Origin: Eubacteriales Family XIII. Incertae Sedis bacterium
Lineage (GTDB): Bacteria > Bacillota > Clostridia > Peptostreptococcales > Anaerovoracaceae
DNA: 64,000 nt
Assembly (NCBI GenBank): GCA_031264295.1
Contig: JAISED010000016.1
Location: forward strand, 1-64,000
Direction of reading: 5' to 3'
A model generated the notes under the pieces. The model was not told the DNA's origin. It saw only the letters and a list, made by a program, of their open reading frames with translations, and did no database searches. This document shows, piece after piece, positions 1 through 64,000 of the stretch (its first letter is position 1; each line of letters begins with the position of its first letter). Made by a program: the position numbers and the translations under genes.

Positions 1-105
1 ATATTTGGCGTCGCGCACCAAAACCATCGGCGACATTGCGTAACGGTTTTTGATATTCACATTTCCGATTTTTACCGGAGTGAACAAGGCATCGTATTTT
101 CCCAT
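1..105 (-). CDS. NADH:flavin oxidoreductase / Old Yellow Enzyme family, N-terminal fragment
   Basis: Only the first 35 codons are in the window; the gene continues beyond base 1. The reading begins MGKYDALFTPVKIGNV and continues IKNRYAMSPM. That is the standard opening of FMN-dependent Old-Yellow-Enzyme-like reductases (2,4-dienoyl-CoA reductase / BaiCD type), where the first strand of the TIM barrel carries the K-I-G-N..I-K-N-R..M-S-P-M pattern. The ATG at 105-103 has a purine-rich AAGGGGG site ten bases upstream. These enzymes reduce activated C=C bonds with NAD(P)H, and some carry a C-terminal 4Fe-4S and FAD domain; which subtype this is cannot be told from 35 residues. Family assignment is firm, substrate unknown. 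Confidence 0.8.
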   Translation of the reverse strand, partial: MGKYDALFTPVKIGNVNIKNRYAMSPMVLVRDAKY

Positions 106-329
106 AGGTTTTTCCCCCTTTTGCTCGGTATACATCTACGGTAAATATATAGTATGCATATATGATATATATACAGTATATGCGTATGCCGAATTGTTGT
201 CAAGGCGCCGGCCTCGTACATATGGCCTCTGAATTATAACAAATACGAAAGACAATAGCATAAATAATTCCGCTTCGCTCTGTATTTATGATAGAATAGA
301 CCTGTGATTGATGTTTGAAAAGGCGGGGT
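106..329. other. AT-rich divergent intergenic region
   Basis: About 220 bases separate the divergent oxidoreductase and Fic genes. The stretch from roughly 128 to 192 is rich in overlapping ATAT/GTAT/GCAT steps that form imperfect inverted repeats, as in a promoter or operator region. No clear -35/-10 pair and no credible small gene were seen. Confidence 0.4.
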
Positions 330-1094
330 ATGATTGTGAAGAAATATGACGACATCGTAAAACTGTGGCGGAGTTGGCGCGTGACGACGGAGGCGGACAC
401 GGACCGTCGCCTTGAGAACTTTCGCATCCTGTTTGCGTACAACTCGGGCAAAATCGAAAACGAGGCGATCACGTACAGCGATACGCGTGAAATCTTTGAA
501 AACGGGCGCGTAACGGGCTACACCGGCAATCCGCGCACCCTGTTTGAGCTTTCCAATCAGCGCATGTGCTATGAGTTGTTGCGGCCCAAAATCGCGGCCA
601 AGGAACCGCTGACAATTGCGCTGATCAAGGAAACGCACGGCGTATTGACCGCGGGGACATACGACGAGCGGCGCTACGCGGAGCAGGGCGAACGCCCCGG
701 CGAGTTCAAGAAGCACGATTACGTGACGGGACTTGCGGAGGTCGGGTCATTGCCGGAGGATGTGGAAAGCGATCTCTCGGACTTGTTGGACGAGCTCGCG
801 GAATACGAGGAAAAGGATATTCTTAAAGTTGCGGCGTATTTTCACGCCCGGTTTGAGTATATCCATCCTTTCGCCGACGGGAACGGACGCGCGGGGCGGG
901 CCCTGCTCAACTACTACCTGATGATCCGCGACCACCCGCCGTTAATCATCTACGACGACGACAAGCGGGCCTATTACGACGCGCTCGCGCGTTATGACGC
1001 GGACGAAGACTTGGAACCGTTGCGCCTGTTCCTCATCGGGCAGGCGGAGCGGACATGGGAGAAGTCGCTTGAACGGGAGCGGCGACGCGGCTGA
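330..1094 (+). CDS. Fic family protein (putative AMP transferase)
   Basis: A 254-residue Fic-domain protein. Fic enzymes transfer AMP (or another nucleotide moiety) from a nucleotide to hydroxyl side chains of target proteins, and many act as toxins or signalling enzymes in the cytosol. The catalytic loop HPFADGNGRAGR is intact near residue 180, matching HPFxxGNGRxxR. Near the N-terminus SGKIEN matches the inhibitory-helix motif (S/T)xxxE(G/N), so the protein probably restrains its own activity. The reading frame can be extended to a TTG at 315, but ATG 330 is preferred because AGGCGGGG lies just upstream. No antitoxin gene is adjacent. A strong terminator follows. Target unknown. Confidence 0.9.
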   Translation: MIVKKYDDIVKLWRSWRVTTEADTDRRLENFRILFAYNSGKIENEAITYSDTREIFENGRVTGYTGNPRTLFELSNQRMCYELLRPKIAAKEPLTIALIKETHGVLTAGTYDERRYAEQGERPGEFKKHDYVTGLAEVGSLPEDVESDLSDLLDELAEYEEKDILKVAAYFHARFEYIHPFADGNGRAGRALLNYYLMIRDHPPLIIYDDDKRAYYDALARYDADEDLEPLRLFLIGQAERTWEKSLERERRRG

Positions 1095-1121
1095 CGCGCC
1101 TTATCGGCGGTTAGCTCAAAT

Positions 1122-1160
1122 GAAAGCCCGCAGGGTCGCTTCCTGCGGGCTTTCAATTAT
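1122..1160 (+). terminator. Terminator after the Fic gene
   Basis: GAAAGCCCGCAGG (1122-1134) pairs perfectly with CCTGCGGGCTTTC (1142-1154) across a seven-base loop. The tail is AATTAT rather than a pure T run, so strength is uncertain. It lies 28 bases after the Fic stop codon and probably ends transcription from either side. Confidence 0.75.
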
Positions 1161-1186
1161 GCGTTGACGTTCGGTATCGGGCCGGC

Positions 1187-1270
1187 TCAGTTTTGCTTTT
1201 CGAGGTCTTTGGCGACGCGGGCCATGTTGACGAGATCCTTGCCGCCGAGTCCCGCGGGGTGTAGATTAAA
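1187..1270 (-). pseudogene. C-terminal remnant of an unidentified gene
   Basis: On the minus strand an open frame ends with TGA at 1189-1187. It reads GLGGKDLVNMARVAKDLE followed by KQN, which looks like an ordinary amphipathic C-terminal helix. Upstream it runs into the transposase fragment starting about 1265, so the rest of the gene has been lost or moved. Base composition (GC-rich, codon-biased) matches the neighbouring Fic gene rather than the AT-richer transposase. I cannot name the family. Confidence 0.35.
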
Positions 1271-2236
1271 ACCGAATTCAGAAAACACGGAATAATCCTG
1301 AAGACGCACAAGAAAGATATTATCTCCGTTACGACATTATACGGAAAAATAACTTTCTCACGCTACATGTTGATTCCTAAAGACGCTGAAAGCAAAGAAA
1401 AGTTGCTTGAAATTTGCGGGCATAAGACCGTGGCTCCGCTTGATTGTTATTTGGGGTTAGCTGGATTGCCGTTCAAAATCACACCACCTGCTATGCTGAA
1501 ATTGGCTTATTGGGCGCAAAACCAGTGTTCTTATCAGCGTGCAGAGGATGCAATTTCTGAAATTATGCATCTCAGGGTCAATGACGACACCATAAGACAG
1601 GTCACAAATTTCGTCGGGGGAATTGTATTCAAAAATGACTGCCGAAGAGCTGATGAAGCCTTTGCATTATTTGAAAGCGGCAAAATACCGTTTCAAAAAG
1701 AACGCAAAGGTGTGCTTTATATACAAACAGACGGAGCCGCCCTTAACACAAGATTGAAGGACGAGGTGGGATCCACATGGCGAGAGAACAAACTGGGAGA
1801 AGTGTTTTCCACCGATGACATTCATTTTTGGACAGATAAAAAGGGCAAAAGGCAACATCGAATTCTACGTAAAGAATATGTAAGTTATATCGGTTCCGTT
1901 ACGGAATTCAAAAAACACCTGTCGGCATGCGCATTGCGCGGAGGATACGGAAGTTTCCGGGAAACTGTTATTTTGAGCGATGGGGCTACATGGATTCGCA
2001 ATATGGCAGAAGAACTGTTCCCCGATGCTCAGCATATTCTTGATTTTTTTCACCTTGTTACGCGAAGGGGAAAAGCTATAGGAAGTATAGCGGGCAAGAA
2101 GTCGGCGAAACTGTTAGCGGTAGAAGAGCTTATAGGATCCGCCGATTTTTCGCCCGAGTACGACGATACAAGCTATGACCCGGATTACGAACTTGCTCGT
2201 GCGGCGGATTACAAAGCAAGGGGATTGATCGAATGA
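1265..2236 (+). pseudogene. Truncated UPF0236/ISLre2-type transposase fused in frame to an antitoxin-like tail
   Basis: The open frame runs from 1265 with no start until ATG 1367; that ATG gives 289 residues. Up to about base 2058 it matches my recollection of UPF0236/ISLre2 transposases: ESKEKLLEICGHKTVAPLD, AYWAQNQCSYQRAED, YIQTDGAALNTR, ACALRGGYGS, ILSDGATWIRNM and DAQHILDFFHL. Full-length members are about 450-500 residues, so both ends are missing. After FHLVT the homology stops. The last ~55 residues (KKSAKLLAVEELIGSADFSP through ARAADYKARGLIE) look like the end of a small antitoxin, and the stop overlaps an ATG opening a PIN-toxin start. The fusion is probably the scar of an insertion followed by deletion. 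Not expected to transpose. Confidence 0.75.
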
Positions 2237-2268
2237 AAGTCGTCATAGATAATAATGTTGTGATTTAG
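2233..2268 (+). pseudogene. PIN-domain toxin gene, broken after 11 codons
   Basis: ATG 2233 overlaps the preceding stop as ATGA and reads MKVVIDNNVVI then stop. VapC-like PIN toxins typically open MKVVIDTNVVISAL, where the D is a catalytic metal ligand. The frame is cut exactly where the hairpin repeat starting at 2268 begins, and no continuation was found beyond it. Translational overlap with an antitoxin-like tail supports a former toxin-antitoxin operon. Short, so inference rests on the start motif and context. Confidence 0.55.
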
Positions 2269-2313
2269 GGGGTTCTAAAAACCATGCCGCACATCTTGGT
2301 TTTTAGAACCCCC
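2268..2313. repeat. Dispersed hairpin repeat, copy A
   Basis: Perfect 16-base arms: GGGGGTTCTAAAAACC (2268-2283) and its complement (2298-2313), with a 14-base loop containing TGCCGCACA. Two related elements lie at 33248-33308 and 40682-40734 and share the arm core TTCTAAAAA and the loop word TGCCGCACA. This copy interrupts the PIN-toxin frame, so it behaves like a small non-autonomous inserted element rather than a plain terminator. Confidence 0.75.
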
Positions 2314-2835
2314 TTTAGCAAAATAGCTTTCATTCCCCTTCAGCGGCAAGCGGCTTATCAAACCAAACAATTCCAAACGTCGAATATTTCGCAAAATACG
2401 AAAAAAATATTGTCAAATAAACTAATTGGTACTTCGATGGTTGAAAAACCAACAAAAATGGCTAATTTGATTCGGAATTTGGCGAAACACATAAAAAAAT
2501 CAAAAATAATTCAAAATAATGCTTGCATTGTTATGAATTATGTGGTATTTTATATACATAAGACAAGCAAACGATAAGAATCACACTAAATTACACCGCT
2601 TGTTTAATAAATCCCGAAGGAACTTCGTAAAGTGCAACGGGATGGCGAATTAAAAGAAGTTATCGCTTGAAGAGGGAATGGGATATTACCAGAGATATTA
2701 AAAGGAGTAGAGGGGCGAACTACAAATCAAAATATCAGGTGTAATAGAAAAACGATCACCATCGCATCGAATTAGGGGCGATTGCGGAGGATGGTCATCC
2801 TGGCGGAGGCGGCAGGCAGTGAGGCCGCTGATTGC
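2314..2835. other. Gene-free region before the tandem array
   Basis: AT-rich to about 2650. An open frame at 2284-2577 exists but lacks a ribosome site, begins inside the hairpin repeat and has no recognisable motif. From about 2698 fragments such as AGAGGGGCGAACTACAAATC resemble decayed units of the following array. Confidence 0.4.
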
Positions 2836-3745
2836 GGGTAATGGGACGCAGAGATAAGGGATCGCAGGGGGACACAATCTGAGGTAATGGGAGCCTGAGA
2901 GAAGTGAACCGGGGCAGACCACAAGGCACTACAACTGATTTACAATCTACGGTAATGGGAGCCGGAGAGAGATGAGTCAGGGGGCTAACCGCAAGAACTA
3001 AGAATCACTACAAACCACGATCTACGGTAAAGGGACGCAGAGAAGAGGTAATGAACCAGGGGGAACTACAGCAAACCAGAACCCACGGTAAAGGGACAAA
3101 GAGAAATGAACTAGGGGGAACCACATTAGGCCACAATCTGCGGAAATGGGACGTAGAGGAGTGAGCTAGGGGCGAGACACAAACAAGTTATACCTACGGT
3201 AAAGGGATGCAGAGGAATGAACTAGGGGAACCACAGCAAGCCACAATCTACGAAAATGGGACGTAGAGGATGAACTAGGGACGACCACAACAAGTTATAC
3301 CTACGGTAAGAGGATGCAGAGGAATGAACTAGGGGCAAACCGCAGCAAGTTATAACCTACGGTAAAGGGATGCGAGGTAATGAACTAGGGGGAACCACAT
3401 TAAGCCACAATCTACGAAAATGGGACGTAGAAGAATGAGCTAGGAATGAACTGGGAACGAACTGCAACGAGGTATAATCTACGGTGAAAGGACGTAGAGA
3501 AATGAACTGGGAACGAACCGCAACGAGTTATAATCTACGGTGAAGGGACGTAGAGAAATGAACTAGGAACGAACCGCAATGAGTTATACCTACGGTAAAG
3601 GGACATAGAGGAATGAAACTAGAGGGCGAACCACAGTAAGCCATAATCTACGAAAATAGGACGTAGAAAAATGAATCAGGGGGAAAGCGCATTAAGCCAT
3701 AATCTATGGGAATGGGACATAGAGAAGATGGACTAAAGGGCAGAT
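2836..3745. repeat. Degenerate ~55-bp tandem repeat array, about 15 units
   Basis: Units begin with a CTACGGTAAAGGGACGTAG-like word, continue with GAAATGAACTAGGGG, then AACCACA and GCAAGTTATAATC. Unit starts fall near 2947, 3022, 3083, 3138, 3194, 3248, 3301, 3357, 3412, 3479, 3535, 3590, 3648 and 3704; the most common spacing is 53-58 bases. Units differ by 10-30 percent, so this is an old array. Each unit opens with a possible small hairpin, CTACG...CGTAG. There are no unique spacers, so it is not CRISPR, and no frame is open across it. Function unknown. Confidence 0.85.
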
Positions 3746-3871
3746 ACCTATACTTTGAGAGAACCGCTATTTATTGCAAAAGCTTTAGGCGTGGATTTGA
3801 ACCGCATACCGGGTGGGGACGGTGCGGAACAAAAGGCGAACCACGTCACTGAGGGAGGAGCTGAGCTATAA
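3737..3871 (+). pseudogene. Possible C-terminal remnant of an XRE-type regulator
   Basis: After an in-frame stop at 3734 a short frame reads RADTYTLREPLFIAKALGVD, then LNRIPGGDGAEQ, and ends in TAATAA at 3869. The pattern tLreplfIAKaLGVdlnrI resembles the last helices of a Cro/C1-type helix-turn-helix domain. There is no N-terminal part: upstream is the repeat array. Could equally be a chance frame. Confidence 0.3.
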
Positions 3872-3897
3872 TAAGCGGTTTTCTTTTTTATGAAACT

Positions 3898-4791
3898 CTA
3901 ATTTATAGTTTTGGTTGAAGGCTTTGAGCTGTAACATCTATAGGATGCGCACAAGGCATTGTGCGGGCATTTATCGACACAGCTGCCGCATCGTATGCAT
4001 TCGGCGCTGTTTGGGCTTTCATTGGGCCTGACGCCCATCGGGCAGAGCTTGCCGCATTCTCCGCATGAAACGCATTTTTCTGTATCAACAGACATTCTAT
4101 AAAAAGAAATACCGTTGAAGAGTCCGTAAACAGCGCCGAGCGGACAGAGGTATTTGCAGAAAAATCTGTGCGAGATCATGGAAAATAAGATGATAAGCGC
4201 ACATACGGCGAGCTTGACGTAAAATATCCAACCGGTGAGGCTTAGCAGACCGGGCTGGGCTGAAAGTACGGGCGACGCGCCCATTACCATTCCCGAGGGG
4301 CAGATGTATTTGCAGAACCACGGGATACCGAATCCAAAACTGTCCAGCGCGAATAAAGGAAGAAGTATCACAAATAGCAAGAGAATCGCATACTTCAAAT
4401 ATCGGAAGATGGGGTGAAGATGGTTTTTTTCAAGAAGCGCGCCTGCCGGTGGGAATCTGCGTTTTATATGCTTGGCGGGCATGTACAGGAGTTCTTCGAT
4501 GAGACCGAAAGGGCATAAAAATCCGCAGATCATTCTGCCGAAAAGCACGCCGAACAAGGCGAGGAAGCCGGTAGCATAAAAACTGAATCTGTAGATCGGA
4601 TCGCCCAGGCTATTCTGCATGGCGCCGATGGGACAGGAGCCGAGCGCGCCGGGACAGGCGTAACAATTCAGACCGGGAGCGCAGAGGCGTTTAAGTCCGC
4701 CGCTGTACACCTGGCCTGTCAGGAAGCCCGAAAAATTCGAATTTGTGAGTATAACAAAGGCTGTTTGTATTAATTTTCTTTTTGATTTCAA
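3898..4791 (-). CDS. NapH/CcoG-like membrane 4Fe-4S binding protein
   Basis: 298-residue-class polytopic membrane protein with 4Fe-4S motifs. It carries CAPGLNCYACPGALGSCP near the start, then CGFLCPFGL, CKYICPSG and CKYLCPLG at the ends of membrane segments, the hallmarks of the Fer4_5 (NapH/NosR/CcoG) fold. Two classical ferredoxin motifs, CVSCGECGKLCP and CIRCGSCVDKCP, close the protein. Such proteins pass electrons across or along the membrane. It starts at a TTG 18 bases after the CXXC miniprotein and is last in an operon with a TlpA-like thioredoxin. This trio recurs in Clostridia, so a thiol-redox or oxidant-reducing membrane system is likely. The electron partners are unknown. Confidence 0.85.
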   Translation of the reverse strand: MKSKRKLIQTAFVILTNSNFSGFLTGQVYSGGLKRLCAPGLNCYACPGALGSCPIGAMQNSLGDPIYRFSFYATGFLALFGVLFGRMICGFLCPFGLIEELLYMPAKHIKRRFPPAGALLEKNHLHPIFRYLKYAILLLFVILLPLFALDSFGFGIPWFCKYICPSGMVMGASPVLSAQPGLLSLTGWIFYVKLAVCALIILFSMISHRFFCKYLCPLGAVYGLFNGISFYRMSVDTEKCVSCGECGKLCPMGVRPNESPNSAECIRCGSCVDKCPHNALCASYRCYSSKPSTKTIN

Positions 4792-4809
4792 CAGAGATCA
4801 CCGATTCCC

Positions 4810-4977
4810 TCAACCGATGCCGATACATTCAAGGCATACTCTAATCGCTTTTCTGAATACTGACTGCATTTCGCCGCTGAAAACCCCGGCGGACAGCAGT
4901 ATTAACGCTAACGCCAATACTGCAAAGGGGATAAAACGTATGCGTCTGCTTGTTTGCATAGACATGCGCCCGGTCAT
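4810..4977 (-). CDS. CD1871A-family CXXC motif-containing miniprotein
   Basis: A 55-residue protein: MTGRMSMQTSRRIRFI, one hydrophobic membrane segment (FAVLALALILLSAGVF), then FSGEMQSVF and an ending RVCLECIGIG. The GEx..L.KA...CLECIGIG ending is the signature of the CD1871A family. C48 and C51 form a CXXC pair just after the membrane anchor. ATG 4977 overlaps the stop of the thioredoxin gene as ATGA, indicating translational coupling; Met5 or Met7 are alternative starts. Family members sit between a TlpA-type thioredoxin and a 4Fe-4S membrane protein, as here, so the cysteines may relay reducing equivalents. No biochemical role is established as far as I know. Confidence 0.88.
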   Translation of the reverse strand: MTGRMSMQTSRRIRFIPFAVLALALILLSAGVFSGEMQSVFRKAIRVCLECIGIG

Positions 4978-5897
4978 TTGTACAAGTCCTCGCCTTGAGT
5001 CGGCAAGGCGCCTTCGGCCGCCTCGGCGTCGTCGCCATCCTCGAAACCGTCGGGATTTCCGGAGCCGCCGACATTGGCGGAGCCGCCGGTATTAGCGGAA
5101 TCGCCGACATTGGCGGGGCTGCCGGTATTAGAGGCGCCGTTGGTTCCGGACGCGGCGCCGTTTTCAGGTTCGCCCGCAGGCTCTCCGGGCGGCTCGGACG
5201 CGCCAGCGGGATCTGCTGATGTGTCCGCAGGATCGCCGTACTCGCCGGGAGGCAAGAATTCTACAGAACCGTCCAAAGTCGTGCTTAAGGGATTTTCACC
5301 ATTATGCGCCTGATTTTCATAGTAATTTACAGTTTCTAAAGCCAGATCGAGATACTGTGCATATTCGTCGCCTTTTGCGCCGATGATCTGTTCGAACACC
5401 AGATTGCCGTCTCTGTCCACTATTATGCTTGTAGGCACATAACCGGTGGAAAGCGCCTTCAGCAGATTTTCCGTGGGGAGTATGTTTATGCAGAATGAGA
5501 GATATTCGTCCACAAGCTCATTGGCGGCATCATTGTTGACACCGTCGTCAATGACAGTCACGAAAGTGATATCATCGCCGTATTTGTCATAGAGCGGCTG
5601 AAAATCCGGGAGTTCGTCGCGGCAAGGCCCGCACCACGTCGCCCAGTAGTTGATGAATGTGAGCTTATTCTGACTGAAAATATCATTGGTGACAGTGTTG
5701 TCATTCATGTCGCTTGTTGAAAATTCCGCAATCCTGCCGAATCCATATAAGCCGCGAATCGGGTCAACCTCAGAAACACTTTCGCTGTCACCTGCAAGAT
5801 CATCGGAGCTGCCCTCCCTGCCGATAAAATAAAAAGCGGTAATGGCGCCTGCAAATACAATCAAAACAGCCGCCACAATCAATATTTTGTTTTTCAT
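4974..5897 (-). CDS. TlpA/ResA-like thioredoxin-fold lipoprotein-like reductase with low-complexity tail
   Basis: 307 residues. The N-terminal ILIVAAVLIVFAGAITAFYF is a membrane anchor or uncleaved signal. The thioredoxin fold follows, with active site NYWATWCGPC near residue 90 and the cis-Pro region GYVPTSIIVDRDGN near residue 155. TlpA-family proteins reduce disulfides outside the cytoplasmic membrane. From about residue 213 to the end there is a tail rich in G, A, S, N, P, D and E, absent from typical family members (about 180-200 residues) and encoded by short DNA repeats (GGAGCCGCC, GACATTGGCGG). First gene of the operon with the CXXC miniprotein and the 4Fe-4S membrane protein. Confidence 0.88.
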   Translation of the reverse strand: MKNKILIVAAVLIVFAGAITAFYFIGREGSSDDLAGDSESVSEVDPIRGLYGFGRIAEFSTSDMNDNTVTNDIFSQNKLTFINYWATWCGPCRDELPDFQPLYDKYGDDITFVTVIDDGVNNDAANELVDEYLSFCINILPTENLLKALSTGYVPTSIIVDRDGNLVFEQIIGAKGDEYAQYLDLALETVNYYENQAHNGENPLSTTLDGSVEFLPPGEYGDPADTSADPAGASEPPGEPAGEPENGAASGTNGASNTGSPANVGDSANTGGSANVGGSGNPDGFEDGDDAEAAEGALPTQGEDLYK

Positions 5898-6341
5898 AAA
5901 ACTTCATTTCACCTTTCCGCCTTCCGCCGCTGGCGCACACCCTCGCTAGGATGTATATCTTCGCTTAGGCGCAGCCCTCGCTGGGATGTATATCTTCGCT
6001 GAGACGCATATCCTCGCTTGGACGTACGCCATGCGCGGAGGCATAAAATTTTGCTAAACAGTAAAAACTTATTGACGTTTTCTACTTTTCAACATGAATT
6101 ATAGCATAATAAAAGGAAAATGACAATTAAAATTGACCTTGAGGAATAAAATGTGGAAAATAAACGAAAAATAAACTCTCACGCCTTTGACAAGAGGCTT
6201 TATTTTATATATAATATAGACAGGCGATTGTATTGCACTGCTTCGACAAATGGTTGTCGGAAACGGAAAATACAGGCTAAAACGGCGTTGCGGAGGACGT
6301 GCGGCGCCGGATTTTCTTTTCTGTGGGCGAGGAAACGAAGA
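5898..6341. other. Divergent intergenic region with short tandem repeats
   Basis: At 5933-6030 there are two and a half ~35-bp copies of a unit containing CCTCGCTNGGATGTATATC then TTCGCT; the first two are nearly identical. The rest, up to the kinase start, is AT-rich and includes a long in-frame 5' extension of the kinase frame from GTG 6153, which I do not accept as coding. No firm promoter was called. Confidence 0.6.
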
Positions 6342-9300
6342 ATGAAAATTGGTGCGAAAGCCAAGGAATTGTTTAAGCGATATATTCTTTCAGAAAAATA
6401 TTCTTTGGAAGCTAGAATGATAAATATGATCTGTCTTCTGGGGATAGGAGCTGCCATAATCGCCACATTTACCCGCATTGCCATGAACGCAAGTGACGCC
6501 CTGATAGTCGTGATGATATGTATTGTTATCTCGATCGGGATGTTTATGTTCATGTGCAATAAACTAAACCTTTATCGTCCCGGCGTGTGGATAGTGCTCA
6601 TAATGCTGGGGGATATACTCTTCCCTACGGCGCTGTTCTTCCTGGGCGGCGCGGACAGCGGCATGGCTGCTTATTTTGTAGTCAGTATCGCCGCGATATT
6701 TTTCGTATCAAACGGCGTCGCGAGAGTGACATTGCTTATTACCAATATAATATGGGTCTCGCTGTGCTATTATATCGCTTATATGTATCCGGGGACTGTG
6801 TCTGAGCTGAGCCGTATGGATCAGACCCTCGACAATATCCAGTCCTTCATAGTGTCGGGACTCTTCGTGGGTTTACTCCTCTTGTTCCAAAGCAATATTT
6901 ACAGGTCTGAAAAGCGCAAGGCTACAGCTGCCGGAGAAGCCCTTGTTCGACAGGATAGACTGCTTCATGCTGTTAACCAAGCGGCGTCCATACTGCTCAC
7001 CGCAGATCACAACGAATTCACGCAGGCGCTGCGGCAGGGAATGGAAATGATGGCGCGTGATCTCAGCGTGGATCGCATATACGTATGGAAAAATATGATA
7101 ATTAATGGAGAGCTTCATTATATACAGATATTCGAGTGGGTGGACGACCAGGAATCGGTAAAGAATAAAACCGTTATGAATATGGAACAGTTTCCATATA
7201 TCAGAAGCATCCCTGAGTGGGAAGGAAAGCTTTCAAACGGGGAATGCGTCAAAGGGAAGCTGCGTAATTTCACGCCTAATGAGAAGGAGCGGCTGTCGCC
7301 TTACGGTATAAAGTCAATATTTGTCGCGCCGGTATTCCTACAAGAGGGTTTTTGGGGATTTGTGAGTTTCGACGACTGTCATACAGAGCGTAATTTTTCT
7401 GATGATGAAGAGAGTATACTGCGTTCAGGCAGTCTGCTTCTCGCAAACGCGATACTGCGCAATGAGAATGAAATAATCCTGGAGAACCGCTTGCGGCAGC
7501 AGGAGGTCATGTCCAGCATATCGCAGAGCTTCATGTCGGGGACTAATGTTGAAGCCCTTATTAACGAGGCTCTTCGCGAGATGGGCGAGTTCATCGGGGT
7601 AACCTGCGCGCGGGTTATTACGGTTAGTGAATACGAGGATGCGTTTGACAGGCTTTCATGGGGACTTACAGATGAGATAAGAACCGCCTCGGCTATAATC
7701 GGATTGAATGAAATAATAAATGACAGTTCGCCTGCTGAAATGCCCGAGTACGGGGCTGAATTGACGGTACATAACGGGGAAAGCGAACTGGGTTCGGATG
7801 ATCAATATGGGGATTTTGACGAGGCTGGATTGAAGGCCTTTATATGGGCGCCCCTCTATATAGGCGGCAAGTACTGGGGCGTTTTGAGCGTGGAAGAATG
7901 GAGCGCGCCGCGCCGGTGGACGGAGAGCAATGAGCAGTTGATCAACACGGTGAGCAGCGCTATCGCGGGCGCGGTATCCAGGGAGCTGATGGAACGGGAA
8001 CGCGCTTTAGCCTTGCAACAGGCGGTGCTGGCGAGCAAGGCGAAGGGGGACTTCCTGTCGAATATGAGCCATGAAATGCGCACCCCTATGAACGCGATAA
8101 TAGGCATGACGTCGATAGCCAAATCATCGGGGGAGATGTCGAGGAAAGACTACTGCCTCAACAAGATCGAGGACGCGTCAACCCACCTGCTGGGCGTCAT
8201 AAACGATATACTGGACATGTCTAAGATCGAGGCGAATAAACTGGAACTTTCACTGGTCGAATTCAGTTTCGAAAGGATGTTGCAAAAGGTCGTAAACGTT
8301 GTAAATTTCCGTGTTGATGAGAAAAACCAAGATTTGACGGTGCATATCGACAGTAATATACCGCTTTATCTGGTGGGAGACGATCAACGATTGGCTCAGG
8401 TGATAACGAATCTTCTCAGCAATGCTGTAAAATTCACGCAGGAAAACGGTTCGATAAAGCTTGAAACACACTTTATAAAGAAGGAAGACGACATATGCAC
8501 CATCAGGATCGATGTGATCGATACGGGCATCGGTATAAGCAAAGAACAGTTGCCTAGGTTGTTTACATCTTTCGAACAGGCGGAAAATAATACTGCGAGA
8601 AAATTCGGAGGTACAGGGCTTGGCCTAGCGATTTCAAAGCGGATTGTCGAGCTTATGGGGGGTGAAATTTGGGTGGAGTCGGAACAGGGCAAGGGTGCGG
8701 CATTCTCATTTACGATTCGCATCAAGCAGGGACGGGAGAAGCAGCATAATCATTTGTATTCCAACGTGAGCTGGAAGAATTTGCGCATACTGGCGGTTGA
8801 CGACGCCGAGGCCACGCGGGAGTATATCGCGGATATAACACGTCAGTTCGGCGCTTCGTGTGATGTGGCCGACGGCGGCGAGGAAGCGCTTAGGATAATA
8901 AGACAAAACGGGAAATATGACATATACTTTGTGGATTGTAAGATGCCGGGCATGGACGGTATAGAGCTTGCGTCTCACATAAAAGAGATTCATGGTAAGG
9001 AGGAAGCTACGATCGTTATGATATCATTTACTGATTGGGGATATATTGAAGAGGAGGCCAGGGAAGCGGGCATTGTCAAATTCCTGCCTAAACCCATCTT
9101 CCCTTCCGATATAACGGATTGCATCAATGAATGCATGGGCAGGGGGAATATTGTTGAGACAGAGAGCGCTAACCGAGTCGAAGCGGACTGTTTCAAGGGT
9201 TATCACATGCTTCTCGCGGAGGATGTTGACATAAACCGGGAGATCGTGCTTGCTCTTCTTGAACCCACTGAAGTGGAAATAGACTGCGCTGAGAACGGCG

Positions 9301-10151
9301 CTGAGGCATTGCAGCTCTTCTCGGAGAATCCGGATCGTTATGATATGATCTTCATGGATGTGCAGATGCCGGAGATGGACGGTTATGAAGCGACGCGAAG
9401 GATACGAGCCTTGGGCACGCCTTCCGCAGCGCTGATACCCATAGTCGCGATGACAGCTAATGTATTCCGTGAGGATGTTGAGAAATGTCTTGCGGTGGGC
9501 ATGAACGGGCATGTGGGCAAGCCGCTTGATTTCGAAGAGGTGTTGAATGTGCTCCGTCAATATTTCTCGGGTAAGAATGTCGCGGACGCACGGGTATTTG
9601 AGGATGGGGATATGTCCTCGCCGGGCGCGGATAATGACGGCGGCGGAATGCCGGAAACCGACAGGGCAGTCGCAGGAACGCTTACAGGGTATGAAGACGG
9701 ATCGGTGGCGGGAGTATCGAAATGGCAGTACGGATTTGCGTGGAACCAGGAGTTGGAGACAGGGAACGAGGAGATCGACGCTCAGCACAAAGAACTGTTC
9801 AGGTTGACGAGCGATCTGGTGGACGCCTGTGTGAATGATCAGAGTCCCACTGTTCTCGGAGCGGCGCTGAACTTTCTCGCGGCTTACACAGTAAGGCACT
9901 TCGAGGACGAGGAAAGGCTCCAGATCGAATACAACTTCCCTGATTATGAGAGACATAAAAGGATTCATGAAGAGTTCAAAAAAACAGTCGGCGCTCTCAT
10001 AGCGGAACACAATGAGAAAGGTTCATCGGATGATCTGATCCATAAGGTTCATTCGATCATAATACACTGGCTTGTGCAGCATATCAAAGGCGAGGATTCG
10101 AAGATCGCTGCGCATATACGGGCTGTAAAATCCGACGCTGCAGTGTATTGA
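6342..10151 (+). CDS. Membrane hybrid histidine kinase with two GAF-like domains, two receiver domains and a C-terminal hemerythrin
   Basis: About 1269 residues from ATG 6342, chosen for the GAGGAAAC site in front; the frame is open to GTG 6153 but that extension is basic and unlike the family. Order: several membrane segments (residues ~27-186); two GAF-like sensor regions (~200-370 and ~390-550); HisKA with SNMSHEMRTPMNAIIGM, phosphorylatable H577; HATPase with N-box ITNLLSNAVKFT and G-boxes DTGIGI and GGTGLGLAIS; REC1 (FVDCKMPGMDG); REC2 (IFMDVQMPEMDGYEA); and a bacteriohemerythrin domain (~1130-1260). The hemerythrin ligand set is present: DAQHKELF, HFEDEE, HKRIHEEF, HWLVQHIKGED. Hemerythrins bind O2 at a di-iron site, so this kinase probably reads oxygen or redox state and passes phosphate to an unlinked regulator. 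No response-regulator gene adjoins it. Confidence 0.93.
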   Translation: MKIGAKAKELFKRYILSEKYSLEARMINMICLLGIGAAIIATFTRIAMNASDALIVVMICIVISIGMFMFMCNKLNLYRPGVWIVLIMLGDILFPTALFFLGGADSGMAAYFVVSIAAIFFVSNGVARVTLLITNIIWVSLCYYIAYMYPGTVSELSRMDQTLDNIQSFIVSGLFVGLLLLFQSNIYRSEKRKATAAGEALVRQDRLLHAVNQAASILLTADHNEFTQALRQGMEMMARDLSVDRIYVWKNMIINGELHYIQIFEWVDDQESVKNKTVMNMEQFPYIRSIPEWEGKLSNGECVKGKLRNFTPNEKERLSPYGIKSIFVAPVFLQEGFWGFVSFDDCHTERNFSDDEESILRSGSLLLANAILRNENEIILENRLRQQEVMSSISQSFMSGTNVEALINEALREMGEFIGVTCARVITVSEYEDAFDRLSWGLTDEIRTASAIIGLNEIINDSSPAEMPEYGAELTVHNGESELGSDDQYGDFDEAGLKAFIWAPLYIGGKYWGVLSVEEWSAPRRWTESNEQLINTVSSAIAGAVSRELMERERALALQQAVLASKAKGDFLSNMSHEMRTPMNAIIGMTSIAKSSGEMSRKDYCLNKIEDASTHLLGVINDILDMSKIEANKLELSLVEFSFERMLQKVVNVVNFRVDEKNQDLTVHIDSNIPLYLVGDDQRLAQVITNLLSNAVKFTQENGSIKLETHFIKKEDDICTIRIDVIDTGIGISKEQLPRLFTSFEQAENNTARKFGGTGLGLAISKRIVELMGGEIWVESEQGKGAAFSFTIRIKQGREKQHNHLYSNVSWKNLRILAVDDAEATREYIADITRQFGASCDVADGGEEALRIIRQNGKYDIYFVDCKMPGMDGIELASHIKEIHGKEEATIVMISFTDWGYIEEEAREAGIVKFLPKPIFPSDITDCINECMGRGNIVETESANRVEADCFKGYHMLLAEDVDINREIVLALLEPTEVEIDCAENGAEALQLFSENPDRYDMIFMDVQMPEMDGYEATRRIRALGTPSAALIPIVAMTANVFREDVEKCLAVGMNGHVGKPLDFEEVLNVLRQYFSGKNVADARVFEDGDMSSPGADNDGGGMPETDRAVAGTLTGYEDGSVAGVSKWQYGFAWNQELETGNEEIDAQHKELFRLTSDLVDACVNDQSPTVLGAALNFLAAYTVRHFEDEERLQIEYNFPDYERHKRIHEEFKKTVGALIAEHNEKGSSDDLIHKVHSIIIHWLVQHIKGEDSKIAAHIRAVKSDAAVY

Positions 10152-10192
10152 CATTGTGTTATTGTGTGATATAATGTAATACACAGCAACAC
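10148..10192 (+). promoter_or_regulatory. Promoter and operator of the RelB-YoeB operon
   Basis: TTGACA at 10148-10153 and TATAAT at 10170-10175 are consensus -35/-10 boxes with a 16-base spacer; the -35 overlaps the end of the kinase gene. GTGTTATTGTGT (10156-10167) and ACACAGCAACAC (10181-10192) are inverted repeats matching at 10 of 12 positions and bracketing the -10 box. That is the arrangement expected for autorepression by the RHH antitoxin. A GAGGGAGG ribosome site follows. Confidence 0.85.
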
Positions 10193-10208
10193 GAGGGAGG
10201 ATGGAATT

Positions 10209-10457
10209 ATGGCATTGGCTACTTTGAGTATACGCGTAGATGAGCAAGATAAAAAACAATTTGAAGCATTTTGTAACAGTACCGGCATGAATGTGTCTGT
10301 GGCTGTAAATATGTTTGTAAAGGCAGTATTGCGGGAACAGCGACTGCCCTTTACTGTGCAGACCGATCCGTTCTACAGCGATGAGAATATGGAGAGGTTG
10401 AGGGCTTCCATTGCCCAAATGGAGGTTACCGGAGGCACTATTCATGAGGTGTTGTAG
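10209..10457 (+). CDS. RelB/DinJ-family antitoxin
   Basis: 82 residues. The N-terminal ATLSIRVDEQDKKQFEAFCN is a ribbon-helix-helix DNA-binding motif of the RelB/DinJ type; the rest (MNVSVAVNMFVKAVLREQRL) is the usual helix pair, and the C-terminal tail would bind the toxin. It neutralises the downstream YoeB-like RNase and should repress its own promoter through the inverted repeats at 10156-10192. It ends exactly where the toxin begins, with no gap. Confidence 0.9.
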   Translation: MALATLSIRVDEQDKKQFEAFCNSTGMNVSVAVNMFVKAVLREQRLPFTVQTDPFYSDENMERLRASIAQMEVTGGTIHEVL

Positions 10458-10721
10458 GTGATTAAAGCCTGGAGTGATGACGCTTGGGATGCTTTTGTAT
10501 TTTGGCAGTCTTATGACAAAAGGATCATGAAACGAGTATTACAGCTACTGAAGGACATTGAGAGAAATGCTTATGATGGTATAGGTAAACCAGAACGGCT
10601 TACCGGAGACCTGTCCGCATATTGGAGTCGGCGCATTGACGACAAGCATCGCTTGGTCTATCGCATTGACGGAGATACGATAAGAATTGTTCAGTGTGGG
10701 TCACACTATCAAGATAAGTAA
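10458..10721 (+). CDS. yoeB: Txe/YoeB-family ribosome-dependent mRNA endonuclease toxin
   Basis: 87 residues with GTG start directly after the antitoxin stop. The family core is intact: WSDDAWDAFVFWQ, GKPERLTGDLSAYWSRRI, DDKHRLVYRI and the terminal CGSHYQ. YoeB proteins are about 84-88 residues and cut mRNA in the ribosomal A site; the conserved E, R, H and Y residues are all visible. Context (RelB-type antitoxin, shared operon) fits. Pairing of YoeB with a DinJ/RelB-like rather than a YefM antitoxin is less usual but known. Confidence 0.92.
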   Translation: MIKAWSDDAWDAFVFWQSYDKRIMKRVLQLLKDIERNAYDGIGKPERLTGDLSAYWSRRIDDKHRLVYRIDGDTIRIVQCGSHYQDK

Positions 10722-13276
10722 GCGTTGTAGCTGCCGCGTATGCGTGAGCTGATGGATTTGCTGTCTCTTGTTGCTCTATAAATAACGTGCGGCGTCAAAA
10801 CCAATATGATTGCGCTTAAGACGATCGTACTGATGAGCGTGTAAGCGGGATAAGAAAACGCTGCGTATGTCGCCTCAGATTTAAACAGATTATAGATAAT
10901 GAAAATAATTATATTACATGGAACAGCGATGCTCAGTGTGATGATGCAGCTATAATGAAAGCCTTCTGAAAGCAGCATAGCTCGTATCTGTGATTTGGTC
11001 ATACCTATGCTTTCCAGGGCAGCCATTTCGAACTTGCGGGAGTCTATGTTTATGGCCGTTGTCATCATGAAACCGGCGAAGCCGAGAAGGATCAGCATCA
11101 AGGAGAAACTCATGAGAGCTGCTCGCAGTACACCCTTAGCGCTTAGGATCTCATCTTGCAAAGCGCCTCTGTAAACGATCTCTACAGGCGCATAGCCGCC
11201 GATCAAGTCGCGGATTTTTTGATACAGGAGGTCGGAATCGATCGAGGCGGCTGAGCGGATCGCCCCAGCTGAGTGGCTTGGAGCGGCTGGGGCGGTCGAG
11301 GAGGCTGAGCTGTTTGAAGCAGAATCGGTCGAGGCGGCTGTATCCGCGAAGATTATATTTATTTTCTGTATAGAGGGTGCACCTATGGATGAAGCGCCGA
11401 GTTTCTCGATCTGAGTTCGTGAGGTATAAATAGTAGGGCATACGGCTATGGTGTTGGTTTCGTATAAGGCAGGAACAAAGCCTTCAATGGGGAACACAAA
11501 GCCCTCGCCCTGCGTGGCATGCCATTCCAATGTGAATTTTTCGGGGAATATCTGGGGCTCATCACTTCCTATAAGGTATATCATGCCGTTTTCAAAATCG
11601 TTGTAGTATTCTTCATCTAATTGACTCTCATAAAGATATGGATCCAGACCGATCAGCAGGCCAGGCAACGGTTCGTCCCGCCTTACGGCTGCTCCGCCAT
11701 TTTCATATCCCTGTATATGTGTCTCCAAGACATCAGAATAATTGACCTCTATATCCATGCTGCTGACAGCCGAAATCCTTGAAATCTGCGGAACCTCTTT
11801 GAGCGAAGATATCAGCTCTTCGGATAGAACGCTGGGCGCTTGCGATTGGATGCGCGACATTTGAGGTGAGCTGCCTGACATCTGGGACTGGCCGCCGGGC
11901 GGCTGTGGTGCGTCGGCGCCGTCGATGGTATCAAGCAGGACAATGTCGTTCTCGCCTACATAGAGATCTGCGTAGTTGTTTTCATCCATGCTTAAGAGCA
12001 GTGAGTCGGCGACAAGGAGAAACGATGCGCCTATGAATAAAATGATGATGGACGGTATTACGGTGTGTACGTGACGGCGCACGTTCAGCCGTGCCAATGA
12101 GCGGATTGTGTTGGGACGCAGCCCGCCGGAACGCGCCCGGCTTTTAAGCATTCTTGGAGTTCCGCTCACATTCCGGAGCCTTCTCATTACCGTTTCAACG
12201 GCTATGAGGATTGCCGAGAGAATAAGGGCTGTTGAAATGATATAAACAGAAAAAGACCATCCGATTATGACCTGACCGCTGTGTATATTGAGAAACTGGA
12301 GTATTTCCGGGATGAACAAGCGGCATACAGGTATGCTGATAAGATAGGCCGATAGAACGCCGGGAAGCAGCAGGAACAGAGGCTGAAACAATACATAGCC
12401 TTTGACTTGGGATTCGATCATACCGATGGACTTTAAAACGCCGAGTTGCCTGGCGTCTTTGTGAACGGACAGGCTCGTGGTGAAATAAATGAATAGGTAT
12501 CCGCAGGCGAGTACAGGGAGGATGAATAAGAGATATACGCCGCTTGCGCCGCCGGGAGCTCTTCCGGCAGGGGCTATCCTGAATATATTCTGCGATGCGC
12601 CTATATTCAAGTCTTTTTTCAGCCGGGAAAGTTGCCTCCAGTCATTTTCCAGCAATCCCGACAGACCCAAAAAGTCGAAAAATAAACCGAGATCCTCCCG
12701 CCGCTTGCTCTTCTCAAATGTAAACTGAATGCTTTGCGTTGGGGTAGATGTGATCTGTGACGACATGGATTCGGACGGCACGGGCGCAGACAACGTGGAT
12801 TCAGGCGGCATGGATTCAGACGACATGGATTCAGGCGGCATGGGTTCAGACGACGTGAATCCAGACGGAATGGGTTCAGGCAGCGTGAATTCAGATGAGA
12901 CGTAAAGTGAACGCTTATCCGCGCAGGCATAGTCGACGACATCATCAAACATGGCTGTGAGTGTGAAGTTTTTTTGAAGGCCGCCTAAGGGTACTAACAC
13001 GTTCATACCCAGATATGGATCCTCATATCCCAAGTCCCTCAATGTTTGTCCGGATGCCGCAAGTTCGCCGCTTGTCGCAGGGTATGTGCCCTGTAGTTGA
13101 AGAAAAATCGGAACTCTATGCTCAAGCCATTCGTTCGAGTCGCAATACACCAATCTGAAATTCTTATCTGCAATGAGCAAGTCCGTGTATTTCGCGTAAC
13201 CGTAACTGGAGATATATGAACTTTGCGCGAAGCCTTCTATCTGCGCAGCCGTAGGCGACAGCAGTTGAAAATCCCT
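10709..13276 (-). pseudogene. MacB/FtsX-type ABC transporter permease, 5'-truncated
   Basis: An 823-residue frame from TTG 13180, with in-frame coding-like sequence (LLSPTAAQIEGFAQSSYISS) up to a TAA at 13279-13277. Family members begin with a cytoplasmic helix and first membrane segment before the extracytoplasmic domain; both are absent, so the 5' end has been lost. What remains has two FtsX domains with membrane segments near residues 215-340 and 690-800 (LLILLGFAGFMMTTAINI; ALESIGMTKSQIRAMLL). Residues ~100-135 are a PESMSSESMPPES-type repeat encoded by 21-bp DNA repeats. Its 3' end overlaps the yoeB stop region on the other strand. Probably non-functional unless an upstream frameshift is a sequencing error. 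Confidence 0.7.
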
Positions 13277-13404
13277 TTAACTGCGTTTTATAAGAATTCA
13301 TCATTTGATATACCAATTTATACCGTGTGATTCCCCGCTTTTCTGACTATATTGTATACTTTCAAAGGATGAAGTTCAACAGTAAGTCTATATTTGTAGA
13401 AATG

Positions 13405-13433
13405 TTGAAATATCATAATTGTTATGATATTAT
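13405..13433 (+). promoter_or_regulatory. ABC-transporter operon promoter with palindromic operator
   Basis: TTGAAA (13405-13410) and TATTAT (13428-13433) are spaced by 17 bases. The spacer is almost entirely an inverted repeat: ATATCATAA (13410-13418) and TTATGATAT (13422-13430) around TTG. A protein bound here would block RNA polymerase. The binding regulator is not encoded beside it. Confidence 0.7.
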
Positions 13434-13467
13434 TTTACAAATATGGTAGAAAGGCAGATGGGGAATA

Positions 13468-14130
13468 ATGGAAATAATTGCGGTATGTGATCTGAAGAAA
13501 TATTATGAAACAGGCAGTCAGACGGTTAAAGCGCTGGATAATGTTAACTTAACAGTGAATTCAGGTGAGTTTGTTGCTGTTGTCGGCGCGTCGGGCAGCG
13601 GTAAAACAACATTGCTCAATCTGCTGGGAGGCATTGATTATCCGACAGAGGGACGTGTGATCATAGACGGGCAGGAGATCTATCTTCTAAATGACGAAGA
13701 ACGCACGATCTTCCGAAGAAGAAAGATCGGCTTTGTATTTCAGGCATATAACTTAATTCCAATACTGAATGTGTATGATAATGTCACATTACCGATGGAG
13801 TTGGACGGTAAACGGGCTGAACCTAGTGATGTGGAGGATATCTTAAACAAGCTCGGAATCTTAGATAAAAAGTACGCCTTTCCCCATCAGTTGTCCGGCG
13901 GGCAGCAGCAACGCGCCGCTATAGCGCGTGCACTGGTCAGCAAACCTGTCATACTGCTTGCTGATGAACCCACCGGCAATTTGGACAGTACGGCAGGAGA
14001 AGAAGTGTTGCAATTATTGCTGGATGCGAAAGAAGTATATAATCAAACGATTCTAATGATCACGCACAATGGGGATTACGCACGGACAGCTGACAGAATA
14101 GTACAACTAAAAGACGGACGTATTGTATAG
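13468..14130 (+). CDS. MacB/LolD-type ABC transporter ATP-binding protein
   Basis: 220 residues, the normal length for this family. Walker A GASGSGKTT (residues ~37-45), Q-loop VFQAYNLIPILNV, signature LSGGQQQR, Walker B VILLADEPTG with D-loop NLDS, and switch H in MITHNG are all intact. It energises FtsX/MacB-like permeases that act on extracytoplasmic substrates (lipoproteins, peptides, antimicrobials) rather than channel-type import. It is followed after 56 bases by its permease and probably also served the truncated permease on the other strand. Expression is likely controlled by the palindrome at 13410-13430. Confidence 0.93.
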   Translation: MEIIAVCDLKKYYETGSQTVKALDNVNLTVNSGEFVAVVGASGSGKTTLLNLLGGIDYPTEGRVIIDGQEIYLLNDEERTIFRRRKIGFVFQAYNLIPILNVYDNVTLPMELDGKRAEPSDVEDILNKLGILDKKYAFPHQLSGGQQQRAAIARALVSKPVILLADEPTGNLDSTAGEEVLQLLLDAKEVYNQTILMITHNGDYARTADRIVQLKDGRIV

Positions 14131-14186
14131 GCAATACACGAGGAAAAACTGCTTGACAGTATAGGGAGGAAGGGGTAGACAGAAAG

Positions 14187-16721
14187 ATGTTTTTTAAAAG
14201 AGATGTGCTGCAAACTATGGCGCTGCGTATTTTAAAATCGTCAAAAGCGTATTATATTTCGGCGGCGCTTTCGATTATTCTGACTTCTCTGCTGTTTGCG
14301 TCTATCTTTACAGTTGTCATGGGTACAGGGAATGCAATTCAGCAGGCGACATTGCGTCAGGTAGGCGGCGATGGCCATGCCATATTGAAATACATTGATG
14401 ATGCGGCATATGAAAAACTCAAGATGCATTCCTCCGTTCGAGAAATTTCTTATGGGAAGTTGGCGGCGGACGATATACTGAATGAAGAGTTGAAGGAAAG
14501 GCGCGGCGAGATATGGTATCTTGATGATGTGGCGATTAGAATGAACTTTGTCGAGCCGACAGTTGGGCGCCCTCCCATATATCCGGACGAAATCATCGCA
14601 GATACAACTACGCTAAAGCTTCTCGGCGTAAAAGATGAGATCGGCGAAATCATTAATCTAACTCTGAATGTTAAAGGCATAGTTATACAGAAAGAATTTA
14701 CATTATCGGGGTATTGGGAAAGTGATCCCGCGATGAAGGCGAGCCGTTTTATCGTATCGTCGGCTTATGCTGCGAATAATGAGGATTTATTGGGAAATCA
14801 TTTTCCGGAAACCCCCTTTCTATCCGGCGCCATTACTTCAAGTGTCTTCTTTAACAATGACAAGGACATCCGCCGATCATTGGATATGTTGTTAGTGGAA
14901 TCGGGTTATCAGTCGAGTGAACCCGCAGCTGAAAACTACATCGAATCCAATGTAAACTGGGCATATTTCACCGCATATTCCATAGACGATCCGATCACGC
15001 TGGTGATCTGTGTATTGTTCGCGGCCTTAGTGGGCATCTGCGGCAGTTTGATAATCTACAATATTTTCCATATTGCCATGATCCATCAGATACGTTTATT
15101 CGGTAGGTTAAGGCTCATAGGCGCAACGAGAATTCAAATCAAAAAATTAATAATAATGCAGGCGGCATTTCTGCTCATCACAGGGATTCCTATAGGGGCA
15201 GCGTTTGGATTTTTTGTCGGAAAGGCATTTGTTCCATTGATTATCGAACAATCCGCATATAAGGGGATGAGTGTTGATGTCCCCATGAATCTCTGGATAT
15301 TTGTTGGTTCGGCTATTTTATCGATTATCACAGTCGGCGCCGGTATCATTAAACCAATCAATATAGCGTCAAAAGCCGCCCCTGTTCAATCCGTGAATTT
15401 TCTTGATATGAATGTAAAAGCAATACCCGGACGTCAAGTTAAACACGGCAGTAAAGTCGTCAAAATGGCAATCGCCTCTTTTCTTCAAAACAAGAAAAAT
15501 ACCATCCTTGCAGTGGCTTCGCTGTCGCTTTGCTTTATCATATTGAATTGCTTCTACAGTATTTATATGGGATTCGATATTGACAAGTATCTTTCGAAAT
15601 TTGTAGATACGGATTTCTTGGTTGCAAATAATGAGTACTTCCGTTTCGATTATATGGGAAGGGGGGATACACTGTCGCATGAACTGATAGATAGCATACA
15701 AGCGCAGCCGGCCTATCAAGACGGAGGGGCGATTTATTTCTCAAATTATGAAGAGTTTACTGTTGAAAGTGATAGGCTTATAGATTACAGGGATGAATAT
15801 AACTTAAATCATGACGCTCATATTTATGGTATGGAGTCATTTAACTATGACAGGCTGGAAGTCATAGAAGGCTCATTATATACGGAAGGTATACCGCTAA
15901 GCCAATGCATTGTAGAAGGGATAAGGCTTGATGATTTCAATACTCCGCTGTTAGACAAATCGCCTTTTAAACTCGGGGATATGGTAGGGATCCAAAAGAA
16001 TGTCAGAGATGAAACCGGCAAGATAGTCAATACATACATGAACTATTTTACCATCATTGGGAAAATCGCGATGGGTAACTCGATTAACAGCGGGTATAGT
16101 TCAACGTATTTTAATTTTTATCTGCCTATTGAGGCATACGCGCCTATCGTATCGGAACAAGCGATTATGAGCTTCGCTTTCGACGCCGAACAGGATAAAA
16201 CGGCGGAAATGGAGGCGTTTATGAGTGAACTCGCGGAGAATGAGCCTATGATGGCGTATCGTTCAAAGAAAACAGAAACGGAAGCTTTTTCTGATATAAA
16301 AGATTTGGTGGAGAAAATGGGTGTGGTAATGTGTGCAGCCATCGGCCTTATCGGGATGTTAAATTATGCCAATGTAACGATAATGGGCATAATAGCGAGA
16401 GAGAAGACTTTTATACTGCTGCGAATCGCCGGAGCTACGCGCGTTCAGATCAGGAGGATGCTTTACATAGAGGGCTTACAATACGCTCTTGCTGTACTGG
16501 TAATCTCGCTATGCGCCTCAACTGTTATTTCGTGCATATTTATACAAAGATTAGAAAACATATTTTGGTTTTTCCAATACCATTTTTCGCTGAACGCCAT
16601 CATCTACTGCTTACCGTTTTGGATTATCATTTCTGCATTGACACCGGTATGCATATTTAAACTGCGGTATCCGATGAAAACACTGAATCAAAATGCAGCC
16701 TCATATGCTCGCGGAGCATAA
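14187..16721 (+). CDS. FtsX/MacB-like ABC transporter permease
   Basis: 844 residues. N-terminal membrane segment (YYISAALSIILTSLLFASIF), a ~200-residue extracytoplasmic domain, three segments with the FtsX motif (FGRLRLIGATRIQIKKLIIMQ), a second anchor near residue 430, a second large external domain and a final FtsX bundle (LLRIAGATRVQIRRMLYIEG). This BceB/YtrF-like layout is typical of Firmicute resistance or envelope-stress exporters. An AGGAAGGGG site precedes ATG 14187. Unlike its minus-strand relative, this copy is complete. No two-component sensor adjoins, so BceRS-type regulation is not shown. Substrate unknown. Confidence 0.88.
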   Translation: MFFKRDVLQTMALRILKSSKAYYISAALSIILTSLLFASIFTVVMGTGNAIQQATLRQVGGDGHAILKYIDDAAYEKLKMHSSVREISYGKLAADDILNEELKERRGEIWYLDDVAIRMNFVEPTVGRPPIYPDEIIADTTTLKLLGVKDEIGEIINLTLNVKGIVIQKEFTLSGYWESDPAMKASRFIVSSAYAANNEDLLGNHFPETPFLSGAITSSVFFNNDKDIRRSLDMLLVESGYQSSEPAAENYIESNVNWAYFTAYSIDDPITLVICVLFAALVGICGSLIIYNIFHIAMIHQIRLFGRLRLIGATRIQIKKLIIMQAAFLLITGIPIGAAFGFFVGKAFVPLIIEQSAYKGMSVDVPMNLWIFVGSAILSIITVGAGIIKPINIASKAAPVQSVNFLDMNVKAIPGRQVKHGSKVVKMAIASFLQNKKNTILAVASLSLCFIILNCFYSIYMGFDIDKYLSKFVDTDFLVANNEYFRFDYMGRGDTLSHELIDSIQAQPAYQDGGAIYFSNYEEFTVESDRLIDYRDEYNLNHDAHIYGMESFNYDRLEVIEGSLYTEGIPLSQCIVEGIRLDDFNTPLLDKSPFKLGDMVGIQKNVRDETGKIVNTYMNYFTIIGKIAMGNSINSGYSSTYFNFYLPIEAYAPIVSEQAIMSFAFDAEQDKTAEMEAFMSELAENEPMMAYRSKKTETEAFSDIKDLVEKMGVVMCAAIGLIGMLNYANVTIMGIIAREKTFILLRIAGATRVQIRRMLYIEGLQYALAVLVISLCASTVISCIFIQRLENIFWFFQYHFSLNAIIYCLPFWIIISALTPVCIFKLRYPMKTLNQNAASYARGA

Positions 16722-16777
16722 TCGTAACACACAGAACCATTTAATAATCCTTATTTCGGAGGTTTGCGTTGAGATGC

Positions 16778-17419
16778 TCATTTAACGCCCGCCAAGCGCT
16801 GCCCCATCTTAAATGCCGCTTCCAGATCTTGGGGGAACTGTTCGATATGACGTTTCTTAACCATTTCCTCATCAAACATGGTCGCGGCATATTTTGAATA
16901 ATCCTCGAATTGTTGCGTCTGATAGGCCATAACATATTCGGCCTCGCCGATAATGTGTTTCGTCATGGCCGTTAATGCGGCGAAATAGTCTTTGTAGAAC
17001 TCTCCCGGAGCGTTCATCGTGAATACCCAACCTACGACCGGGCGCTTCGGGTAGGTCGGAGTCCGATCCTTGTTGTAGGTCATGCCGGGAAAGAAGAAAC
17101 GCTCAAGGAATGATCGGGTTTCGCCCGTTACGTCGCTGAAATAGATCGGGGAACCGATCAGAATCACGTCGGCGGCGATGGCTTTTTCGAGCACAGGACT
17201 CAGGTCGTCCTTCATGGCGCAACGGGCGAATTTGCTCTCGTCGAGCAGCTTGCAGGAGTGGCAGCCCATGCAGCCGCGAAACGCAAGATCATACAAGTAT
17301 ACGACTTCTCCCGAAGCATTGGGAATGCTCATTGCGCCATCAAAGGCGCTTTTCAGCATAGCGGCGGTGTTGCGGCCTTTGTTGGCTGCACCGCAGATGG
17401 CCAAAACATTGACGGACAT
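16778..17419 (-). CDS. NADPH-dependent FMN reductase / flavodoxin-family protein
   Basis: 213 residues. The opening NVLAICGAANKGRNTAAML is the FMN phosphate loop of flavodoxin-like reductases. GCMGCHSCKL followed about 11 residues later by a further cysteine matches the cysteine cluster of iron-sulfur flavoprotein-like members; ILIGSPIYFSDVTGETRSFLERFF is the second FMN-contact strand and loop. These are cytosolic two-electron carriers in anaerobes. ATG 17419 has a GGGAGGG site upstream. Transcribed alone. Confidence 0.85.
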   Translation of the reverse strand: MSVNVLAICGAANKGRNTAAMLKSAFDGAMSIPNASGEVVYLYDLAFRGCMGCHSCKLLDESKFARCAMKDDLSPVLEKAIAADVILIGSPIYFSDVTGETRSFLERFFFPGMTYNKDRTPTYPKRPVVGWVFTMNAPGEFYKDYFAALTAMTKHIIGEAEYVMAYQTQQFEDYSKYAATMFDEEMVKKRHIEQFPQDLEAAFKMGQRLAGVK

Positions 17420-17558
17420 TTGATTCCCTCCCTAACTATTTTCGCTGTTATTTTATTTCCTTATATTGGCATCATACCATATTTTTCCGGGACATTCAAG
17501 CCCTTTGGAGCTTGCCATTTGATCATATACGCCTATCGCGATAAAACAAAAGCGGAGT

Positions 17559-17582
17559 GTTTTTGGATTTAATTCCAAAAAC
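17559..17582. repeat. Inverted repeat at a deletion scar
   Basis: GTTTTTGGA (17559-17567) and TCCAAAAAC (17574-17582) flank a six-base AT centre. GTTTTTGGAT recurs about 40 bases further on, next to the point where the ATPase frame begins without its N-terminus. It may be a transposon end, a deletion joint or a chance structure. Confidence 0.4.
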
Positions 17583-17596
17583 TATTGATTGTTTGA

Positions 17597-18568
17597 TTGT
17601 TTTTGGATACAAAAGGTAAGACTTACGTATTTTTTGACGAAATTCAAAACGTCCTTGGGTTTCAACGAGTAGTTGACAGTTTGTATTTGCGGGAGAATCT
17701 GGATTTGTATCTGACAGGTTCCAACGCATGGCTTTTGTCAGGTGACTTGGCTACATTGCTTTCCGGTCGATATGTGGAGATTGAAATGCTGCCATTGTCA
17801 TTCCGGGAATATGTTTCAGCTGTCGGAGAGAAAGGCGGTCTTCAGCGTAGATATGTTGAATATCTGGAAAACAGCTCTTTCCCCGGCGCTCTTGATTTTG
17901 AAGGCAATCAAAAACACATCCACGGCTATTTGCAGGGAGTTTATGATTCAGTTGTCCTCAAGGACGTGGTGGGTCGGTATAAGATTCCTGACATAATGAT
18001 GCTGGAGAGCTTGATGCGTTTTGCCTTTGATAATGTCGGAAACCAACTGTCTACCAAGAGCATCAGCAATGTTATGAACGCCGGTGGCCGCAAGATTGAT
18101 GTGAAAACGGTGGAGCGATACCTGCGCGCGCTGATGGACAGCTACATTATATATCAGGCTAAGCGATACAACATCAAAGGAAAGCAGTATCTAAAAACAT
18201 TGGAGAAATATTACGTCGTAGATATCGGAATGCGCGGCCTACTGTTGGGCAAGCGCGGCGCCGATGTAGGGCGTATGTTGGAGAATGTGGTCTATCTGGA
18301 ACTGATTCGGCGCGGATATCAGGTGTATATCGGCAAGATTAACGAGTTAGAGGTTGATTTTATTGCGATGGATCAGTCAGGGCGAACGTATTTTCAGGTA
18401 GCTGCTACGGTTAGGGAACGGGCGACACTGGAACGCGAACTTGAGCCGCTTAGAAAAATATCCGACCATTATCCTAAATATATTCTGACCTTGGACGAGG
18501 ATCCCGACGCGGACTACAACGGTATCCGTAAGATTCACGTATTGGATTGGCTGATGGGCAATGAATGA
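17597..18568 (+). pseudogene. AAA ATPase with DUF4143 C-terminal domain, lacking the N-terminal Walker A part
   Basis: A 323-residue frame that starts within the ATPase core: TYVFFDEIQNVLGFQRVVDS is the Walker B strand, LYLTGSNAWLLSGDLATLLSG the sensor-1 region, and LPLSFREY follows. The DUF4143 nuclease-like part (RMLENVVYLELIRRGYQVYIG, EVDFIAM) is complete to the stop. Family members of ~400 residues begin with a Walker A loop, which is missing along with about 80 residues; an in-frame TGA sits just before the TTG used here. Without a P-loop it should not hydrolyse ATP. Probably a decaying accessory gene. Confidence 0.8.
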
Positions 18569-18597
18569 GAACTAAAATTATTAATATGAGAAGTTTG

Positions 18598-18626
18598 TTG
18601 ACTTTGTGCTAAAGTGTCAATATAAT
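18598..18626 (+). promoter_or_regulatory. SRP RNA / dnaX promoter
   Basis: TTGACT (18598-18603), a 17-base spacer and a perfect TATAAT (18621-18626) place the transcript start near 18633, a few bases before the SRP RNA. No other promoter was seen before dnaX, so dnaX may depend on readthrough from here. Confidence 0.85.
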
Positions 18627-18638
18627 GTAATATGAAAA

Positions 18639-18790
18639 CTGCCCTTTGGCAGCTTCGCGCGACGTGGTCTGGGTCCTGCGCAATGTGAAACTGTGAACCT
18701 CGTCAGGTCCGGAAGGAAGCAGCGATAAGCGGATCTTCGCATGTGCCGCAGATCAGCCTTTTCCGGTTGTGCGAAGCGCCCAAAGGGCAG
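18639..18790 (+). ncRNA. ffs: Signal recognition particle RNA (4.5S-like)
   Basis: The conserved Ffh-binding hairpin is plain: GTCAGGTCCGGAAGGAAGC at about 18702-18720, continuing AGCGATAAG. The ends pair as a terminal stem: CTGCCCTTTGG (18639-18649) with CCAAAGGGCAG (18780-18790), and GCTTCGCGC with GCGAAGC just inside. It forms the SRP with Ffh for membrane targeting of nascent proteins. At about 150 nt it is longer than the ~100-nt small type and shorter than the Bacillus 6S-like form. Its position directly before dnaX is seen in other Firmicutes. Confidence 0.93.
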
Positions 18791-18828
18791 TTTAATGATT
18801 GGTTTTGACGCAGCGGATGGAGGCGGGA

Positions 18829-20670
18829 ATGCACCTGGCGCTTTACAGAGAATTCAGACCCGAGACCTTTGATAAGATGCTCGGGCAGGAACATATTGTC
18901 AGGATATTAACGAACCAAATACAAAGGGATACGGTCGGGCACGCCTATCTGTTTTGCGGAACGCGCGGGACGGGAAAAACTACGGTGGCAAGGCTGCTCG
19001 CGAAGGGCGTGAACTGCCTTGCGGATGGTGAGCGCCCATGCGGGATATGCGATAATTGTGTGAGCATTAAGAACGGCGTGTTTATGGATGTCGTTGAGAT
19101 CGACGCAGCTTCTAACAATGGCGTGGATAATATACGCGATCTCAAGGAGAGCGTCAAGTATCCGCCCGTACAGGGGCGGCGCAAGGTTTATATAGTCGAT
19201 GAAGTGCATATGCTTTCAACAGGCGCGTTCAACGCCCTGCTGAAGACACTGGAGGAACCGCCGTCGGACGTCATGTTTATATTGGCGACTACAGAACCTC
19301 AGAAGTTACCGGCGACCATATTGTCACGATGTCTCAGGCTTGATTTTAAGCGGGTTCCGTCAGGCGTCATTAAAGGTGGCATGAAGGAGATCTGCGCCGA
19401 TATAGGCGTGGAGATTACGGATGAGGCATTGGGACTCTTGGCGTTCAACGCGGAGGGTTCTGTACGGGACGGACTCAGCCTTCTGGATCAGTGTATCGCG
19501 GGGGGCGACCGCGTCAGCCGGGAGACCGTCCTTGAACTGTTAGGCAGCCCCGGTGAAGCGCGGTTGACGGAACTGACGGAGCTGGTTTTTGAAGGCGACG
19601 TATCGGGGGCTTTGATCCTTCTGGACGGACTTTTGTCTGACGGAAATGATGAAAGACAGATCATGAAAGACTGGATCGAGCATTTTCGTAATCTCATGTT
19701 AGTGCGGCATGTTAAGCGTCCGCAGGACATTATGAATATGCCGACGGAAAACATAGACAGGTTGAAAATGCAAGGCGACAGGTTGCCGACGGAGTTCATC
19801 AGTAGCGGGATTCTAAGCTTGGCTAAAACCCTGAACGACGCCAGATGGTCAACGCAGCCGCGGATATTGCTGGAGGTCGGACTTATACGGATGGCGTCCG
19901 GAGAAGCGCCGGAGAGCGGCGAAAAGCCAGGCGGCAAGCTCGGAAGCAGCGTTAGGGCAGGCGGCCGGTCAGAAGACGGCGGCGGGACAGTTGAACAGCC
20001 GAAGGGCGCTGTTGGAACAGTCAATCGGTCGCAAGACGGCGAAGAGGCGAACGGCGGACGGTCGGAGGATAAGCCGGAGAGCGCGATGGCCGGGGTCGGA
20101 GAAGCCGGCGGTATCGGAGAAGCCGGCGGCATGCCGAACGAGGATGAAAACCACGGCATGGCGGTAAAGATAAATATTAACTGGGATGAAATCGTCGCTG
20201 AAATATCGAAGAAGAAGGCGCTTTTTAAACGCTTGGCGGGGCGGAGCAGGTTAGCTGACGTCTCAAAGGAGACATTTGTCGTAAATGTCTACGATGATAT
20301 TACGAAGAAGACCGCTGAAAGCGCAAGGGAGTTCATAGAAGAGGCAGTTTCGAAGCGCTTGGGCGCCGAGATGAAGCTGGACTGCCGTTTAGTGAAAGAC
20401 GACGGAGCGGATAAACGAAAGATGGCGGCAGATGCTTCGGGAAAAGCGGCGCGTCAGCCGGATGCGGCGGAAAGTGCGGCGCATCAGTCAGATGCGGCTG
20501 GAAGTGCTGCGCGTCAGCCGGATGCGGCGGAAAGTGCTACGCTTCAGTCGAGAGCAGAAACGCCGCCCTGGTCTGAGGACAAGCAAGCCGTGTCGAACGA
20601 GGCGGTTTCAGCTGAGGATATAGCGCGCCAGTTGGAGGCAAAGTTTAACATAAAGGTAGAACGTGAATAA
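18829..20670 (+). CDS. dnaX: DNA polymerase III subunit gamma/tau
   Basis: 614-residue clamp-loader ATPase. Opening LALYREFRPETFDKMLGQEH, Walker A GTRGTGKTT, zinc cysteines in CLADGERPCGICDNC, Walker B VYIVDEVHML, and sensor SRCLRLDFKR are all canonical. ATG 18829 is chosen over TTG 18799 because GGAGG lies five bases before it and family members start MxxALYR. The tau part holds two low-complexity insertions: a G/E/S-rich linker (19900-20150) and a repeat of AARQPDAAES-type units (20445-20555) encoded by ~36-bp DNA repeats. The replication-fork role is otherwise standard. First gene of dnaX-ybaB-recR. Confidence 0.96.
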   Translation: MHLALYREFRPETFDKMLGQEHIVRILTNQIQRDTVGHAYLFCGTRGTGKTTVARLLAKGVNCLADGERPCGICDNCVSIKNGVFMDVVEIDAASNNGVDNIRDLKESVKYPPVQGRRKVYIVDEVHMLSTGAFNALLKTLEEPPSDVMFILATTEPQKLPATILSRCLRLDFKRVPSGVIKGGMKEICADIGVEITDEALGLLAFNAEGSVRDGLSLLDQCIAGGDRVSRETVLELLGSPGEARLTELTELVFEGDVSGALILLDGLLSDGNDERQIMKDWIEHFRNLMLVRHVKRPQDIMNMPTENIDRLKMQGDRLPTEFISSGILSLAKTLNDARWSTQPRILLEVGLIRMASGEAPESGEKPGGKLGSSVRAGGRSEDGGGTVEQPKGAVGTVNRSQDGEEANGGRSEDKPESAMAGVGEAGGIGEAGGMPNEDENHGMAVKININWDEIVAEISKKKALFKRLAGRSRLADVSKETFVVNVYDDITKKTAESAREFIEEAVSKRLGAEMKLDCRLVKDDGADKRKMAADASGKAARQPDAAESAAHQSDAAGSAARQPDAAESATLQSRAETPPWSEDKQAVSNEAVSAEDIARQLEAKFNIKVERE

Positions 20671-20690
20671 TAATTTCAGGAGAAACGAAG

Positions 20691-21062
20691 ATGGGAAAGG
20701 GCATGAAGGCCGGTAAAAAACCGAACCCCAATAAAGGTATGAAACAGGGTGGGGGTTCACAAGCGGAGCAGATGCGTCAGATGCAAGTGATGCAAAAACG
20801 CATGGAAGAAGTTCAGAGCGAAATAGAGGAAAAAGAAGTAGAAACCACAGCGGGCGGAGGCGCGGTCAAGGTAAAGATCAGTGGGAAGAAAGAGATCACG
20901 GCGCTTGAGATAAGCCCGGACGCTCTCGATCCTGATGATGTGGAGATGCTTCAGGATCTCATCATAGTTGCGGTCAATGAAGGACTGCGCCAGATTGAAG
21001 AGATAACTGAGACTGAAATGGGAAAATTAACAGGCGGGTTTTCTATACCCGGCCTGGTCTAG
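20691..21062 (+). CDS. ybaB: YbaB/EbfC-family nucleoid-associated protein
   Basis: 123 residues: basic, low-complexity N-terminus, coiled helix QMRQMQVMQKRMEEVQSEIE, then the conserved VETTAGGGAVKVKISGKKEI and ALDPDDVEMLQDLI. YbaB forms a tweezer-shaped dimer that binds DNA. It sits between dnaX and recR, as in most Firmicutes, with a good AGGAGA-like site. The extra ~20 N-terminal residues (KAGKKPNPNKGMKQGGGS) are longer than usual. Confidence 0.95.
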   Translation: MGKGMKAGKKPNPNKGMKQGGGSQAEQMRQMQVMQKRMEEVQSEIEEKEVETTAGGGAVKVKISGKKEITALEISPDALDPDDVEMLQDLIIVAVNEGLRQIEEITETEMGKLTGGFSIPGLV

Positions 21063-21068
21063 CCTGCC

Positions 21069-21677
21069 ATGGCTGCGAAATATTTCGCAAGGCCGCTCAG
21101 CAATCTGATAAGTGAACTGTCGAAGTTGCCGGGCATTGGCGGTAAAAGCGCTCAGCGCCTGGCATTTCACATACTTTCGATGGAAGAGAAAGATGCCGTC
21201 GGTATTGCGGAAGCGATCATTGAGGCTAAACGTGAAATGAAATACTGTTCTGAATGCGGCAACCTGACGGATACGGATCCGTGCGGGGTATGTTCTGACG
21301 CCATGCGGGATCGAACGGCGATCTGCGTGGTGGAAAACGCGCGTGATGTTGCGGCGATCGAACGGATGAGGGATTACAGAGGTCTTTATCATGTTCTGCA
21401 TGGGACGATTTCTCCTATGGACGGAATCGGCCCTGACGATATAAATCTTAAACAGCTCGTTATAAGACTTCAGAAAAACGATGATGTGAAAGAGGTGATA
21501 CTTGCGACGAATCCGAATATTGAGGGAGAAGCGACGGCTATGTATATTGCCCGGCTTATCAAACCGGCAGGGATAAGGGTTACGCGTATAGCGCATGGCA
21601 TACCGGTAGGCGGCGATTTAGAATACGCCGACGAAGTGACCCTGTCTAAGGCTATGGAAGGACGCAGGGAGATGTAA
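21069..21677 (+). CDS. recR: Recombination mediator RecR
   Basis: 202 residues, normal length. Helix-hairpin-helix [19 protein letters not shown]; zinc finger [16 protein letters not shown]; Toprim core [14 protein letters not shown] and [18 protein letters not shown]; ending [20 protein letters not shown]. RecR works with RecO (and RecF) to load RecA on gapped DNA. It starts six bases after ybaB. No terminator was recognised, but a GC-rich stretch with repeated CGCCGCCGGGCGCG (21690-21770) follows. Confidence 0.96.
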
Positions 21678-21830
21678 CGTCCGCTCGCGCCGCCGGGCGC
21701 GTCGGGACTGACGAGGCTATCGGACAGGCCGGCAGTTACGACTGCCGCTGAGCATGCCGCCGGGCGCGCTGCTGTCTTGATTCCGGATATTCGGGGAACG
21801 CATAAAAAACGATCAAGGAGGATTTAATCT

Positions 21831-23492
21831 GTGAACGATGCGAGAAGAGCAGGCGTTGTGACGGACACTTCCGGTGCGGGCTTGAAAAAGCATAAAATGT
21901 CTACCGCAACTGTAGTGTTCATGGTGTTTTCGCTGGTTGCGGCCGGGTGTTACGGCATTGAGGATATGATTCCCGCCGCCGGTCCCGGGCTTACCCTGGT
22001 GATGCTGATGGCGCTCCCCTTTGTGTGGGGAATGCCTTTCGGTTTAGTCGCAGCGGAGCTGGGTTCGGTAAGACCGCAGGAAGGCGGATATTACAAGTGG
22101 GTGCAGGAGGCGCTCGGCGAATTCTGGGGTTTCCAGGCGGGCTGGTGGCGAACCGTTTCTATATATATAGACAACGCCCTTTATGTCATTCTGGCGGGCG
22201 GTTACGCGTCGGTTCAGTGGGATCTGAGTCAGACGCAGTCATTTGCCCTGAAAGCCGCAATGATACTGATCTTCATGTATATAAACATACGGGGCGTGAA
22301 AGACGTGGGCGTGGTGACCAACATCCTCTCCATCTTTGTGATCGCGGCCTTCGCAATGATAGCAATAATAGGCTTTACGCATTGGAACAGCAATCCTTTC
22401 AGCCCATTTCTGGCGGGAGAAGCGGAGACGGCGGTTGACTTGGTGACCTACATAGGCGCCGGCATTTCCATAGGCATGTGGATGTACTCCGGATATGAGT
22501 CAATGTCAACTGTAGCAGGTGAACTGGAGGATCCGCAGGTGATACCCAAGGCGACTATGATAACCGTCCCCCTGATCATGGCGACCTATATCTTCCCGAC
22601 AATGGCGGCTCTGGCGTCAATGGGGCGCTGGAACGAGTGGGGCGAGGACGCTTTGGGATACGCCGACGTCGCCAAAACGATGCTGCCCGGAGATTTTGGA
22701 GCGTGGGCGGGCGTCTTCTTCATAGTAGTAGCCATAGTCGCGCAGTGTTCAATATATAATACATATATAGCGTCCGGTTCCAGAGGTTTCTTCGCCCTTG
22801 CCGCAGACAGGCTGGCGCCACCCTTTCTTGTTAAGGTTGACAGAAGATACGGCGTGCCATATGTGGCGGTGATCTCCATATCTGTTGTAAGCCTCATTCT
22901 CTGCAATTTCGCCTTCGAAGCGGTTGTCGTCGTGGACGTATTTCTTCTTGTCGCATCATATATAATGGTATATATTTCCGCCATCATACTCCGAAAGAGG
23001 ATACCCAAGGAAGAGTACAAGTTCAGAATTCCCGGAGGGAATGGTGTACTTTACATAATTTGTGTAGTCCCGATATGCGTTGCCTTGATTTCTTTCTTTA
23101 TTAATGGGGCGGATTATTTTATCGGCGGAATGATGGGTATAATAACGGGACCGATACTCTATGTGCTGTGGAAAAAAATGTACGGCGGTTTGGCGGCAAA
23201 AAACCCCGAATACCGCAACTCACTCAATACGAATACGGGTCTGGCGCAGGGCGATCTGCGGCGCATGGCGTTCATGTTTTTCGTGTTGGGATGCATAGGC
23301 TTTTTCGGAAGGATATTCTTGCCGTGGTACGAAGGCGCTGAAGCGGCCGCGTATTACTCAGAGGAATATTCGAGCGGTCTTTTCGCGAATTGGGAATTGA
23401 TGCTCGGCGCGATAAGCGCTGCTGCGGTCATATGCCTTGCCGCATCGCTTATATTGATATTTGTTTCAAAAAGGAGTGAGAGACATGACTGA
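21831..23492 (+). CDS. APC-superfamily amino-acid permease
   Basis: 553 residues with about 13 hydrophobic segments. The motifs GCYGIEDMIPAAGPGLTLV and AELGSVRPQEGGYYKWVQEA are the TM1 and TM2 signatures of APC-family transporters. GTG 21831 has AAGGAGG upstream. It overlaps the next gene by eight bases, so the pair is one translationally coupled unit of two different APC-type permeases. These import or exchange amino acids; which ones cannot be read from the sequence. A paired, possibly exchanger-type role for amino-acid fermentation is inference. Confidence 0.85.
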   Translation: MNDARRAGVVTDTSGAGLKKHKMSTATVVFMVFSLVAAGCYGIEDMIPAAGPGLTLVMLMALPFVWGMPFGLVAAELGSVRPQEGGYYKWVQEALGEFWGFQAGWWRTVSIYIDNALYVILAGGYASVQWDLSQTQSFALKAAMILIFMYINIRGVKDVGVVTNILSIFVIAAFAMIAIIGFTHWNSNPFSPFLAGEAETAVDLVTYIGAGISIGMWMYSGYESMSTVAGELEDPQVIPKATMITVPLIMATYIFPTMAALASMGRWNEWGEDALGYADVAKTMLPGDFGAWAGVFFIVVAIVAQCSIYNTYIASGSRGFFALAADRLAPPFLVKVDRRYGVPYVAVISISVVSLILCNFAFEAVVVVDVFLLVASYIMVYISAIILRKRIPKEEYKFRIPGGNGVLYIICVVPICVALISFFINGADYFIGGMMGIITGPILYVLWKKMYGGLAAKNPEYRNSLNTNTGLAQGDLRRMAFMFFVLGCIGFFGRIFLPWYEGAEAAAYYSEEYSSGLFANWELMLGAISAAAVICLAASLILIFVSKRSERHD

Positions 23493-25029
23493 AGAACGTA
23501 TTGTTAATAGAAGTGAACGCACACTGAACAGAGGAATTATGCCGTGGCATGTTTCTTTCATCGCTTTGGGAGGCATTATAGGTTCTTGTTATTTTCTGGA
23601 ATTGGGGGACACATACGCGTCTTTGGGACCGGGAGCGGTTCTCGTGACTTACGCGATCGCCGGATTGACCATATTCGGCGTAATGCAGTCCTTCGCAGAA
23701 TTGCTTGTCAACATACCGCGGCGCGGCTCGTTCGTGTCCTATACCAGGGAATTCATGGGGGACACGGCGTCGGCGGGCATAGGCTGGGCGTTTTGGGCGA
23801 ATTGGGTTTGCTACATACCATCGGAGGCTCTGGCGACGGCCATATTCGTAAACTCGTTGATAAGGGACATAAGCGGGAAGGAGATGGGTGTGGGCTACAC
23901 ATTCCTGTGGGGCGTCCTCGCCTTGACCCTGCTCACATTCATCAATGTTTTCCACGTCAAATGTTTTGGCTATGTCGAATCGATAATGGCCATAATAAAG
24001 ATCATATCCATAGCGCTGTTTGTCATATGCGGCGTTTGCATCTGGCTGGGCTTGGCGGCAAGCGACGTTCGCGAGTGGGGCGGTAACGAAGGCTTCATCG
24101 GAACCAGCATAATGCTCGCGGGCGAAGGAAGCGTTCTCGAAAAGCTGTTTCCGGAGGGCGGATTCGTGATGATCACGATAATGATATGGACGCTGGTAAA
24201 TTTCCAGGGTTCGGAGATCGTCGGGCTTTCAGCAGCGGAAACGCAGAATCCTGAAAAAAACGTACCCCTGGCCTGCAAGAGGGTGGCCTTCCGCATAATC
24301 CTCATCTATCTCGTACCGATATTCGTACTTTCACTTATAATGCCGTATTTCGAAGGGAATATTGAAAAATCTGTATTTGCGGATACGCTCTATCATTACG
24401 GGTTCGGCTGGGGTTCACAGGTTTTTACAATAGTGACCATGATAGCGGCGTTTAGCTGTGCTAACTCGGGATTCTACGGCACGGTGCGTTCGCTCTACGG
24501 ATTGTCCGTGGAGGGGCTGGCGCCGAAATTTCTCTCGAACTTGAACCGTTTCAACACCCCGCAGAACGCGACGCTCTTCACCATTGTACCCATATGGATC
24601 GTTTTCGTACTGGGATTCGGCGTTGAGCAGCTCGGTTGGGGCGGAGGGGACATGCCGCTTTATACGGCGCTCGTGGGCATATCCGGATTTACGGGTACGC
24701 TTTGCTGGGTCGGTATACTGTATTCACAGATAAAATTCAGGAAACGCCTGATACAAAGGGGATATGATCCGAACGAGGTGCTTACGGTAAAAGCTGTCTG
24801 GTATCCGTGGCTTGAGTATTTTGCTGTGATCCTGCAAGTAGCGGCAATGATAATGCTCGTGTTTGAGGACGGCGGGCTGAACATATTCATTCTCTCCATG
24901 ATCATCATCATCGTGCCCATCGCTATATATGTGACACAGAAGAAACGCGGGAAAATTAGGACGTCCATAAGCATCGGCGCGGATGAGGTTACATTCGACG
25001 AGAAGTTCCCTGATCGCTCACATAAATGA
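23485..25029 (+). CDS. Amino-acid permease (AAT/APC family)
   Basis: 514 residues from ATG 23485, picked because AAGGAGTGAGAGAC precedes it; the frame is open to 23461. About 12 membrane segments. HVSFIALGGIIGSCYFLELG is the TM1 G-rich unwound segment, and AELLVNIPRRGSFVSYTREF the TM2-3 loop with the conserved P-R-x-G. SEIVGLSAAETQNPEKNVP matches the E-x-x-NP motif of AAT-family amino-acid permeases (lysine, GABA and aromatic types). Stop codons end the unit at a hairpin (25038-25066). Substrate unresolved. Confidence 0.87.
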   Translation: MTEERIVNRSERTLNRGIMPWHVSFIALGGIIGSCYFLELGDTYASLGPGAVLVTYAIAGLTIFGVMQSFAELLVNIPRRGSFVSYTREFMGDTASAGIGWAFWANWVCYIPSEALATAIFVNSLIRDISGKEMGVGYTFLWGVLALTLLTFINVFHVKCFGYVESIMAIIKIISIALFVICGVCIWLGLAASDVREWGGNEGFIGTSIMLAGEGSVLEKLFPEGGFVMITIMIWTLVNFQGSEIVGLSAAETQNPEKNVPLACKRVAFRIILIYLVPIFVLSLIMPYFEGNIEKSVFADTLYHYGFGWGSQVFTIVTMIAAFSCANSGFYGTVRSLYGLSVEGLAPKFLSNLNRFNTPQNATLFTIVPIWIVFVLGFGVEQLGWGGGDMPLYTALVGISGFTGTLCWVGILYSQIKFRKRLIQRGYDPNEVLTVKAVWYPWLEYFAVILQVAAMIMLVFEDGGLNIFILSMIIIIVPIAIYVTQKKRGKIRTSISIGADEVTFDEKFPDRSHK

Positions 25030-25037
25030 AATCACAT

Positions 25038-25066
25038 GTCTGCGGCATTGTCATCATGCCGCAGAC
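25038..25066 (+). terminator. Hairpin between permeases and hydrogenase
   Basis: GTCTGCGGCAT (25038-25048) pairs perfectly with ATGCCGCAGAC (25056-25066) over a seven-base loop. No immediate U run follows, so termination may be partial or factor-dependent. Positioned nine bases after the permease stop. Confidence 0.65.
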
Positions 25067-25108
25067 CGTGAATTTCCGTGATTTTGCGCTGAAATTTATA
25101 AGTATCCC

Positions 25109-25137
25109 TTGTTTTTTCATATATGAAATTATATAAT
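25109..25137 (+). promoter_or_regulatory. Ech hydrogenase promoter with palindromic operator
   Basis: TTGTTT (25109-25114) and TATAAT (25132-25137) with a 17-base spacer. The spacer contains TTTCATATATGAAA (25115-25128), a perfect 14-base palindrome. A regulator bound there would occlude the promoter, so hydrogenase expression is probably controlled at this site. The binding protein is unknown. Confidence 0.75.
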
Positions 25138-25193
25138 AAGAATGATGATTTTACGTTACTGTAGGAGTGACCTGTGAAAAGAGGAGGGTTAAA

Positions 25194-27158
25194 TTGAGCA
25201 TTGTGTTTTCACTTATTCTGCTGCCCGCAGTGGTAGCAGTTGCTCTTTTGCTTGTCAAGGGGGATCAAGCTCGAGGGGTATTGGCGATCGCCGGTTCTAT
25301 ACTTATAGGCGCGCTTTCTATATTTCTTACGGTGAGATTCTTCACAAGCGGCAGTATGACTTTCAATTTGAACGAGAATCATGAGGAACTGGCGGAATTT
25401 ATCGGATACGCGATGATGGCGATCGAGATTATACTGGCAGTTGTGATTTTCGCGCTGGGCATCAAGCACAAGAAATATCTGGCGTCTTTGCTTGCGGCTC
25501 TGCAGACACCTCTCATGGTGTGGTTTGAGTTCTCAACCGGCAAGAATATTGAGGTGGAGAACGCGCTTTATTACGATCAGCTTTCCATAATTATGGCGCT
25601 GATAATAGGAATTATAGGCACGCTTATCTGCGTGTACGCGCTGGGTTACATGAAAGATTTCCAGCATCACCATCATGATGAGGCGGACAGGAGACCCTGG
25701 TTCTTTTTCCTGCTCTTCCTCTTTCTGGCCGCCATGTACGGCATCGTTTTTTCGAACAATCTGGTATGGCTGTATTTCTTCTGGGAGATCACAACGCTCT
25801 GTTCATTCTTCCTCATAGGATTTACAAAGACGAAGGAGGCGACCAACAATTCTTTCAGGGCGCTCATCATGAATCTGTTCGGAGGACTGGCATTTGTACT
25901 CGCCATCATACTGGTCGGCAGGAACGGTGTGTTGGAACTTAGCGGCTTGCTTCAAATGGCGGCTTATTCGCCGCAGATTGTGACGCCGCCGTTGATTCTA
26001 CTGGTATTCGCGGGGCTGACAAAGGCGGCGCAGATGCCGTTCAACAGTTGGCTGCTCGGCGCTATGGTGGCGCCCACGCCGACTTCCGCCCTGCTCCACT
26101 CATCCACGATGGTCAAGGCAGGCGTATTCCTTATACTGAAATTGGCGCCGGCATTTATGATGACGAACAGTTCGCTTGTTTCGGCGGGCACGCTCGCCAT
26201 GATGGTAGGCGGTATAACCTTCCTCATGGCCTCATGCGCCGCGATATCTCAGAGCAATGCGAAGAGGGTGCTGGCCTACTCAACTGTGGCCAACCTCGGA
26301 CTTATCATCGTGTGCGCCGGAACCGGCATGCCGGGCGGCATATGGGCGGCGACCATGCTCATCATATTCCACGCTGTGACCAAGTCACTGCTCTTCCTGT
26401 GTGTAGGCACAGCCGAACACAATATAGGGAGCAGAGATATCGAGGATATGGACGGACTTTTCAGCAGAATGCCGAGGCTTGCGCTGTTTATGATCGTGGG
26501 GATTTCCGCGATGTTCCTGGCGCCTTTCGGCATGTTGGTTTCGAAGTGGGCGGCTCTGGAGAGTCTCATTTACTCCAGCAACCCGCTGGTTCTGCTCATG
26601 GTCGTCTTTGGAAGCTCCGTGACCGTGTTCTACTGGGGCAAGTGGCTGGGCAAGATGCTGGCGATAGTAGCGAAGCGGGAGAACATCCAGCACAATGTGC
26701 ATAAGGAGGAATGGTCTTCGCTGGGGAGTTTGGTAGCTCTGGTTATTGCGGCCTGCATAACCTTCCCCGCGTTTTCGAAGAGGCTGGTCGAGCCGTTTAT
26801 CATCAGCGTCTACGGAGGGCTTTTGACGGAAGAAAATCTGCAGAATTTCCTGCTGGGCAGTGAGAATCTGTATATAATGATGATAATGACGGCGGTCATA
26901 CTGCTGCTGCCCATGTTGTTCTTGGGTAAGAGCAATAAAAGGATCATGCCCATCTATCTGGCGGGCGCGGGACTTAATGACAATCTCAAATTCATGGGTT
27001 CTATGCAGAAAGAAACGGAATTTTCATTGCGCAACTGGTACATGGAAGGCTACTTTGCCGAGAAGAGGATGAACTTGATCGGCATAATAGCGACGGTACT
27101 TGTGATGGTATACATATTTTCCTCTGTGGCTGCCGTAGTATTTAGAGGGGGGGTATGA
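25194..27158 (+). CDS. echA: Ech-type hydrogenase membrane subunit EchA (NuoL/MrpA-like antiporter subunit)
   Basis: 654 residues. TTG 25194 is preferred because GAGGAGGG lies seven bases before it; GTG 25167 has no such site. About 16 membrane helices. The proton-channel core is visible: LYFFWEITTLCSFFLIGF (with the key glutamate), FAGLTKAAQMPFNSWL, VAPTPTSALLHSSTMVKAG and ILIIFHAVTKSLLFL, all standard for NuoL/HyfB/EchA. It couples electron flow from ferredoxin to H+ or Na+ translocation. First of six genes in the exact order echABCDEF, with 4-base overlap to the next. Confidence 0.93.
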   Translation: MSIVFSLILLPAVVAVALLLVKGDQARGVLAIAGSILIGALSIFLTVRFFTSGSMTFNLNENHEELAEFIGYAMMAIEIILAVVIFALGIKHKKYLASLLAALQTPLMVWFEFSTGKNIEVENALYYDQLSIIMALIIGIIGTLICVYALGYMKDFQHHHHDEADRRPWFFFLLFLFLAAMYGIVFSNNLVWLYFFWEITTLCSFFLIGFTKTKEATNNSFRALIMNLFGGLAFVLAIILVGRNGVLELSGLLQMAAYSPQIVTPPLILLVFAGLTKAAQMPFNSWLLGAMVAPTPTSALLHSSTMVKAGVFLILKLAPAFMMTNSSLVSAGTLAMMVGGITFLMASCAAISQSNAKRVLAYSTVANLGLIIVCAGTGMPGGIWAATMLIIFHAVTKSLLFLCVGTAEHNIGSRDIEDMDGLFSRMPRLALFMIVGISAMFLAPFGMLVSKWAALESLIYSSNPLVLLMVVFGSSVTVFYWGKWLGKMLAIVAKRENIQHNVHKEEWSSLGSLVALVIAACITFPAFSKRLVEPFIISVYGGLLTEENLQNFLLGSENLYIMMIMTAVILLLPMLFLGKSNKRIMPIYLAGAGLNDNLKFMGSMQKETEFSLRNWYMEGYFAEKRMNLIGIIATVLVMVYIFSSVAAVVFRGGV

Positions 27159-28069
27159 CAGTAATGGAATTCGAATCGATTATGAAAATTGCGGCGGCAG
27201 TGGTCGCCTACATCGTGTTCGCTCCCCTGCTCGGAGGCCTTTTGGCGGGGATTGACAGAAAGATAACGGCCAGGATGCAAGGGCGTTTCGGCCCTCCTGT
27301 CCTGCAGCCCTTCTATGACGTATTGAAACTTTTGGAAAAAGAACCTATTACTGTAAATGCAAGCCAGGATTTCTTCGTGGGATGCAGCTTGCTGTTCATG
27401 ATAATAACAGGCTGTATGTTCTTCGCGGGTCTCAGTTTGCTGCTGTTCATATTCTCGCTGACGACCGCCAGCATGTTCTTGGTCGCGGCGGCCTATTCGT
27501 CGAATTCCCCTTACGCGCAGATCGGCGCGGAGAGGGAACTTTTGCAGATGATGGCGTATGAACCCATGGTGCTTATCGCGGCTATCAGCCTCTATCTGGT
27601 GAAGGGCATGAGCTTCAATATAAGCGATATCGCTTTCTTTGAAGAGGCGCCTCCGGGGATTATATTACTTCCCGGTGTTTTCGTGGGTTTCCTCTATATC
27701 CTCACGATAAAGTTCAGAAAGTCGCCGTTTGACCTTTCGATGTCGCATCACGCGCATCAGGAGCTTGTGAAGGGTCTAACGACTGAGTTCTCCGGAAAAA
27801 CCCTTGCCATGCTGGAGATAGCACACTGGTATGAAAATATATTCCTGCTCGGATTCGTCTTCCTCTTCTTCTCGAACGGAACGATACTCATGGCTGTGAT
27901 CGGGGTGATCGTTTGCCTGCTCGCGTACTTCCTGGAGGTCTTTATTGACAATGTAAATGCCAGGATGAAGTGGCAGTTTGCGTTGAATTCGGCATGGATA
28001 GTGGCTCTGACATTCGGAGCTGTGAATATGCTTGTAGTTTATTACAGATTATTTGGCGGGGGGGTGTAG
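27155..28069 (+). CDS. echB: Ech-type hydrogenase membrane subunit EchB (NuoH-like)
   Basis: 304 residues, about eight helices. RMQGRFGPPVLQPFYDVLKL and RKSPFDLSMSHHAHQELVKG are the conserved NuoH/HyfC/EchB loops that anchor the soluble arm and feed the proton path; the second carries the H-A-H-Q-E-L variant typical of hydrogenases. Starts at ATG overlapping the echA stop. Forms the membrane foot of the complex with EchA. Confidence 0.94.
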   Translation: MTVMEFESIMKIAAAVVAYIVFAPLLGGLLAGIDRKITARMQGRFGPPVLQPFYDVLKLLEKEPITVNASQDFFVGCSLLFMIITGCMFFAGLSLLLFIFSLTTASMFLVAAAYSSNSPYAQIGAERELLQMMAYEPMVLIAAISLYLVKGMSFNISDIAFFEEAPPGIILLPGVFVGFLYILTIKFRKSPFDLSMSHHAHQELVKGLTTEFSGKTLAMLEIAHWYENIFLLGFVFLFFSNGTILMAVIGVIVCLLAYFLEVFIDNVNARMKWQFALNSAWIVALTFGAVNMLVVYYRLFGGGV

Positions 28070-28072
28070 CAG

Positions 28073-28792
28073 TTGTCATACGTAACGAAATCTCCGTGGG
28101 TGATCCATTATGACGGTTCGAGTTGCAATGGATGCGACATCGAAGTGCTGGCGTGCTTGACCCCGATGTACGACGTTGAACGATTCGGGATTATAAACAC
28201 GGGAAATCCGAAACACGCGGATATATTCCTGGTGACAGGTTCCGTAAATGAACAGAATATCCCGGTGATCAAGCAGATATATGAGCAGATGCCCAGACCT
28301 AAGGTCGTTGTGGCCATAGGTATTTGCGCAACATCGGGCGGTATTTTCAAAGAGTGCTATAATATTATGGGCGGCGTCGACACCGTGATTCCGGTGGACG
28401 TTTATGTCCCCGGATGCGCGGCGAGGCCGGAGGCGATAATAGACGGCGTGGTCAAGGGACTTGGCGTACTCGCCGAGAAGAGAGCCAATCTGCCGGCGGA
28501 GCTGGCGGAGGAGAAACGGCTGGCTTCCGAGAACGCTTTTACGGCTGCCGGAGGCGGCGCGGCGGAAGCGGCGACCGGCGGAGCGACGGGTGTGACAGAA
28601 ACGGCAGCGGCGACGGATACGGCGGGCGTGACAGAAACGGCAGTTGCACAGGATGCGCCGGATGGAAAGCAAACGGAGGCGGGTGCGGCTGACGCGCGGA
28701 TCGGCGACAGTGCGAACACCGTCGGTGCAGAGGCGAGCGGCGGGGCGGCGGATGCGCCGGGCACTGAGAACAGCGGAAAGGAGGGGGCTTGA
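28073..28792 (+). CDS. echC: Ech-type hydrogenase small subunit EchC (NuoB-like) with Ala/Thr-rich tail
   Basis: 239 residues. The first ~150 are the [4Fe-4S] proximal-cluster subunit, with ligands C18 and C21 (SSCNGCDIEV), C85 (GICATSGG) and C115 (VPGCAARPEAI). Family members end near residue 150. Here an ~85-residue extension rich in A, T, G, V and E (TGVTETAAATDTAGVTETA) follows, encoded by short repeats of GACGGGTGTGACAGAAACGG type. TTG start four bases after echB. It hands electrons from EchF to the NiFe site in EchE. The tail's role, if any, is unknown. Confidence 0.92.
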   Translation: MSYVTKSPWVIHYDGSSCNGCDIEVLACLTPMYDVERFGIINTGNPKHADIFLVTGSVNEQNIPVIKQIYEQMPRPKVVVAIGICATSGGIFKECYNIMGGVDTVIPVDVYVPGCAARPEAIIDGVVKGLGVLAEKRANLPAELAEEKRLASENAFTAAGGGAAEAATGGATGVTETAAATDTAGVTETAVAQDAPDGKQTEAGAADARIGDSANTVGAEASGGAADAPGTENSGKEGA

Positions 28793-28793
28793 T

Positions 28794-29156
28794 ATGTCAG
28801 AAGAAAAGCATTTGATACAGAATTTTATAGCGGTTGAAGCTTCCAATCTGCTGAATGTCGTGCAGGATATGAAGACCGAAGGCTATAGGCTGGGGCAGAT
28901 CTGCGCGGCCTATGTGAACGATGTCTACCAGCTCTTATATAGTTTCGATAAAGAACACGTTTTGACCAACTTGAAGCTCGTAGTGGAGGATGAGGGGAAT
29001 CTCCCCAGCATAACCGGGATTTACTGGCCGGCCTTCATATATGAAAATGAGATGCAAGATCTGTTCGGTTTCAAGTTCAAGAATCTCGCACTGGATTATA
29101 ACGGAAAATTCTTTAAGGTTTCGGCGCCGACGCCTTGGAAGGGGGAGAAAAAATGA
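28794..29156 (+). CDS. echD: Ech-type hydrogenase subunit EchD (NuoC-like)
   Basis: 120 residues from ATG 28794, which follows GGAAAGGAGGGGG; longer frames upstream are the echC tail read out of frame. The core ITGIYWPAFIYENEMQDLFG followed by FKFKNLALDYNGKF is the NuoC/HycE-N signature (w.E.E..D.fG). It is a structural subunit binding EchC and EchE. Stop overlaps the echE start (ATGA). Confidence 0.92.
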   Translation: MSEEKHLIQNFIAVEASNLLNVVQDMKTEGYRLGQICAAYVNDVYQLLYSFDKEHVLTNLKLVVEDEGNLPSITGIYWPAFIYENEMQDLFGFKFKNLALDYNGKFFKVSAPTPWKGEKK

Positions 29157-30232
29157 GCAAAAGAACTATCATCCCTTTCGGCCCGCAGCATCCGGTTCTG
29201 CCGGAGCCGGTACATCTGGATTTGGTTATTGAAGATGAGAAGGTCGTGGAGGCCATCCCTTCGATAGGGTATATCCACAGAGGACTTGAAAAGCTGGTCG
29301 AGAAGAGAGAATATACAGAAATGGTCTATGTCATTGAGCGGGTCTGCGGTATTTGCAGCTTCGGGCATGGATGGGGATATTGCAAGTCCGTAGAAGGAAA
29401 CATGGGCATTGTAGTTCCGGATCGCGCCGAATTCCTGCGGTGCATATGGCACGAACTCTCAAGGATACACAGCCACCTGCTCTGGCTTGGGCTTTTAGCG
29501 GATGGCTTCGGCTTTGAAAGCCTTTTCATGCATTCTTGGAGGATACGTGAAACGATACTGGATATATTTGAAAAGACGACGGGCGGAAGGGTAATCTTTT
29601 CCGTTTGTAAGGTAGGCGGAGTCAGGAAAGATATATCCGCCGACGGGCTTTCAGAGATTGCGGGTATTCTTGAGGGGATCAAGAGCGAGATCATGGAGCT
29701 GACAAATGTATTCCTTGAAGACTATTCGGTTAAGAACAGGCTCGTGGGGGTCGGCAAGCTCTCGCATAGCGACGCTATTGAGCTTTGTACGGTCGGACCG
29801 ATGGCAAGAGCTTCGGGCGTGGTGCAGGATATAAGGCTGGACGGGCACGGTGCTTATGGCAAGCTGAATTTCGCGCCTATTACAGAGGAAGATGGAGACT
29901 GCTACGCCAGATGTAAGGTCAGGGTGCGCGAAGTCTTCCAATCCATAGATCTGATAAAGCAGGCGATCGAACAGATACCCGAAGGCGACATAGCGGTCGC
30001 TGTGAAGGGGAATCCTCAGGGCGAATTTGTCGCCAGGATGGAGCAGCCACGCGGAGAGGCGTATTATTACTCCATAGGCAACGGCAGTAAGTTCCTTCAG
30101 AGGATGCGCGTCAGAACTCCCACCAACATGAACATACCGGCTATGGTAAAAACCTTGCAGGGTTGCGATTTGGCGGATGTGCCCATGCTCATCCTTACAA
30201 TCGACCCGTGCATCAGTTGTACAGAAAGGTAG
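29153..30232 (+). CDS. echE: Ech-type [NiFe] hydrogenase large subunit EchE (NuoD-like)
   Basis: 359 residues, start ATG 29153 overlapping echD. Both nickel-binding motifs are intact: ERVCGICSFGHG with C65 and C68, and the C-terminal DPCISCTER with C353 and C356. This is a catalytic hydrogenase, not a complex-I NuoD, which has lost those cysteines. The second CxxC is only three residues from the C-terminus, so, as in some group 4 enzymes, there is no long peptide for a maturation protease to remove. Conserved FGPQHPVLPEP and IGYIHRGLE also fit. Catalyses reversible H2 formation with electrons from ferredoxin. Confidence 0.96.
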   Translation: MSKRTIIPFGPQHPVLPEPVHLDLVIEDEKVVEAIPSIGYIHRGLEKLVEKREYTEMVYVIERVCGICSFGHGWGYCKSVEGNMGIVVPDRAEFLRCIWHELSRIHSHLLWLGLLADGFGFESLFMHSWRIRETILDIFEKTTGGRVIFSVCKVGGVRKDISADGLSEIAGILEGIKSEIMELTNVFLEDYSVKNRLVGVGKLSHSDAIELCTVGPMARASGVVQDIRLDGHGAYGKLNFAPITEEDGDCYARCKVRVREVFQSIDLIKQAIEQIPEGDIAVAVKGNPQGEFVARMEQPRGEAYYYSIGNGSKFLQRMRVRTPTNMNIPAMVKTLQGCDLADVPMLILTIDPCISCTER

Positions 30233-30241
30233 GTGGGAGAA

Positions 30242-30748
30242 ATGCCAGTAATGAAGATAGGCAAGATGGTCATGGGAAGTCTGTTCAAAAAGCCGGCCAC
30301 TCTCATGTACCCGGTAATAAGCAGGGAATGGCAGGAGAGAACCAGAGGACAGATCGCCGTAGAAATGAAAGACTGCATCTTATGCGGTATATGTATGAGG
30401 AAGTGCCCCACTGACGCTATAACGGTAGAAAAGGCGTCGAGACGCTGGACAATACAGAGAATGCAGTGCATACAATGCTGTTGCTGCGTGGACGTATGCC
30501 CTAAAAAGTGCTTGTTCAACAAGCCTGAATACACAACTCCCGATGTGCAGAAGATAGTTGACACATTCGAGAAGCCGCCGGAAGAACCGAAGGCGGATGC
30601 GTCGTCTTCAGCGGGCGTTTCTGCACCGAAAGCCGGTGCAACATCGCCGGCAGCGTCGTCTCCGGCGAAAGATGGGACAGCGCCGCCGACAGCGCCTTCT
30701 GCGCCGAAAGCGGATGTGCCGCAGAAGGCGGGCGCCCCGGCGCAGTAG
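30242..30748 (+). CDS. echF: Ech-type hydrogenase ferredoxin subunit EchF with Ala/Pro-rich tail
   Basis: 168 residues from ATG 30242 (GTG 30233 is the alternative). Two 4Fe-4S motifs: CILCGICMRKCP (C45, C48, C51, C55) and CIQCCCCVDVCP (C76, C79, C82, C86). The second has extra cysteines between ligands. It receives electrons from soluble ferredoxin. After about residue 105 comes a ~60-residue A/P/S/K-rich tail (VSAPKAGATSPAASSPAKDG), not part of the family, echoing the tail of echC. Last subunit gene; a hairpin follows at 30785. Confidence 0.93.
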   Translation: MPVMKIGKMVMGSLFKKPATLMYPVISREWQERTRGQIAVEMKDCILCGICMRKCPTDAITVEKASRRWTIQRMQCIQCCCCVDVCPKKCLFNKPEYTTPDVQKIVDTFEKPPEEPKADASSSAGVSAPKAGATSPAASSPAKDGTAPPTAPSAPKADVPQKAGAPAQ

Positions 30749-30784
30749 TGCTGAGTTCAGGATAAGAACTGTTGATGTAGATTG

Positions 30785-30818
30785 CGCCCGCCCGGAGTTT
30801 AGCTTCACTGGGCGGGCG
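30785..30818 (+). terminator. GC-rich hairpin between echF and hypA
   Basis: CGCCCGCCC (30785-30793) pairs with GGGCGGGCG (30810-30818) across a 16-base loop. ATGTGTTTTA follows rather than a clean T run, so it may attenuate rather than end transcription, lowering hypAB relative to the structural genes. Confidence 0.6.
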
Positions 30819-30876
30819 ATGTGTTTTATAACGCGGCTGTACAGCCGGGACGCGGCAGAGCGAAAAAGGGAAACCG

Positions 30877-31227
30877 ATGCATGAATATCCGATAACAGAA
30901 CGAATAATTGAGATATCCAAAAAGCATGGCGAAGAGTCCGGCGCATCTAAGATAGAAACGATATGCCTGGTGGTAGGCGATCAATCGGGATTTATAGCGG
31001 AATCCATACAAATGTACTTCGATATAATAGCAGAGGGAACTATATGTGAAGGCGCCAGGCTGATCATCAAACCGATAAAGTCTCAACTAAAATGCGACGC
31101 CTGCGGCGCATTCTTTCACAGAGAGCCATTCTCCTTCAAGTGTCCGCATTGCGGGGGCGACGCGTCCCCCACAGACATTGGCAAGGAATTTTACATAGAA
31201 TCAATCACAGTAGAAACGGAGGACTGA
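30877..31227 (+). CDS. hypA: Hydrogenase nickel-incorporation protein HypA
   Basis: 116 residues. Starts MHEYPITERIIEI with the invariant His2 nickel ligand and carries the zinc site C73/C76 (KCDACG) and C89/C92 (KCPHCGG). It delivers Ni2+ to the large subunit together with HypB. Placed right after the ech genes and four bases before hypB. GAAAAAGGGAAACC lies upstream. The other Hyp proteins needed for the CN/CO ligands are not in this window and must lie elsewhere if the hydrogenase is active. Confidence 0.94.
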   Translation: MHEYPITERIIEISKKHGEESGASKIETICLVVGDQSGFIAESIQMYFDIIAEGTICEGARLIIKPIKSQLKCDACGAFFHREPFSFKCPHCGGDASPTDIGKEFYIESITVETED

Positions 31228-31231
31228 CAGT

Positions 31232-31903
31232 ATGCATGATGTACGCAAGATAACAGTCATGGAGAATATACACGATGAGAATGATCATATAGCCTATCAT
31301 ATAAATGAGGATTTATCTAATAAGGGCATATTTGCGATCAACATTATAGGCGCGCCTGGCATAGGCAAGACCACCGTCATTAAAAACCTCATCGCGAATC
31401 TAGACGGACTCAAGCCATATGTGATAGAAGGCGACATAGAGTCCGATATCGACACCCGCAGCTTGCGGGCGCTTGGTATAAGGACATTTCAGATCAATAC
31501 CTTCGGCGCTTGTCATCTTGACGCACCTTTAGTGCACAATGCGATACAAAATATAGAGTTTGACGAACAGGGGATTCTATTTATCGAAAATGTCGGAAAC
31601 CTTGTATGCCCAGCAGAATTCAGCATTGGAGAGCATGTAAAACTGCTGATCTGCTCTGTTACAGAGGGTGGAGATAAGCCGTATAAATACCCGCTTGCCT
31701 TTGAGAAAGCGGATATCGTGATACTGAACAAGGTGGATTTAAGCCCGTATCTTGATTTCGATGAGGACTTTTTTATGAAAGGATTGAGGGCGTTGAATAA
31801 AACCGCCCCGGTCGTCAAGGTATCAGCCAAAACCGGGGAGGGATTTAAGGAAGCAGCATATTGGATAAGCGGTAGGGCGGAGCGTGCATCTACTACTCGT
31901 TAA
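31232..31903 (+). CDS. hypB: Hydrogenase nickel-incorporation GTPase HypB
   Basis: 223 residues. P-loop GAPGIGKTT (residues 40-48), the metal-site pair in FGACHLDAPLVHNAI, FIENVGNLVCPAEFSIGEH, and the base motif NKVDLSPY are all family hallmarks. The N-terminal His-rich or CxxCGC nickel store of some HypBs is absent. It hydrolyses GTP to drive nickel insertion with HypA. Its last codons overlap, convergently, the end of the Rrf2 gene by 11 bases. Confidence 0.94.
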   Translation: MHDVRKITVMENIHDENDHIAYHINEDLSNKGIFAINIIGAPGIGKTTVIKNLIANLDGLKPYVIEGDIESDIDTRSLRALGIRTFQINTFGACHLDAPLVHNAIQNIEFDEQGILFIENVGNLVCPAEFSIGEHVKLLICSVTEGGDKPYKYPLAFEKADIVILNKVDLSPYLDFDEDFFMKGLRALNKTAPVVKVSAKTGEGFKEAAYWISGRAERASTTR

Positions 31904-32294
31904 AGATCTCCGCTAATGTTTTTTCTTTCATTCCCGACATTAGAATATCCTGCAGACGCATGAATTCTCTGTGTACAGTGCACGGATGCCCGCCCTTATT
32001 CATGGGGCAGTCAAAGCCGCTCTGCAGGCAGGCTGTAATAAATATCTGGTCTTCTATAGCAGTGAAAACATCATATAGGGTTATGGAGTCAACGCTTTTG
32101 GTCAATGCGTAACCGCCCTGGACACCGCGATAAACGCGAACCAAACCGCTGTTTTCCAGCTTCTTCAGGATCTTGTATGAAAACTGATATGAGATTCTTT
32201 CTTTGGTGCTGATATCCTCCGCAGTCTTTTTCGTGCCGTCAGCCAATTCGCGTATTATGCGGACGGAATAGTCGCACTCTCGTGAGATGAACAT
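31893..32294 (-). CDS. Rrf2-family transcriptional regulator
   Basis: 133 residues from ATG 32294, which has GGAGTATTTAC upstream; the frame extends to 32324 without a better start. The winged helix (FISRECDYSVRIIRELADGT) with basic wing (YRGVQGGYALTKSVDSITL) and the cysteines in ITACLQSGFDCPMNKGGHPC match Rrf2 proteins that ligate an Fe-S cluster (IscR/NsrR/RsrR-like). It is probably a redox, NO or iron sensor. It converges on hypB, so hydrogenase control is an attractive but unproven idea. It likely represses itself through the inverted repeat at 32342-32373. Confidence 0.88.
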   Translation of the reverse strand: MFISRECDYSVRIIRELADGTKKTAEDISTKERISYQFSYKILKKLENSGLVRVYRGVQGGYALTKSVDSITLYDVFTAIEDQIFITACLQSGFDCPMNKGGHPCTVHREFMRLQDILMSGMKEKTLAEIFNE

Positions 32295-32341
32295 GTAAAT
32301 ACTCCTTATAGGTAAATTAACCATAGTGAAAAACGAAAGTT

Positions 32342-32373
32342 ACTATTCAAATCTGATGCGGCGTTTGAATAGT
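32342..32373. promoter_or_regulatory. Putative Rrf2 operator
   Basis: ACTATTCAAA (32342-32351) and TTTGAATAGT (32364-32373) are perfect 10-base inverted repeats with a 12-base spacer, about 50 bases upstream of the Rrf2 start codon. Position and symmetry suit an autoregulatory site. No T run follows, so it is not a terminator. Confidence 0.7.
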
Positions 32374-32578
32374 CTAATTAAAGGGACGTACTTAGATTAT
32401 AGAATCCTGGATTTTAATTGTCAAGATTGAAATGCGGAAAAGGATAAATAAATCTTTACAAATTTCGCCAGTAGGCGTCCCTGCGTTTTTTCGCGTTGAT
32501 AATTGAATTGCTCCTCATTTAATGCAGATTTGTGTTGGATCGCCTTCAGTATAATGCTGTACCGCTTTGTACTCAGTG

Positions 32579-33118
32579 TTATAATGCCGTACCGCATTTG
32601 GGCATAAACAGAGACGACATATCGACGCCCTCCAATTCAAGCAATTTTATTTTTGTACTGATCCCTCCAGCGTAACCTGTAAGGTTGCCGGTCGCACCTA
32701 CAACTCTATGGCATGGGATGATGATGGATATGGGATTATGTCCGACTGCTCCGCCAACCGCTTGGCTTGACATGCTTGTTCTGCCCATCCTATCGGCCAT
32801 TTTTCTTGCAATGCCGCTATAGGTGATAGTCTCTCCGTATGGAATTTCACATAGAATACTCCATACTCCTTGACGAAACTCGCCGCCGATAGGGGCTAAT
32901 GGCAATTCGGAAATATCGGGGCTTTCGCCTTCAAAGTACCGATTAAGCCATTCTTTCGCGACCTTGAATATAGGTGCATTGTTTTTTTCAATCATCGCTT
33001 CGGAGATAGTACCGCCGTGGTATTTCTGCCCCTCGATCCATAAGCCGATGAGATTTTCGCCGTTACAAGCTAATGTAAGCAGACCCACGGGCGAGGGATA
33101 TGTTGTTGAATAATACAT
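32579..33118 (-). CDS. ogt: Methylated-DNA--protein-cysteine S-methyltransferase
   Basis: 179 residues from ATG 33118; the preceding in-frame ATG 33130 reads through the GGAGG ribosome site itself. Core motifs: RQGVWSILCEIPYGETITYS (helix-turn-helix arm), AVGGAVGHNPISIIIPCHRV with the alkyl-accepting cysteine in PCHRV, and GYAGGISTKIKLLELEG. It removes O6-alkyl groups from guanine in a suicide reaction. Standalone gene. A motif like the nhaC palindrome lies just upstream (33138-33153). Confidence 0.94.
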   Translation of the reverse strand: MYYSTTYPSPVGLLTLACNGENLIGLWIEGQKYHGGTISEAMIEKNNAPIFKVAKEWLNRYFEGESPDISELPLAPIGGEFRQGVWSILCEIPYGETITYSGIARKMADRMGRTSMSSQAVGGAVGHNPISIIIPCHRVVGATGNLTGYAGGISTKIKLLELEGVDMSSLFMPKCGTAL

Positions 33119-33137
33119 TTGCGCCTCCATAAATACT

Positions 33138-33153
33138 AATACTAGACTCAGTT
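33138..33153. promoter_or_regulatory. Possible copy of the nhaC-type operator upstream of ogt
   Basis: AATACTAGACTCAGTT, read on the plus strand, matches the complement of the nhaC palindrome (AATACTGAACTCAGTATT) at most positions. It sits 20 bases upstream of the ogt start. See 39481-39500 and 37777-37788. Confidence 0.4.
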
Positions 33154-33247
33154 TAAACCATAGCCGCTTGAGCGTGAACGGGTTATTCGTTGTGTTTCAA
33201 GTCGCCGATTTATAACCTGAAACCATTATAACCCAAATTTACTATAA

Positions 33248-33308
33248 AGGGAACTTCTAAAAACCAGAGCGCGTCGAAAATGTGCGGCAGGTTTTTTAGA
33301 AGTTCCCT
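33248..33308. repeat. Dispersed hairpin repeat, copy B
   Basis: AGGGAACTTCTAAAAACC (33248-33265) and its near-complement ending TTTTTTAGAAGTTCCCT (33292-33308) enclose a loop that, on the minus strand, contains TGCCGCACA. It is inverted relative to copies A and C. It lies between divergent genes (ogt and the DUF3990 gene), where a terminator would have no purpose. Confidence 0.75.
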
Positions 33309-33367
33309 AAAGTTAAGCCTTATGTTTTTTTAATGAGATGGCATTAAATTAAAGATACGTCAAGCAG

Positions 33368-33396
33368 TTGAACGCCCGTGGAACACATGATATAAT
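33368..33396 (+). promoter_or_regulatory. Promoter of the DUF3990 gene
   Basis: TTGAAC (33368-33373), 17-base spacer, TATAAT (33391-33396). The open frame starting at TTG 33368 begins on the -35 box itself, so that start cannot be used from this promoter; this moves the likely start codon downstream to 33431. Confidence 0.75.
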
Positions 33397-33430
33397 GAAG
33401 CAAATGCAAGCGCTATATCGGGAGAAACGG

Positions 33431-34174
33431 ATGATGCAAACACCGGAAATTGCAAGAGAAATACCTAAATGTATGGGCGGCAGTCCCAAAACAACATTGG
33501 CGGCTGCCGAACTTGAGGGCAATGCTGTCAGAATAAGTGGAGAAACACGCTTGTTATATCACGGTTCCAAGAGCGGTATTGTGGGTGATATTCAACCTAT
33601 TAGCCGGGAACGCTGTGACTTCGGGCGCGGATTTTATATGGGAACTGAGCGGACGCAAGCGTTGACGCTGATCTGCAATTTTCCGAACGCAAAACTCTAC
33701 ACGCTCCGAGCGGACTTAGCCGGTTTGTGTATTTTGGACGTCGGATTAGGGATCGATTGGGCGCTGTTGATTGCTTTTCACAGAGGCAGATTGCATTCAG
33801 TCGTAGAAAGGAAGATCTATCAAAAATATGCCGATATGAGCGATGGATGTGATATGATTGTCGGATATATCGCCGACGACCGTATGTTTGTAGTATTAGA
33901 TCGATTTTTTTCCGGCGAAATTACGGATACCGCGCTCATAGCCAGCTTGTCGGCTCTTAAATTGGGCAAGCAGTATGTAGCGATCAGCGAAAAGGCGTGT
34001 CGGCAAATTGAGATTTTAGAAGAAATATCTCTCGACGAGGAGGAACGTGCTGTTTTACGTGTGGTGGGTGAAAAGCATAGACAAGAAGGCATTCGGCAAG
34101 CGGATGAAATATGCCGAAAGCATCGCCGTGACGGACGCTTTTTCGATGAAATCATAGACGGATGGCAAGGATGA
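33431..34174 (+). CDS. DUF3990-type protein (putative ADP-ribosyltransferase-fold toxin)
   Basis: 247 residues from ATG 33431, preceded by GGGAGAAACGG and lying downstream of the promoter at 33368-33396. The core LLYHGSKSGIVGDIQPISRE followed by CDFGRGFYMGTERTQAL is the DUF3990 signature and resembles the H-[ST] strand and catalytic-loop start of ADP-ribosyltransferases. The C-terminal ~70 residues are charged helices (EEERAVLRVVGEKHRQEGIR). It overlaps a small partner gene by four bases. DUF3990 genes often pair with a small downstream or upstream gene in suspected toxin-antitoxin loci. Enzymatic activity is inferred from fold resemblance only. Confidence 0.75.
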   Translation: MMQTPEIAREIPKCMGGSPKTTLAAAELEGNAVRISGETRLLYHGSKSGIVGDIQPISRERCDFGRGFYMGTERTQALTLICNFPNAKLYTLRADLAGLCILDVGLGIDWALLIAFHRGRLHSVVERKIYQKYADMSDGCDMIVGYIADDRMFVVLDRFFSGEITDTALIASLSALKLGKQYVAISEKACRQIEILEEISLDEEERAVLRVVGEKHRQEGIRQADEICRKHRRDGRFFDEIIDGWQG

Positions 34175-34599
34175 TGGGAAAAATACTTAACAGATTTGAG
34201 CGCCAGCTTTGTGACATCCAAGGCCGATTATTTGAACGCTCCCTGAAAAAGGGTTTGGATTCACTGGATTTCGTTGAAAAGTTCATGAACAGCGAAACCT
34301 GTGAATTTATTGATATGCCATATGATCGGCTCCAATGGGCGGGTGAGGAATATATTCTGGAAAATCTGCTGGACGAATCCGCTATACGACCCGCTGGAGA
34401 ATTATACGACATAGAAGAGATGTTTTGGACAGGTTATGTATATCGATACTGGCATCTGTTGACCGGCGAAAGCAGCCGCGCGATTTACGCGCAGGCAGGG
34501 GCGCAGCGGATGAAGGAATGTTATCTCGGATTTCATGTATTGGACGTCGTCATGGCTATTGAGGACTTAAAAGAAATCCATCGGCAGATTAACGCATAA
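34171..34599 (+). CDS. Hypothetical partner of the DUF3990 protein (candidate antitoxin)
   Basis: 142 residues from ATG 34171 overlapping the previous stop; ATG 34162 is possible but less well placed to AAGG. Acidic, helical, no membrane segment, no DNA-binding motif recognised. Notable segments: DMPYDRLQWAGEEYILENLL, EEMFWTGYVYRYWHLLTGES and ECYLGFHVLDVVMAIEDLKE. The aromatic FWTGYVYRYWHLLTGESS block looks like a conserved functional surface. Tight coupling with the DUF3990 gene suggests it binds and controls that protein. I do not recognise a named family. Confidence 0.6.
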   Translation: MMGKILNRFERQLCDIQGRLFERSLKKGLDSLDFVEKFMNSETCEFIDMPYDRLQWAGEEYILENLLDESAIRPAGELYDIEEMFWTGYVYRYWHLLTGESSRAIYAQAGAQRMKECYLGFHVLDVVMAIEDLKEIHRQINA

Positions 34600-34617
34600 T
34601 AAAATGACAGTATCCAC

Positions 34618-36066
34618 TCAAACATCCAAAACATCGGCGAGGGTATAAAGCGAAAGGCGCTTGTTCTTTCTCGCCTCATCAAGCATGCCCTGCGAAAAGC
34701 CGGATTTGGAGAATAGGCTATAGCTGATGCCGGTCTTAGCCTGCGTGTATTTTTCAGCCAGTTTTTCAAAGTCGCCTTGTGTAAGCTCCGAATTTCGGAA
34801 CTTGCACTCGCCGAGCAAGATGTTCTTTGCGCCCTTATCCACAGCCATCACGTCGATCTCAGTTTCGTATGATACTCGCTGAGGTTTGTCCGATGATGCC
34901 GTGTCGGTTCGGTGCGCCTTGCCCCACCATCGTCCGATGTCCGCCGCACGGAAAGGCAGTCTGCCATCGCGGTTTTGCTTGCGGATAAACTCCCTGCAGA
35001 TGTGTTCAAATACAGGCGCGGCGAACTCATTTAACTGCGGCAGAACGAAATGCCTATACACGCCTTCGGCATCGCCGGCCTCTAAATCTGATAGATTTGT
35101 GAATACAAACCCGAACCAAAAACGGAAGAAGTTGTCGGTTATACGATACAATCCACGCGAGGAAGACGCTTTTTCCTTGCTGCCGGAAAGTACGGAGAAC
35201 TCGCGTTGAATGATTTCAAGCTCTAGTAGATTTTTTAGATACACACTGATTTTTGATTTATCAATCTGGGTTTTGGTATAGATATCGTTAAGCCGTGTAT
35301 TTCCAAGGGCAATCGCCTCTATGACAGTGTTATAAAGCGCCGCCTCACGTAGTTCCTGCCGCAAGAGAAACTCCACCTCACTGTAAAGCACGCAACCCTT
35401 GGTCAGCACGTTATTTATAATATTTTCACCAAGCGACAGCTTTTCGTCGAACTGGCACAAATAGTGCGGGACACCGCCGAGCACGGAATACGCCAGAACC
35501 TTATCTTCATCGCTGTAATCCGGGAAGAATTTGATCGCGTCATAGAAAGGCATCTCATTCATTTTATAGATCCCGGAGGCGCGGCCGTAGAGCGGTTTTT
35601 TCTCTGACAACAATTCCTTTTCAATAAAGCTCATGGCGCTGCCGCATAAGATAAGCATCACATTTTGGTCTTTGAGCCTTTCATCCCACAGGTTTTGCAA
35701 GAGAGATGGAATTGACGGATTGCCCTTGCACATATAGGGGAATTCGTCGATCACCAGCAGCTTTTTTTCCTCATTTGACGGCAATTCACTTATTGAATAA
35801 AATGCCGCCTCCCAATCAGGAAACACATTGATATACCTCGCCGCAGGAACGCCGGACGACAAAATACGTTTAGAAAAAGCCTCAAGCTGCTCCACATCCA
35901 CAGTCTCGCGGCAGGAATAAAAAACGTGGGGCTTGCCCGCGCAAAATTTATGCAGCAACTCGGTTTTACCGACCCTGCGCCGCCCATACAGTATAAGCAG
36001 TTGGCCGCCGCTTGCATTGTATCTGTCTTCAAAGAACCGTAGTTCCTGCTCACGCCCAATAAACAC
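34618..36066 (-). CDS. ATPase_2/DUF234-type AAA ATPase with nuclease-like C-terminus
   Basis: 482 residues. MFIGREQELRFFEDRY start, Walker A YGRRRVGKTEL, Walker B KKLLVIDEFPYM, sensor ILCGSAMSFIEKELL, a winged-helix region (SKISVYLKNLLELEIIQREF) and a DUF234 C-terminus with EIDVMAVDKGAKNILLGECK, the D...ExK pattern of PD-(D/E)XK nucleases. Such genes are common accessory ATPases in archaea and anaerobic bacteria; cellular role unclear. Complete in contrast to the decapitated relative at 17597. Faces the DUF3990 pair tail-to-tail with an 18-base gap. Confidence 0.85.
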   Translation of the reverse strand: MFIGREQELRFFEDRYNASGGQLLILYGRRRVGKTELLHKFCAGKPHVFYSCRETVDVEQLEAFSKRILSSGVPAARYINVFPDWEAAFYSISELPSNEEKKLLVIDEFPYMCKGNPSIPSLLQNLWDERLKDQNVMLILCGSAMSFIEKELLSEKKPLYGRASGIYKMNEMPFYDAIKFFPDYSDEDKVLAYSVLGGVPHYLCQFDEKLSLGENIINNVLTKGCVLYSEVEFLLRQELREAALYNTVIEAIALGNTRLNDIYTKTQIDKSKISVYLKNLLELEIIQREFSVLSGSKEKASSSRGLYRITDNFFRFWFGFVFTNLSDLEAGDAEGVYRHFVLPQLNEFAAPVFEHICREFIRKQNRDGRLPFRAADIGRWWGKAHRTDTASSDKPQRVSYETEIDVMAVDKGAKNILLGECKFRNSELTQGDFEKLAEKYTQAKTGISYSLFSKSGFSQGMLDEARKNKRLSLYTLADVLDV

Positions 36067-36118
36067 CGCAAACTCCGTTCTGCCGCAGACGTATACGGCA
36101 TAAATAATGATAAGATCT

Positions 36119-36220
36119 AGACCCTCGCGCGATACACCGTGTTTTGCAAATCACGATGAAATACAGACCTTCGCGCGATATGCTGTGTTTTACAAATCGT
36201 GATTATACAAATCGTGATTT
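36119..36220. repeat. Two and a half copies of a ~45-bp direct repeat
   Basis: Copies at 36119-36164 and 36165-36208 each open with AGACC, then TCGCGCGATA, and continue TGTTTTGCAAATC or TGTTTTACAAATC; a partial third copy (AAATCGTGATTT) ends at 36220. They fall in the 260-base gap upstream of the ATPase gene. AAATCACGAT/AAATCGTGATTT words form small inverted repeats. Possibly a regulatory array; no gene here. Confidence 0.7.
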
Positions 36221-36329
36221 GATAACATTATAGACTATTTCTAAGCCTGCGTCAATATTATCATTTGGTTTCAAGATTCTGGGCTTCAAGGCGCTGCCGC
36301 TTGCATATAGTGTGCGTAAAGCGGATTTT

Positions 36330-37676
36330 TTACATATGCGCATACACAGCTGCGCAGGATTCATCGATGACCGCAAGCGCGGTTTCGATGTGCGCGTCGC
36401 TGATAATGAGCGGAGGTTCTATACGTATGGTTTTAGCGTTAATCAGGGAGCCGGAGACTAGTACGCGCCGGTTGAACATTTCATACACGACATCGTAGCC
36501 CCTGTCGCCATCGACGAATTCCATCGCAATGAAGAGTCCGCGGCCTCTGACGTCCGTCATCAGCTTCGGATACTTGGCCTGGATCTTCCGCAGACCGTCC
36601 ATGAATATGCCGCCCGCCCGTTTTGCCCGACCGGGCAGATCTTCGGAGAGCAGTACATTTATAGCCGCGATGGCAGCCGCTGTTGCGACGGGGTTGCCGC
36701 CTGTAGTGGTGCTGTGCAGCAAGGGATCGGGAAACATTCCCTCGAAAGCGCGTTTCGTACAGACCGTCGCACTGATCGGAATCACGCCGCCGCTCAAGGA
36801 TTTCGCAAGACACAGTATATCCGGCGCAACGTTATAATAGTCGATGGCGAACAGGCTTCCCGTGCGCCCCATACCGGCCTGCACCTCATCCGCGATCATC
36901 ATTATGTCATACTCATCGCAGATCCTACGGATGCCGGGAATGAAATCATCAGGCGGTATCTGTATACCGTTTTCACCCTGAATGGGTTCAAATATGATGG
37001 CCGCAGGGAGCTCGCCGACATAATCCATAACCTCGACCATCTTGCGCAGCATATCAAGATCGCCAAACTTACAATGTCTTGCGCCTTGCAGCAGCGGCAA
37101 GAAGGGCTGCCGAAAATGCGCTTTTGCGGTCATGGAGAGGGCGCCTGCTGTCTTCCCGTGAAAGTCCCCTTCGAATGCTATAAAATGATGCCTGCCCGTC
37201 GCTAGAGCCGCCATTTTGAGCGCACATTCTACGGTCTCTGTGCCCGAACTGGTAAAAAATGTAAACTGGAGATCCCCGGGTGTCACATCGGCGAGTATGC
37301 GGGCAAGAAGCGATCTGTTCGCGTCGATCAGCTCCGCGCTGGAAAGCGGCTGCTTAGCCAATTGATCCATAACAGCCTCTAACACCTTGGGGTGACGGTG
37401 TCCGCAGTTGAACACGCCGAAGCCTCCAAGGCAATCAATATATTCGCCGCCGTGAAGATCCGTGAAGATGTCCCCATTTGCCATCCACTCCATTACCGTG
37501 AAATCCTCACCGGCGGCCTTGCGGTATTCGAGAAAACCGGGGTTAATGTGCGTGTTGAAATTGTGGACGATCTCCTTGGTAAACTCTGCGGATTCATCAT
37601 CCGTCATTGTTTGTTTCTTGATAATATCAAGGGCATAATCTGTGTACTTCAGAACCTCATCAAAACCTTTTCTCAT
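36330..37676 (-). CDS. patA: Putrescine aminotransferase-like class III aminotransferase
   Basis: 448 residues from ATG 37676, which follows GGAGGAGCTAAG. Closely parallels E. coli YgjG/PatA: HINPGFLEYRKAAGED, YIDCLGGFGVFNCGHRHPKV, FFTSSGTETVECALKMA, IIFEPIQGENGIQIP, MIADEVQAGMGRTG, the PLP-lysine segment LCLAKSLSGGVIPI, and AKTIRIEPPL near the end. PatA moves the amino group of putrescine (or cadaverine) to 2-oxoglutarate. The upstream NhaC-type transporter, about 110 bases away in the same direction, may move the substrate or product. A 70-bp tandem duplication lies between the two genes. Exact amine specificity is inference. Confidence 0.85.
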   Translation of the reverse strand: MRKGFDEVLKYTDYALDIIKKQTMTDDESAEFTKEIVHNFNTHINPGFLEYRKAAGEDFTVMEWMANGDIFTDLHGGEYIDCLGGFGVFNCGHRHPKVLEAVMDQLAKQPLSSAELIDANRSLLARILADVTPGDLQFTFFTSSGTETVECALKMAALATGRHHFIAFEGDFHGKTAGALSMTAKAHFRQPFLPLLQGARHCKFGDLDMLRKMVEVMDYVGELPAAIIFEPIQGENGIQIPPDDFIPGIRRICDEYDIMMIADEVQAGMGRTGSLFAIDYYNVAPDILCLAKSLSGGVIPISATVCTKRAFEGMFPDPLLHSTTTGGNPVATAAAIAAINVLLSEDLPGRAKRAGGIFMDGLRKIQAKYPKLMTDVRGRGLFIAMEFVDGDRGYDVVYEMFNRRVLVSGSLINAKTIRIEPPLIISDAHIETALAVIDESCAAVYAHM

Positions 37677-37680
37677 CTTA

Positions 37681-37820
37681 GCTCCTCCTATTGGCAATGC
37701 TATATATACTGGACTCAATTAGCTGGACTTAATTTCATCCTGACTGCTTAGCTCCTCCTATTGGCAATGCTATATATACTGAACTCAACTAGCTGGACTT
37801 AATTTCATCCTGACTGCTTA
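37681..37820. repeat. 70-bp tandem duplication at the nhaC-patA junction
   Basis: 37681-37750 and 37751-37820 are identical at 68 of 70 positions. Each copy carries the GGAGG ribosome site (minus strand), the word TATATATACT and the sequence encoding the last residues of the transporter (SQDEIKSS) with its stop. Only the copy next to the transporter is used as its 3' end. The near identity means the duplication is recent. Confidence 0.9.
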
Positions 37821-39408
37821 TATCCTCATTAATTTCTTCCATATGGTAACGGTGACTCCCGAACAAGCGGTTCAGCAATACAAGTACACAGATGAAAATC
37901 GCAAATACCGCGAGCAGCGGTACAAACGGATTATCAATAAATCCCGAAATGACATAGCCGACGCATGAGACGAGGGCGCAGACGACGGAATATGGTATCT
38001 GTGTCTTGATGTGATCCGTGTGACGTATGTTGGCCGAGGCGGACGAGAGTATTGCCGTATCAGCCAAAGGCGAGCAGTGATTGCCGAAACCGCCGCCGCC
38101 GATTACCGCCGTAATGCAGGCGAATACATTAACGTCCATAGCTACCGAAAGAGGCACGGCGATAGGGATCATAATCGCGAAGGTTCCCCAGGACGCGCCG
38201 GTTGAAAACGTCATGACGCATGAGATCACGAATATGATCAGCGGCGTTAGAAATGGCGGCACATTGCCTTCAAAGAGGGAAACCATATAACCGGCCGTAT
38301 CCAGTTCGTCGCCTACGGCGCCTATGCCCCACGCGAAGGCCAAAAGTATGACCACGAAGATCATGGATTTCGTACCGATAACGAAGGCGGCGATGGAATC
38401 CGAGACCTTGGACAAACGCTTGACGGCATAGAATATGATCGCGAAGACGACTGAGATGCCGACGGCGTAGGTGAGCGCCAACATGCCGTCCATATTGTTA
38501 ACGGCGTCAAGCAGGCTGAAGCTTTCGAAGAAACCGCCCGTATACAACATAAAGGCGACGGCGCTGACCACCAGTAATATAATGGGCGCCAACAGATCGA
38601 CGGGCTTACCGTTCATCTGTTCAATAGAAGAGAAATCGTCCTCTTCAGCGCTGCCGCCGCTGAAGGTTTTATCGCAGAGCAAACCGCTTTCTGTTGTTCT
38701 CTTCTCGGCCTTTGCCATAGGCCCAAAGTCCAGGCGGAATAGCACGACGAAAAGCACCATGGCGATGGAAAGCCACGCGTAATAATTGTAGGGAATAGCT
38801 TTAATAAAAGCCGCGAAAGCGTCGCCGTCAAGTCCCGCAGACGCGTAAGACTCGGCGATCAGCGAGCAGACAAAGGCGACCCAGCTGGACAGCGGTACGA
38901 TCAAGCAGACGCCGACAGCGGTCGAGTCGATGATATAGGACAGCTTCTCTCTGGAAACGGCGTACTTGTCGGATATCGGCCGCATTATAGCGCCATTTGT
39001 CAGAGCGTTGAAATAATCGTCAAAGAAGATGAGTATACCAATGAGCCACGCCGACAGCTGCGCTCCGGTTTTGGTTTTAATATTCTTCCCCAACAATTCG
39101 CCGAAGGCCTTAGAACCGCCGGATCTGACCATGAGTCCGATAAGCCCGCCCAGCAATGTCACTATGATGAGCACTTGCACATTCCAAGGGTCTGAGAGCG
39201 CCCCTGAAATCACAAAATCACCGGATTCATCATAGGTTCCCACTATGAGTTCGACCATTTTTTCGAGAGCGCCGAGCGGGTTCCCCCCGACGATAATCAT
39301 GCAACCGACATATACGCCTATGAATAAAGACATCAATACTTCTTTAGTGACAATAGCCAGAACGATTGTCAGCAACGGCGGGATTACCGCCCAAACCCCA
39401 ATGTCCAT
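37789..39408 (-). CDS. NhaC-family Na+/H+ antiporter-type transporter
   Basis: 539 residues from ATG 39408, chosen because GGAGG lies about nine bases before it; ATG 39426 is the alternative. About 12 membrane helices. LLTIVLAIVTKEVLMSLFIG, ILIFFDDYFNALTNGAIMRP and FGNHCSPLADTAILSSASAN are NhaC-family signatures, the last containing the ion-binding region. Family members exchange Na+ for H+ or for organic substrates (malate-lactate, amino acids, amines). Adjacent to a putrescine-type aminotransferase, so amine or amino-acid exchange is plausible. The 3' end lies inside a recent 70-bp duplication. Confidence 0.88.
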   Translation of the reverse strand: MDIGVWAVIPPLLTIVLAIVTKEVLMSLFIGVYVGCMIIVGGNPLGALEKMVELIVGTYDESGDFVISGALSDPWNVQVLIIVTLLGGLIGLMVRSGGSKAFGELLGKNIKTKTGAQLSAWLIGILIFFDDYFNALTNGAIMRPISDKYAVSREKLSYIIDSTAVGVCLIVPLSSWVAFVCSLIAESYASAGLDGDAFAAFIKAIPYNYYAWLSIAMVLFVVLFRLDFGPMAKAEKRTTESGLLCDKTFSGGSAEEDDFSSIEQMNGKPVDLLAPIILLVVSAVAFMLYTGGFFESFSLLDAVNNMDGMLALTYAVGISVVFAIIFYAVKRLSKVSDSIAAFVIGTKSMIFVVILLAFAWGIGAVGDELDTAGYMVSLFEGNVPPFLTPLIIFVISCVMTFSTGASWGTFAIMIPIAVPLSVAMDVNVFACITAVIGGGGFGNHCSPLADTAILSSASANIRHTDHIKTQIPYSVVCALVSCVGYVISGFIDNPFVPLLAVFAIFICVLVLLNRLFGSHRYHMEEINEDISSQDEIKSS

Positions 39409-39480
39409 CCAGCCAGTCCTCCACATAACCCGATCGGACGCCTGTTTTGAGTACTATAGACCGGCGCGCCGACCGAGCAC

Positions 39481-39500
39481 TAATACTGAGTTCAGTATTA
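39481..39500. promoter_or_regulatory. Palindromic operator upstream of the NhaC-type gene
   Basis: TAATACTGAGTTCAGTATTA: nine-base arms around a two-base centre. It lies 73 bases upstream of the transporter start and 20 bases past the aldo/keto reductase stop. Partial matches sit upstream of patA (ATACTGAACTCA at 37777-37788; ATACTGGACTCA at 37707-37718) and ogt (33138-33153). Confidence 0.65.
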
Positions 39501-39519
39501 TATCCGAGATCATTTAATA

Positions 39520-40662
39520 TTAACTAGCCTGTTCAAAAATCACGGTGGTCTCGCTAAGGGCCTTTATTATGGAGAGGCTTTGCGGGCATTTTTCCTCACA
39601 CTGTCCGCATTCTACACAGTTCGACGGGCGTTCTGTACGAGGGAAGAACATATTGAAATTATCGGTTAATTTATCGTTATGATTGTATACTTCCCAGTCA
39701 TTTCGGAATTGGATGGATTCGGGGATATTCACGCCGGATGCGCAGGGCATACAATACCTGCAGCTCGTGCATGAATACGGTGTGATGCGATTGTAGGCAT
39801 CGGAAACATCCTTTATGAGGGCTTTTTCATCAATGGTCAGAGAACTCGCCTCGGCGGCGGAAAGAATACTCAGATTTTCATCAAGCTGCTCCATGGTACT
39901 CATTCCGCTCAATATAGTGAGAACCTCGGGGAAATCGGCTACCCAGCGGAACGCCCACTCAGCGGGAGACCGTTTGACGGCGGCGCCGTCCCATAGGCGT
40001 TGAATTTCATCAGGTACAGAATCAGTAAGCTTGCCGCCCTTCAGCGGTTCCATGATCACCACGGGGATGCCCTTTGAAGCCGCGTATTTTAGCCCTTCAA
40101 GCCCCGCCTGAAAATTCACGTCCATGTAGTTCAGTTGTATCTGGCAGAATGCCCAGGGATAAGAATCAATGACCTCCTTGAAAAGCGGAAGCTCGTCATG
40201 GAATGAGAACCCTATATGCTTGATCCTGCCCTCATCGCGCTTCTTTTCAATCTGGGGGAGCACATTGCAGGCTTTCATGACCTTCAAATGAGCCTTGTTT
40301 ATATTATGCAAAAGATACATGTCTATAAAGTCCGTATCAAGCCGTTCCATCTGCTTTTCAAACAGTGAATCGACATCCTCGGGCGACTTGGCGGAGAACA
40401 GAGGGAATTTGTCGGCCAATAGCACCTTTTCGCGGTAGCCGTCCTTCAGCGCCTTTCCGACGGCCACCTCGCTCTTGCCGCCGTGATATGGGAAACCCGT
40501 GTCTACATAATTTACGCCCGAATCGATAGCCTTGCGTATCATAGCTATAGCTTCCTGCTCGTCTACACGGGTATGATCACCGTCAATCACCGGAAGCCGC
40601 ATAGCGCCAAACCCAAGCAAAGAGATCTTCTCACCGGTTAACTGAAATGTTCTGTAATTCAT
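39520..40662 (-). CDS. Aldo/keto reductase with C-terminal ferredoxin-like domain
   Basis: 380 residues. AKR barrel: LLGFGAMRLPVID, NYVDTGFPYHGGKSEVAVGK with catalytic Asp and Tyr, LADKFP, DMYLLHNI with the active-site His, RIKHIGFSFHDEL. The C-terminal ~90 residues carry a cysteine-rich SCRYCMPCASGVNIPE segment and a 4Fe-4S motif CVECGQCEEKCPQ. This AKR plus 4Fe-4S architecture is common in anaerobes and thought to couple carbonyl reduction to ferredoxin-type electron transfer. Stand-alone; a dispersed hairpin repeat lies just upstream (40682-40734). Substrate unknown. Confidence 0.92.
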   Translation of the reverse strand: MNYRTFQLTGEKISLLGFGAMRLPVIDGDHTRVDEQEAIAMIRKAIDSGVNYVDTGFPYHGGKSEVAVGKALKDGYREKVLLADKFPLFSAKSPEDVDSLFEKQMERLDTDFIDMYLLHNINKAHLKVMKACNVLPQIEKKRDEGRIKHIGFSFHDELPLFKEVIDSYPWAFCQIQLNYMDVNFQAGLEGLKYAASKGIPVVIMEPLKGGKLTDSVPDEIQRLWDGAAVKRSPAEWAFRWVADFPEVLTILSGMSTMEQLDENLSILSAAEASSLTIDEKALIKDVSDAYNRITPYSCTSCRYCMPCASGVNIPESIQFRNDWEVYNHNDKLTDNFNMFFPRTERPSNCVECGQCEEKCPQSLSIIKALSETTVIFEQAS

Positions 40663-40681
40663 AATATGCCTCTCTGATTTT

Positions 40682-40734
40682 AGGGGGACTTCTAAAAAGC
40701 ATGCCGCACACCCTGGTTTTTAGAAGTTCCTTTT
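40682..40734. repeat. Dispersed hairpin repeat, copy C
   Basis: AGGGGGACTTCTAAAAA pairs with TTTTTAGAAGTTCC around a loop containing TGCCGCACACC. Same orientation as copy A. It lies within 20 bases upstream of the aldo/keto reductase start and so would sit in that gene's leader or promoter. Confidence 0.75.
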
Positions 40735-40925
40735 AATAGAACGAAGTCCCATTAAGTAATAAACCGATATATCCTTTGAAATCGTTGAATAACATGATAT
40801 AATTATACGCCGTGAGAAGGTAAAAAACAATGGCCAATTACCAAAAACTTGTATTAAATTAGGCCATTAAATTAGGCCTCCGAATAAGGATTCACGCAAA
40901 TCCGTATGTGCATTCAAAATAAACC
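40735..40925. other. Gene-free stretch between the aldo/keto reductase and tRNA-Thr
   Basis: AT-rich with stop codons in all frames. ATTAAATTAGGC occurs twice in close succession (about 40852-40876). No promoter, RNA or small gene that I would defend. Confidence 0.4.
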
Positions 40926-40954
40926 TTGACGAAGCTAATGTAAATGGGTAAAAT
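40926..40954 (+). promoter_or_regulatory. tRNA-Thr promoter
   Basis: TTGACG (40926-40931), 17-base spacer, TAAAAT (40949-40954). Places the start about 15 bases before the mature tRNA. Confidence 0.75.
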
Positions 40955-40976
40955 AATAAAGGCAAGCAAATGATGT

Positions 40977-41051
40977 GCTAACGTGGCTCAATGGTAGAGC
41001 AGCGCATTCGTAATGCGCAGGTTGTGGGTTCGATTCCCACCGTTAGCTCCA
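40977..41051 (+). tRNA. tRNA-Thr (anticodon CGT)
   Basis: 75 bases fold into a complete cloverleaf. Acceptor stem GCTAACG/CGTTAGC, D stem GCTC/GAGC, anticodon stem GCGCA/TGCGC with loop TTCGTAA (anticodon CGT, reading ACG), T stem GTGGG/CCCAC with loop TTCGATT, discriminator T and encoded CCA. Own promoter and terminator; single gene. Confidence 0.97.
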
Positions 41052-41054
41052 AAT

Positions 41055-41096
41055 AAAATCCGCTCAGGGCATGGCTTTAAGCGGATTTTCTTATTT
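41055..41096 (+). terminator. Terminator after tRNA-Thr
   Basis: AAAATCCGCT (41055-41064) pairs with AGCGGATTTT (41080-41089), followed by CTTATTTTA. Begins four bases after the CCA end. Confidence 0.85.
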
Positions 41097-41109
41097 TATG
41101 ATCAAGCAA

Positions 41110-41138
41110 TTGACTTTTTGTCTATAATATGTTATTAT
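41110..41138 (+). promoter_or_regulatory. Promoter of the DUF6088/AbiEi-like gene
   Basis: TTGACT (41110-41115), 17-base spacer, TATTAT (41133-41138), then about 60 bases to the start codon. Confidence 0.7.
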
Positions 41139-41199
41139 ACTGTCGAAAATATCAGTAGAGAGCTTACATGATAATAACATGGGGAAGGAGTCACTGCCC

Positions 41200-41853
41200 A
41201 TGGAGAGACTTGCTTACAGCGAATTTATTACAGAAAAAATAGCCGATATCCCATATGGTCAGACTTTTCAGACCAACATCATAGCGGAAGCGGTTGCGGA
41301 TGAATATGTTATCTCTGTACATAAGGCAAAGCCCATTACCAACGTCACTTTGAAACGCTTGACAGACAGCGGCTTGATCGAACGTTACCAAAAAGGCGTG
41401 TATTATCGTGCCAAACAAACGGCTTTTGGCAAGGCTCATCCAAGCGAAGAGCTACTTGAGGTGCAGCTTCTCACTAGACGCGGTGACGAAGTCATCGGAT
41501 ATGAAACGGGTTTTTCGTTTATGAATAGGATGGGTTTGACAACGCTTGTCCCCAAAAAACGCGAGATAGCGACCAACGCCTATCGTAAAAATATAGATAA
41601 CAGATTCATCATTGTCAGAAAGCCGGTTGTCACAGTTAATGCCGACAATTTTCGCTATTTGCAGTTCCTTGATATCATCAGAGATCTGGCGGAGGCGCAT
41701 GTCGATGCGGAGAATCCTAAAGCCTTGCTTCATGCCTTTGCGGAAAGAAGTGAATTGAATATGATTAAGACTATGACGTATGCCAGACGGCATTACCCGC
41801 AAAAGACGCTGCTTAATCTGGTTGATGTTCTGGTGGAGGGGGGACGGACATGA
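41200..41853 (+). CDS. DUF6088/AbiEi-like antitoxin (transcriptional regulator)
   Basis: 217 residues from ATG 41200, with AAGGAG nine bases upstream; ATG 41179 overlaps that site. The N-terminal half is a winged helix (KPITNVTLKRLTDSGLIERY, KGVYYRAKQTAFGKAHPS), followed by DEVIGYETGFSFMNRMGLTT, characteristic of DUF6088/AbiEi type IV antitoxins, which repress the operon and counter a nucleotidyltransferase toxin. The stop overlaps a downstream ATG (ATGA), exactly where the toxin should begin, but that gene is broken. The antitoxin is therefore an orphan here. Confidence 0.8.
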   Translation: MERLAYSEFITEKIADIPYGQTFQTNIIAEAVADEYVISVHKAKPITNVTLKRLTDSGLIERYQKGVYYRAKQTAFGKAHPSEELLEVQLLTRRGDEVIGYETGFSFMNRMGLTTLVPKKREIATNAYRKNIDNRFIIVRKPVVTVNADNFRYLQFLDIIRDLAEAHVDAENPKALLHAFAERSELNMIKTMTYARRHYPQKTLLNLVDVLVEGGRT

Positions 41854-42064
41854 AGAGGAAGAAAGCAGAATCGGCAGCGACTTAGCTCAAAAACCCTTTA
41901 CCGAATTTCTGCTTTTCAAAGCGCTTGAAACCGACGCTAAGTTGAGGGCGACTTTTGCCGAAACGCAAAGGGTTTACGTCTTTAACGACGCAGATATAAT
42001 CCCGTTCGAGGAAGTAATCAAGCAAATGGGTCAACTATATGATATTTTACAGAGCTTGGGCTGA
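41850..42064 (+). pseudogene. Remnant of the partner gene of the DUF6088 antitoxin
   Basis: ATG 41850 overlaps the antitoxin stop and reads MKRKKAESAAT then stop. In another frame the sequence continues as LAQKPFTEFLLFKALETDAK, then AETQRVYVFNDADIIPFEEV and IKQMGQLYDILQSLG to TGA 42064, which looks like the true C-terminus of a real protein. Only about 60 residues remain, versus roughly 250-300 for an AbiEii-like nucleotidyltransferase; the middle is deleted and the frame shifted. Identity as AbiEii is inferred from the antitoxin's family. Confidence 0.5.
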
Positions 42065-42078
42065 TAAATAGCATAGTT

Positions 42079-42125
42079 ACGTCAGTAGGAGTAGGAGTAG
42101 GCGTAGCAGTAGCAGCATTAGGAGT
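42079..42125. repeat. Short low-complexity repeat
   Basis: Run of AGTAGG/AGTAGC hexamer-like words between the toxin remnant and the methyltransferase operon. Likely slippage-generated; it may move the distance between an upstream promoter and the operon. No function assigned. Confidence 0.6.
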
Positions 42126-42149
42126 ACGGCATGGAAGGTCGGTGATAAT

Positions 42150-42785
42150 GTGGCGGGGGCATATAGCGTATGGGATAGGCTTGCAAATAAATATGACCGG
42201 CTCTGGGTGCAGAAGTACTCGCTGACTCCAACCCGGCGCCGCGTCAGGCAGATCTTGTCCAACCGTTTTCACGGTGAGAACTTTACATTGCTGGATTTGG
42301 GGTGCGGGACGGGGCAGTTGCTCTGCGAGATGCGGGAAGACAGTCCGGACTGCCGCATGCTTGGCGTCGACAAATCACCGGAGATGATAAGATGCGCAAA
42401 TAAGCGGAGATTGGATATAGAGTTTGTCTGTTTAGATGTAGATAATGAAGATTTATCACAATATTTTACTGAGAGCGGTTTTAACGCCGTGACTTGCTGT
42501 CATTCATTTCCCTACTATAAAAACAAACCTGCAGTGATGGCCGAACTCTACAAGCTGCTGGATTCGGAGGGGATCGCCGTCTTCGCGCAGGCCTCGGTGA
42601 ATAGGCTTTATGACAAAACGGTGCTGCGCGTTGTGGAAGCGACAGCCGAAAAAGCCGATTATCTTTCCCGCGAAGCGTTTCGGGCGCTGGCGGAGAAATA
42701 TTTTGTAATTATAGAAGAATTTACAATATACGAGCGCTTTTATATGCCTTCAATCTGTGGATTTGTGCTGGGGAAACGCTTATGA
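42150..42785 (+). CDS. Class I SAM-dependent methyltransferase
   Basis: 211 residues, GTG start. LLDLGCGTGQLLCEM is the SAM-binding motif I; GVDKSPEMIRCAN is the acidic ribose contact; VTCCHSFPYYKNKPAVMAEL matches motif post-I; and AVFAQASVNRLYDKTVLRVV follows. The N-terminus (AYSVWDRLANKYDRLWVQKY) resembles UbiE/Tam-like small-molecule methyltransferases. First gene of a six-gene operon with three radical-SAM enzymes; its stop overlaps the next start. The substrate is likely the same product that the later genes act on. Confidence 0.87.
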   Translation: MAGAYSVWDRLANKYDRLWVQKYSLTPTRRRVRQILSNRFHGENFTLLDLGCGTGQLLCEMREDSPDCRMLGVDKSPEMIRCANKRRLDIEFVCLDVDNEDLSQYFTESGFNAVTCCHSFPYYKNKPAVMAELYKLLDSEGIAVFAQASVNRLYDKTVLRVVEATAEKADYLSREAFRALAEKYFVIIEEFTIYERFYMPSICGFVLGKRL

Positions 42786-44059
42786 AGATATTGTTGATTC
42801 GGCCTAAACCACATCGCAGCACTATCGGTCTGCAGAGCGTGATGATCTGCGAGCCGCTGGAATTGACGACCCTGGCGGCTGTGTTGCGGGCGAACGGGCA
42901 TATAGTCGTCGTCATTGATATGATTTTGGAACGCAGACCGCTTACATATTTTATTCGCGAAGAAAGGCCGGATCTGATTGGACTCACAGGGTATATAAGC
43001 CATATTGGGGTAATGAAGGATTACGCGCGTGTGATCAAAGCAGTTGACCGAAAAATCAGTGTCTGTGTGGGCGGCGTGCACGCGGCGGTCTGCCCGGAGG
43101 ATTTTAATGACCCGCATATTGACCATGTGTGTCAGACTGCGGAAGCCTTCTATAAAATTACCGATTGCGTCGATTTATCGCCGCGTTTGCCTGATCGGAA
43201 TCTGCCGGAAAGGTATTTGAAAAGGTATTATTATCTTTTTCAAAACCGCGCAGCGCTCATAAAAACATCATTCGGCTGCCCGTATAACTGCAATTTTTGT
43301 TTCTGCAAGGAAATCGCGTCCTATTCCGCCCGGGATATTGAAGATGTTATTGATGAGTTGACGACGATTTCTCAACAAGAGGTTTATATCGTAGACGACG
43401 ACTTTTTATTCAATCGCGATAGACTGATTAAATTTTGCGAGCTATTAGAAGCGCGGAATATCCGCAAGCATTTTCTGGTATACGGACGATCGGACTTTAT
43501 CGCCGCCAACGAGGATATCATCGGCAGGTTGGCGAAAAACGGGCTGACTGCCGTTATAGTAGGGCTGGAATCCGCCAGTCAGGATGAGTTGGATGCCTAC
43601 AATAAACACACAAAGCTCGGAGAAAACATCTCCGCCGTACGTATACTGAGGCGGCACAACATCGAATGTTACGCCACCGTGATTCTGAGAATGGATTGGG
43701 GGAAAACGGATTTCAAGAGGCTGTATCAGTTTTTGAAGGACCTCGACGTCGTATTTGTCAATCTCCAGCCGTTTACACCCATGCCGGGAACTGATTATTG
43801 GGACGAGTACAAAAGCCGTTTACTCATTCCATATGAGCAGCCGGAAAAATGGGATATGGCGCATCTGGTGGTGGAGGCCGACAAGTTGTCGGCGCGGCAA
43901 TATTATGCGCAAATCGTCAAGCTATACTATAAAATTACCATTACGCCAAAGCACACGGTCTATATGTTCAAACGCTATGGCCTAAAACAAACTGTGAAAT
44001 TATCCGGTGGCGCGCTGCGGATTACCATGCAGTATCTCGCCAAAATCATCCGGGGGTGA
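42782..44059 (+). CDS. Radical SAM protein, cobalamin-binding architecture (first of three)
   Basis: 425 residues. N-terminal Rossmann-like domain (KILLIRPKPH, DLIGLTGYISHIGVMKDYAR, VCVGGVHAAVCPEDF) of the B12-binding type, lacking a DxHxxG motif, so base-off cobalamin binding if any. The radical-SAM core follows with GCPYNCNFCFC, cluster ligands C166, C170, C173, then VYIVDDDFLFNRDR and GLESASQDELDAYNKHT. Class B radical-SAM enzymes commonly methylate unactivated carbons or rearrange and cyclise natural products and lipids. It overlaps the methyltransferase gene. Similar in layout to the next two genes. Confidence 0.88.
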   Translation: MKILLIRPKPHRSTIGLQSVMICEPLELTTLAAVLRANGHIVVVIDMILERRPLTYFIREERPDLIGLTGYISHIGVMKDYARVIKAVDRKISVCVGGVHAAVCPEDFNDPHIDHVCQTAEAFYKITDCVDLSPRLPDRNLPERYLKRYYYLFQNRAALIKTSFGCPYNCNFCFCKEIASYSARDIEDVIDELTTISQQEVYIVDDDFLFNRDRLIKFCELLEARNIRKHFLVYGRSDFIAANEDIIGRLAKNGLTAVIVGLESASQDELDAYNKHTKLGENISAVRILRRHNIECYATVILRMDWGKTDFKRLYQFLKDLDVVFVNLQPFTPMPGTDYWDEYKSRLLIPYEQPEKWDMAHLVVEADKLSARQYYAQIVKLYYKITITPKHTVYMFKRYGLKQTVKLSGGALRITMQYLAKIIRG

Positions 44060-44063
44060 AAGC

Positions 44064-45413
44064 TTGAAAATATTATTTATGCGCCCGCCAGCACCCAATA
44101 TATTAAAACACCTGCAAATCCTCAACAGCGAGCCATTGGAGCTGGAATATTTACATACTGTTGCGCGGCGGCGCGGTTGGGACGACATGATTTATGATGG
44201 CTTCAACACTAAAAAAAGCGCGCGGGATGTCATGAAAAGTTTTCAGCCGGATGTAGTGGCGGTCACAGGCTATATCACGCAGGAAAACCTGATGAAAAAA
44301 TATGTGAAGACCGCGAAAGAGGTAAATCCGTCCGTTGTCACCGTTGTCGGCGGTGTTCATGTGCAGCTCAACTTCGAAAGGATGTATACCGCGGATGTGG
44401 ATTATGTCTTCCGCAGTGAGAATGTGAACGCGTTCGGAGATTTGCTGGCGTACTTTATGGGCAGTGCTTTGGATTTATCTACGGTAAGCGGACTTTGCTA
44501 CCGCGAAAACGGCGAATGGCGGGCAAACAAGCTGCTGCCTTTTAACATCAACGATCTGCCCATCCCAGACCGTTCGTTTTTTTATCAAAATAAGTCATGG
44601 TTCCGTTATCTCGATTTGACTGAGGTAGCGACGCTGAAAACCGCCATTTCATGCCCATATAATTGCAATTTCTGCTACTGCACATGCCTGGGAGGCGGCA
44701 GGTATTCCGTACGGGATCTTGATAAGGTGATGGATGAACTGGAGGGGCTTGATTGCGAAACGGTGCTGATCGCCGATGATGTGTTTCTGTTCGACGAGGG
44801 ACGCGTCTGGGGCTTTATCAATGAAGTCAGGCGGCGCAATATCAAAAAGCAATATCTTTGTTACGGGCGCGCCGATTACATCGCCGCTCATCCCGAACAG
44901 ATCAAAGCTCTTGCCGAAATAGGCTTTGTCTACTTCTTTGTGGGGCTGGAAGCCATTACCGACAGGGAACTGGAAAGCTATAACAAACAGATCACCGCCG
45001 ATGTGAATGTGCGTTGCACGGAGGCCGTCCACGCGGCGGGAGCGCGCTGCTTTGCTCTGATGATCGCGCCTGCCGACGCTACAAAGCAGTATTTTACCGA
45101 CCTGTATCAATGGGTGCTGGCTCATGAGGTGAAATATGTTACGGTTTCCATTTTCACGCCGATTCCCGGCACGCCGCTGTATGAGGAATATAAAGACAAA
45201 CTGATCACTGACGATATTGAGGAATGGGATTTTCTGCATCTGGTGGCGCCGCCGACGCGTCTGACGAAACGGGCGTTTTATCTTGAGTATTATAAGCTGA
45301 CCAACCGCCTATACCGATTGGCGAAAAAAACCGGAGCGTATGATTTTATGGATTTGGAGTATTACAAAAATGTTGTGATGGAATACTTCCGGCAAAAGGC
45401 GCGGGAAAAATGA
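44064..45413 (+). CDS. Radical SAM protein, cobalamin-binding architecture (second of three)
   Basis: 449 residues from TTG 44064 (GGGGTGAAAGC in front); longer frames run into the previous gene. Same layout as its neighbour: KILFMRPPAPN, SEPLELEYLHTVARRRGWDD, VTGYITQENLMKKYV, VVGGVHVQLNFE, cluster CPYNCNFCYC with C197, C201, C204, then LIADDVFLFDEGRV and VGLEAITDRELESYNKQITA. Shared phrases with the first enzyme show the two arose by duplication. Stop overlaps the third gene (ATGA). Confidence 0.88.
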   Translation: MKILFMRPPAPNILKHLQILNSEPLELEYLHTVARRRGWDDMIYDGFNTKKSARDVMKSFQPDVVAVTGYITQENLMKKYVKTAKEVNPSVVTVVGGVHVQLNFERMYTADVDYVFRSENVNAFGDLLAYFMGSALDLSTVSGLCYRENGEWRANKLLPFNINDLPIPDRSFFYQNKSWFRYLDLTEVATLKTAISCPYNCNFCYCTCLGGGRYSVRDLDKVMDELEGLDCETVLIADDVFLFDEGRVWGFINEVRRRNIKKQYLCYGRADYIAAHPEQIKALAEIGFVYFFVGLEAITDRELESYNKQITADVNVRCTEAVHAAGARCFALMIAPADATKQYFTDLYQWVLAHEVKYVTVSIFTPIPGTPLYEEYKDKLITDDIEEWDFLHLVAPPTRLTKRAFYLEYYKLTNRLYRLAKKTGAYDFMDLEYYKNVVMEYFRQKAREK

Positions 45414-46720
45414 AAATATACTTTATTCAGTCCACGCCATATGATTCGAGCGGCGGACTTGTTAAAAAATCCAGACTTTATTTCGTCGGCTTGGCGCCGG
45501 CTATATTGGCGGCGCTTGTGGACGATTGGGAGTTCGAAGTTTGTCTCGAAACCATTGAACCTGTCGATTTCGATTCCGACGCGGACATCATAGCGGTTTC
45601 CGGCATGGGGCACGCCATCATACGAAGCATTGAAATAGCTAAGGCATTTAGCGCCCGTGGGAAAACCGTGGTTATGGGCGGCTATATGGCCAGCCTGATG
45701 CCGGAGGAGGCGCTAAAATACTGTAACAGTGTAGTGATCGGCGATGCTGAGGAGGTCTTCCCGCAGTTGCTTGCGGATTACCGAAACGGCTGCATGAAAT
45801 CAAGATATTATATGCCGCTCGCTAAGTTGAGCTATCCCTTGCCGCGTTATGAGCTGTTGACGGCGAAGAAGATCGGGAACTTCCTGCCGGTGCAGGCGGG
45901 GCGGGGCTGTCCCCATTCCTGCAGCTTCTGCTCGGTGGCTTGCCTGTATCGGGGCCGCTATCTTAAGCGGAACATCGACGAGGTGATGCGGGATATCCGC
46001 GAGGTCAAACGCTTGGGGTATAAAAGATTCCTGCTGCTCGACGACAATATTTGTTCCGATAAGGCGTATATGCGAGAGCTTTGCGGGCAGATAAAGACGC
46101 TTAAAATGCAATGGTTTTCGCAATGTTCAATCCAGATTGCCGATGACGGCGAACTGCTTGCGCTGGTTGCGGACAGCGGCTGCGCGGCGCTTTCTTTCGG
46201 CTTGGAGAGTATTTCGCAGGAAAGCCTGAGCTATATGAACAAGGGCTGGGCTAAGGTGTGCGATTATGAGCGCCAACTTGCGAAAATCGCCGCTGCGGGG
46301 ATAGATCTGTCAACTGAAATGGTCGTTGGCGCGGATGGCGACACGCCGGAAAGCATAGAACAAACAGCTGATTTTATCGTCCTCAATAAAATCGCCATAC
46401 CGCGATTTTATATTTTAACACCCATCCCCGGCACTGATTTTTTCAAGGAAACGCAGGCGCAGGGGCGAATCGTAAATGAGGACATTTACAGCTATAACGG
46501 CGCGCAGGCTGTTCATAGGCCGCTGCGCATGACGGCGGAGGAATTGACGGCGGCCTATTGGAAGCTCTATCTGCAGGTGTTTTCCGTATGGGCGATCATC
46601 CGGCGAACCCTTTTGAAGAGGGGATTTTGGCGCGCGCCGCTCAAACACTTCTTCTACTTCTATGTGAACCTGTATTATCGTTATCAAATCCGGCGGGGCA
46701 TACCCCCGAACATCATATAG
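45410..46720 (+). CDS. Radical SAM protein, cobalamin-binding architecture (third of three)
   Basis: 436 residues. IYFIQSTPYDSSGGLVKKSR start, B12-binding-like domain (IIAVSGMGHAIIRSIEIAKA, VVMGGYMASLMPEEALKYCN, VIGDAEEVFPQLL), cluster CPHSCSFCSV with C167, C171, C174, then FLLLDDNICSDKAYM, SFGLESISQESLSYMNKGW and the TPIPGTDFF typical of class B enzymes. More diverged from the other two and closer to the general B12-radical SAM type with a GDAEE motif. The C-terminal LKHFFYFYVNLYYRYQIRRG region is hydrophobic/basic, suggesting a membrane or lipid-like substrate. Confidence 0.88.
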   Translation: MKIYFIQSTPYDSSGGLVKKSRLYFVGLAPAILAALVDDWEFEVCLETIEPVDFDSDADIIAVSGMGHAIIRSIEIAKAFSARGKTVVMGGYMASLMPEEALKYCNSVVIGDAEEVFPQLLADYRNGCMKSRYYMPLAKLSYPLPRYELLTAKKIGNFLPVQAGRGCPHSCSFCSVACLYRGRYLKRNIDEVMRDIREVKRLGYKRFLLLDDNICSDKAYMRELCGQIKTLKMQWFSQCSIQIADDGELLALVADSGCAALSFGLESISQESLSYMNKGWAKVCDYERQLAKIAAAGIDLSTEMVVGADGDTPESIEQTADFIVLNKIAIPRFYILTPIPGTDFFKETQAQGRIVNEDIYSYNGAQAVHRPLRMTAEELTAAYWKLYLQVFSVWAIIRRTLLKRGFWRAPLKHFFYFYVNLYYRYQIRRGIPPNII

Positions 46721-46852
46721 GCAAGCTCCGAAGCGTGCCTGTAGCGGGCTTACAAAAATTTGCGGCGCATCTTCCGGCCGGGGGAAGACCGACCGAAGGC
46801 TTTGCGGGATTTTTTGAAGGCCGCATGCGTTGCGGCGGAATGGGTGTTTAAT

Positions 46853-47950
46853 ATGGAACTGTTTGAGTTTAACAGCGCTGTTAAATATGAAAAGGCCATG
46901 CTGAGTCACTATCAATCCGACCCACGGTTTATAAACAATAAAAGCGGGATATTTCATATCGTCTGCAATCCGGCGGGCGCGTTTTACCAAAATACGGTTC
47001 AAAAGATGATCGGGGTAAAATCCGGCAATGATGGTCGGCGTCAAAATGAGATTTTGTGTCAATGCGTACTGATAAAGCATAATCAATTTGACGCGTTGAC
47101 TGTCGCCTTTTTTGAAGCGCAAGAAAACGTCGGTGAGGCAGTGCGGTTGATGATGGATTACGCGGCGGATTATGGAAGGCACATGGGCGCGAAGCGGATG
47201 ATTGCGGCGCTGGACGGTCACTGCAACTATGGCATAGGATTTTCCCGCCTTGATCCCCATGCAGCACCCTTGTTCGGCGAAAGCCGCAACCCTGAATATT
47301 ACAACGCCTATTTTGAAAATGGATATTATAAAATAGGATTTTCGAGTTTCTGGGGAGAGCTTGATGATATTTCTAATCAACTGAATGGGATTATGCAGCG
47401 TATTGAAGAACGCACAACCCAGATTAAAACGCAGTGCGCCGATTTTCGGCAATTTCCCGTTCACCTGCGCAGATACACCGATTTAAGCAATCAAATATTT
47501 GCTAAGCATTGGTATTATTTTCATCGGACGTATAATGAGGATTTAGAGCTTTTTAAAACGATGAAACCCTTGTTGTCCCCATGTAACTTGATCTTTGCTC
47601 AAAAGAACGGCCGGGATATAGGATATAGCTTATTCTATCCCGACTTCAATGAACTCGTGCCCATAGGCGGCGAAGCGAACGCAGGAACATTTTTGAAACA
47701 CAAACTGCTGCACCGCCCTATACATACTGTTAAAATCGCAGAGATTGGCATACTGCCTGAATATCACTCATCCGCCGTGGTACTAACACTGTTTAGGGAA
47801 GTTTGCCGACAGGTGAAACGCCAGTATCCTCATATAAAGCGCGTGGTGAGCAGTTGGATCATGGATGAAAACACGGCGTCCCAAAACATAACCAGACGCT
47901 TTGCGCCTAATTTATATGGAAGTTATGCGGCTTATGAAAAAGAAATTTGA
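46853..47950 (+). CDS. GNAT-like protein, function unknown
   Basis: 365 residues from ATG 46853; the frame extends upstream without a supported start. Recognisable pieces: VQKMIGVKSGNDGRRQNEIL, AALDGHCNYGIGFSRLDPHA, FGESRNPEYYNAYFENGYYK, RYTDLSNQIFAKHWYYFHRT and VKIAEIGILPEYHSSAVVLT. The last half has the strand-helix pattern of GNAT-type acyltransferases (IGILPEYxxxxV...LF). It overlaps the next gene by 17 bases and is separated from the radical-SAM genes by a 132-base gap. Probably transfers an acyl or aminoacyl group within the same pathway; this is inference from fold and operon. Confidence 0.6.
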   Translation: MELFEFNSAVKYEKAMLSHYQSDPRFINNKSGIFHIVCNPAGAFYQNTVQKMIGVKSGNDGRRQNEILCQCVLIKHNQFDALTVAFFEAQENVGEAVRLMMDYAADYGRHMGAKRMIAALDGHCNYGIGFSRLDPHAAPLFGESRNPEYYNAYFENGYYKIGFSSFWGELDDISNQLNGIMQRIEERTTQIKTQCADFRQFPVHLRRYTDLSNQIFAKHWYYFHRTYNEDLELFKTMKPLLSPCNLIFAQKNGRDIGYSLFYPDFNELVPIGGEANAGTFLKHKLLHRPIHTVKIAEIGILPEYHSSAVVLTLFREVCRQVKRQYPHIKRVVSSWIMDENTASQNITRRFAPNLYGSYAAYEKEI

Positions 47951-48893
47951 GGGTGAGATACATAAGGGAATTCCGAACGGTATAGGGATCAATAAATGGC
48001 TGGACAGCGGCAGTTTGCTCGCGCTTGCCAAAGCGAGCGATACGCCGTTTTCGGTGGTGACGCATCAGGAATACACTTGCGTGGAATACCGCATGAAGAT
48101 GAACTTGTTCACATTCGGGAAGTATAAATGCGGTGTTCAGATGACAGTGATTGCTCCGCCTATATCAGTGGACAGTACGGCTTATACAGGCGATGTGAAC
48201 CGATTGATTGCGGATTATAAGCATAGGAAGGGGATATTTTTAATACTGAATTTACCCGCACTGCCTTTGCTAACTGAAAAAGCGGCGGTAGGCGAGACCC
48301 TGTCGTCCTGTGTTTTTCATAAGCGTTTCAGCTCATTCGAGGAATACCTTTTGGCGCTGCGCGGCAGTTATCGCAGGAGGCTCAAGAAGGCGCTCGAAAA
48401 AGGCGGCGCGCTGCGCGTTGAGCAAATCAGGAATGCGGACTTTACCGATGAACTGCACGGGCTTTACCGGCAAGTGCGGCAGCGCTCGAATTATCCGTTG
48501 GAAACCCTGCGTCCGGATTTTTTCAGGGGGTTTGACGGCAATATTTTCGTTTTTTATGATGGCGCTTCGCCGGTCGCTTTCGCGGCGGTGAAACAGTTTG
48601 ATGAAGAGCTGGATTTTGTATTCGGCGGCATGAATTATGCCGCGCGAGATGAATTAGACCTGTATTACAACATGCTTTTATTTATCCTCCGGCGTGGGAT
48701 TGAATGCGGCGCGCGGCGGATCGATTTCGGCCAGACTGCGGAGCATTCCAAACAGCGGATCGGCTGTGTATTGGAAAAACGCTATATGGCGGCATTTTCA
48801 GGCAACCGATTGATCAACGGCTTGCTGCGTTTATTCGGCAATGCCTTGACTTATCAAGCCCCTAAAGAGGCTTATCAATGTTTTAAGAAATAA
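47934..48893 (+). CDS. FemAB/GNAT-type acyltransferase-like protein
   Basis: 319 residues from ATG 47934; nearby ATG 47925 is possible. FHKRFSSFEEYLLALRGSYR followed by RRLKKALEKGG is the peptidogalycan/FemAB-type GNAT start (sf.ey...l....rr.lkka). IFVFYDGASPVAFAAVKQFD, LDFVFGGMNYAARDELDLYY and ARRIDFGQTAEHSKQRIGC complete the fold. Relatives transfer amino-acyl or acyl groups in cell-wall, capsule or natural-product synthesis. It ends the operon, 12 bases before the convergent MBL-fold gene. Confidence 0.75.
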   Translation: MKKKFEGEIHKGIPNGIGINKWLDSGSLLALAKASDTPFSVVTHQEYTCVEYRMKMNLFTFGKYKCGVQMTVIAPPISVDSTAYTGDVNRLIADYKHRKGIFLILNLPALPLLTEKAAVGETLSSCVFHKRFSSFEEYLLALRGSYRRRLKKALEKGGALRVEQIRNADFTDELHGLYRQVRQRSNYPLETLRPDFFRGFDGNIFVFYDGASPVAFAAVKQFDEELDFVFGGMNYAARDELDLYYNMLLFILRRGIECGARRIDFGQTAEHSKQRIGCVLEKRYMAAFSGNRLINGLLRLFGNALTYQAPKEAYQCFKK

Positions 48894-48904
48894 GCTAGGC
48901 AGGT

Positions 48905-49897
48905 TTATTCTGCGGGCGTATGGGGGTAGTAGATATACGCATGTTCCGCCTGAATTCTATATATCTTCTTTCTGAGGCGCAGATAATCAAGGTGCGACAG
49001 GCATTCGCCCATAGCAAACCATTTTTGCATCGGAGGGAAGGTGTCCCAGCTCTTTGAACGGATCTTCCATTTCATCCTGGAGGCGATCTCATACGCGGAA
49101 AGACCGGGCGCGTCTATTATAATATTATGTACATGCTCAAGGCGATGTTCATGGTGAACGATCAAATCGTTAACGCGCTCGTGATAGTTTCCGGGTTCTC
49201 TGTGACTGGGAAGAGAGTGCTCTACAGGATAGTCAAAGCCTTTTTTGAGGCTATGAATGTAGTCGCCCAGCGAGTCCTCCACATCCACCCATGCGGTTAT
49301 ATTAGGAGTTATATCAAAGAGCACGTGATCGCCGGTAATCATAGTTTTCTGCTCTTCCATCCAGAACATAGCGTTGCCGGGGGTGTGACCGGGGACGAGC
49401 ACTGTTTGCAGGCGATAGGCGCCGATATTCAAAATCTCCCCATCTAGCAAACCTTGGCAGCGTGCACCGTCGACTCCTAGAGCATAGATTTTAGTTAAGT
49501 TAGTTTTCTCTATTCGTGAAAGCAATTCATCAGGGAACCCCTCTGTAGTAAAGCGAAGATGGGTGGCTGCCCTTGTGTCGCCGGATATTATACGAAGCAA
49601 ATAACGTAAGTCGATGTCGCTGAGAAAAATACGTCTGCCCGGAGCGATAAAATCATTTACCAGACCTGAGTGGTCGGCGTGCAGGTGTGTAAGCAAGATG
49701 TCGCGTCTTTCGGGTGCTGAGTTCAATTCGGCAAGGCCGGATTCCAATGCGTCACGGCACGCATGCATACGGAATCCCAGATCGATCAATAAATCACTCT
49801 CGTCACCGCGAATGAAATAACTGTTGAGTTCTTTGAGCGGATTCTTGGGAAGCGGAACCGATATACGGTAAAAATCATCCATTATTTTTTCAATCAT
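48905..49897 (-). CDS. Metallo-beta-lactamase-fold hydrolase
   Basis: 330 residues. THLHADHSGLVNDF (HxHxDH metal motif), LVPGHTPGNAMFWMEEQ with the later metal His, MITGDHVLFDITPNI, and a C-terminal helical region (LSAYEIASRMKWKIRSKSWD) like that of LACTB2-type or SgraIR-type thioesterase-like members. Cytosolic hydrolase of thioesters, lactones or similar; substrate not predictable. Transcribed toward the radical-SAM operon, so not necessarily part of it. Confidence 0.88.
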   Translation of the reverse strand: MIEKIMDDFYRISVPLPKNPLKELNSYFIRGDESDLLIDLGFRMHACRDALESGLAELNSAPERRDILLTHLHADHSGLVNDFIAPGRRIFLSDIDLRYLLRIISGDTRAATHLRFTTEGFPDELLSRIEKTNLTKIYALGVDGARCQGLLDGEILNIGAYRLQTVLVPGHTPGNAMFWMEEQKTMITGDHVLFDITPNITAWVDVEDSLGDYIHSLKKGFDYPVEHSLPSHREPGNYHERVNDLIVHHEHRLEHVHNIIIDAPGLSAYEIASRMKWKIRSKSWDTFPPMQKWFAMGECLSHLDYLRLRKKIYRIQAEHAYIYYPHTPAE

Positions 49898-50276
49898 AAA
49901 ATCATAAACCTTTCTTTTGAAATCACCGCTGTACTGCGCTTGTGGATTATATCATACAATATGAAGCGAAACTGAGCGGTGACATTCATTATATCACAGA
50001 CCGGAGAGGGTGGGAAGGCGCGGATGGGATTTATGCGTCGATTGAGATGTCGAATTAACTGCGTCAGGCGTTCCAAGTCAAGGCAGTGCCGGTATGGAAT
50101 GCGGAATCAATAAATAAATCGAGTGATGGACAAATAATATATTTATAAATTAGATTATATATGTAATTTTACGGATAAATCAAAATAAATAACGCTATAA
50201 ACGAAAATAGTGCTTGTAATAGTTGCAAGGTATGTGTTAAAATCAATTATAACTTATTACAAAGAAGGAGGTAAAA
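49898..50276. other. Divergent intergenic region before the first giant adhesin
   Basis: AT-rich from 50100 onward. TTGTAA near 50213 and TAAAAT near 50237 are a weak -35/-10 candidate with an 18-base spacer. AAGGAGG at 50265 is the ribosome site of the next gene. No RNA gene seen. Confidence 0.4.
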
Positions 50277-53200
50277 GTGAAAATGAGAAAAAGACAAACG
50301 GTTTTAGCGATGATCCTTTCGATGACTTTGATTGTCACGCAGTCATGTCCTTTTGTATTCGCGCAAGCGCTGTCGATGAATTCGACGGCGGGAACGGCGG
50401 CTGCAACAGGCGCGGCGAGTATGTCAGAAAGTCAGGCCGTTTCGGCGGAGGATTCAAGCGCAGGGGAAGGCCGCAGGGTCGTCAACACATTTGATGAGTT
50501 GCGGAAAGCGGCTGCGGACAATGAAGTATCGATCATTGCACTTGGCAGTGATATATTCATTGACAAGAAGCTTAATGTAAACCGCAATAAGGATCTTGTA
50601 ATCGACGGCGGGGTAAACATGTACGGCCTTTATGAAAGCCACAAGCTTCCACAGGGCGTAGCTGATTACACATTGACGTTCAGGGGCGGCTACAAAAATC
50701 TGACGTTCAAAAACCTTAAAATGACGGGGGTGAGTTACGGAGCGTCCGTGCACGCGCCCGTAGACGACGCAAGAGTCGTATTCGACAATATCGAATATGA
50801 AGGACCGGCTCTGTATTATGGGGAGAATAAGGGAAGTACGGGCGTTTTGACGAACAGTAAGGTTGTGCTTGATACATTTACGAAAGGGGTAAAATACACC
50901 TCGGAAGTCATGCATTCGTACAATGTGGAACTCAACGGAAATGTGAGTATCGTTAAAAATGAGACAAGCGGCAACGATTATGATGAGATTTTCTACTTGT
51001 CAAAAAGTGGCGGCGATTTGATCGTGGGCGATATGGCAAATGTAAGTATTGTCAATTATTCAACTGCCAAGGAATCCATTTATTGGAGCGGTTTGATGTT
51101 TGCGAGCGGCGGTCAGGCGAATACCCACAAGTTCATAGTGGGCAAAGGCGCCAAGTTTTCATATGTCGGCCACGGCGGTTGTGTGATCGAAGAATGGCCG
51201 CTGGATGAGTTCCGGATTGGCGAGGACGCCAAAGTGGAGATCTCACTCAGCATCCCAAATTTAAAGAAGAAGACAGAGTATGCGAAACACGACAACGGAG
51301 CGTACTTCAGCGCGGACAATATTATAATAGAAAAAAATGCCGCATGGGACTATACACTGAAGAGCGATGTTAAATACAAGGATGAATCAATGCTCGGCGT
51401 GGGCAATCTTGTTGTTGAAGAGGGCGCCAAACTGCGAGTCAAAGCGCCGGTGAATACTGTGGCCGAAAATCTGGTCATACTTGTTGGGGCTAAGCCGACG
51501 ATCAGCTTGAATAATCCTGCTGAGGTTTTGTTCTATAACGGTAACAAAACAGGCTCAGACACTTGGGCGCTGGCGGGAGCGCGGAGCGGCGCCGGATATG
51601 GATTATCAAATGCCGGCGATTCGCTTATACATTTTGACGGTGAGGGAGTGACAATTTGGTCTGCAGAAAATGCTCCGATAGGAATAAATGAATGGACTGT
51701 GGATAATACAGAGTCAATGCGGCAGTGGGGAGTAAAGCCCGACGAATCGTTTTCTATGGCTGCATACATGTCAAATATAGGCGCCATTAAAGATACGGTG
51801 ATAAAGGATTCGGCTGCGGCAGACATCGCAAAAGAATTGACCACACTAAAAGGTGTCAGTGTAATACGGTTTACAGGCAGGAATACGGAATTGATTTCTA
51901 ATATCTACGCCAAGCATTATCTACTGGATGGCGTAGGGAATTTAGTGAAGAGACCTTACTATTTTCAAAGCGCAAATCCTCTGCCGCTGATAAACGCGGC
52001 GGAAGGCGAATATAGTTATGAACCGAATCTATATTCTATGGGGGCAGATGAAAACTCATACTGTTTTGATGAGGCGGCAACTCAAAAAGCGAGTGCTAAT
52101 AACGGATGCACTCTGTCGCTTGCTGAGGGGCTTATACGTTTCGCGCCTGCGGCGGCGGAGGTCAGCGTGTTCTATGCGCTGGATGTGAACAACAATAAGA
52201 TCCCGGATTATATTGAGGGAAGTGTTGCACCGGGGCAGCATATAATAATTGATACAAGCGGCGCGGCCACTCAGTTTAATGAAGGCGACGGATTTACAAG
52301 CGGCGGCGTAGAGGTGTGGTTGGTTTCCACTGACGATGCCGGTAATATAATAATGAAGGAAAAAGGCGAAGCCGGTGAATATCATGTCAGTCCTATTGCG
52401 GACGGTGAAATATTGGGCTTGGACGACGACGGTAAGAAGATAACGGTGACATATAAAGGCGCCGCGGCATCGTATGAGATATCGGTTGCGGGGACTGACA
52501 GTGAAACGGACGGAACCGGTAATCCAGGAAGCGGAACGGCGCCTGGCGGTGGTGCAGGCGGAACCGGGAGCGGGACATTGCCTGGCGGCGGTTCTGATGG
52601 ATCCGGAAGTGGGACATTGCCTAGCGGCGGTGCAGGCAGCGGTGGTTCTGGTGAAGCAGGCGGATCTGGGAATCCCGGAAGCGGGACATTGCCTGGCGGC
52701 GGTGCAGGCGGAACAGGTGAAACCGGCAGTGGGACATTGCCTGACGGCGGTGCAGGCAGCGGTGGTTCTGGTGAGGCAGGCGGATCGGGGAATCCCGGAA
52801 GCGGGACATTGCCTGGCGGCGGTGTAGGCGGAACAGGTGAAACCGGAAGTGGGACATTGCCTGGCGGCGGTTCTGGCGGAACAGGTGAAACCGGAAGTGG
52901 GACATTGCCTGGCGGCGGTTCTGGCGGAACAGGTGAAACCGGCAGTGGGACATTGCCTGGCGGCGGTGCAGATGGAACCGGGAGCGGTACATTACCGGGC
53001 GGCAATGTAGGTGAAACTGGTACTGGCAGCGCAGGCGGCAGTGGATCGGGTGACGGCTCAGGTAAACCCGGCACTGGAACAGGAGGAGTTGATAATCCTG
53101 GAGGCGGGACTACATCAGGCAGCGCATTGACACCGGATAGCGGTGGTGGTTCTGCTGGAGGTTTGGATGGAACCGGAAGCGAGACGACATCCAGTGGTGC

Positions 53201-55814
53201 TGTAACGCCGAATGGCGGCGGTTCGGATAGTTCTGGCAGTATGAACTCAGAGAGCAAGGTAAACCAACACGTAATAATTGATACAAGCGGAGCAAAAACA
53301 CAGTTCAAAAGCGGAGAAAAGTTCTCTGCAGATGGTATAAATGTGTGGTTAGTCGACACAGATGATAATGGCAATATAATAAGGAAAGAAAAAGTTAATC
53401 CAGATGAGTATATAGTAAAACCGATAACAGTAGGTCAGTTGTTGGATCTGAGCGATAACGGTAAAGAAATAATCGTATCATATAGAGAATCAGAAACATC
53501 ATATATCATAATCGTAAAAGATGACAATGAAACGGAAGCTACAGATAGCGGTTTAGAAGAATCAAATAGCAGTTCAGATGGAACCGGAAGTGAGACAACA
53601 TCAGGCAGTGCAGTGACTCCAGGCGATGGTTCAGGCAACTCCGGAAGCGGAACAACATCAGGCGGTGCAGTGACACCGGACAGTGGTTCAGGAGAAACCG
53701 GCAGTGGAATGACATCAGGTGGTGCAGTGACTCCAGGCGATGGTTCGGGTGACTCTGGAAGCGTGACAACATCAGGTAACGGAACAACAGATGCCGGTAC
53801 CAGTAGTTCTGGTAGTACAAATGCAGAAAACAAGGTAAGCCAACACATAATAATTGATACGAGCGGAGCAAAAACACAGTTCAAAAGCGGAGAAAAGTTC
53901 TCTGCAGATGGTATAAATGTATGGTTAGTCGACACAGATGATAATGGCAATATAATAAAGAAGGAAAAAGTTAATCCAGATGAGTATATAGTAAAACCGA
54001 TAACAGTAGGTCAGTTGTTGGAACTGGGTGATAATGGTAAAGAAATAACCATATCGTATAGAGAATCGGAAACGTCGTATATCATAATCGTAAAAGGTGA
54101 CAATGAAACGGAAGCTACAGATAGCGGTTTAGAAGAATCAAATAGCAGTTCAGATGGAACCGTAAGTGAGACAACATCAGGCAGTGCAGTGACTCCAGGC
54201 GATGGTTCGGGCGGAACCGGAAACGTGACAACATCAGGTGGTGCAGTGACTCCGGGCGATGGTTCGGGTGACTCTGGAAGCGTGACAACATCAGGCGGTG
54301 CAGTGACTCCAGGCGATGGTTCAGGCAACTCTGGCAGTGGAACGACATCAGGCAGTGCAGTGGCACCGAGCGACGGTTCAGACAGAACCGAAAGTGAGAC
54401 AACATCAGGCAGTGCAGTGACTCCAGGCGATGGTTCGGGCGGAACCGGAAACGTGACAACATCAGGGGGTGCAGTGATTCCAAGCGATGGTTCAGGCAAC
54501 TCCGGAAGCGGAACAACATCGGGCAGCGCGGTGATGCCGAATGGCAGTGGCTCTGGTGAAACTGGCAGCGGAATGACATCAGGCGGTGCAGTGACACCGA
54601 ACGATGGTACTGGTGACTCCAAAAGTGGAATAACATCAGGTGGCGCAGTGATGCCGAATGGCAGTGGCTCTGGTGAAACTGGCAGTGCAGTGACACCGAG
54701 CGACGGTTCAGACAGAACCGAAAGTGAGACAACATCAGGCAGTGCAGTGACTCCAGGCAATGGCTCAGGCGACTCCGGAAGCGGAACAACGCCGAACGGC
54801 GGCTCAGGCACGACGGGCGGCTCAGGAGGATCGGGCAGCAGCACGAGTGGAACAGGCGGCTCAGTAGACCCAGGTAAGGGAACAACGCCGAGCAATGGTT
54901 CAGGCGGAACAACGTCGAGCGGCAGTTCGACAGGCGGGATGACTACTGATAGCACCGCTAGTGGAAACGCAGGCGCGGGTTCCGGAAATAACGAAAACGC
55001 AGGCGGGACTGCTCCAAGTGGCGGTGGAACCGGCGTTTCCGGCGGCGGAAATAACAACGGTTCAAGAGTAAACGCGTCGGGCAATGCCGCAGGAAATGGC
55101 AGCACTAACGGTATAAGCAACGGAGCAAGGATGGACAATACCAGCATAATAGGCAATGAAGACACGCCTGCCGGTTCAAGCGATATCACTGATTTTATGA
55201 GCCGCGCGCTTTCGGCAGACGGACAAAATGCTGCGGGCATGTGGTGGGATCCAATGAATTCGCCGAGCCAAGAATGGCCGGAAGCGGACATCACTCATAC
55301 AATGGGAAATAGCACAATGAGCAAGCAATTAATAGCTCAGACGGGTGATGGAACAAGTGAGCGCGTGCAGACATTGACAGAGCTGAAAGAACAGAAAGTG
55401 CCAACGTTTAAAATCAATGCTCAGGAAGTACCGCTTTTCGGTGGAAACGGAACCGCAGTGTGGGCGCTGATGAATTTAATCTTGATGCTGCTGAGTCTTG
55501 CAATGACAATAAGCGCCGCGTCTAAGGTGATTAGAAAGCGTGAATATGAAATCGACAGTGAAATCGTTGAAAAATACGGCGATAAGGCAGAGCATAAAAC
55601 ATTAGCTCCATTGAGACTTATGGAAGCAGCAATGGGAGCGGTAGCAGTGATGATGTTCGTTGTGACAGAGAATATAGAAAATCTGATGGTTATTTTCGAT
55701 AAATGGACATGGGTAATGGCAGCAATACTTGTAGTGCAAGCAGCGATTCTCATCATGGCGTCTAAAGAAGAGACCAACAACAATATGACAGATGATGTTC
55801 AAGTCGCTCAATAA
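50277..55814 (+). CDS. Giant secreted adhesin-like protein with Big-type and low-complexity repeats and three C-terminal membrane helices
   Basis: 1845 residues; GTG start six bases after AAGGAGG. Signal peptide QTVLAMILSMTLIVTQSCPF with VFAQA cleavage region. Residues ~60-440 are a beta-helix/pectate-lyase-like adhesive region (LVIDGGVNMYGL, LTFKNLKMTG, FIVGKGAKFSYVG). Three Big_3-like modules start QH(V/I)IIDTSGA(K/A)TQF near residues 654, 996 and 1186; the last two are nearly identical. Between them lie G/S/T-rich repeats: GSGTLPGGG (52510-53000) and TTSGGAVTPGDGSG (53580-54790). The end has three hydrophobic helices near 1727, 1785 and 1812 instead of an LPXTG anchor. Likely surface-exposed and repeat-length variable. 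An efficient terminator follows. Confidence 0.85.
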   Translation: MKMRKRQTVLAMILSMTLIVTQSCPFVFAQALSMNSTAGTAAATGAASMSESQAVSAEDSSAGEGRRVVNTFDELRKAAADNEVSIIALGSDIFIDKKLNVNRNKDLVIDGGVNMYGLYESHKLPQGVADYTLTFRGGYKNLTFKNLKMTGVSYGASVHAPVDDARVVFDNIEYEGPALYYGENKGSTGVLTNSKVVLDTFTKGVKYTSEVMHSYNVELNGNVSIVKNETSGNDYDEIFYLSKSGGDLIVGDMANVSIVNYSTAKESIYWSGLMFASGGQANTHKFIVGKGAKFSYVGHGGCVIEEWPLDEFRIGEDAKVEISLSIPNLKKKTEYAKHDNGAYFSADNIIIEKNAAWDYTLKSDVKYKDESMLGVGNLVVEEGAKLRVKAPVNTVAENLVILVGAKPTISLNNPAEVLFYNGNKTGSDTWALAGARSGAGYGLSNAGDSLIHFDGEGVTIWSAENAPIGINEWTVDNTESMRQWGVKPDESFSMAAYMSNIGAIKDTVIKDSAAADIAKELTTLKGVSVIRFTGRNTELISNIYAKHYLLDGVGNLVKRPYYFQSANPLPLINAAEGEYSYEPNLYSMGADENSYCFDEAATQKASANNGCTLSLAEGLIRFAPAAAEVSVFYALDVNNNKIPDYIEGSVAPGQHIIIDTSGAATQFNEGDGFTSGGVEVWLVSTDDAGNIIMKEKGEAGEYHVSPIADGEILGLDDDGKKITVTYKGAAASYEISVAGTDSETDGTGNPGSGTAPGGGAGGTGSGTLPGGGSDGSGSGTLPSGGAGSGGSGEAGGSGNPGSGTLPGGGAGGTGETGSGTLPDGGAGSGGSGEAGGSGNPGSGTLPGGGVGGTGETGSGTLPGGGSGGTGETGSGTLPGGGSGGTGETGSGTLPGGGADGTGSGTLPGGNVGETGTGSAGGSGSGDGSGKPGTGTGGVDNPGGGTTSGSALTPDSGGGSAGGLDGTGSETTSSGAVTPNGGGSDSSGSMNSESKVNQHVIIDTSGAKTQFKSGEKFSADGINVWLVDTDDNGNIIRKEKVNPDEYIVKPITVGQLLDLSDNGKEIIVSYRESETSYIIIVKDDNETEATDSGLEESNSSSDGTGSETTSGSAVTPGDGSGNSGSGTTSGGAVTPDSGSGETGSGMTSGGAVTPGDGSGDSGSVTTSGNGTTDAGTSSSGSTNAENKVSQHIIIDTSGAKTQFKSGEKFSADGINVWLVDTDDNGNIIKKEKVNPDEYIVKPITVGQLLELGDNGKEITISYRESETSYIIIVKGDNETEATDSGLEESNSSSDGTVSETTSGSAVTPGDGSGGTGNVTTSGGAVTPGDGSGDSGSVTTSGGAVTPGDGSGNSGSGTTSGSAVAPSDGSDRTESETTSGSAVTPGDGSGGTGNVTTSGGAVIPSDGSGNSGSGTTSGSAVMPNGSGSGETGSGMTSGGAVTPNDGTGDSKSGITSGGAVMPNGSGSGETGSAVTPSDGSDRTESETTSGSAVTPGNGSGDSGSGTTPNGGSGTTGGSGGSGSSTSGTGGSVDPGKGTTPSNGSGGTTSSGSSTGGMTTDSTASGNAGAGSGNNENAGGTAPSGGGTGVSGGGNNNGSRVNASGNAAGNGSTNGISNGARMDNTSIIGNEDTPAGSSDITDFMSRALSADGQNAAGMWWDPMNSPSQEWPEADITHTMGNSTMSKQLIAQTGDGTSERVQTLTELKEQKVPTFKINAQEVPLFGGNGTAVWALMNLILMLLSLAMTISAASKVIRKREYEIDSEIVEKYGDKAEHKTLAPLRLMEAAMGAVAVMMFVVTENIENLMVIFDKWTWVMAAILVVQAAILIMASKEETNNNMTDDVQVAQ
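52510..53060. repeat. Tandem DNA repeats encoding GSGTLPGGG units
   Basis: Repeats built from GGAAGCGGGACATTGCCTGG and CGGCGGT(GCA/TCT)GGCGGAACAG words in 27-, 48- and 111-base combinations, in frame. Copies are nearly identical, so the number probably changes by slippage or recombination. Confidence 0.9.
53570..54790. repeat. Tandem DNA repeats encoding TTSG(G/S)AVTPGDGSG units
   Basis: Units of about 57 bases: ACATCAGGCGGTGCAGTGAC followed by TCCAGGCGATGGTTC and a variable stretch. About 15 copies in two blocks separated by a Big_3-like module. Frame is preserved throughout. Confidence 0.88.
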
Positions 55815-55945
55815 ACCCTTGTTCATAGTTGAAACGCGAAGCTCGCTTAAAGCATTAAACAAGTGAATGCAGAGCGCATAAGAACATGTAGAAAATGGAT
55901 AAAGCAATAGCGAATAATACCATAACTGCAAGACGGTATTAAAGG

Positions 55946-55987
55946 ACATGGTCGTCTCATAAAAATGAGGCGGCCATGTTTTTAATT
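55946..55987 (+). terminator. Terminator after the first giant adhesin
   Basis: ACATGGTCGTCTCAT (55946-55960) pairs with ATGAGGCGGCCATGT (55965-55979, two wobble pairs), loop AAAA, followed by TTTTTAATTTTT. Textbook intrinsic terminator about 130 bases after the stop. Confidence 0.93.
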
Positions 55988-56357
55988 TTTTGAATCAAGC
56001 GTAATCCCACGGATTATAAGCTTAATCGCCTATTGACGATTAACACTGAACTCGCTTACGTTTATGCGAAATTTCAACCAACAGTCCATATAGTGGCGCA
56101 AAAGTAAAATTGTGGCAGAAATAGCGTGATTAGCGATTGAATATCGGGCGAAACACGAATTAGCTGGAATAAAACAGTTGAAACTGTATGAAAATAATCT
56201 GGCGCGACAAATTAATGCAATGTGTAAAGTCTTACTAACTATTTCAATTGTCAATAAAATGTTTAAAATATTACAAAAAACAAGCCAAGATGTTTGAATA
56301 TTGGATGAAGAGGGAATAAATTCAAAGGTATTTCAATAATATCAACGAAAAAAATAC
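55988..56357. other. AT-rich gap between the two giant adhesins
   Basis: Stop codons in all frames; an open frame at 56030-56254 minus has no ribosome site. No repeats or RNA motif recognised. It leads into the promoter at 56358. Confidence 0.4.
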
Positions 56358-56386
56358 TTGTTTCGGCCTATCAGGTATGCTATTAT
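56358..56386 (+). promoter_or_regulatory. Promoter of the second giant adhesin
   Basis: TTGTTT (56358-56363), 17-base spacer, TATTAT (56381-56386). Start near 56393 gives an untranslated leader of about 400 nt. Confidence 0.65.
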
Positions 56387-56512
56387 ATATTAAATAGCTA
56401 CACCACAAGAACAATTTGAGATTAGAAATGGAGTAATTGTCAATAATGACTTAATATTTGCACAAATTGTATCAAGTGGAACCAAATTCAATGGTGGTAA
56501 GCCTTAATTCAT

Positions 56513-56666
56513 GGGACGGCGAGTGCGAAAGACAGTATAAAACGCGCGCGGTCAGGCCAGTTAAGCAAAGGGGGAACACGAACATGTGCCCTCATACCAA
56601 TCGGCATAAGCCTTTGGGCTAATAATTATCAACTAATCGGCACAGGATGTAAGTGTCCAGCCGTTC
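56513..56666 (+). promoter_or_regulatory. Possible structured RNA in the adhesin leader
   Basis: GGACGGC (56514-56520) can pair with GCCGTTC (56660-56666), closing a ~150-nt domain. Inside are AAGCC/GGGCT around TTT (about 56608-56620), a GGG..CAC/GTG..CCC hairpin (56571-56591) and a direct repeat AATCGGCA. The region is much less AT-rich than its surroundings and non-coding. It does not match the cyclic-di-GMP, c-di-AMP or cobalamin riboswitch cores as I remember them. Confidence 0.4.
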
Positions 56667-56800
56667 AGATACATAAATAGAATATAGAAAAAGTCAAAAC
56701 AAATTATCGCGCTATAACACAATGTACAATGCACCAAAACAAAAGAGGGTAAACAAGTACGCGTTATAAAGCACATAGGGTTAAAGAGAGGAATAGCATC

Positions 56801-59800
56801 ATGGAAAGAATGAGTAAGGGAGCGATGAATCGCTGGAGGCGCATGTTAGCCTTTGTCATGGTTTTAACCATGTTGGCGCAGCCCTTTGCACTTCAAGGAT
56901 TTGCATTTGCAGGCGGGTATGAAAGCTATAATAGCGAGAACGCAGTAGATTATAGCGCCGCAGGAAACGGCGGTTCGGATTCGGCAGTGGGCAGCATCGC
57001 CGATTCGAATTTAGAAGCGAACACAGCAAGTGATTCGGATTCGAAAGCAAGCATCGTCGGTTCGGAAGCAAACGACGATTCGGAAGCGGTCAAGGGAAGC
57101 AGTTCAGATTCAGAAGTGAAAACAGATACTGACGCGAAAAACGGATCGGGGGCAGACATCATACCCGGTACAGCAGGCGGAAGTTCGGAAGATGAAAAGA
57201 ATCTCGTAAGCAACTACTTCACCGAAGCCTTATACACAGAAGCAAGTCAGACATACAGTCCGGCAGAGGTAAACGGAACCGGCAGTGAAAATGGTACGGG
57301 CGGAAGTCAGACAGTGAATAACCCGACAGTGACGAACGGAACCGACAGCGGAAACTATGAAGGTACAAACGGAAGTCAGACGGGAAACAATCCGTCACAG
57401 ATAAATGAGTCCGAAAGTGAACTCGGTGTGAGCGGCGACGGAAGTCAGATAGTGAACGACCCGGCGAACGGCGATGGAAGTCAGATAGTAAATGACCCGG
57501 CGAACGAAGACGGGAGTCAGACGGTGAATGAGCCGACGGGTGAGGACGAAAGTCAGACGGTGGATGATCCGACAGGCGCGACCGGAAATGAAGGCGATGA
57601 GAATAAGGATAAAGACCAGACAGGCACAGATGAGCCTTCAGACGAGTCGAATATAGAAAATGGATCGGACGATGAAGATATTATCGAAAACCCGAATCCG
57701 GATGAGAATTTGACTCCCAGTGATGAAGGGGAAATGAATGAGAATGGGCAGCTGGTCTTCACAGTCAAGTTCTACGATTATAACCTCGAGCTGATCGGAG
57801 AAGAGCAGAAGGTTGTACAAGGCGAGTCGGCGGTTGAACCGGCAGAGGAAGATATACCCATTCTGACAGGCGCCGCCTTTACCGGATGGAATACAGACGA
57901 GTGGACAAATGTTAACAAAAATCTCAGCGTGTACGCTTTATACGACATGATGTTCCAACCTCTCGGAACGACGGTCAATGTGACCAACTGGGATCAATTC
58001 AGAAAGGCGTACAACAATGCCGGGGTCAGCCGAATAGTCCTAAATGTACCCATCAACAGAGCTAATGGGTACGAGGACTCTAAATATAATTTAAAGGCGC
58101 GTACTGTTTCCCTTCAGATCGATGGCCAAGGGCATGGTATATTTTTCACAAGCGGCAATACATTTCTGATCGATAATAATGCTGCAGGCACGCTGGAAAT
58201 CCAAAGCCTAGGGATGGTCAGAGGAGTCGGAAAGATAGGCGCGGGGGACGCGCTTGTCAAGGGCAACGGCAAATGGAAGATCTACATAAGCGGAGAACTA
58301 ACGCAGTACGGAAATCCATTCATGTTGGCGAATACACCGAACTCTACTGTGTATTTCGGGGGTACAACAACCTGGACGAACGCTGGTAATAAAAGTGCTA
58401 TAAATGCGATGAAGGTTCAGTTCATGCAAAACTGCAAAGCAAGTATAAGCGCAGAGAGAAATGTAATCGAGTTAAACGCAGATAAGGGTGGCAGTGGGGT
58501 CGAACCCAGCTTTGAGGCGTTTGAAGGGGCTATTGTTAATCTGAACAGTACAGGTAACGGCAAATATGAGGCCGGAGCTTTGGTTATGTATAGCAAGAAC
58601 CCAAATTCTTCATCAAGCACCAGTGACAAGAGTAAGCCTTATTTGATGATTAGGGGAGCGACAGTCACGGCTTCTTCATATGCGCAAGATATAGGCAACG
58701 ACGCCGGGACATTCGTTATACAAGGCAGGGGCGGAACTATCTCGATCACAGGCGGGGCTAAGGTCACAGTGAAGGCGGACAGGCAGGCGGCCTTCCTTAC
58801 ACAGGTAAATCAATCTTCATTTGAGATCAGCGGCAGCGGGACGCATGTCGTTCTTGAGCAGAATACCGGAAGCAGCAGTGCTTCTGGCGTCAGCGCGGCT
58901 ATGCGCTTCCGGTATATAGATGATCAGAATCTTACTATTAAAGACAACGCAACCCTTCGTGTTACCAAGTTGGATGGCAATGCCGCCGCAATAAGGTTCG
59001 GCGAGGGAAAAAGAAACAGCTTTATAGCCGAGACCGGCGGGAAACTCTTTGTTGAGCATCGTGGAGGTACAGGCAGTACAGGGCACGACCCGGTCAGCAG
59101 CGATACATTGAATGCGGCGTACAGCGCGATTCAGTTCGCGGATAATGATTTTTCCTTTATAGTGCGCGACAAGTCTGCCATTGAACTCATAGCGCGTGCA
59201 GGGCCAGCCCTGGAGGCTGGGGCGAATGATAACGGGCTTGTGAAACTCGAAAAGGGCGGTATATTTATAGCCAGAGGAAACACAGCCAGCGCTAACAGGG
59301 GCATATTCGCTATGGACAGGAACTGTCAGTTCATAATATCAGAACCTCTGTACTTCGATTTCGCCAACACAAGAAGTGACGGCGGATTGGTTTTCGAGGT
59401 CAATGGAACCGGCGGTTCACAATTCTCGTCAAATAACTCGGATATAGCCGTTTGGAACAGGGGATGGGATATAAAAGGCAACCCGAGCAAGATGTGGAAC
59501 ACTCAAGAGTTCAGCTTCAGTCTCACCGGCACGAATTACGAAACATTCTACAGCTCAAGCAAGCCCTCATATTTCAGCGCGAGCAACTTCGGAAGAATGA
59601 CCAACTATACGCGTATAAACGGCAACAACTATCCACCGACAGTGAAGCAGTCTTTGAAGCCGACGAACGCGGATAAGTACATCTACGGTGAGGTAACTAT
59701 GCTGGAAGCTTACGACGTAGATTTTAATAGCCATGATTTCGTGCCGGTCAGCCGTCCGGCCTGGGATGGCGAAATGTATGTGCTGGTCGAGGAATTCAGC

Positions 59801-62800
59801 AAGAGGACAGGCGCGACGAACTACTATGTGGGACAGACGGTAAGAACAAAAACTCTACCTGACAATACAAGACTGGAGGGTGTCTTTGTTATAGATCTCG
59901 GACGTTTCGCCGAAGTAGGCGATACATACACGGTTATAGACGGTTGGGTAGGCAGCCGCATACCCGGGGAGGCTAGGCGCCACGCTCAGATAGACTTCGG
60001 TACGGTTACAGTAGTAGACAAGACTCCGCCGATTCCTGCTCAGTCTACGAGCACACTCTACAACGATACAAAACAGATCTCAGGAACATGGAAGGCGGAC
60101 GGCGTTCACAACGCCGATAAACCGATGAAGATCTGGGTTGAAAGGAGCAACGGTACGCCACTGAAGGAAGGCGGAGATACTAAGTACGGAAGTATTTCCG
60201 GCGAATCCGGCGGTACTTGGGAGTATACATTCCCTGATGGGACGACGCTTACAGAAGGTGAAACGCTCAGGGTTATCCTGGGGGACGCCAATGGCAATAA
60301 TAATCCGAATAAAGGTTTGGATGTAGCCTTCCGTGATGCAAAATTCGCAAAGGCGCTGGAGATTAAGGTTCAGAAAGCGAACTATAGCATCACTGCACAA
60401 AACGCGATTATAGGTTATGATATTGCCGAAACGATAACAGGAAATGAACAGCTGATCGCTCTTGTAAAAGGCAAGGGTATGAGTTACACAGGAGATACTT
60501 CTTTACCTGCAGATGTTGAGGTGAAGTCAACCGATTTCAAGGCGGTGGAAGGTGTATATAATGTGACGCTGCAGATAAAAGACGATAATTCATATACCGC
60601 GTCTGCGAAGATCCGGGTACTGCCCAGGGATGTTGTGATCGCTGATGGTGAGCATTATATAGTAGGAGCGAATCATATATATCTCAGTGTGCAGGACGCG
60701 ATAGCTTTAGTGAAGAGTCCAAAAGAAGAGCGTGCAGCTACTCTCATGAATCTGAGCAAGGCGGTTGCATGGAACAAAAATACCTTGGAAGAGGACGAAG
60801 CCGCATATGACTCGGATACGCTCGGGGATGATTCAGGCAGCGTAAGTGAAGGCGAATATAAGGCCATATTTAAAGCCGTGAAAGAACCGGACGCCAAGGT
60901 CGAAGTTAAAATATTTGTAAACTCAGGCCACGCGCCTACACTTGAGGTGACATCACCGATAGAGATAGATATCAATGATAAGGAATCGTCCCCCTATATT
61001 AAGGAAGGGGAGTTCCAGTACAAAGAAGGCGTTACCGTCAAGGACGAAGACCATAAAGACCTTTCAGTGGCTAATGTAGAATACGGAGGCTTCCTCGATC
61101 TGGACAAGGCGGGCATCTATCTGCTGGAGTATAAAGTGGTCGATCCGGATAAAAATGTTGCTACAGCGCCTAGAGTTGTTGTCATGAACGATGGCACATA
61201 TCAAGTGGGCGATGATGATGGTAAGTTAGACAAAGACGATTATATAGTGCGGGCTAAGGGATTTGCTATAAACCAAAAGGATGTATTAGCAGTTCCTCCA
61301 AACACGCAGGATGTTCAAGATGAGCAGGTGAAGGAGAGATCCGAAGCCAGCGCTTGGAACAGTCTTGCTGTGCCGTCCGCTGTCACCATAGAATATGACG
61401 ACAGCAACAGATATACAAATGCGGTGGGTTCATATCTGATAAAAATATTGTCGGAGGTGAATAATGCTGTGAAGCGCGACATAGTAGCTGTGGTCACTAA
61501 CAAGGATATACTTGTTGAGGGCGACAGGTATGATATAGGCGCGAATAACGTTACGATCAATACAGCTAAGGCTACCGAAATCTTGGGAGACGATGGAGAT
61601 CAACTGGGTGAGGAGTTGATCGCGCTTACCGGAGCGACAGCCTGGGATCGCGTCAACGGTATGGGTGTAGTTACTGTCGTATATGATAAAGCCAAAAGCG
61701 GTGAGTTCAAAGCGGCGGAGGGCGAGTACGAGACCGTATTCTATGTAGACGCCGATCCCGATGTGCGGGTAAGCGTGAAGGTCACAGTTACGGACGGCAA
61801 CGCGCCGACGCTGACCGTACCGGCGATCACAGTTATAAAGCTGGGAGATGAGTATAAACCAATGGTGGGCGTCAAGGCGTATGACGTCGAAGACAAAGAC
61901 CTCACTGCTCAGGTTGTTGTCGATCCGTCTACTTTGGATACGAATACGGCTGGCGTGTATTCATTGACGTACAGCGTAACGGACAGCGATTTCAACACGA
62001 AAACGCAGGATGCGGTACTGGTTGTGGATGACGGAAGCTTCGTCATTGACGATGAATATATATTGAGCGCCAGGAGCTTTGTTATAAAGAATTCGGAAGT
62101 TGAGGCGGCGCATGATATTGACGGGCAGATCATTGAGAAGTCAAAAGCCAAGGCTTGGAACGCCGTTACAGCGGCGCTACTGAATAATGATGACTTGCTT
62201 GTAGCGGACAGAGGCGGATACACCGCATTTCCTAGTGAATACAAGGTGAAGATCGCCATTGCAGCGAAACCCGCAGTGTCAAGGGGGATCACCGCAGTCG
62301 TTACAGATAAGGGTAACATTGGCACCAGTGATAAATACGCGATTGCGGCGGACGACGCGCGCATAAGCAAGAACCAAGCGCAGTACGACGTCAGTGATAA
62401 TAACCTCAAAAAATGGACAAATGCAATAGCATGGCAGCTTATAGACTACAAAGTGCTTACTGCGGATGAGATCGGCGTGGGCAGTCACGAGATAGCTGCT
62501 ACCGAAAATGTTTACCCAGTGAACTTCTTTGTGAAGGCTGAAACAACGACGAATACAAACGCTAACATAAATGTAAGCGATTTGAAACCGCCTACGCTCA
62601 TAGTAGAAACGCCTATAGAAATCAGCAAGGGCGGAGCCTATGAAAAATTCGACGGAGTAAATGCCTTTGACAATGAGGCGAGTGAAATTATTCCCAATGA
62701 AAAAATAGTGATAAGCGGCGACGAAGTTGACGTGAATACAGCAGGCGTATACAGGGTGGTGTACACTGTTACTGATAGCAATAGTATGCAGGCAACTGCC

Positions 62801-64000
62801 ATTCGCGTGGTGATAGTCAATGACGGCACATATAAAAAAGATAATCACTATATTACAAGGGCAAAGAGCTTTGCCATAAAGGCAAGCGATGTTAATACAT
62901 CAAGTGCAGCGGCTAAAGACGCTCAAATAATCATAAAGTCGAGGGCGCAGAGCTGGGATCTTGATACCGGTATAGCGCTGGGCGCCGTGGTCAAGAGCGA
63001 CGGAGGATATACCAACGCTGAGAATAATTACAATATAACTATAGCGTCGAGCAGGGACGCGAATATTACCCGTAAGATAAGCGCTCTGGTAACGGATCGC
63101 GATGAAATGACAGAGCTTGAAGAGTATGTGATCGCTGCGAATAAGGCGAAGATCAATACAAGGAAGGCTAAGGCCATGCTTGAAGGCGGAAAGCTTGAGG
63201 AAGAACTCATCGCATTGATGAAGGCGGAGGCTTGGAAAGCATGGGGTTCAGAGGTGATCGCTCCTGTGGAAGTCGCGCTGAATTCTACGGATTTCACAGC
63301 GGCAGCGCAGGGAACATACGATGTAACCTTCCAGATTAAGGATAGTGATGCACCGACAGTGACGGTTGAATTGACTGTAGACGACGGGACGCCTCCGGTA
63401 CTTATCGTGCCAAGGATGAGGGAAATAGTTGAAGGCAATCCATTCAATTACGCCTTCGGCGTGCAGGCATATGACGCAGAGGATGAAGAACTCAGCGAGG
63501 ATGATGTAACCTGGTCTGCCATCACATATAACGGCGAGGCTCTGGATAAGAACGAAAATGACGCCAATGTAATAAGCGGCGCCGGTTTGTACCAGCTGAA
63601 ATACAGCCTTACGGACAGCGATTTCAACACGGTCACAAAGAACATGGTTCTCGTTGTGAACGACGGGCACTACGCGATCGGAGGGAACTATATCGTATAT
63701 GCGGACAGCTTCGCGATAAAAGTCGCCGGAGTAGCTAAAGAGGCCAAAGACCAACAGATCATAAATAAGTCTAAAGCCAAAGCGTGGTTTGTAAGTCCTA
63801 ACGTGGAGCTCTATAGCGTTTCCGCCGCTGTGAAGGATGATGGCGGATACACCGATGCTGCGGATACATACAGGATAGTAATCGGCGCAAAGGATAATCC
63901 AAGCGCTACAATTAATGGCGATGTTGAGAAAGTGATCTACGCCATCGTAAGCGACAAGGACGAAATCGTTGAAGGCATAGATTACATCATAGGCGCAAAT
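56801..64000 (+). CDS. Second giant secreted adhesin-like protein, C-terminus beyond the window
   Basis: An uninterrupted frame of 2400 codons from ATG 56801 to the last base; it has no stop in the window. Signal peptide RWRRMLAFVMVLTMLAQPFA with FAFAGG. Then a D/S/E/N-rich linker with NDPANGDGSQ-type repeats (57430-57560), an InlB B-repeat (KFYDYNLELIGEEQKVVQG ... FTGWNTDEW, residues ~315-380), a large beta-helix/pectate-lyase-like region (~387-950), an Ig-like domain near 1075-1195, and from ~1200 onward about 270-residue supermodules. Each supermodule joins a DUF5011-like Ig domain (GVKAYDVEDKDL, NTAGVYSLTYSVTDSD) to two copies of a less familiar ~110-residue unit with a KSKAKAWN-type motif. 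Probably a cell-surface adhesin. Expression may be controlled by its long leader. Confidence 0.85.
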   Translation, partial: MERMSKGAMNRWRRMLAFVMVLTMLAQPFALQGFAFAGGYESYNSENAVDYSAAGNGGSDSAVGSIADSNLEANTASDSDSKASIVGSEANDDSEAVKGSSSDSEVKTDTDAKNGSGADIIPGTAGGSSEDEKNLVSNYFTEALYTEASQTYSPAEVNGTGSENGTGGSQTVNNPTVTNGTDSGNYEGTNGSQTGNNPSQINESESELGVSGDGSQIVNDPANGDGSQIVNDPANEDGSQTVNEPTGEDESQTVDDPTGATGNEGDENKDKDQTGTDEPSDESNIENGSDDEDIIENPNPDENLTPSDEGEMNENGQLVFTVKFYDYNLELIGEEQKVVQGESAVEPAEEDIPILTGAAFTGWNTDEWTNVNKNLSVYALYDMMFQPLGTTVNVTNWDQFRKAYNNAGVSRIVLNVPINRANGYEDSKYNLKARTVSLQIDGQGHGIFFTSGNTFLIDNNAAGTLEIQSLGMVRGVGKIGAGDALVKGNGKWKIYISGELTQYGNPFMLANTPNSTVYFGGTTTWTNAGNKSAINAMKVQFMQNCKASISAERNVIELNADKGGSGVEPSFEAFEGAIVNLNSTGNGKYEAGALVMYSKNPNSSSSTSDKSKPYLMIRGATVTASSYAQDIGNDAGTFVIQGRGGTISITGGAKVTVKADRQAAFLTQVNQSSFEISGSGTHVVLEQNTGSSSASGVSAAMRFRYIDDQNLTIKDNATLRVTKLDGNAAAIRFGEGKRNSFIAETGGKLFVEHRGGTGSTGHDPVSSDTLNAAYSAIQFADNDFSFIVRDKSAIELIARAGPALEAGANDNGLVKLEKGGIFIARGNTASANRGIFAMDRNCQFIISEPLYFDFANTRSDGGLVFEVNGTGGSQFSSNNSDIAVWNRGWDIKGNPSKMWNTQEFSFSLTGTNYETFYSSSKPSYFSASNFGRMTNYTRINGNNYPPTVKQSLKPTNADKYIYGEVTMLEAYDVDFNSHDFVPVSRPAWDGEMYVLVEEFSKRTGATNYYVGQTVRTKTLPDNTRLEGVFVIDLGRFAEVGDTYTVIDGWVGSRIPGEARRHAQIDFGTVTVVDKTPPIPAQSTSTLYNDTKQISGTWKADGVHNADKPMKIWVERSNGTPLKEGGDTKYGSISGESGGTWEYTFPDGTTLTEGETLRVILGDANGNNNPNKGLDVAFRDAKFAKALEIKVQKANYSITAQNAIIGYDIAETITGNEQLIALVKGKGMSYTGDTSLPADVEVKSTDFKAVEGVYNVTLQIKDDNSYTASAKIRVLPRDVVIADGEHYIVGANHIYLSVQDAIALVKSPKEERAATLMNLSKAVAWNKNTLEEDEAAYDSDTLGDDSGSVSEGEYKAIFKAVKEPDAKVEVKIFVNSGHAPTLEVTSPIEIDINDKESSPYIKEGEFQYKEGVTVKDEDHKDLSVANVEYGGFLDLDKAGIYLLEYKVVDPDKNVATAPRVVVMNDGTYQVGDDDGKLDKDDYIVRAKGFAINQKDVLAVPPNTQDVQDEQVKERSEASAWNSLAVPSAVTIEYDDSNRYTNAVGSYLIKILSEVNNAVKRDIVAVVTNKDILVEGDRYDIGANNVTINTAKATEILGDDGDQLGEELIALTGATAWDRVNGMGVVTVVYDKAKSGEFKAAEGEYETVFYVDADPDVRVSVKVTVTDGNAPTLTVPAITVIKLGDEYKPMVGVKAYDVEDKDLTAQVVVDPSTLDTNTAGVYSLTYSVTDSDFNTKTQDAVLVVDDGSFVIDDEYILSARSFVIKNSEVEAAHDIDGQIIEKSKAKAWNAVTAALLNNDDLLVADRGGYTAFPSEYKVKIAIAAKPAVSRGITAVVTDKGNIGTSDKYAIAADDARISKNQAQYDVSDNNLKKWTNAIAWQLIDYKVLTADEIGVGSHEIAATENVYPVNFFVKAETTTNTNANINVSDLKPPTLIVETPIEISKGGAYEKFDGVNAFDNEASEIIPNEKIVISGDEVDVNTAGVYRVVYTVTDSNSMQATAIRVVIVNDGTYKKDNHYITRAKSFAIKASDVNTSSAAAKDAQIIIKSRAQSWDLDTGIALGAVVKSDGGYTNAENNYNITIASSRDANITRKISALVTDRDEMTELEEYVIAANKAKINTRKAKAMLEGGKLEEELIALMKAEAWKAWGSEVIAPVEVALNSTDFTAAAQGTYDVTFQIKDSDAPTVTVELTVDDGTPPVLIVPRMREIVEGNPFNYAFGVQAYDAEDEELSEDDVTWSAITYNGEALDKNENDANVISGAGLYQLKYSLTDSDFNTVTKNMVLVVNDGHYAIGGNYIVYADSFAIKVAGVAKEAKDQQIINKSKAKAWFVSPNVELYSVSAAVKDDGGYTDAADTYRIVIGAKDNPSATINGDVEKVIYAIVSDKDEIVEGIDYIIGAN

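Follow-up and report, generated by a model that had tools for sequence, protein, structure and literature searches.

Bacterial ceramide synthesis, as represented by loci in Caulobacter, E. coli B and Rubrobacter-like genomes, employs the enzymes Spt, bCerS and CerR together with AcpR and AasR. Both yghO and CC_1154 appear in PMC9386255 under aca, the gene for the dihydroceramide N-acyltransferase, and ceramide formation in Caulobacter requires CC_1154 (PMC11324152). A second group of relevant systems is found among the cobalamin-dependent radical-SAM enzymes (B12-rSAMs). According to the summary in a recent study of BchE (PMC13142503), most members methylate their substrates, whereas cyclisation or rearrangement is the role of BchE, OxsB, HpnJ, PbsB and the ladderane enzymes. 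The operon described here has features of both groups. Like the ceramide loci, it encodes a full-length homologue of bCerS/Aca/YghO, but Spt (or any alpha-oxoamine synthase, AOS) and CerR are missing from the cluster, and three to four B12-rSAMs and a FemAB-like transferase are present instead. Like the ladderane-type lipid clusters (TIGR04072), which have proposed lipid-chain substrates, it encodes several B12-rSAM enzymes, but its proteins score far lower against the ladderane-associated family (51-79 bits, relative to a cutoff of 360) and fatty-acid-elongation genes are absent from the module.

In the window, the whole 64,000-nucleotide stretch of DNA that was analysed, six tightly spaced genes occupy positions 42150-48893 of the + strand: MT (methyltransferase), rS1, rS2 and rS3 (B12-binding radical-SAM proteins), and GN5 and FEM (double-GNAT acyltransferase-like proteins). 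MT (42150..42785), with a GTG start, encodes a UbiE/BioC-like class I SAM-dependent methyltransferase with an intact LDLGCGTGQ motif; it matches Pfam Methyltransf_25/31/11 and, in NCBIfam, only BioC/UbiE-type families, below cutoff. An ATGA overlap joins it to rS1 (42782..44059), whose stop lies 4 bases from the TTG start of rS2 (44064..45413), and a second ATGA joins rS2 to rS3 (45410..46720). After a gap of 132 nt follows GN5 (46853..47950), a two-GNAT-domain N-acyltransferase of the YghO/bCerS superfamily, which overlaps by 17 nt with FEM (47934..48893), a FemAB-like/Acetyltransf_6 acyl- or aminoacyl-transferase. Gene-by-gene re-reading agreed with the original prediction that the six one-strand genes overlap or nearly touch, and its claim of three B12-binding radical-SAM proteins with intact clusters was confirmed by Pfam and a motif check, since rS1, rS2 and rS3 each possess an N-terminal B12-binding domain, a Radical_SAM core and an intact CX3CX2C. 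The operon lies near a tRNA-Thr(cgt) gene (40977-41051) and adjoins a stretch outside the pathway (41179..42064, + strand) that holds a DUF6088 (AbiEi-like) gene and then a short ORF resembling its apparently decayed partner. On the right is a convergent gene for an MBL-fold hydrolase (48905..49897, - strand) that is absent from the conserved neighbours of the cluster elsewhere.

The module is by no means confined to this genome. Carriers were gathered through a contig scan with rS3, a phylum sample and a 391-genome class sample, giving 21 genomes from at least 13 families (19 sample carriers, Acetoanaerobium noterae and the window genome). The exact order MT-rS1-rS2-rS3-GN5-FEM is shared with three other genomes (L071, L107 and L112). 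The six genes are clustered but reordered in A. noterae, in Thermincola (L033/L064, L065) and in L066, L067, L068, L069, L103, L104 and L105; for example, L104 shows the permuted order GN5-FEM-MT-rS1-rS2-rS3. The first match of the rS3 scan, a Thermincola ferriacetica MAG (L033), combines the six genes with a fourth rSAM (rSx), a FeeM-type GNAT and a phosphatidylserine (PS) decarboxylase, and an acyl-CoA synthetase gene lies nearby. Within the class sample, the FEM-positive and strong rS3-positive sets are identical (13 of 391 genomes, neither gene occurring apart), and rS3 identity is at least 51% in carriers versus at most 37% in the next relatives. Seven of the eight phylum-sample genomes with a strong GN5 contain the cluster, the eighth (G575, L070) having GN5 alone, and no relative was found in viral contigs scanned with FEM. 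Because the six genes recur clustered in so many other genomes, their arrangement is far beyond chance. Comparison with Pfam, NCBIfam, PDB sequences and the literature searched gave no characterised pathway that matches the module. The original proposal of a dedicated, undescribed pathway, which called for a check of gene order in other genomes, is thus strongly supported by the recurrence of that same order and by the perfect co-occurrence of FEM and rS3.

Comparison of the clusters separates an invariant core from optional genes. rS1, rS3, GN5 and FEM are found in every carrier (copies at contig edges being partial). MT, for which 12 aligned clusters supplied orthologs, occurs in every cluster with canonical rS2 and is absent where canonical rS2 is absent (L108, L109, L110, L111, L113 and L114; L111, like L106, is truncated at a contig end), and this tracking suggests that MT acts on an rS2 branch of the pathway. 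The fourth rSAM, rSx, is likewise optional and in L066 has been reduced to a deleted remnant comprising the first 31 and last 41 residues. Acyl-activating, ACP, backbone-forming and export genes are all lacking from the core. Among the accessory genes, those for a FeeM-type N-acyl amino acid synthase and PS decarboxylase in the Thermincola/G476 clusters, and for a pyridoxal amino-acid decarboxylase in L114, hint at amino-acid-derived amines. Some related sphingolipid regions similarly carry a methyltransferase gene and one for an archaetidylserine decarboxylase, comparable to the PS decarboxylase of the Thermincola-type clusters.

The operon was probably acquired horizontally, since its copies nest with those of two other families and are absent from sampled relatives in the window's own family. 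Specifically, the window's rS1, rS2 and rS3 group at 100% bootstrap with genomes of families f107 and f190, the same genomes that share its exact gene order, and a strong rS2 ortholog occurs in 0 of 198 genomes of its own family (best 82 bits, versus 1045 for self). The base composition of the operon is similar to that of neighbouring DNA, so the transfer either dates back some time or involved a donor with much the same composition. Multi-rSAM clusters of the window's own family (L073-L078) were considered as relatives and ruled out for want of GN5, FEM and MT orthologs. Such clusters (e.g., L073, with GH3 and GNAT genes) and a Citrobacter plasmid (L086) do resemble the operon in having four to five consecutive rS3-like B12-rSAMs and GNAT-type genes, but both lack the three orthologs, and their rSAMs are 28-35% identical and fall in separate clades.

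The rSAM proteins themselves have long histories. rS1 and rS2, at first taken for clear duplicates, are indeed paralogues (about 32-37% identical) but not the result of local duplication, each belonging to an ancient line of orthologs that crosses families. In a maximum-likelihood tree, rS1, rS2, rSx and rS3 form separate ortholog groups, and the window's rS1 and rS2 are therefore old paralogues that have been kept as different enzymes; rS1, rS2 and rSx make up one clade, and rS3 belongs to another lineage. Each line also has its own cysteine pattern. The rS1 ortholog clade (n=17) shows CX3CX2CxC with Cys166, 170, 173 and 175 invariant, the fourth cysteine being present in 17/17, and canonical rS2 has the same motif with the fourth cysteine invariant (13/13). 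In rS3 the motif is CX3CX2CX3C, with Cys178 as its extra invariant cysteine and a further invariant Cys239, and this is the most conserved gene of the module, with 63-69% identity to orthologs in most other families and 51-60% in the most divergent. NCBIfam places the rSAMs near HpnR, BchE, PhpK, HpnJ and others, all below cutoff, and all three thus fall outside its named equivalogs. Their reaction here may be methylation or ring formation, as the sequence alone fits either. An Rfam search of the operon and 14 related loci detected no cobalamin riboswitch. The host genome has two such riboswitches and, at 86% completeness, no detectable CobS, which is consistent with cobamide uptake.

A clue to the function came from GN5. 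The protein matches no Pfam family at E 0.001, giving only a weak GNAT match, and the tie to YghO came from tblastn against plasmids. A profile comparison (hhalign; 17 orthologs versus seven YghO/bCerS proteins) then aligned 358 of 368 columns with 99.9% probability and E 3e-37, while FEM, as a negative control against the same profile, reached 7.6%. The homology covers the full length of the two-GNAT-domain bCerS/Aca/YghO proteins, though at only 17-24% identity. Most YghO/bCerS homologues found on plasmids adjoin serine-palmitoyltransferase genes. In E. coli, Pseudomonas and Klebsiella, the GN5 homologue adjoins genes for an Spt-like PLP enzyme, an ACP, an epimerase (CerR) and a fatty acyl-AMP ligase; in Rubrobacter and Streptomyces, an AOS-type gene and a reductase/epimerase gene flank it; in Acidisoma, it is found beside an SDR and an AOS-type gene; and in Sphingomonas and Diaphorobacter, among lptFG and lipid genes. 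Tunicatimonas was the only neighbourhood of a GN5 homologue without lipid context. Many Firmicutes, however, encode YghO-like proteins that resemble E. coli YghO more closely than GN5 does, and the stretch examined contained no Spt gene. The superfamily is therefore broader than ceramide synthases, membership is no proof of such activity, and a direct ceramide-synthase reading of GN5 is weakened. AlphaFold2 models of GN5 and FEM, built from two-sequence alignments, had low pLDDT (41 and 46, respectively).

The relatives of FEM lead in the same direction. On Nostoc and rhizobial plasmids, its homologues are found among desaturase, acyl-dehydrogenase, aminotransferase and CFA-synthase-like genes, which is a lipid context. 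Taken with the GN5 results, this inclines us, by a modest degree, to read the operon as a horizontally spreading, self-contained module of anaerobic Firmicutes for an N-acylated, ceramide-like amide lipid.

With a short-chain or polar compound as their scaffold, the same enzymes could instead yield a small molecule that is soluble or secreted, for example an antibiotic or signal carrying an N-acyl group. Most of the evidence cited for a lipid would also be compatible with an acylated metabolite in soluble form, the patchy and horizontally moved distribution (~2-3% of genomes) is typical of accessory metabolites, and the structural relatives of the rSAMs detected from sequence (OxsB, AprD4, CysS and TokK) are mostly natural-product enzymes. 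We nevertheless regard this as unlikely, given that the cluster maps show no recurrent partner gene for export, resistance or regulation and that the GN5 and FEM families occur in lipid-gene contexts.

A modification of a cofactor, quinone, tetrapyrrole or hopanoid, with HpnR- or BchE-like chemistry and GNAT proteins that acylate or adapt the product, is improbable. HpnR and BchE are the curated families nearest to rS1 and rS2, they share with them the B12-binding and radical-SAM domains and CX3CX2C, rS2 aligns end to end with both (159 and 124 bits), and MT is UbiE/BioC-like. The scores, however, fall far below the curated cutoffs, the best being 159 bits (rS2) versus 650 for HpnR (TIGR04367) and 126 bits (rS1) versus 481 for BchE (TIGR02026). 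HpnR and BchE also lack the extra invariant cysteine that rS1 and rS2 (two residues after the motif) and rS3 (four residues after it) possess, the tree excludes HpnR from the rS1/rS2/rSx clade with full support and places BchE outside it, and the accessory genes identified relate to lipids or amides.

Cell-wall modification, in which the FemAB-like FEM would place an rSAM-modified group on peptidoglycan, is very improbable. PF04339 (“peptidogalycan biosynthesis/recognition”) does match four of nine FEM orthologs, but all nine match Acetyltransf_6 (PF13480; 33 bits for FEM versus a gathering cutoff of 22), and the FemABX family itself is unmatched. FEM differs further from the FemABX/Acetyltransf_6 proteins in having no PDB relative at E<1 and in that its homologues outside the module sit in lipid-gene clusters, and no neighbourhood supporting a FemABX-style, tRNA-dependent interpeptide-bridge role was found for it. 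GN5 groups with ceramide N-acyltransferases, and muropeptide or lipid II genes do not recur in the module. Of the original leaning towards a lipid or wall component, then, the lipid half is supported by the GN5-bCerS homology, the FEM neighbourhoods and the FeeM and PS-decarboxylase genes, while nothing found speaks for the wall.

Finally, a sphingolipid (ceramide) cluster whose customary Spt, ACP and CerR genes lie at other genomic sites would suit the place of GN5 in the bCerS superfamily, but it is highly improbable and was rejected for want of Spt. No alpha-oxoamine synthase was found in the window genome (86% complete; best match to an AOS query, 25 bits), nor in eight of another 18 carriers, those eight being mostly 98-100% complete, and no cluster map shows an AOS/Spt or CerR-like gene. 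Since the window genome lacks Spt, as do eight or more further carriers, the known sphingolipid pathway does not apply, and the amine acylated by GN5 must come from elsewhere.

For the amide lipid that we favour, a pathway can be proposed in which the lipid product, its amide linkage, the sequence of the steps and the type of radical chemistry are all predictions. GN5 would transfer a fatty acyl chain onto an amine other than an Spt-made sphingoid base, and FEM would add a second acyl or aminoacyl group. The core enzymes rS1 and rS3, with rS2 and elsewhere rSx, would use 5'-deoxyadenosyl-radical chemistry and bound cobalamin on unactivated carbons, either for C-methylation (as in HpnR) or for C-C bond or ring formation (as in BchE and OxsB). 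On the rS2 branch, MT may attach a polar group or an O-/N-methyl group. The enzyme families are known, their combination is not, and no description of the module was found in the literature searched. It is possible, if decidedly tentative, that the operon represents an Spt-independent class of ceramide-like lipid, in which two to four B12-rSAMs build the backbone or acyl chain or introduce its branches and a bCerS-type enzyme carries out the amidation, the pathway having moved between families in the form of a compact module.

Taken as a whole, the sharing of a four-gene core of two B12-rSAM lineages and two acyltransferases among anaerobes of 13 or more families suggests a single undescribed metabolite. 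If that metabolite is a lipid, it would add an Spt-independent, ceramide-like class to bacterial membranes, along with several new cobalamin-radical reactions on unactivated carbon. Acetoanaerobium noterae DSL2 is a cultured carrier, which makes the prediction testable by comparative lipidomics.

The optional role of rSx, a fourth radical-SAM protein encoded in other genomes, is supported by an internally deleted remnant of its gene in one cluster of the six-gene operon type (L066, 6032-6240). In the Thermincola MAG locus (L033), what looks like a frameshift close to the 3' end (11224-11310) interrupts the gene for the third B12-binding radical-SAM protein, rS3, which is intact in the close relative L065. 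Two further operon-type clusters contain insertions of an RT-5 RNA with a reverse-transcriptase gene (L108, 14284-15680; L112, 7765-9152), which lie within the cluster or at its end in two genomes of one genus. For another carrier of the operon, Acetoanaerobium noterae, a 2.63-Mb record filed as a plasmid (NZ_CP154629.1) looks like a chromosome instead. YghO/bCerS-like proteins, the superfamily of the operon's GN5, are common in Firmicutes without an adjoining serine palmitoyltransferase gene (L044-L063, L079-L081).

Immediately 5' of the operon in the window, an AbiE-like pair (41179-42064) adjoins tRNA-Thr; its DUF6088 (AbiEi-like) gene is intact and the apparent partner is a short remnant only. 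An imperfect GGAGTA/GTAGCA hexamer repeat (42083-42127) directly precedes the first gene. Elsewhere in the window lie a bacterial small SRP RNA gene (18667-18766) and a 1845-aa ORF (50277-55814) that probably encodes a surface protein: its repeats, rich in Gly, Ser, Thr and Pro, are very long, and its C-terminal segment is hydrophobic.

A second kind of multi-radical-SAM cluster occurs in the window's own family (L073, 5520-12736; L074, 3633-10371; L075; L077) and on a Citrobacter portucalensis plasmid (L086, 2847-11765). Each has four to five rS3-like B12-binding radical-SAM genes in a row, accompanied by GNAT-type genes, with a GH3-type acyl-adenylating gene in L073 and L086 and, on the plasmid, PAP2 phosphatase and fatty acid desaturase genes as well. 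This arrangement looks like a further undescribed pathway, for a lipid or a metabolite.
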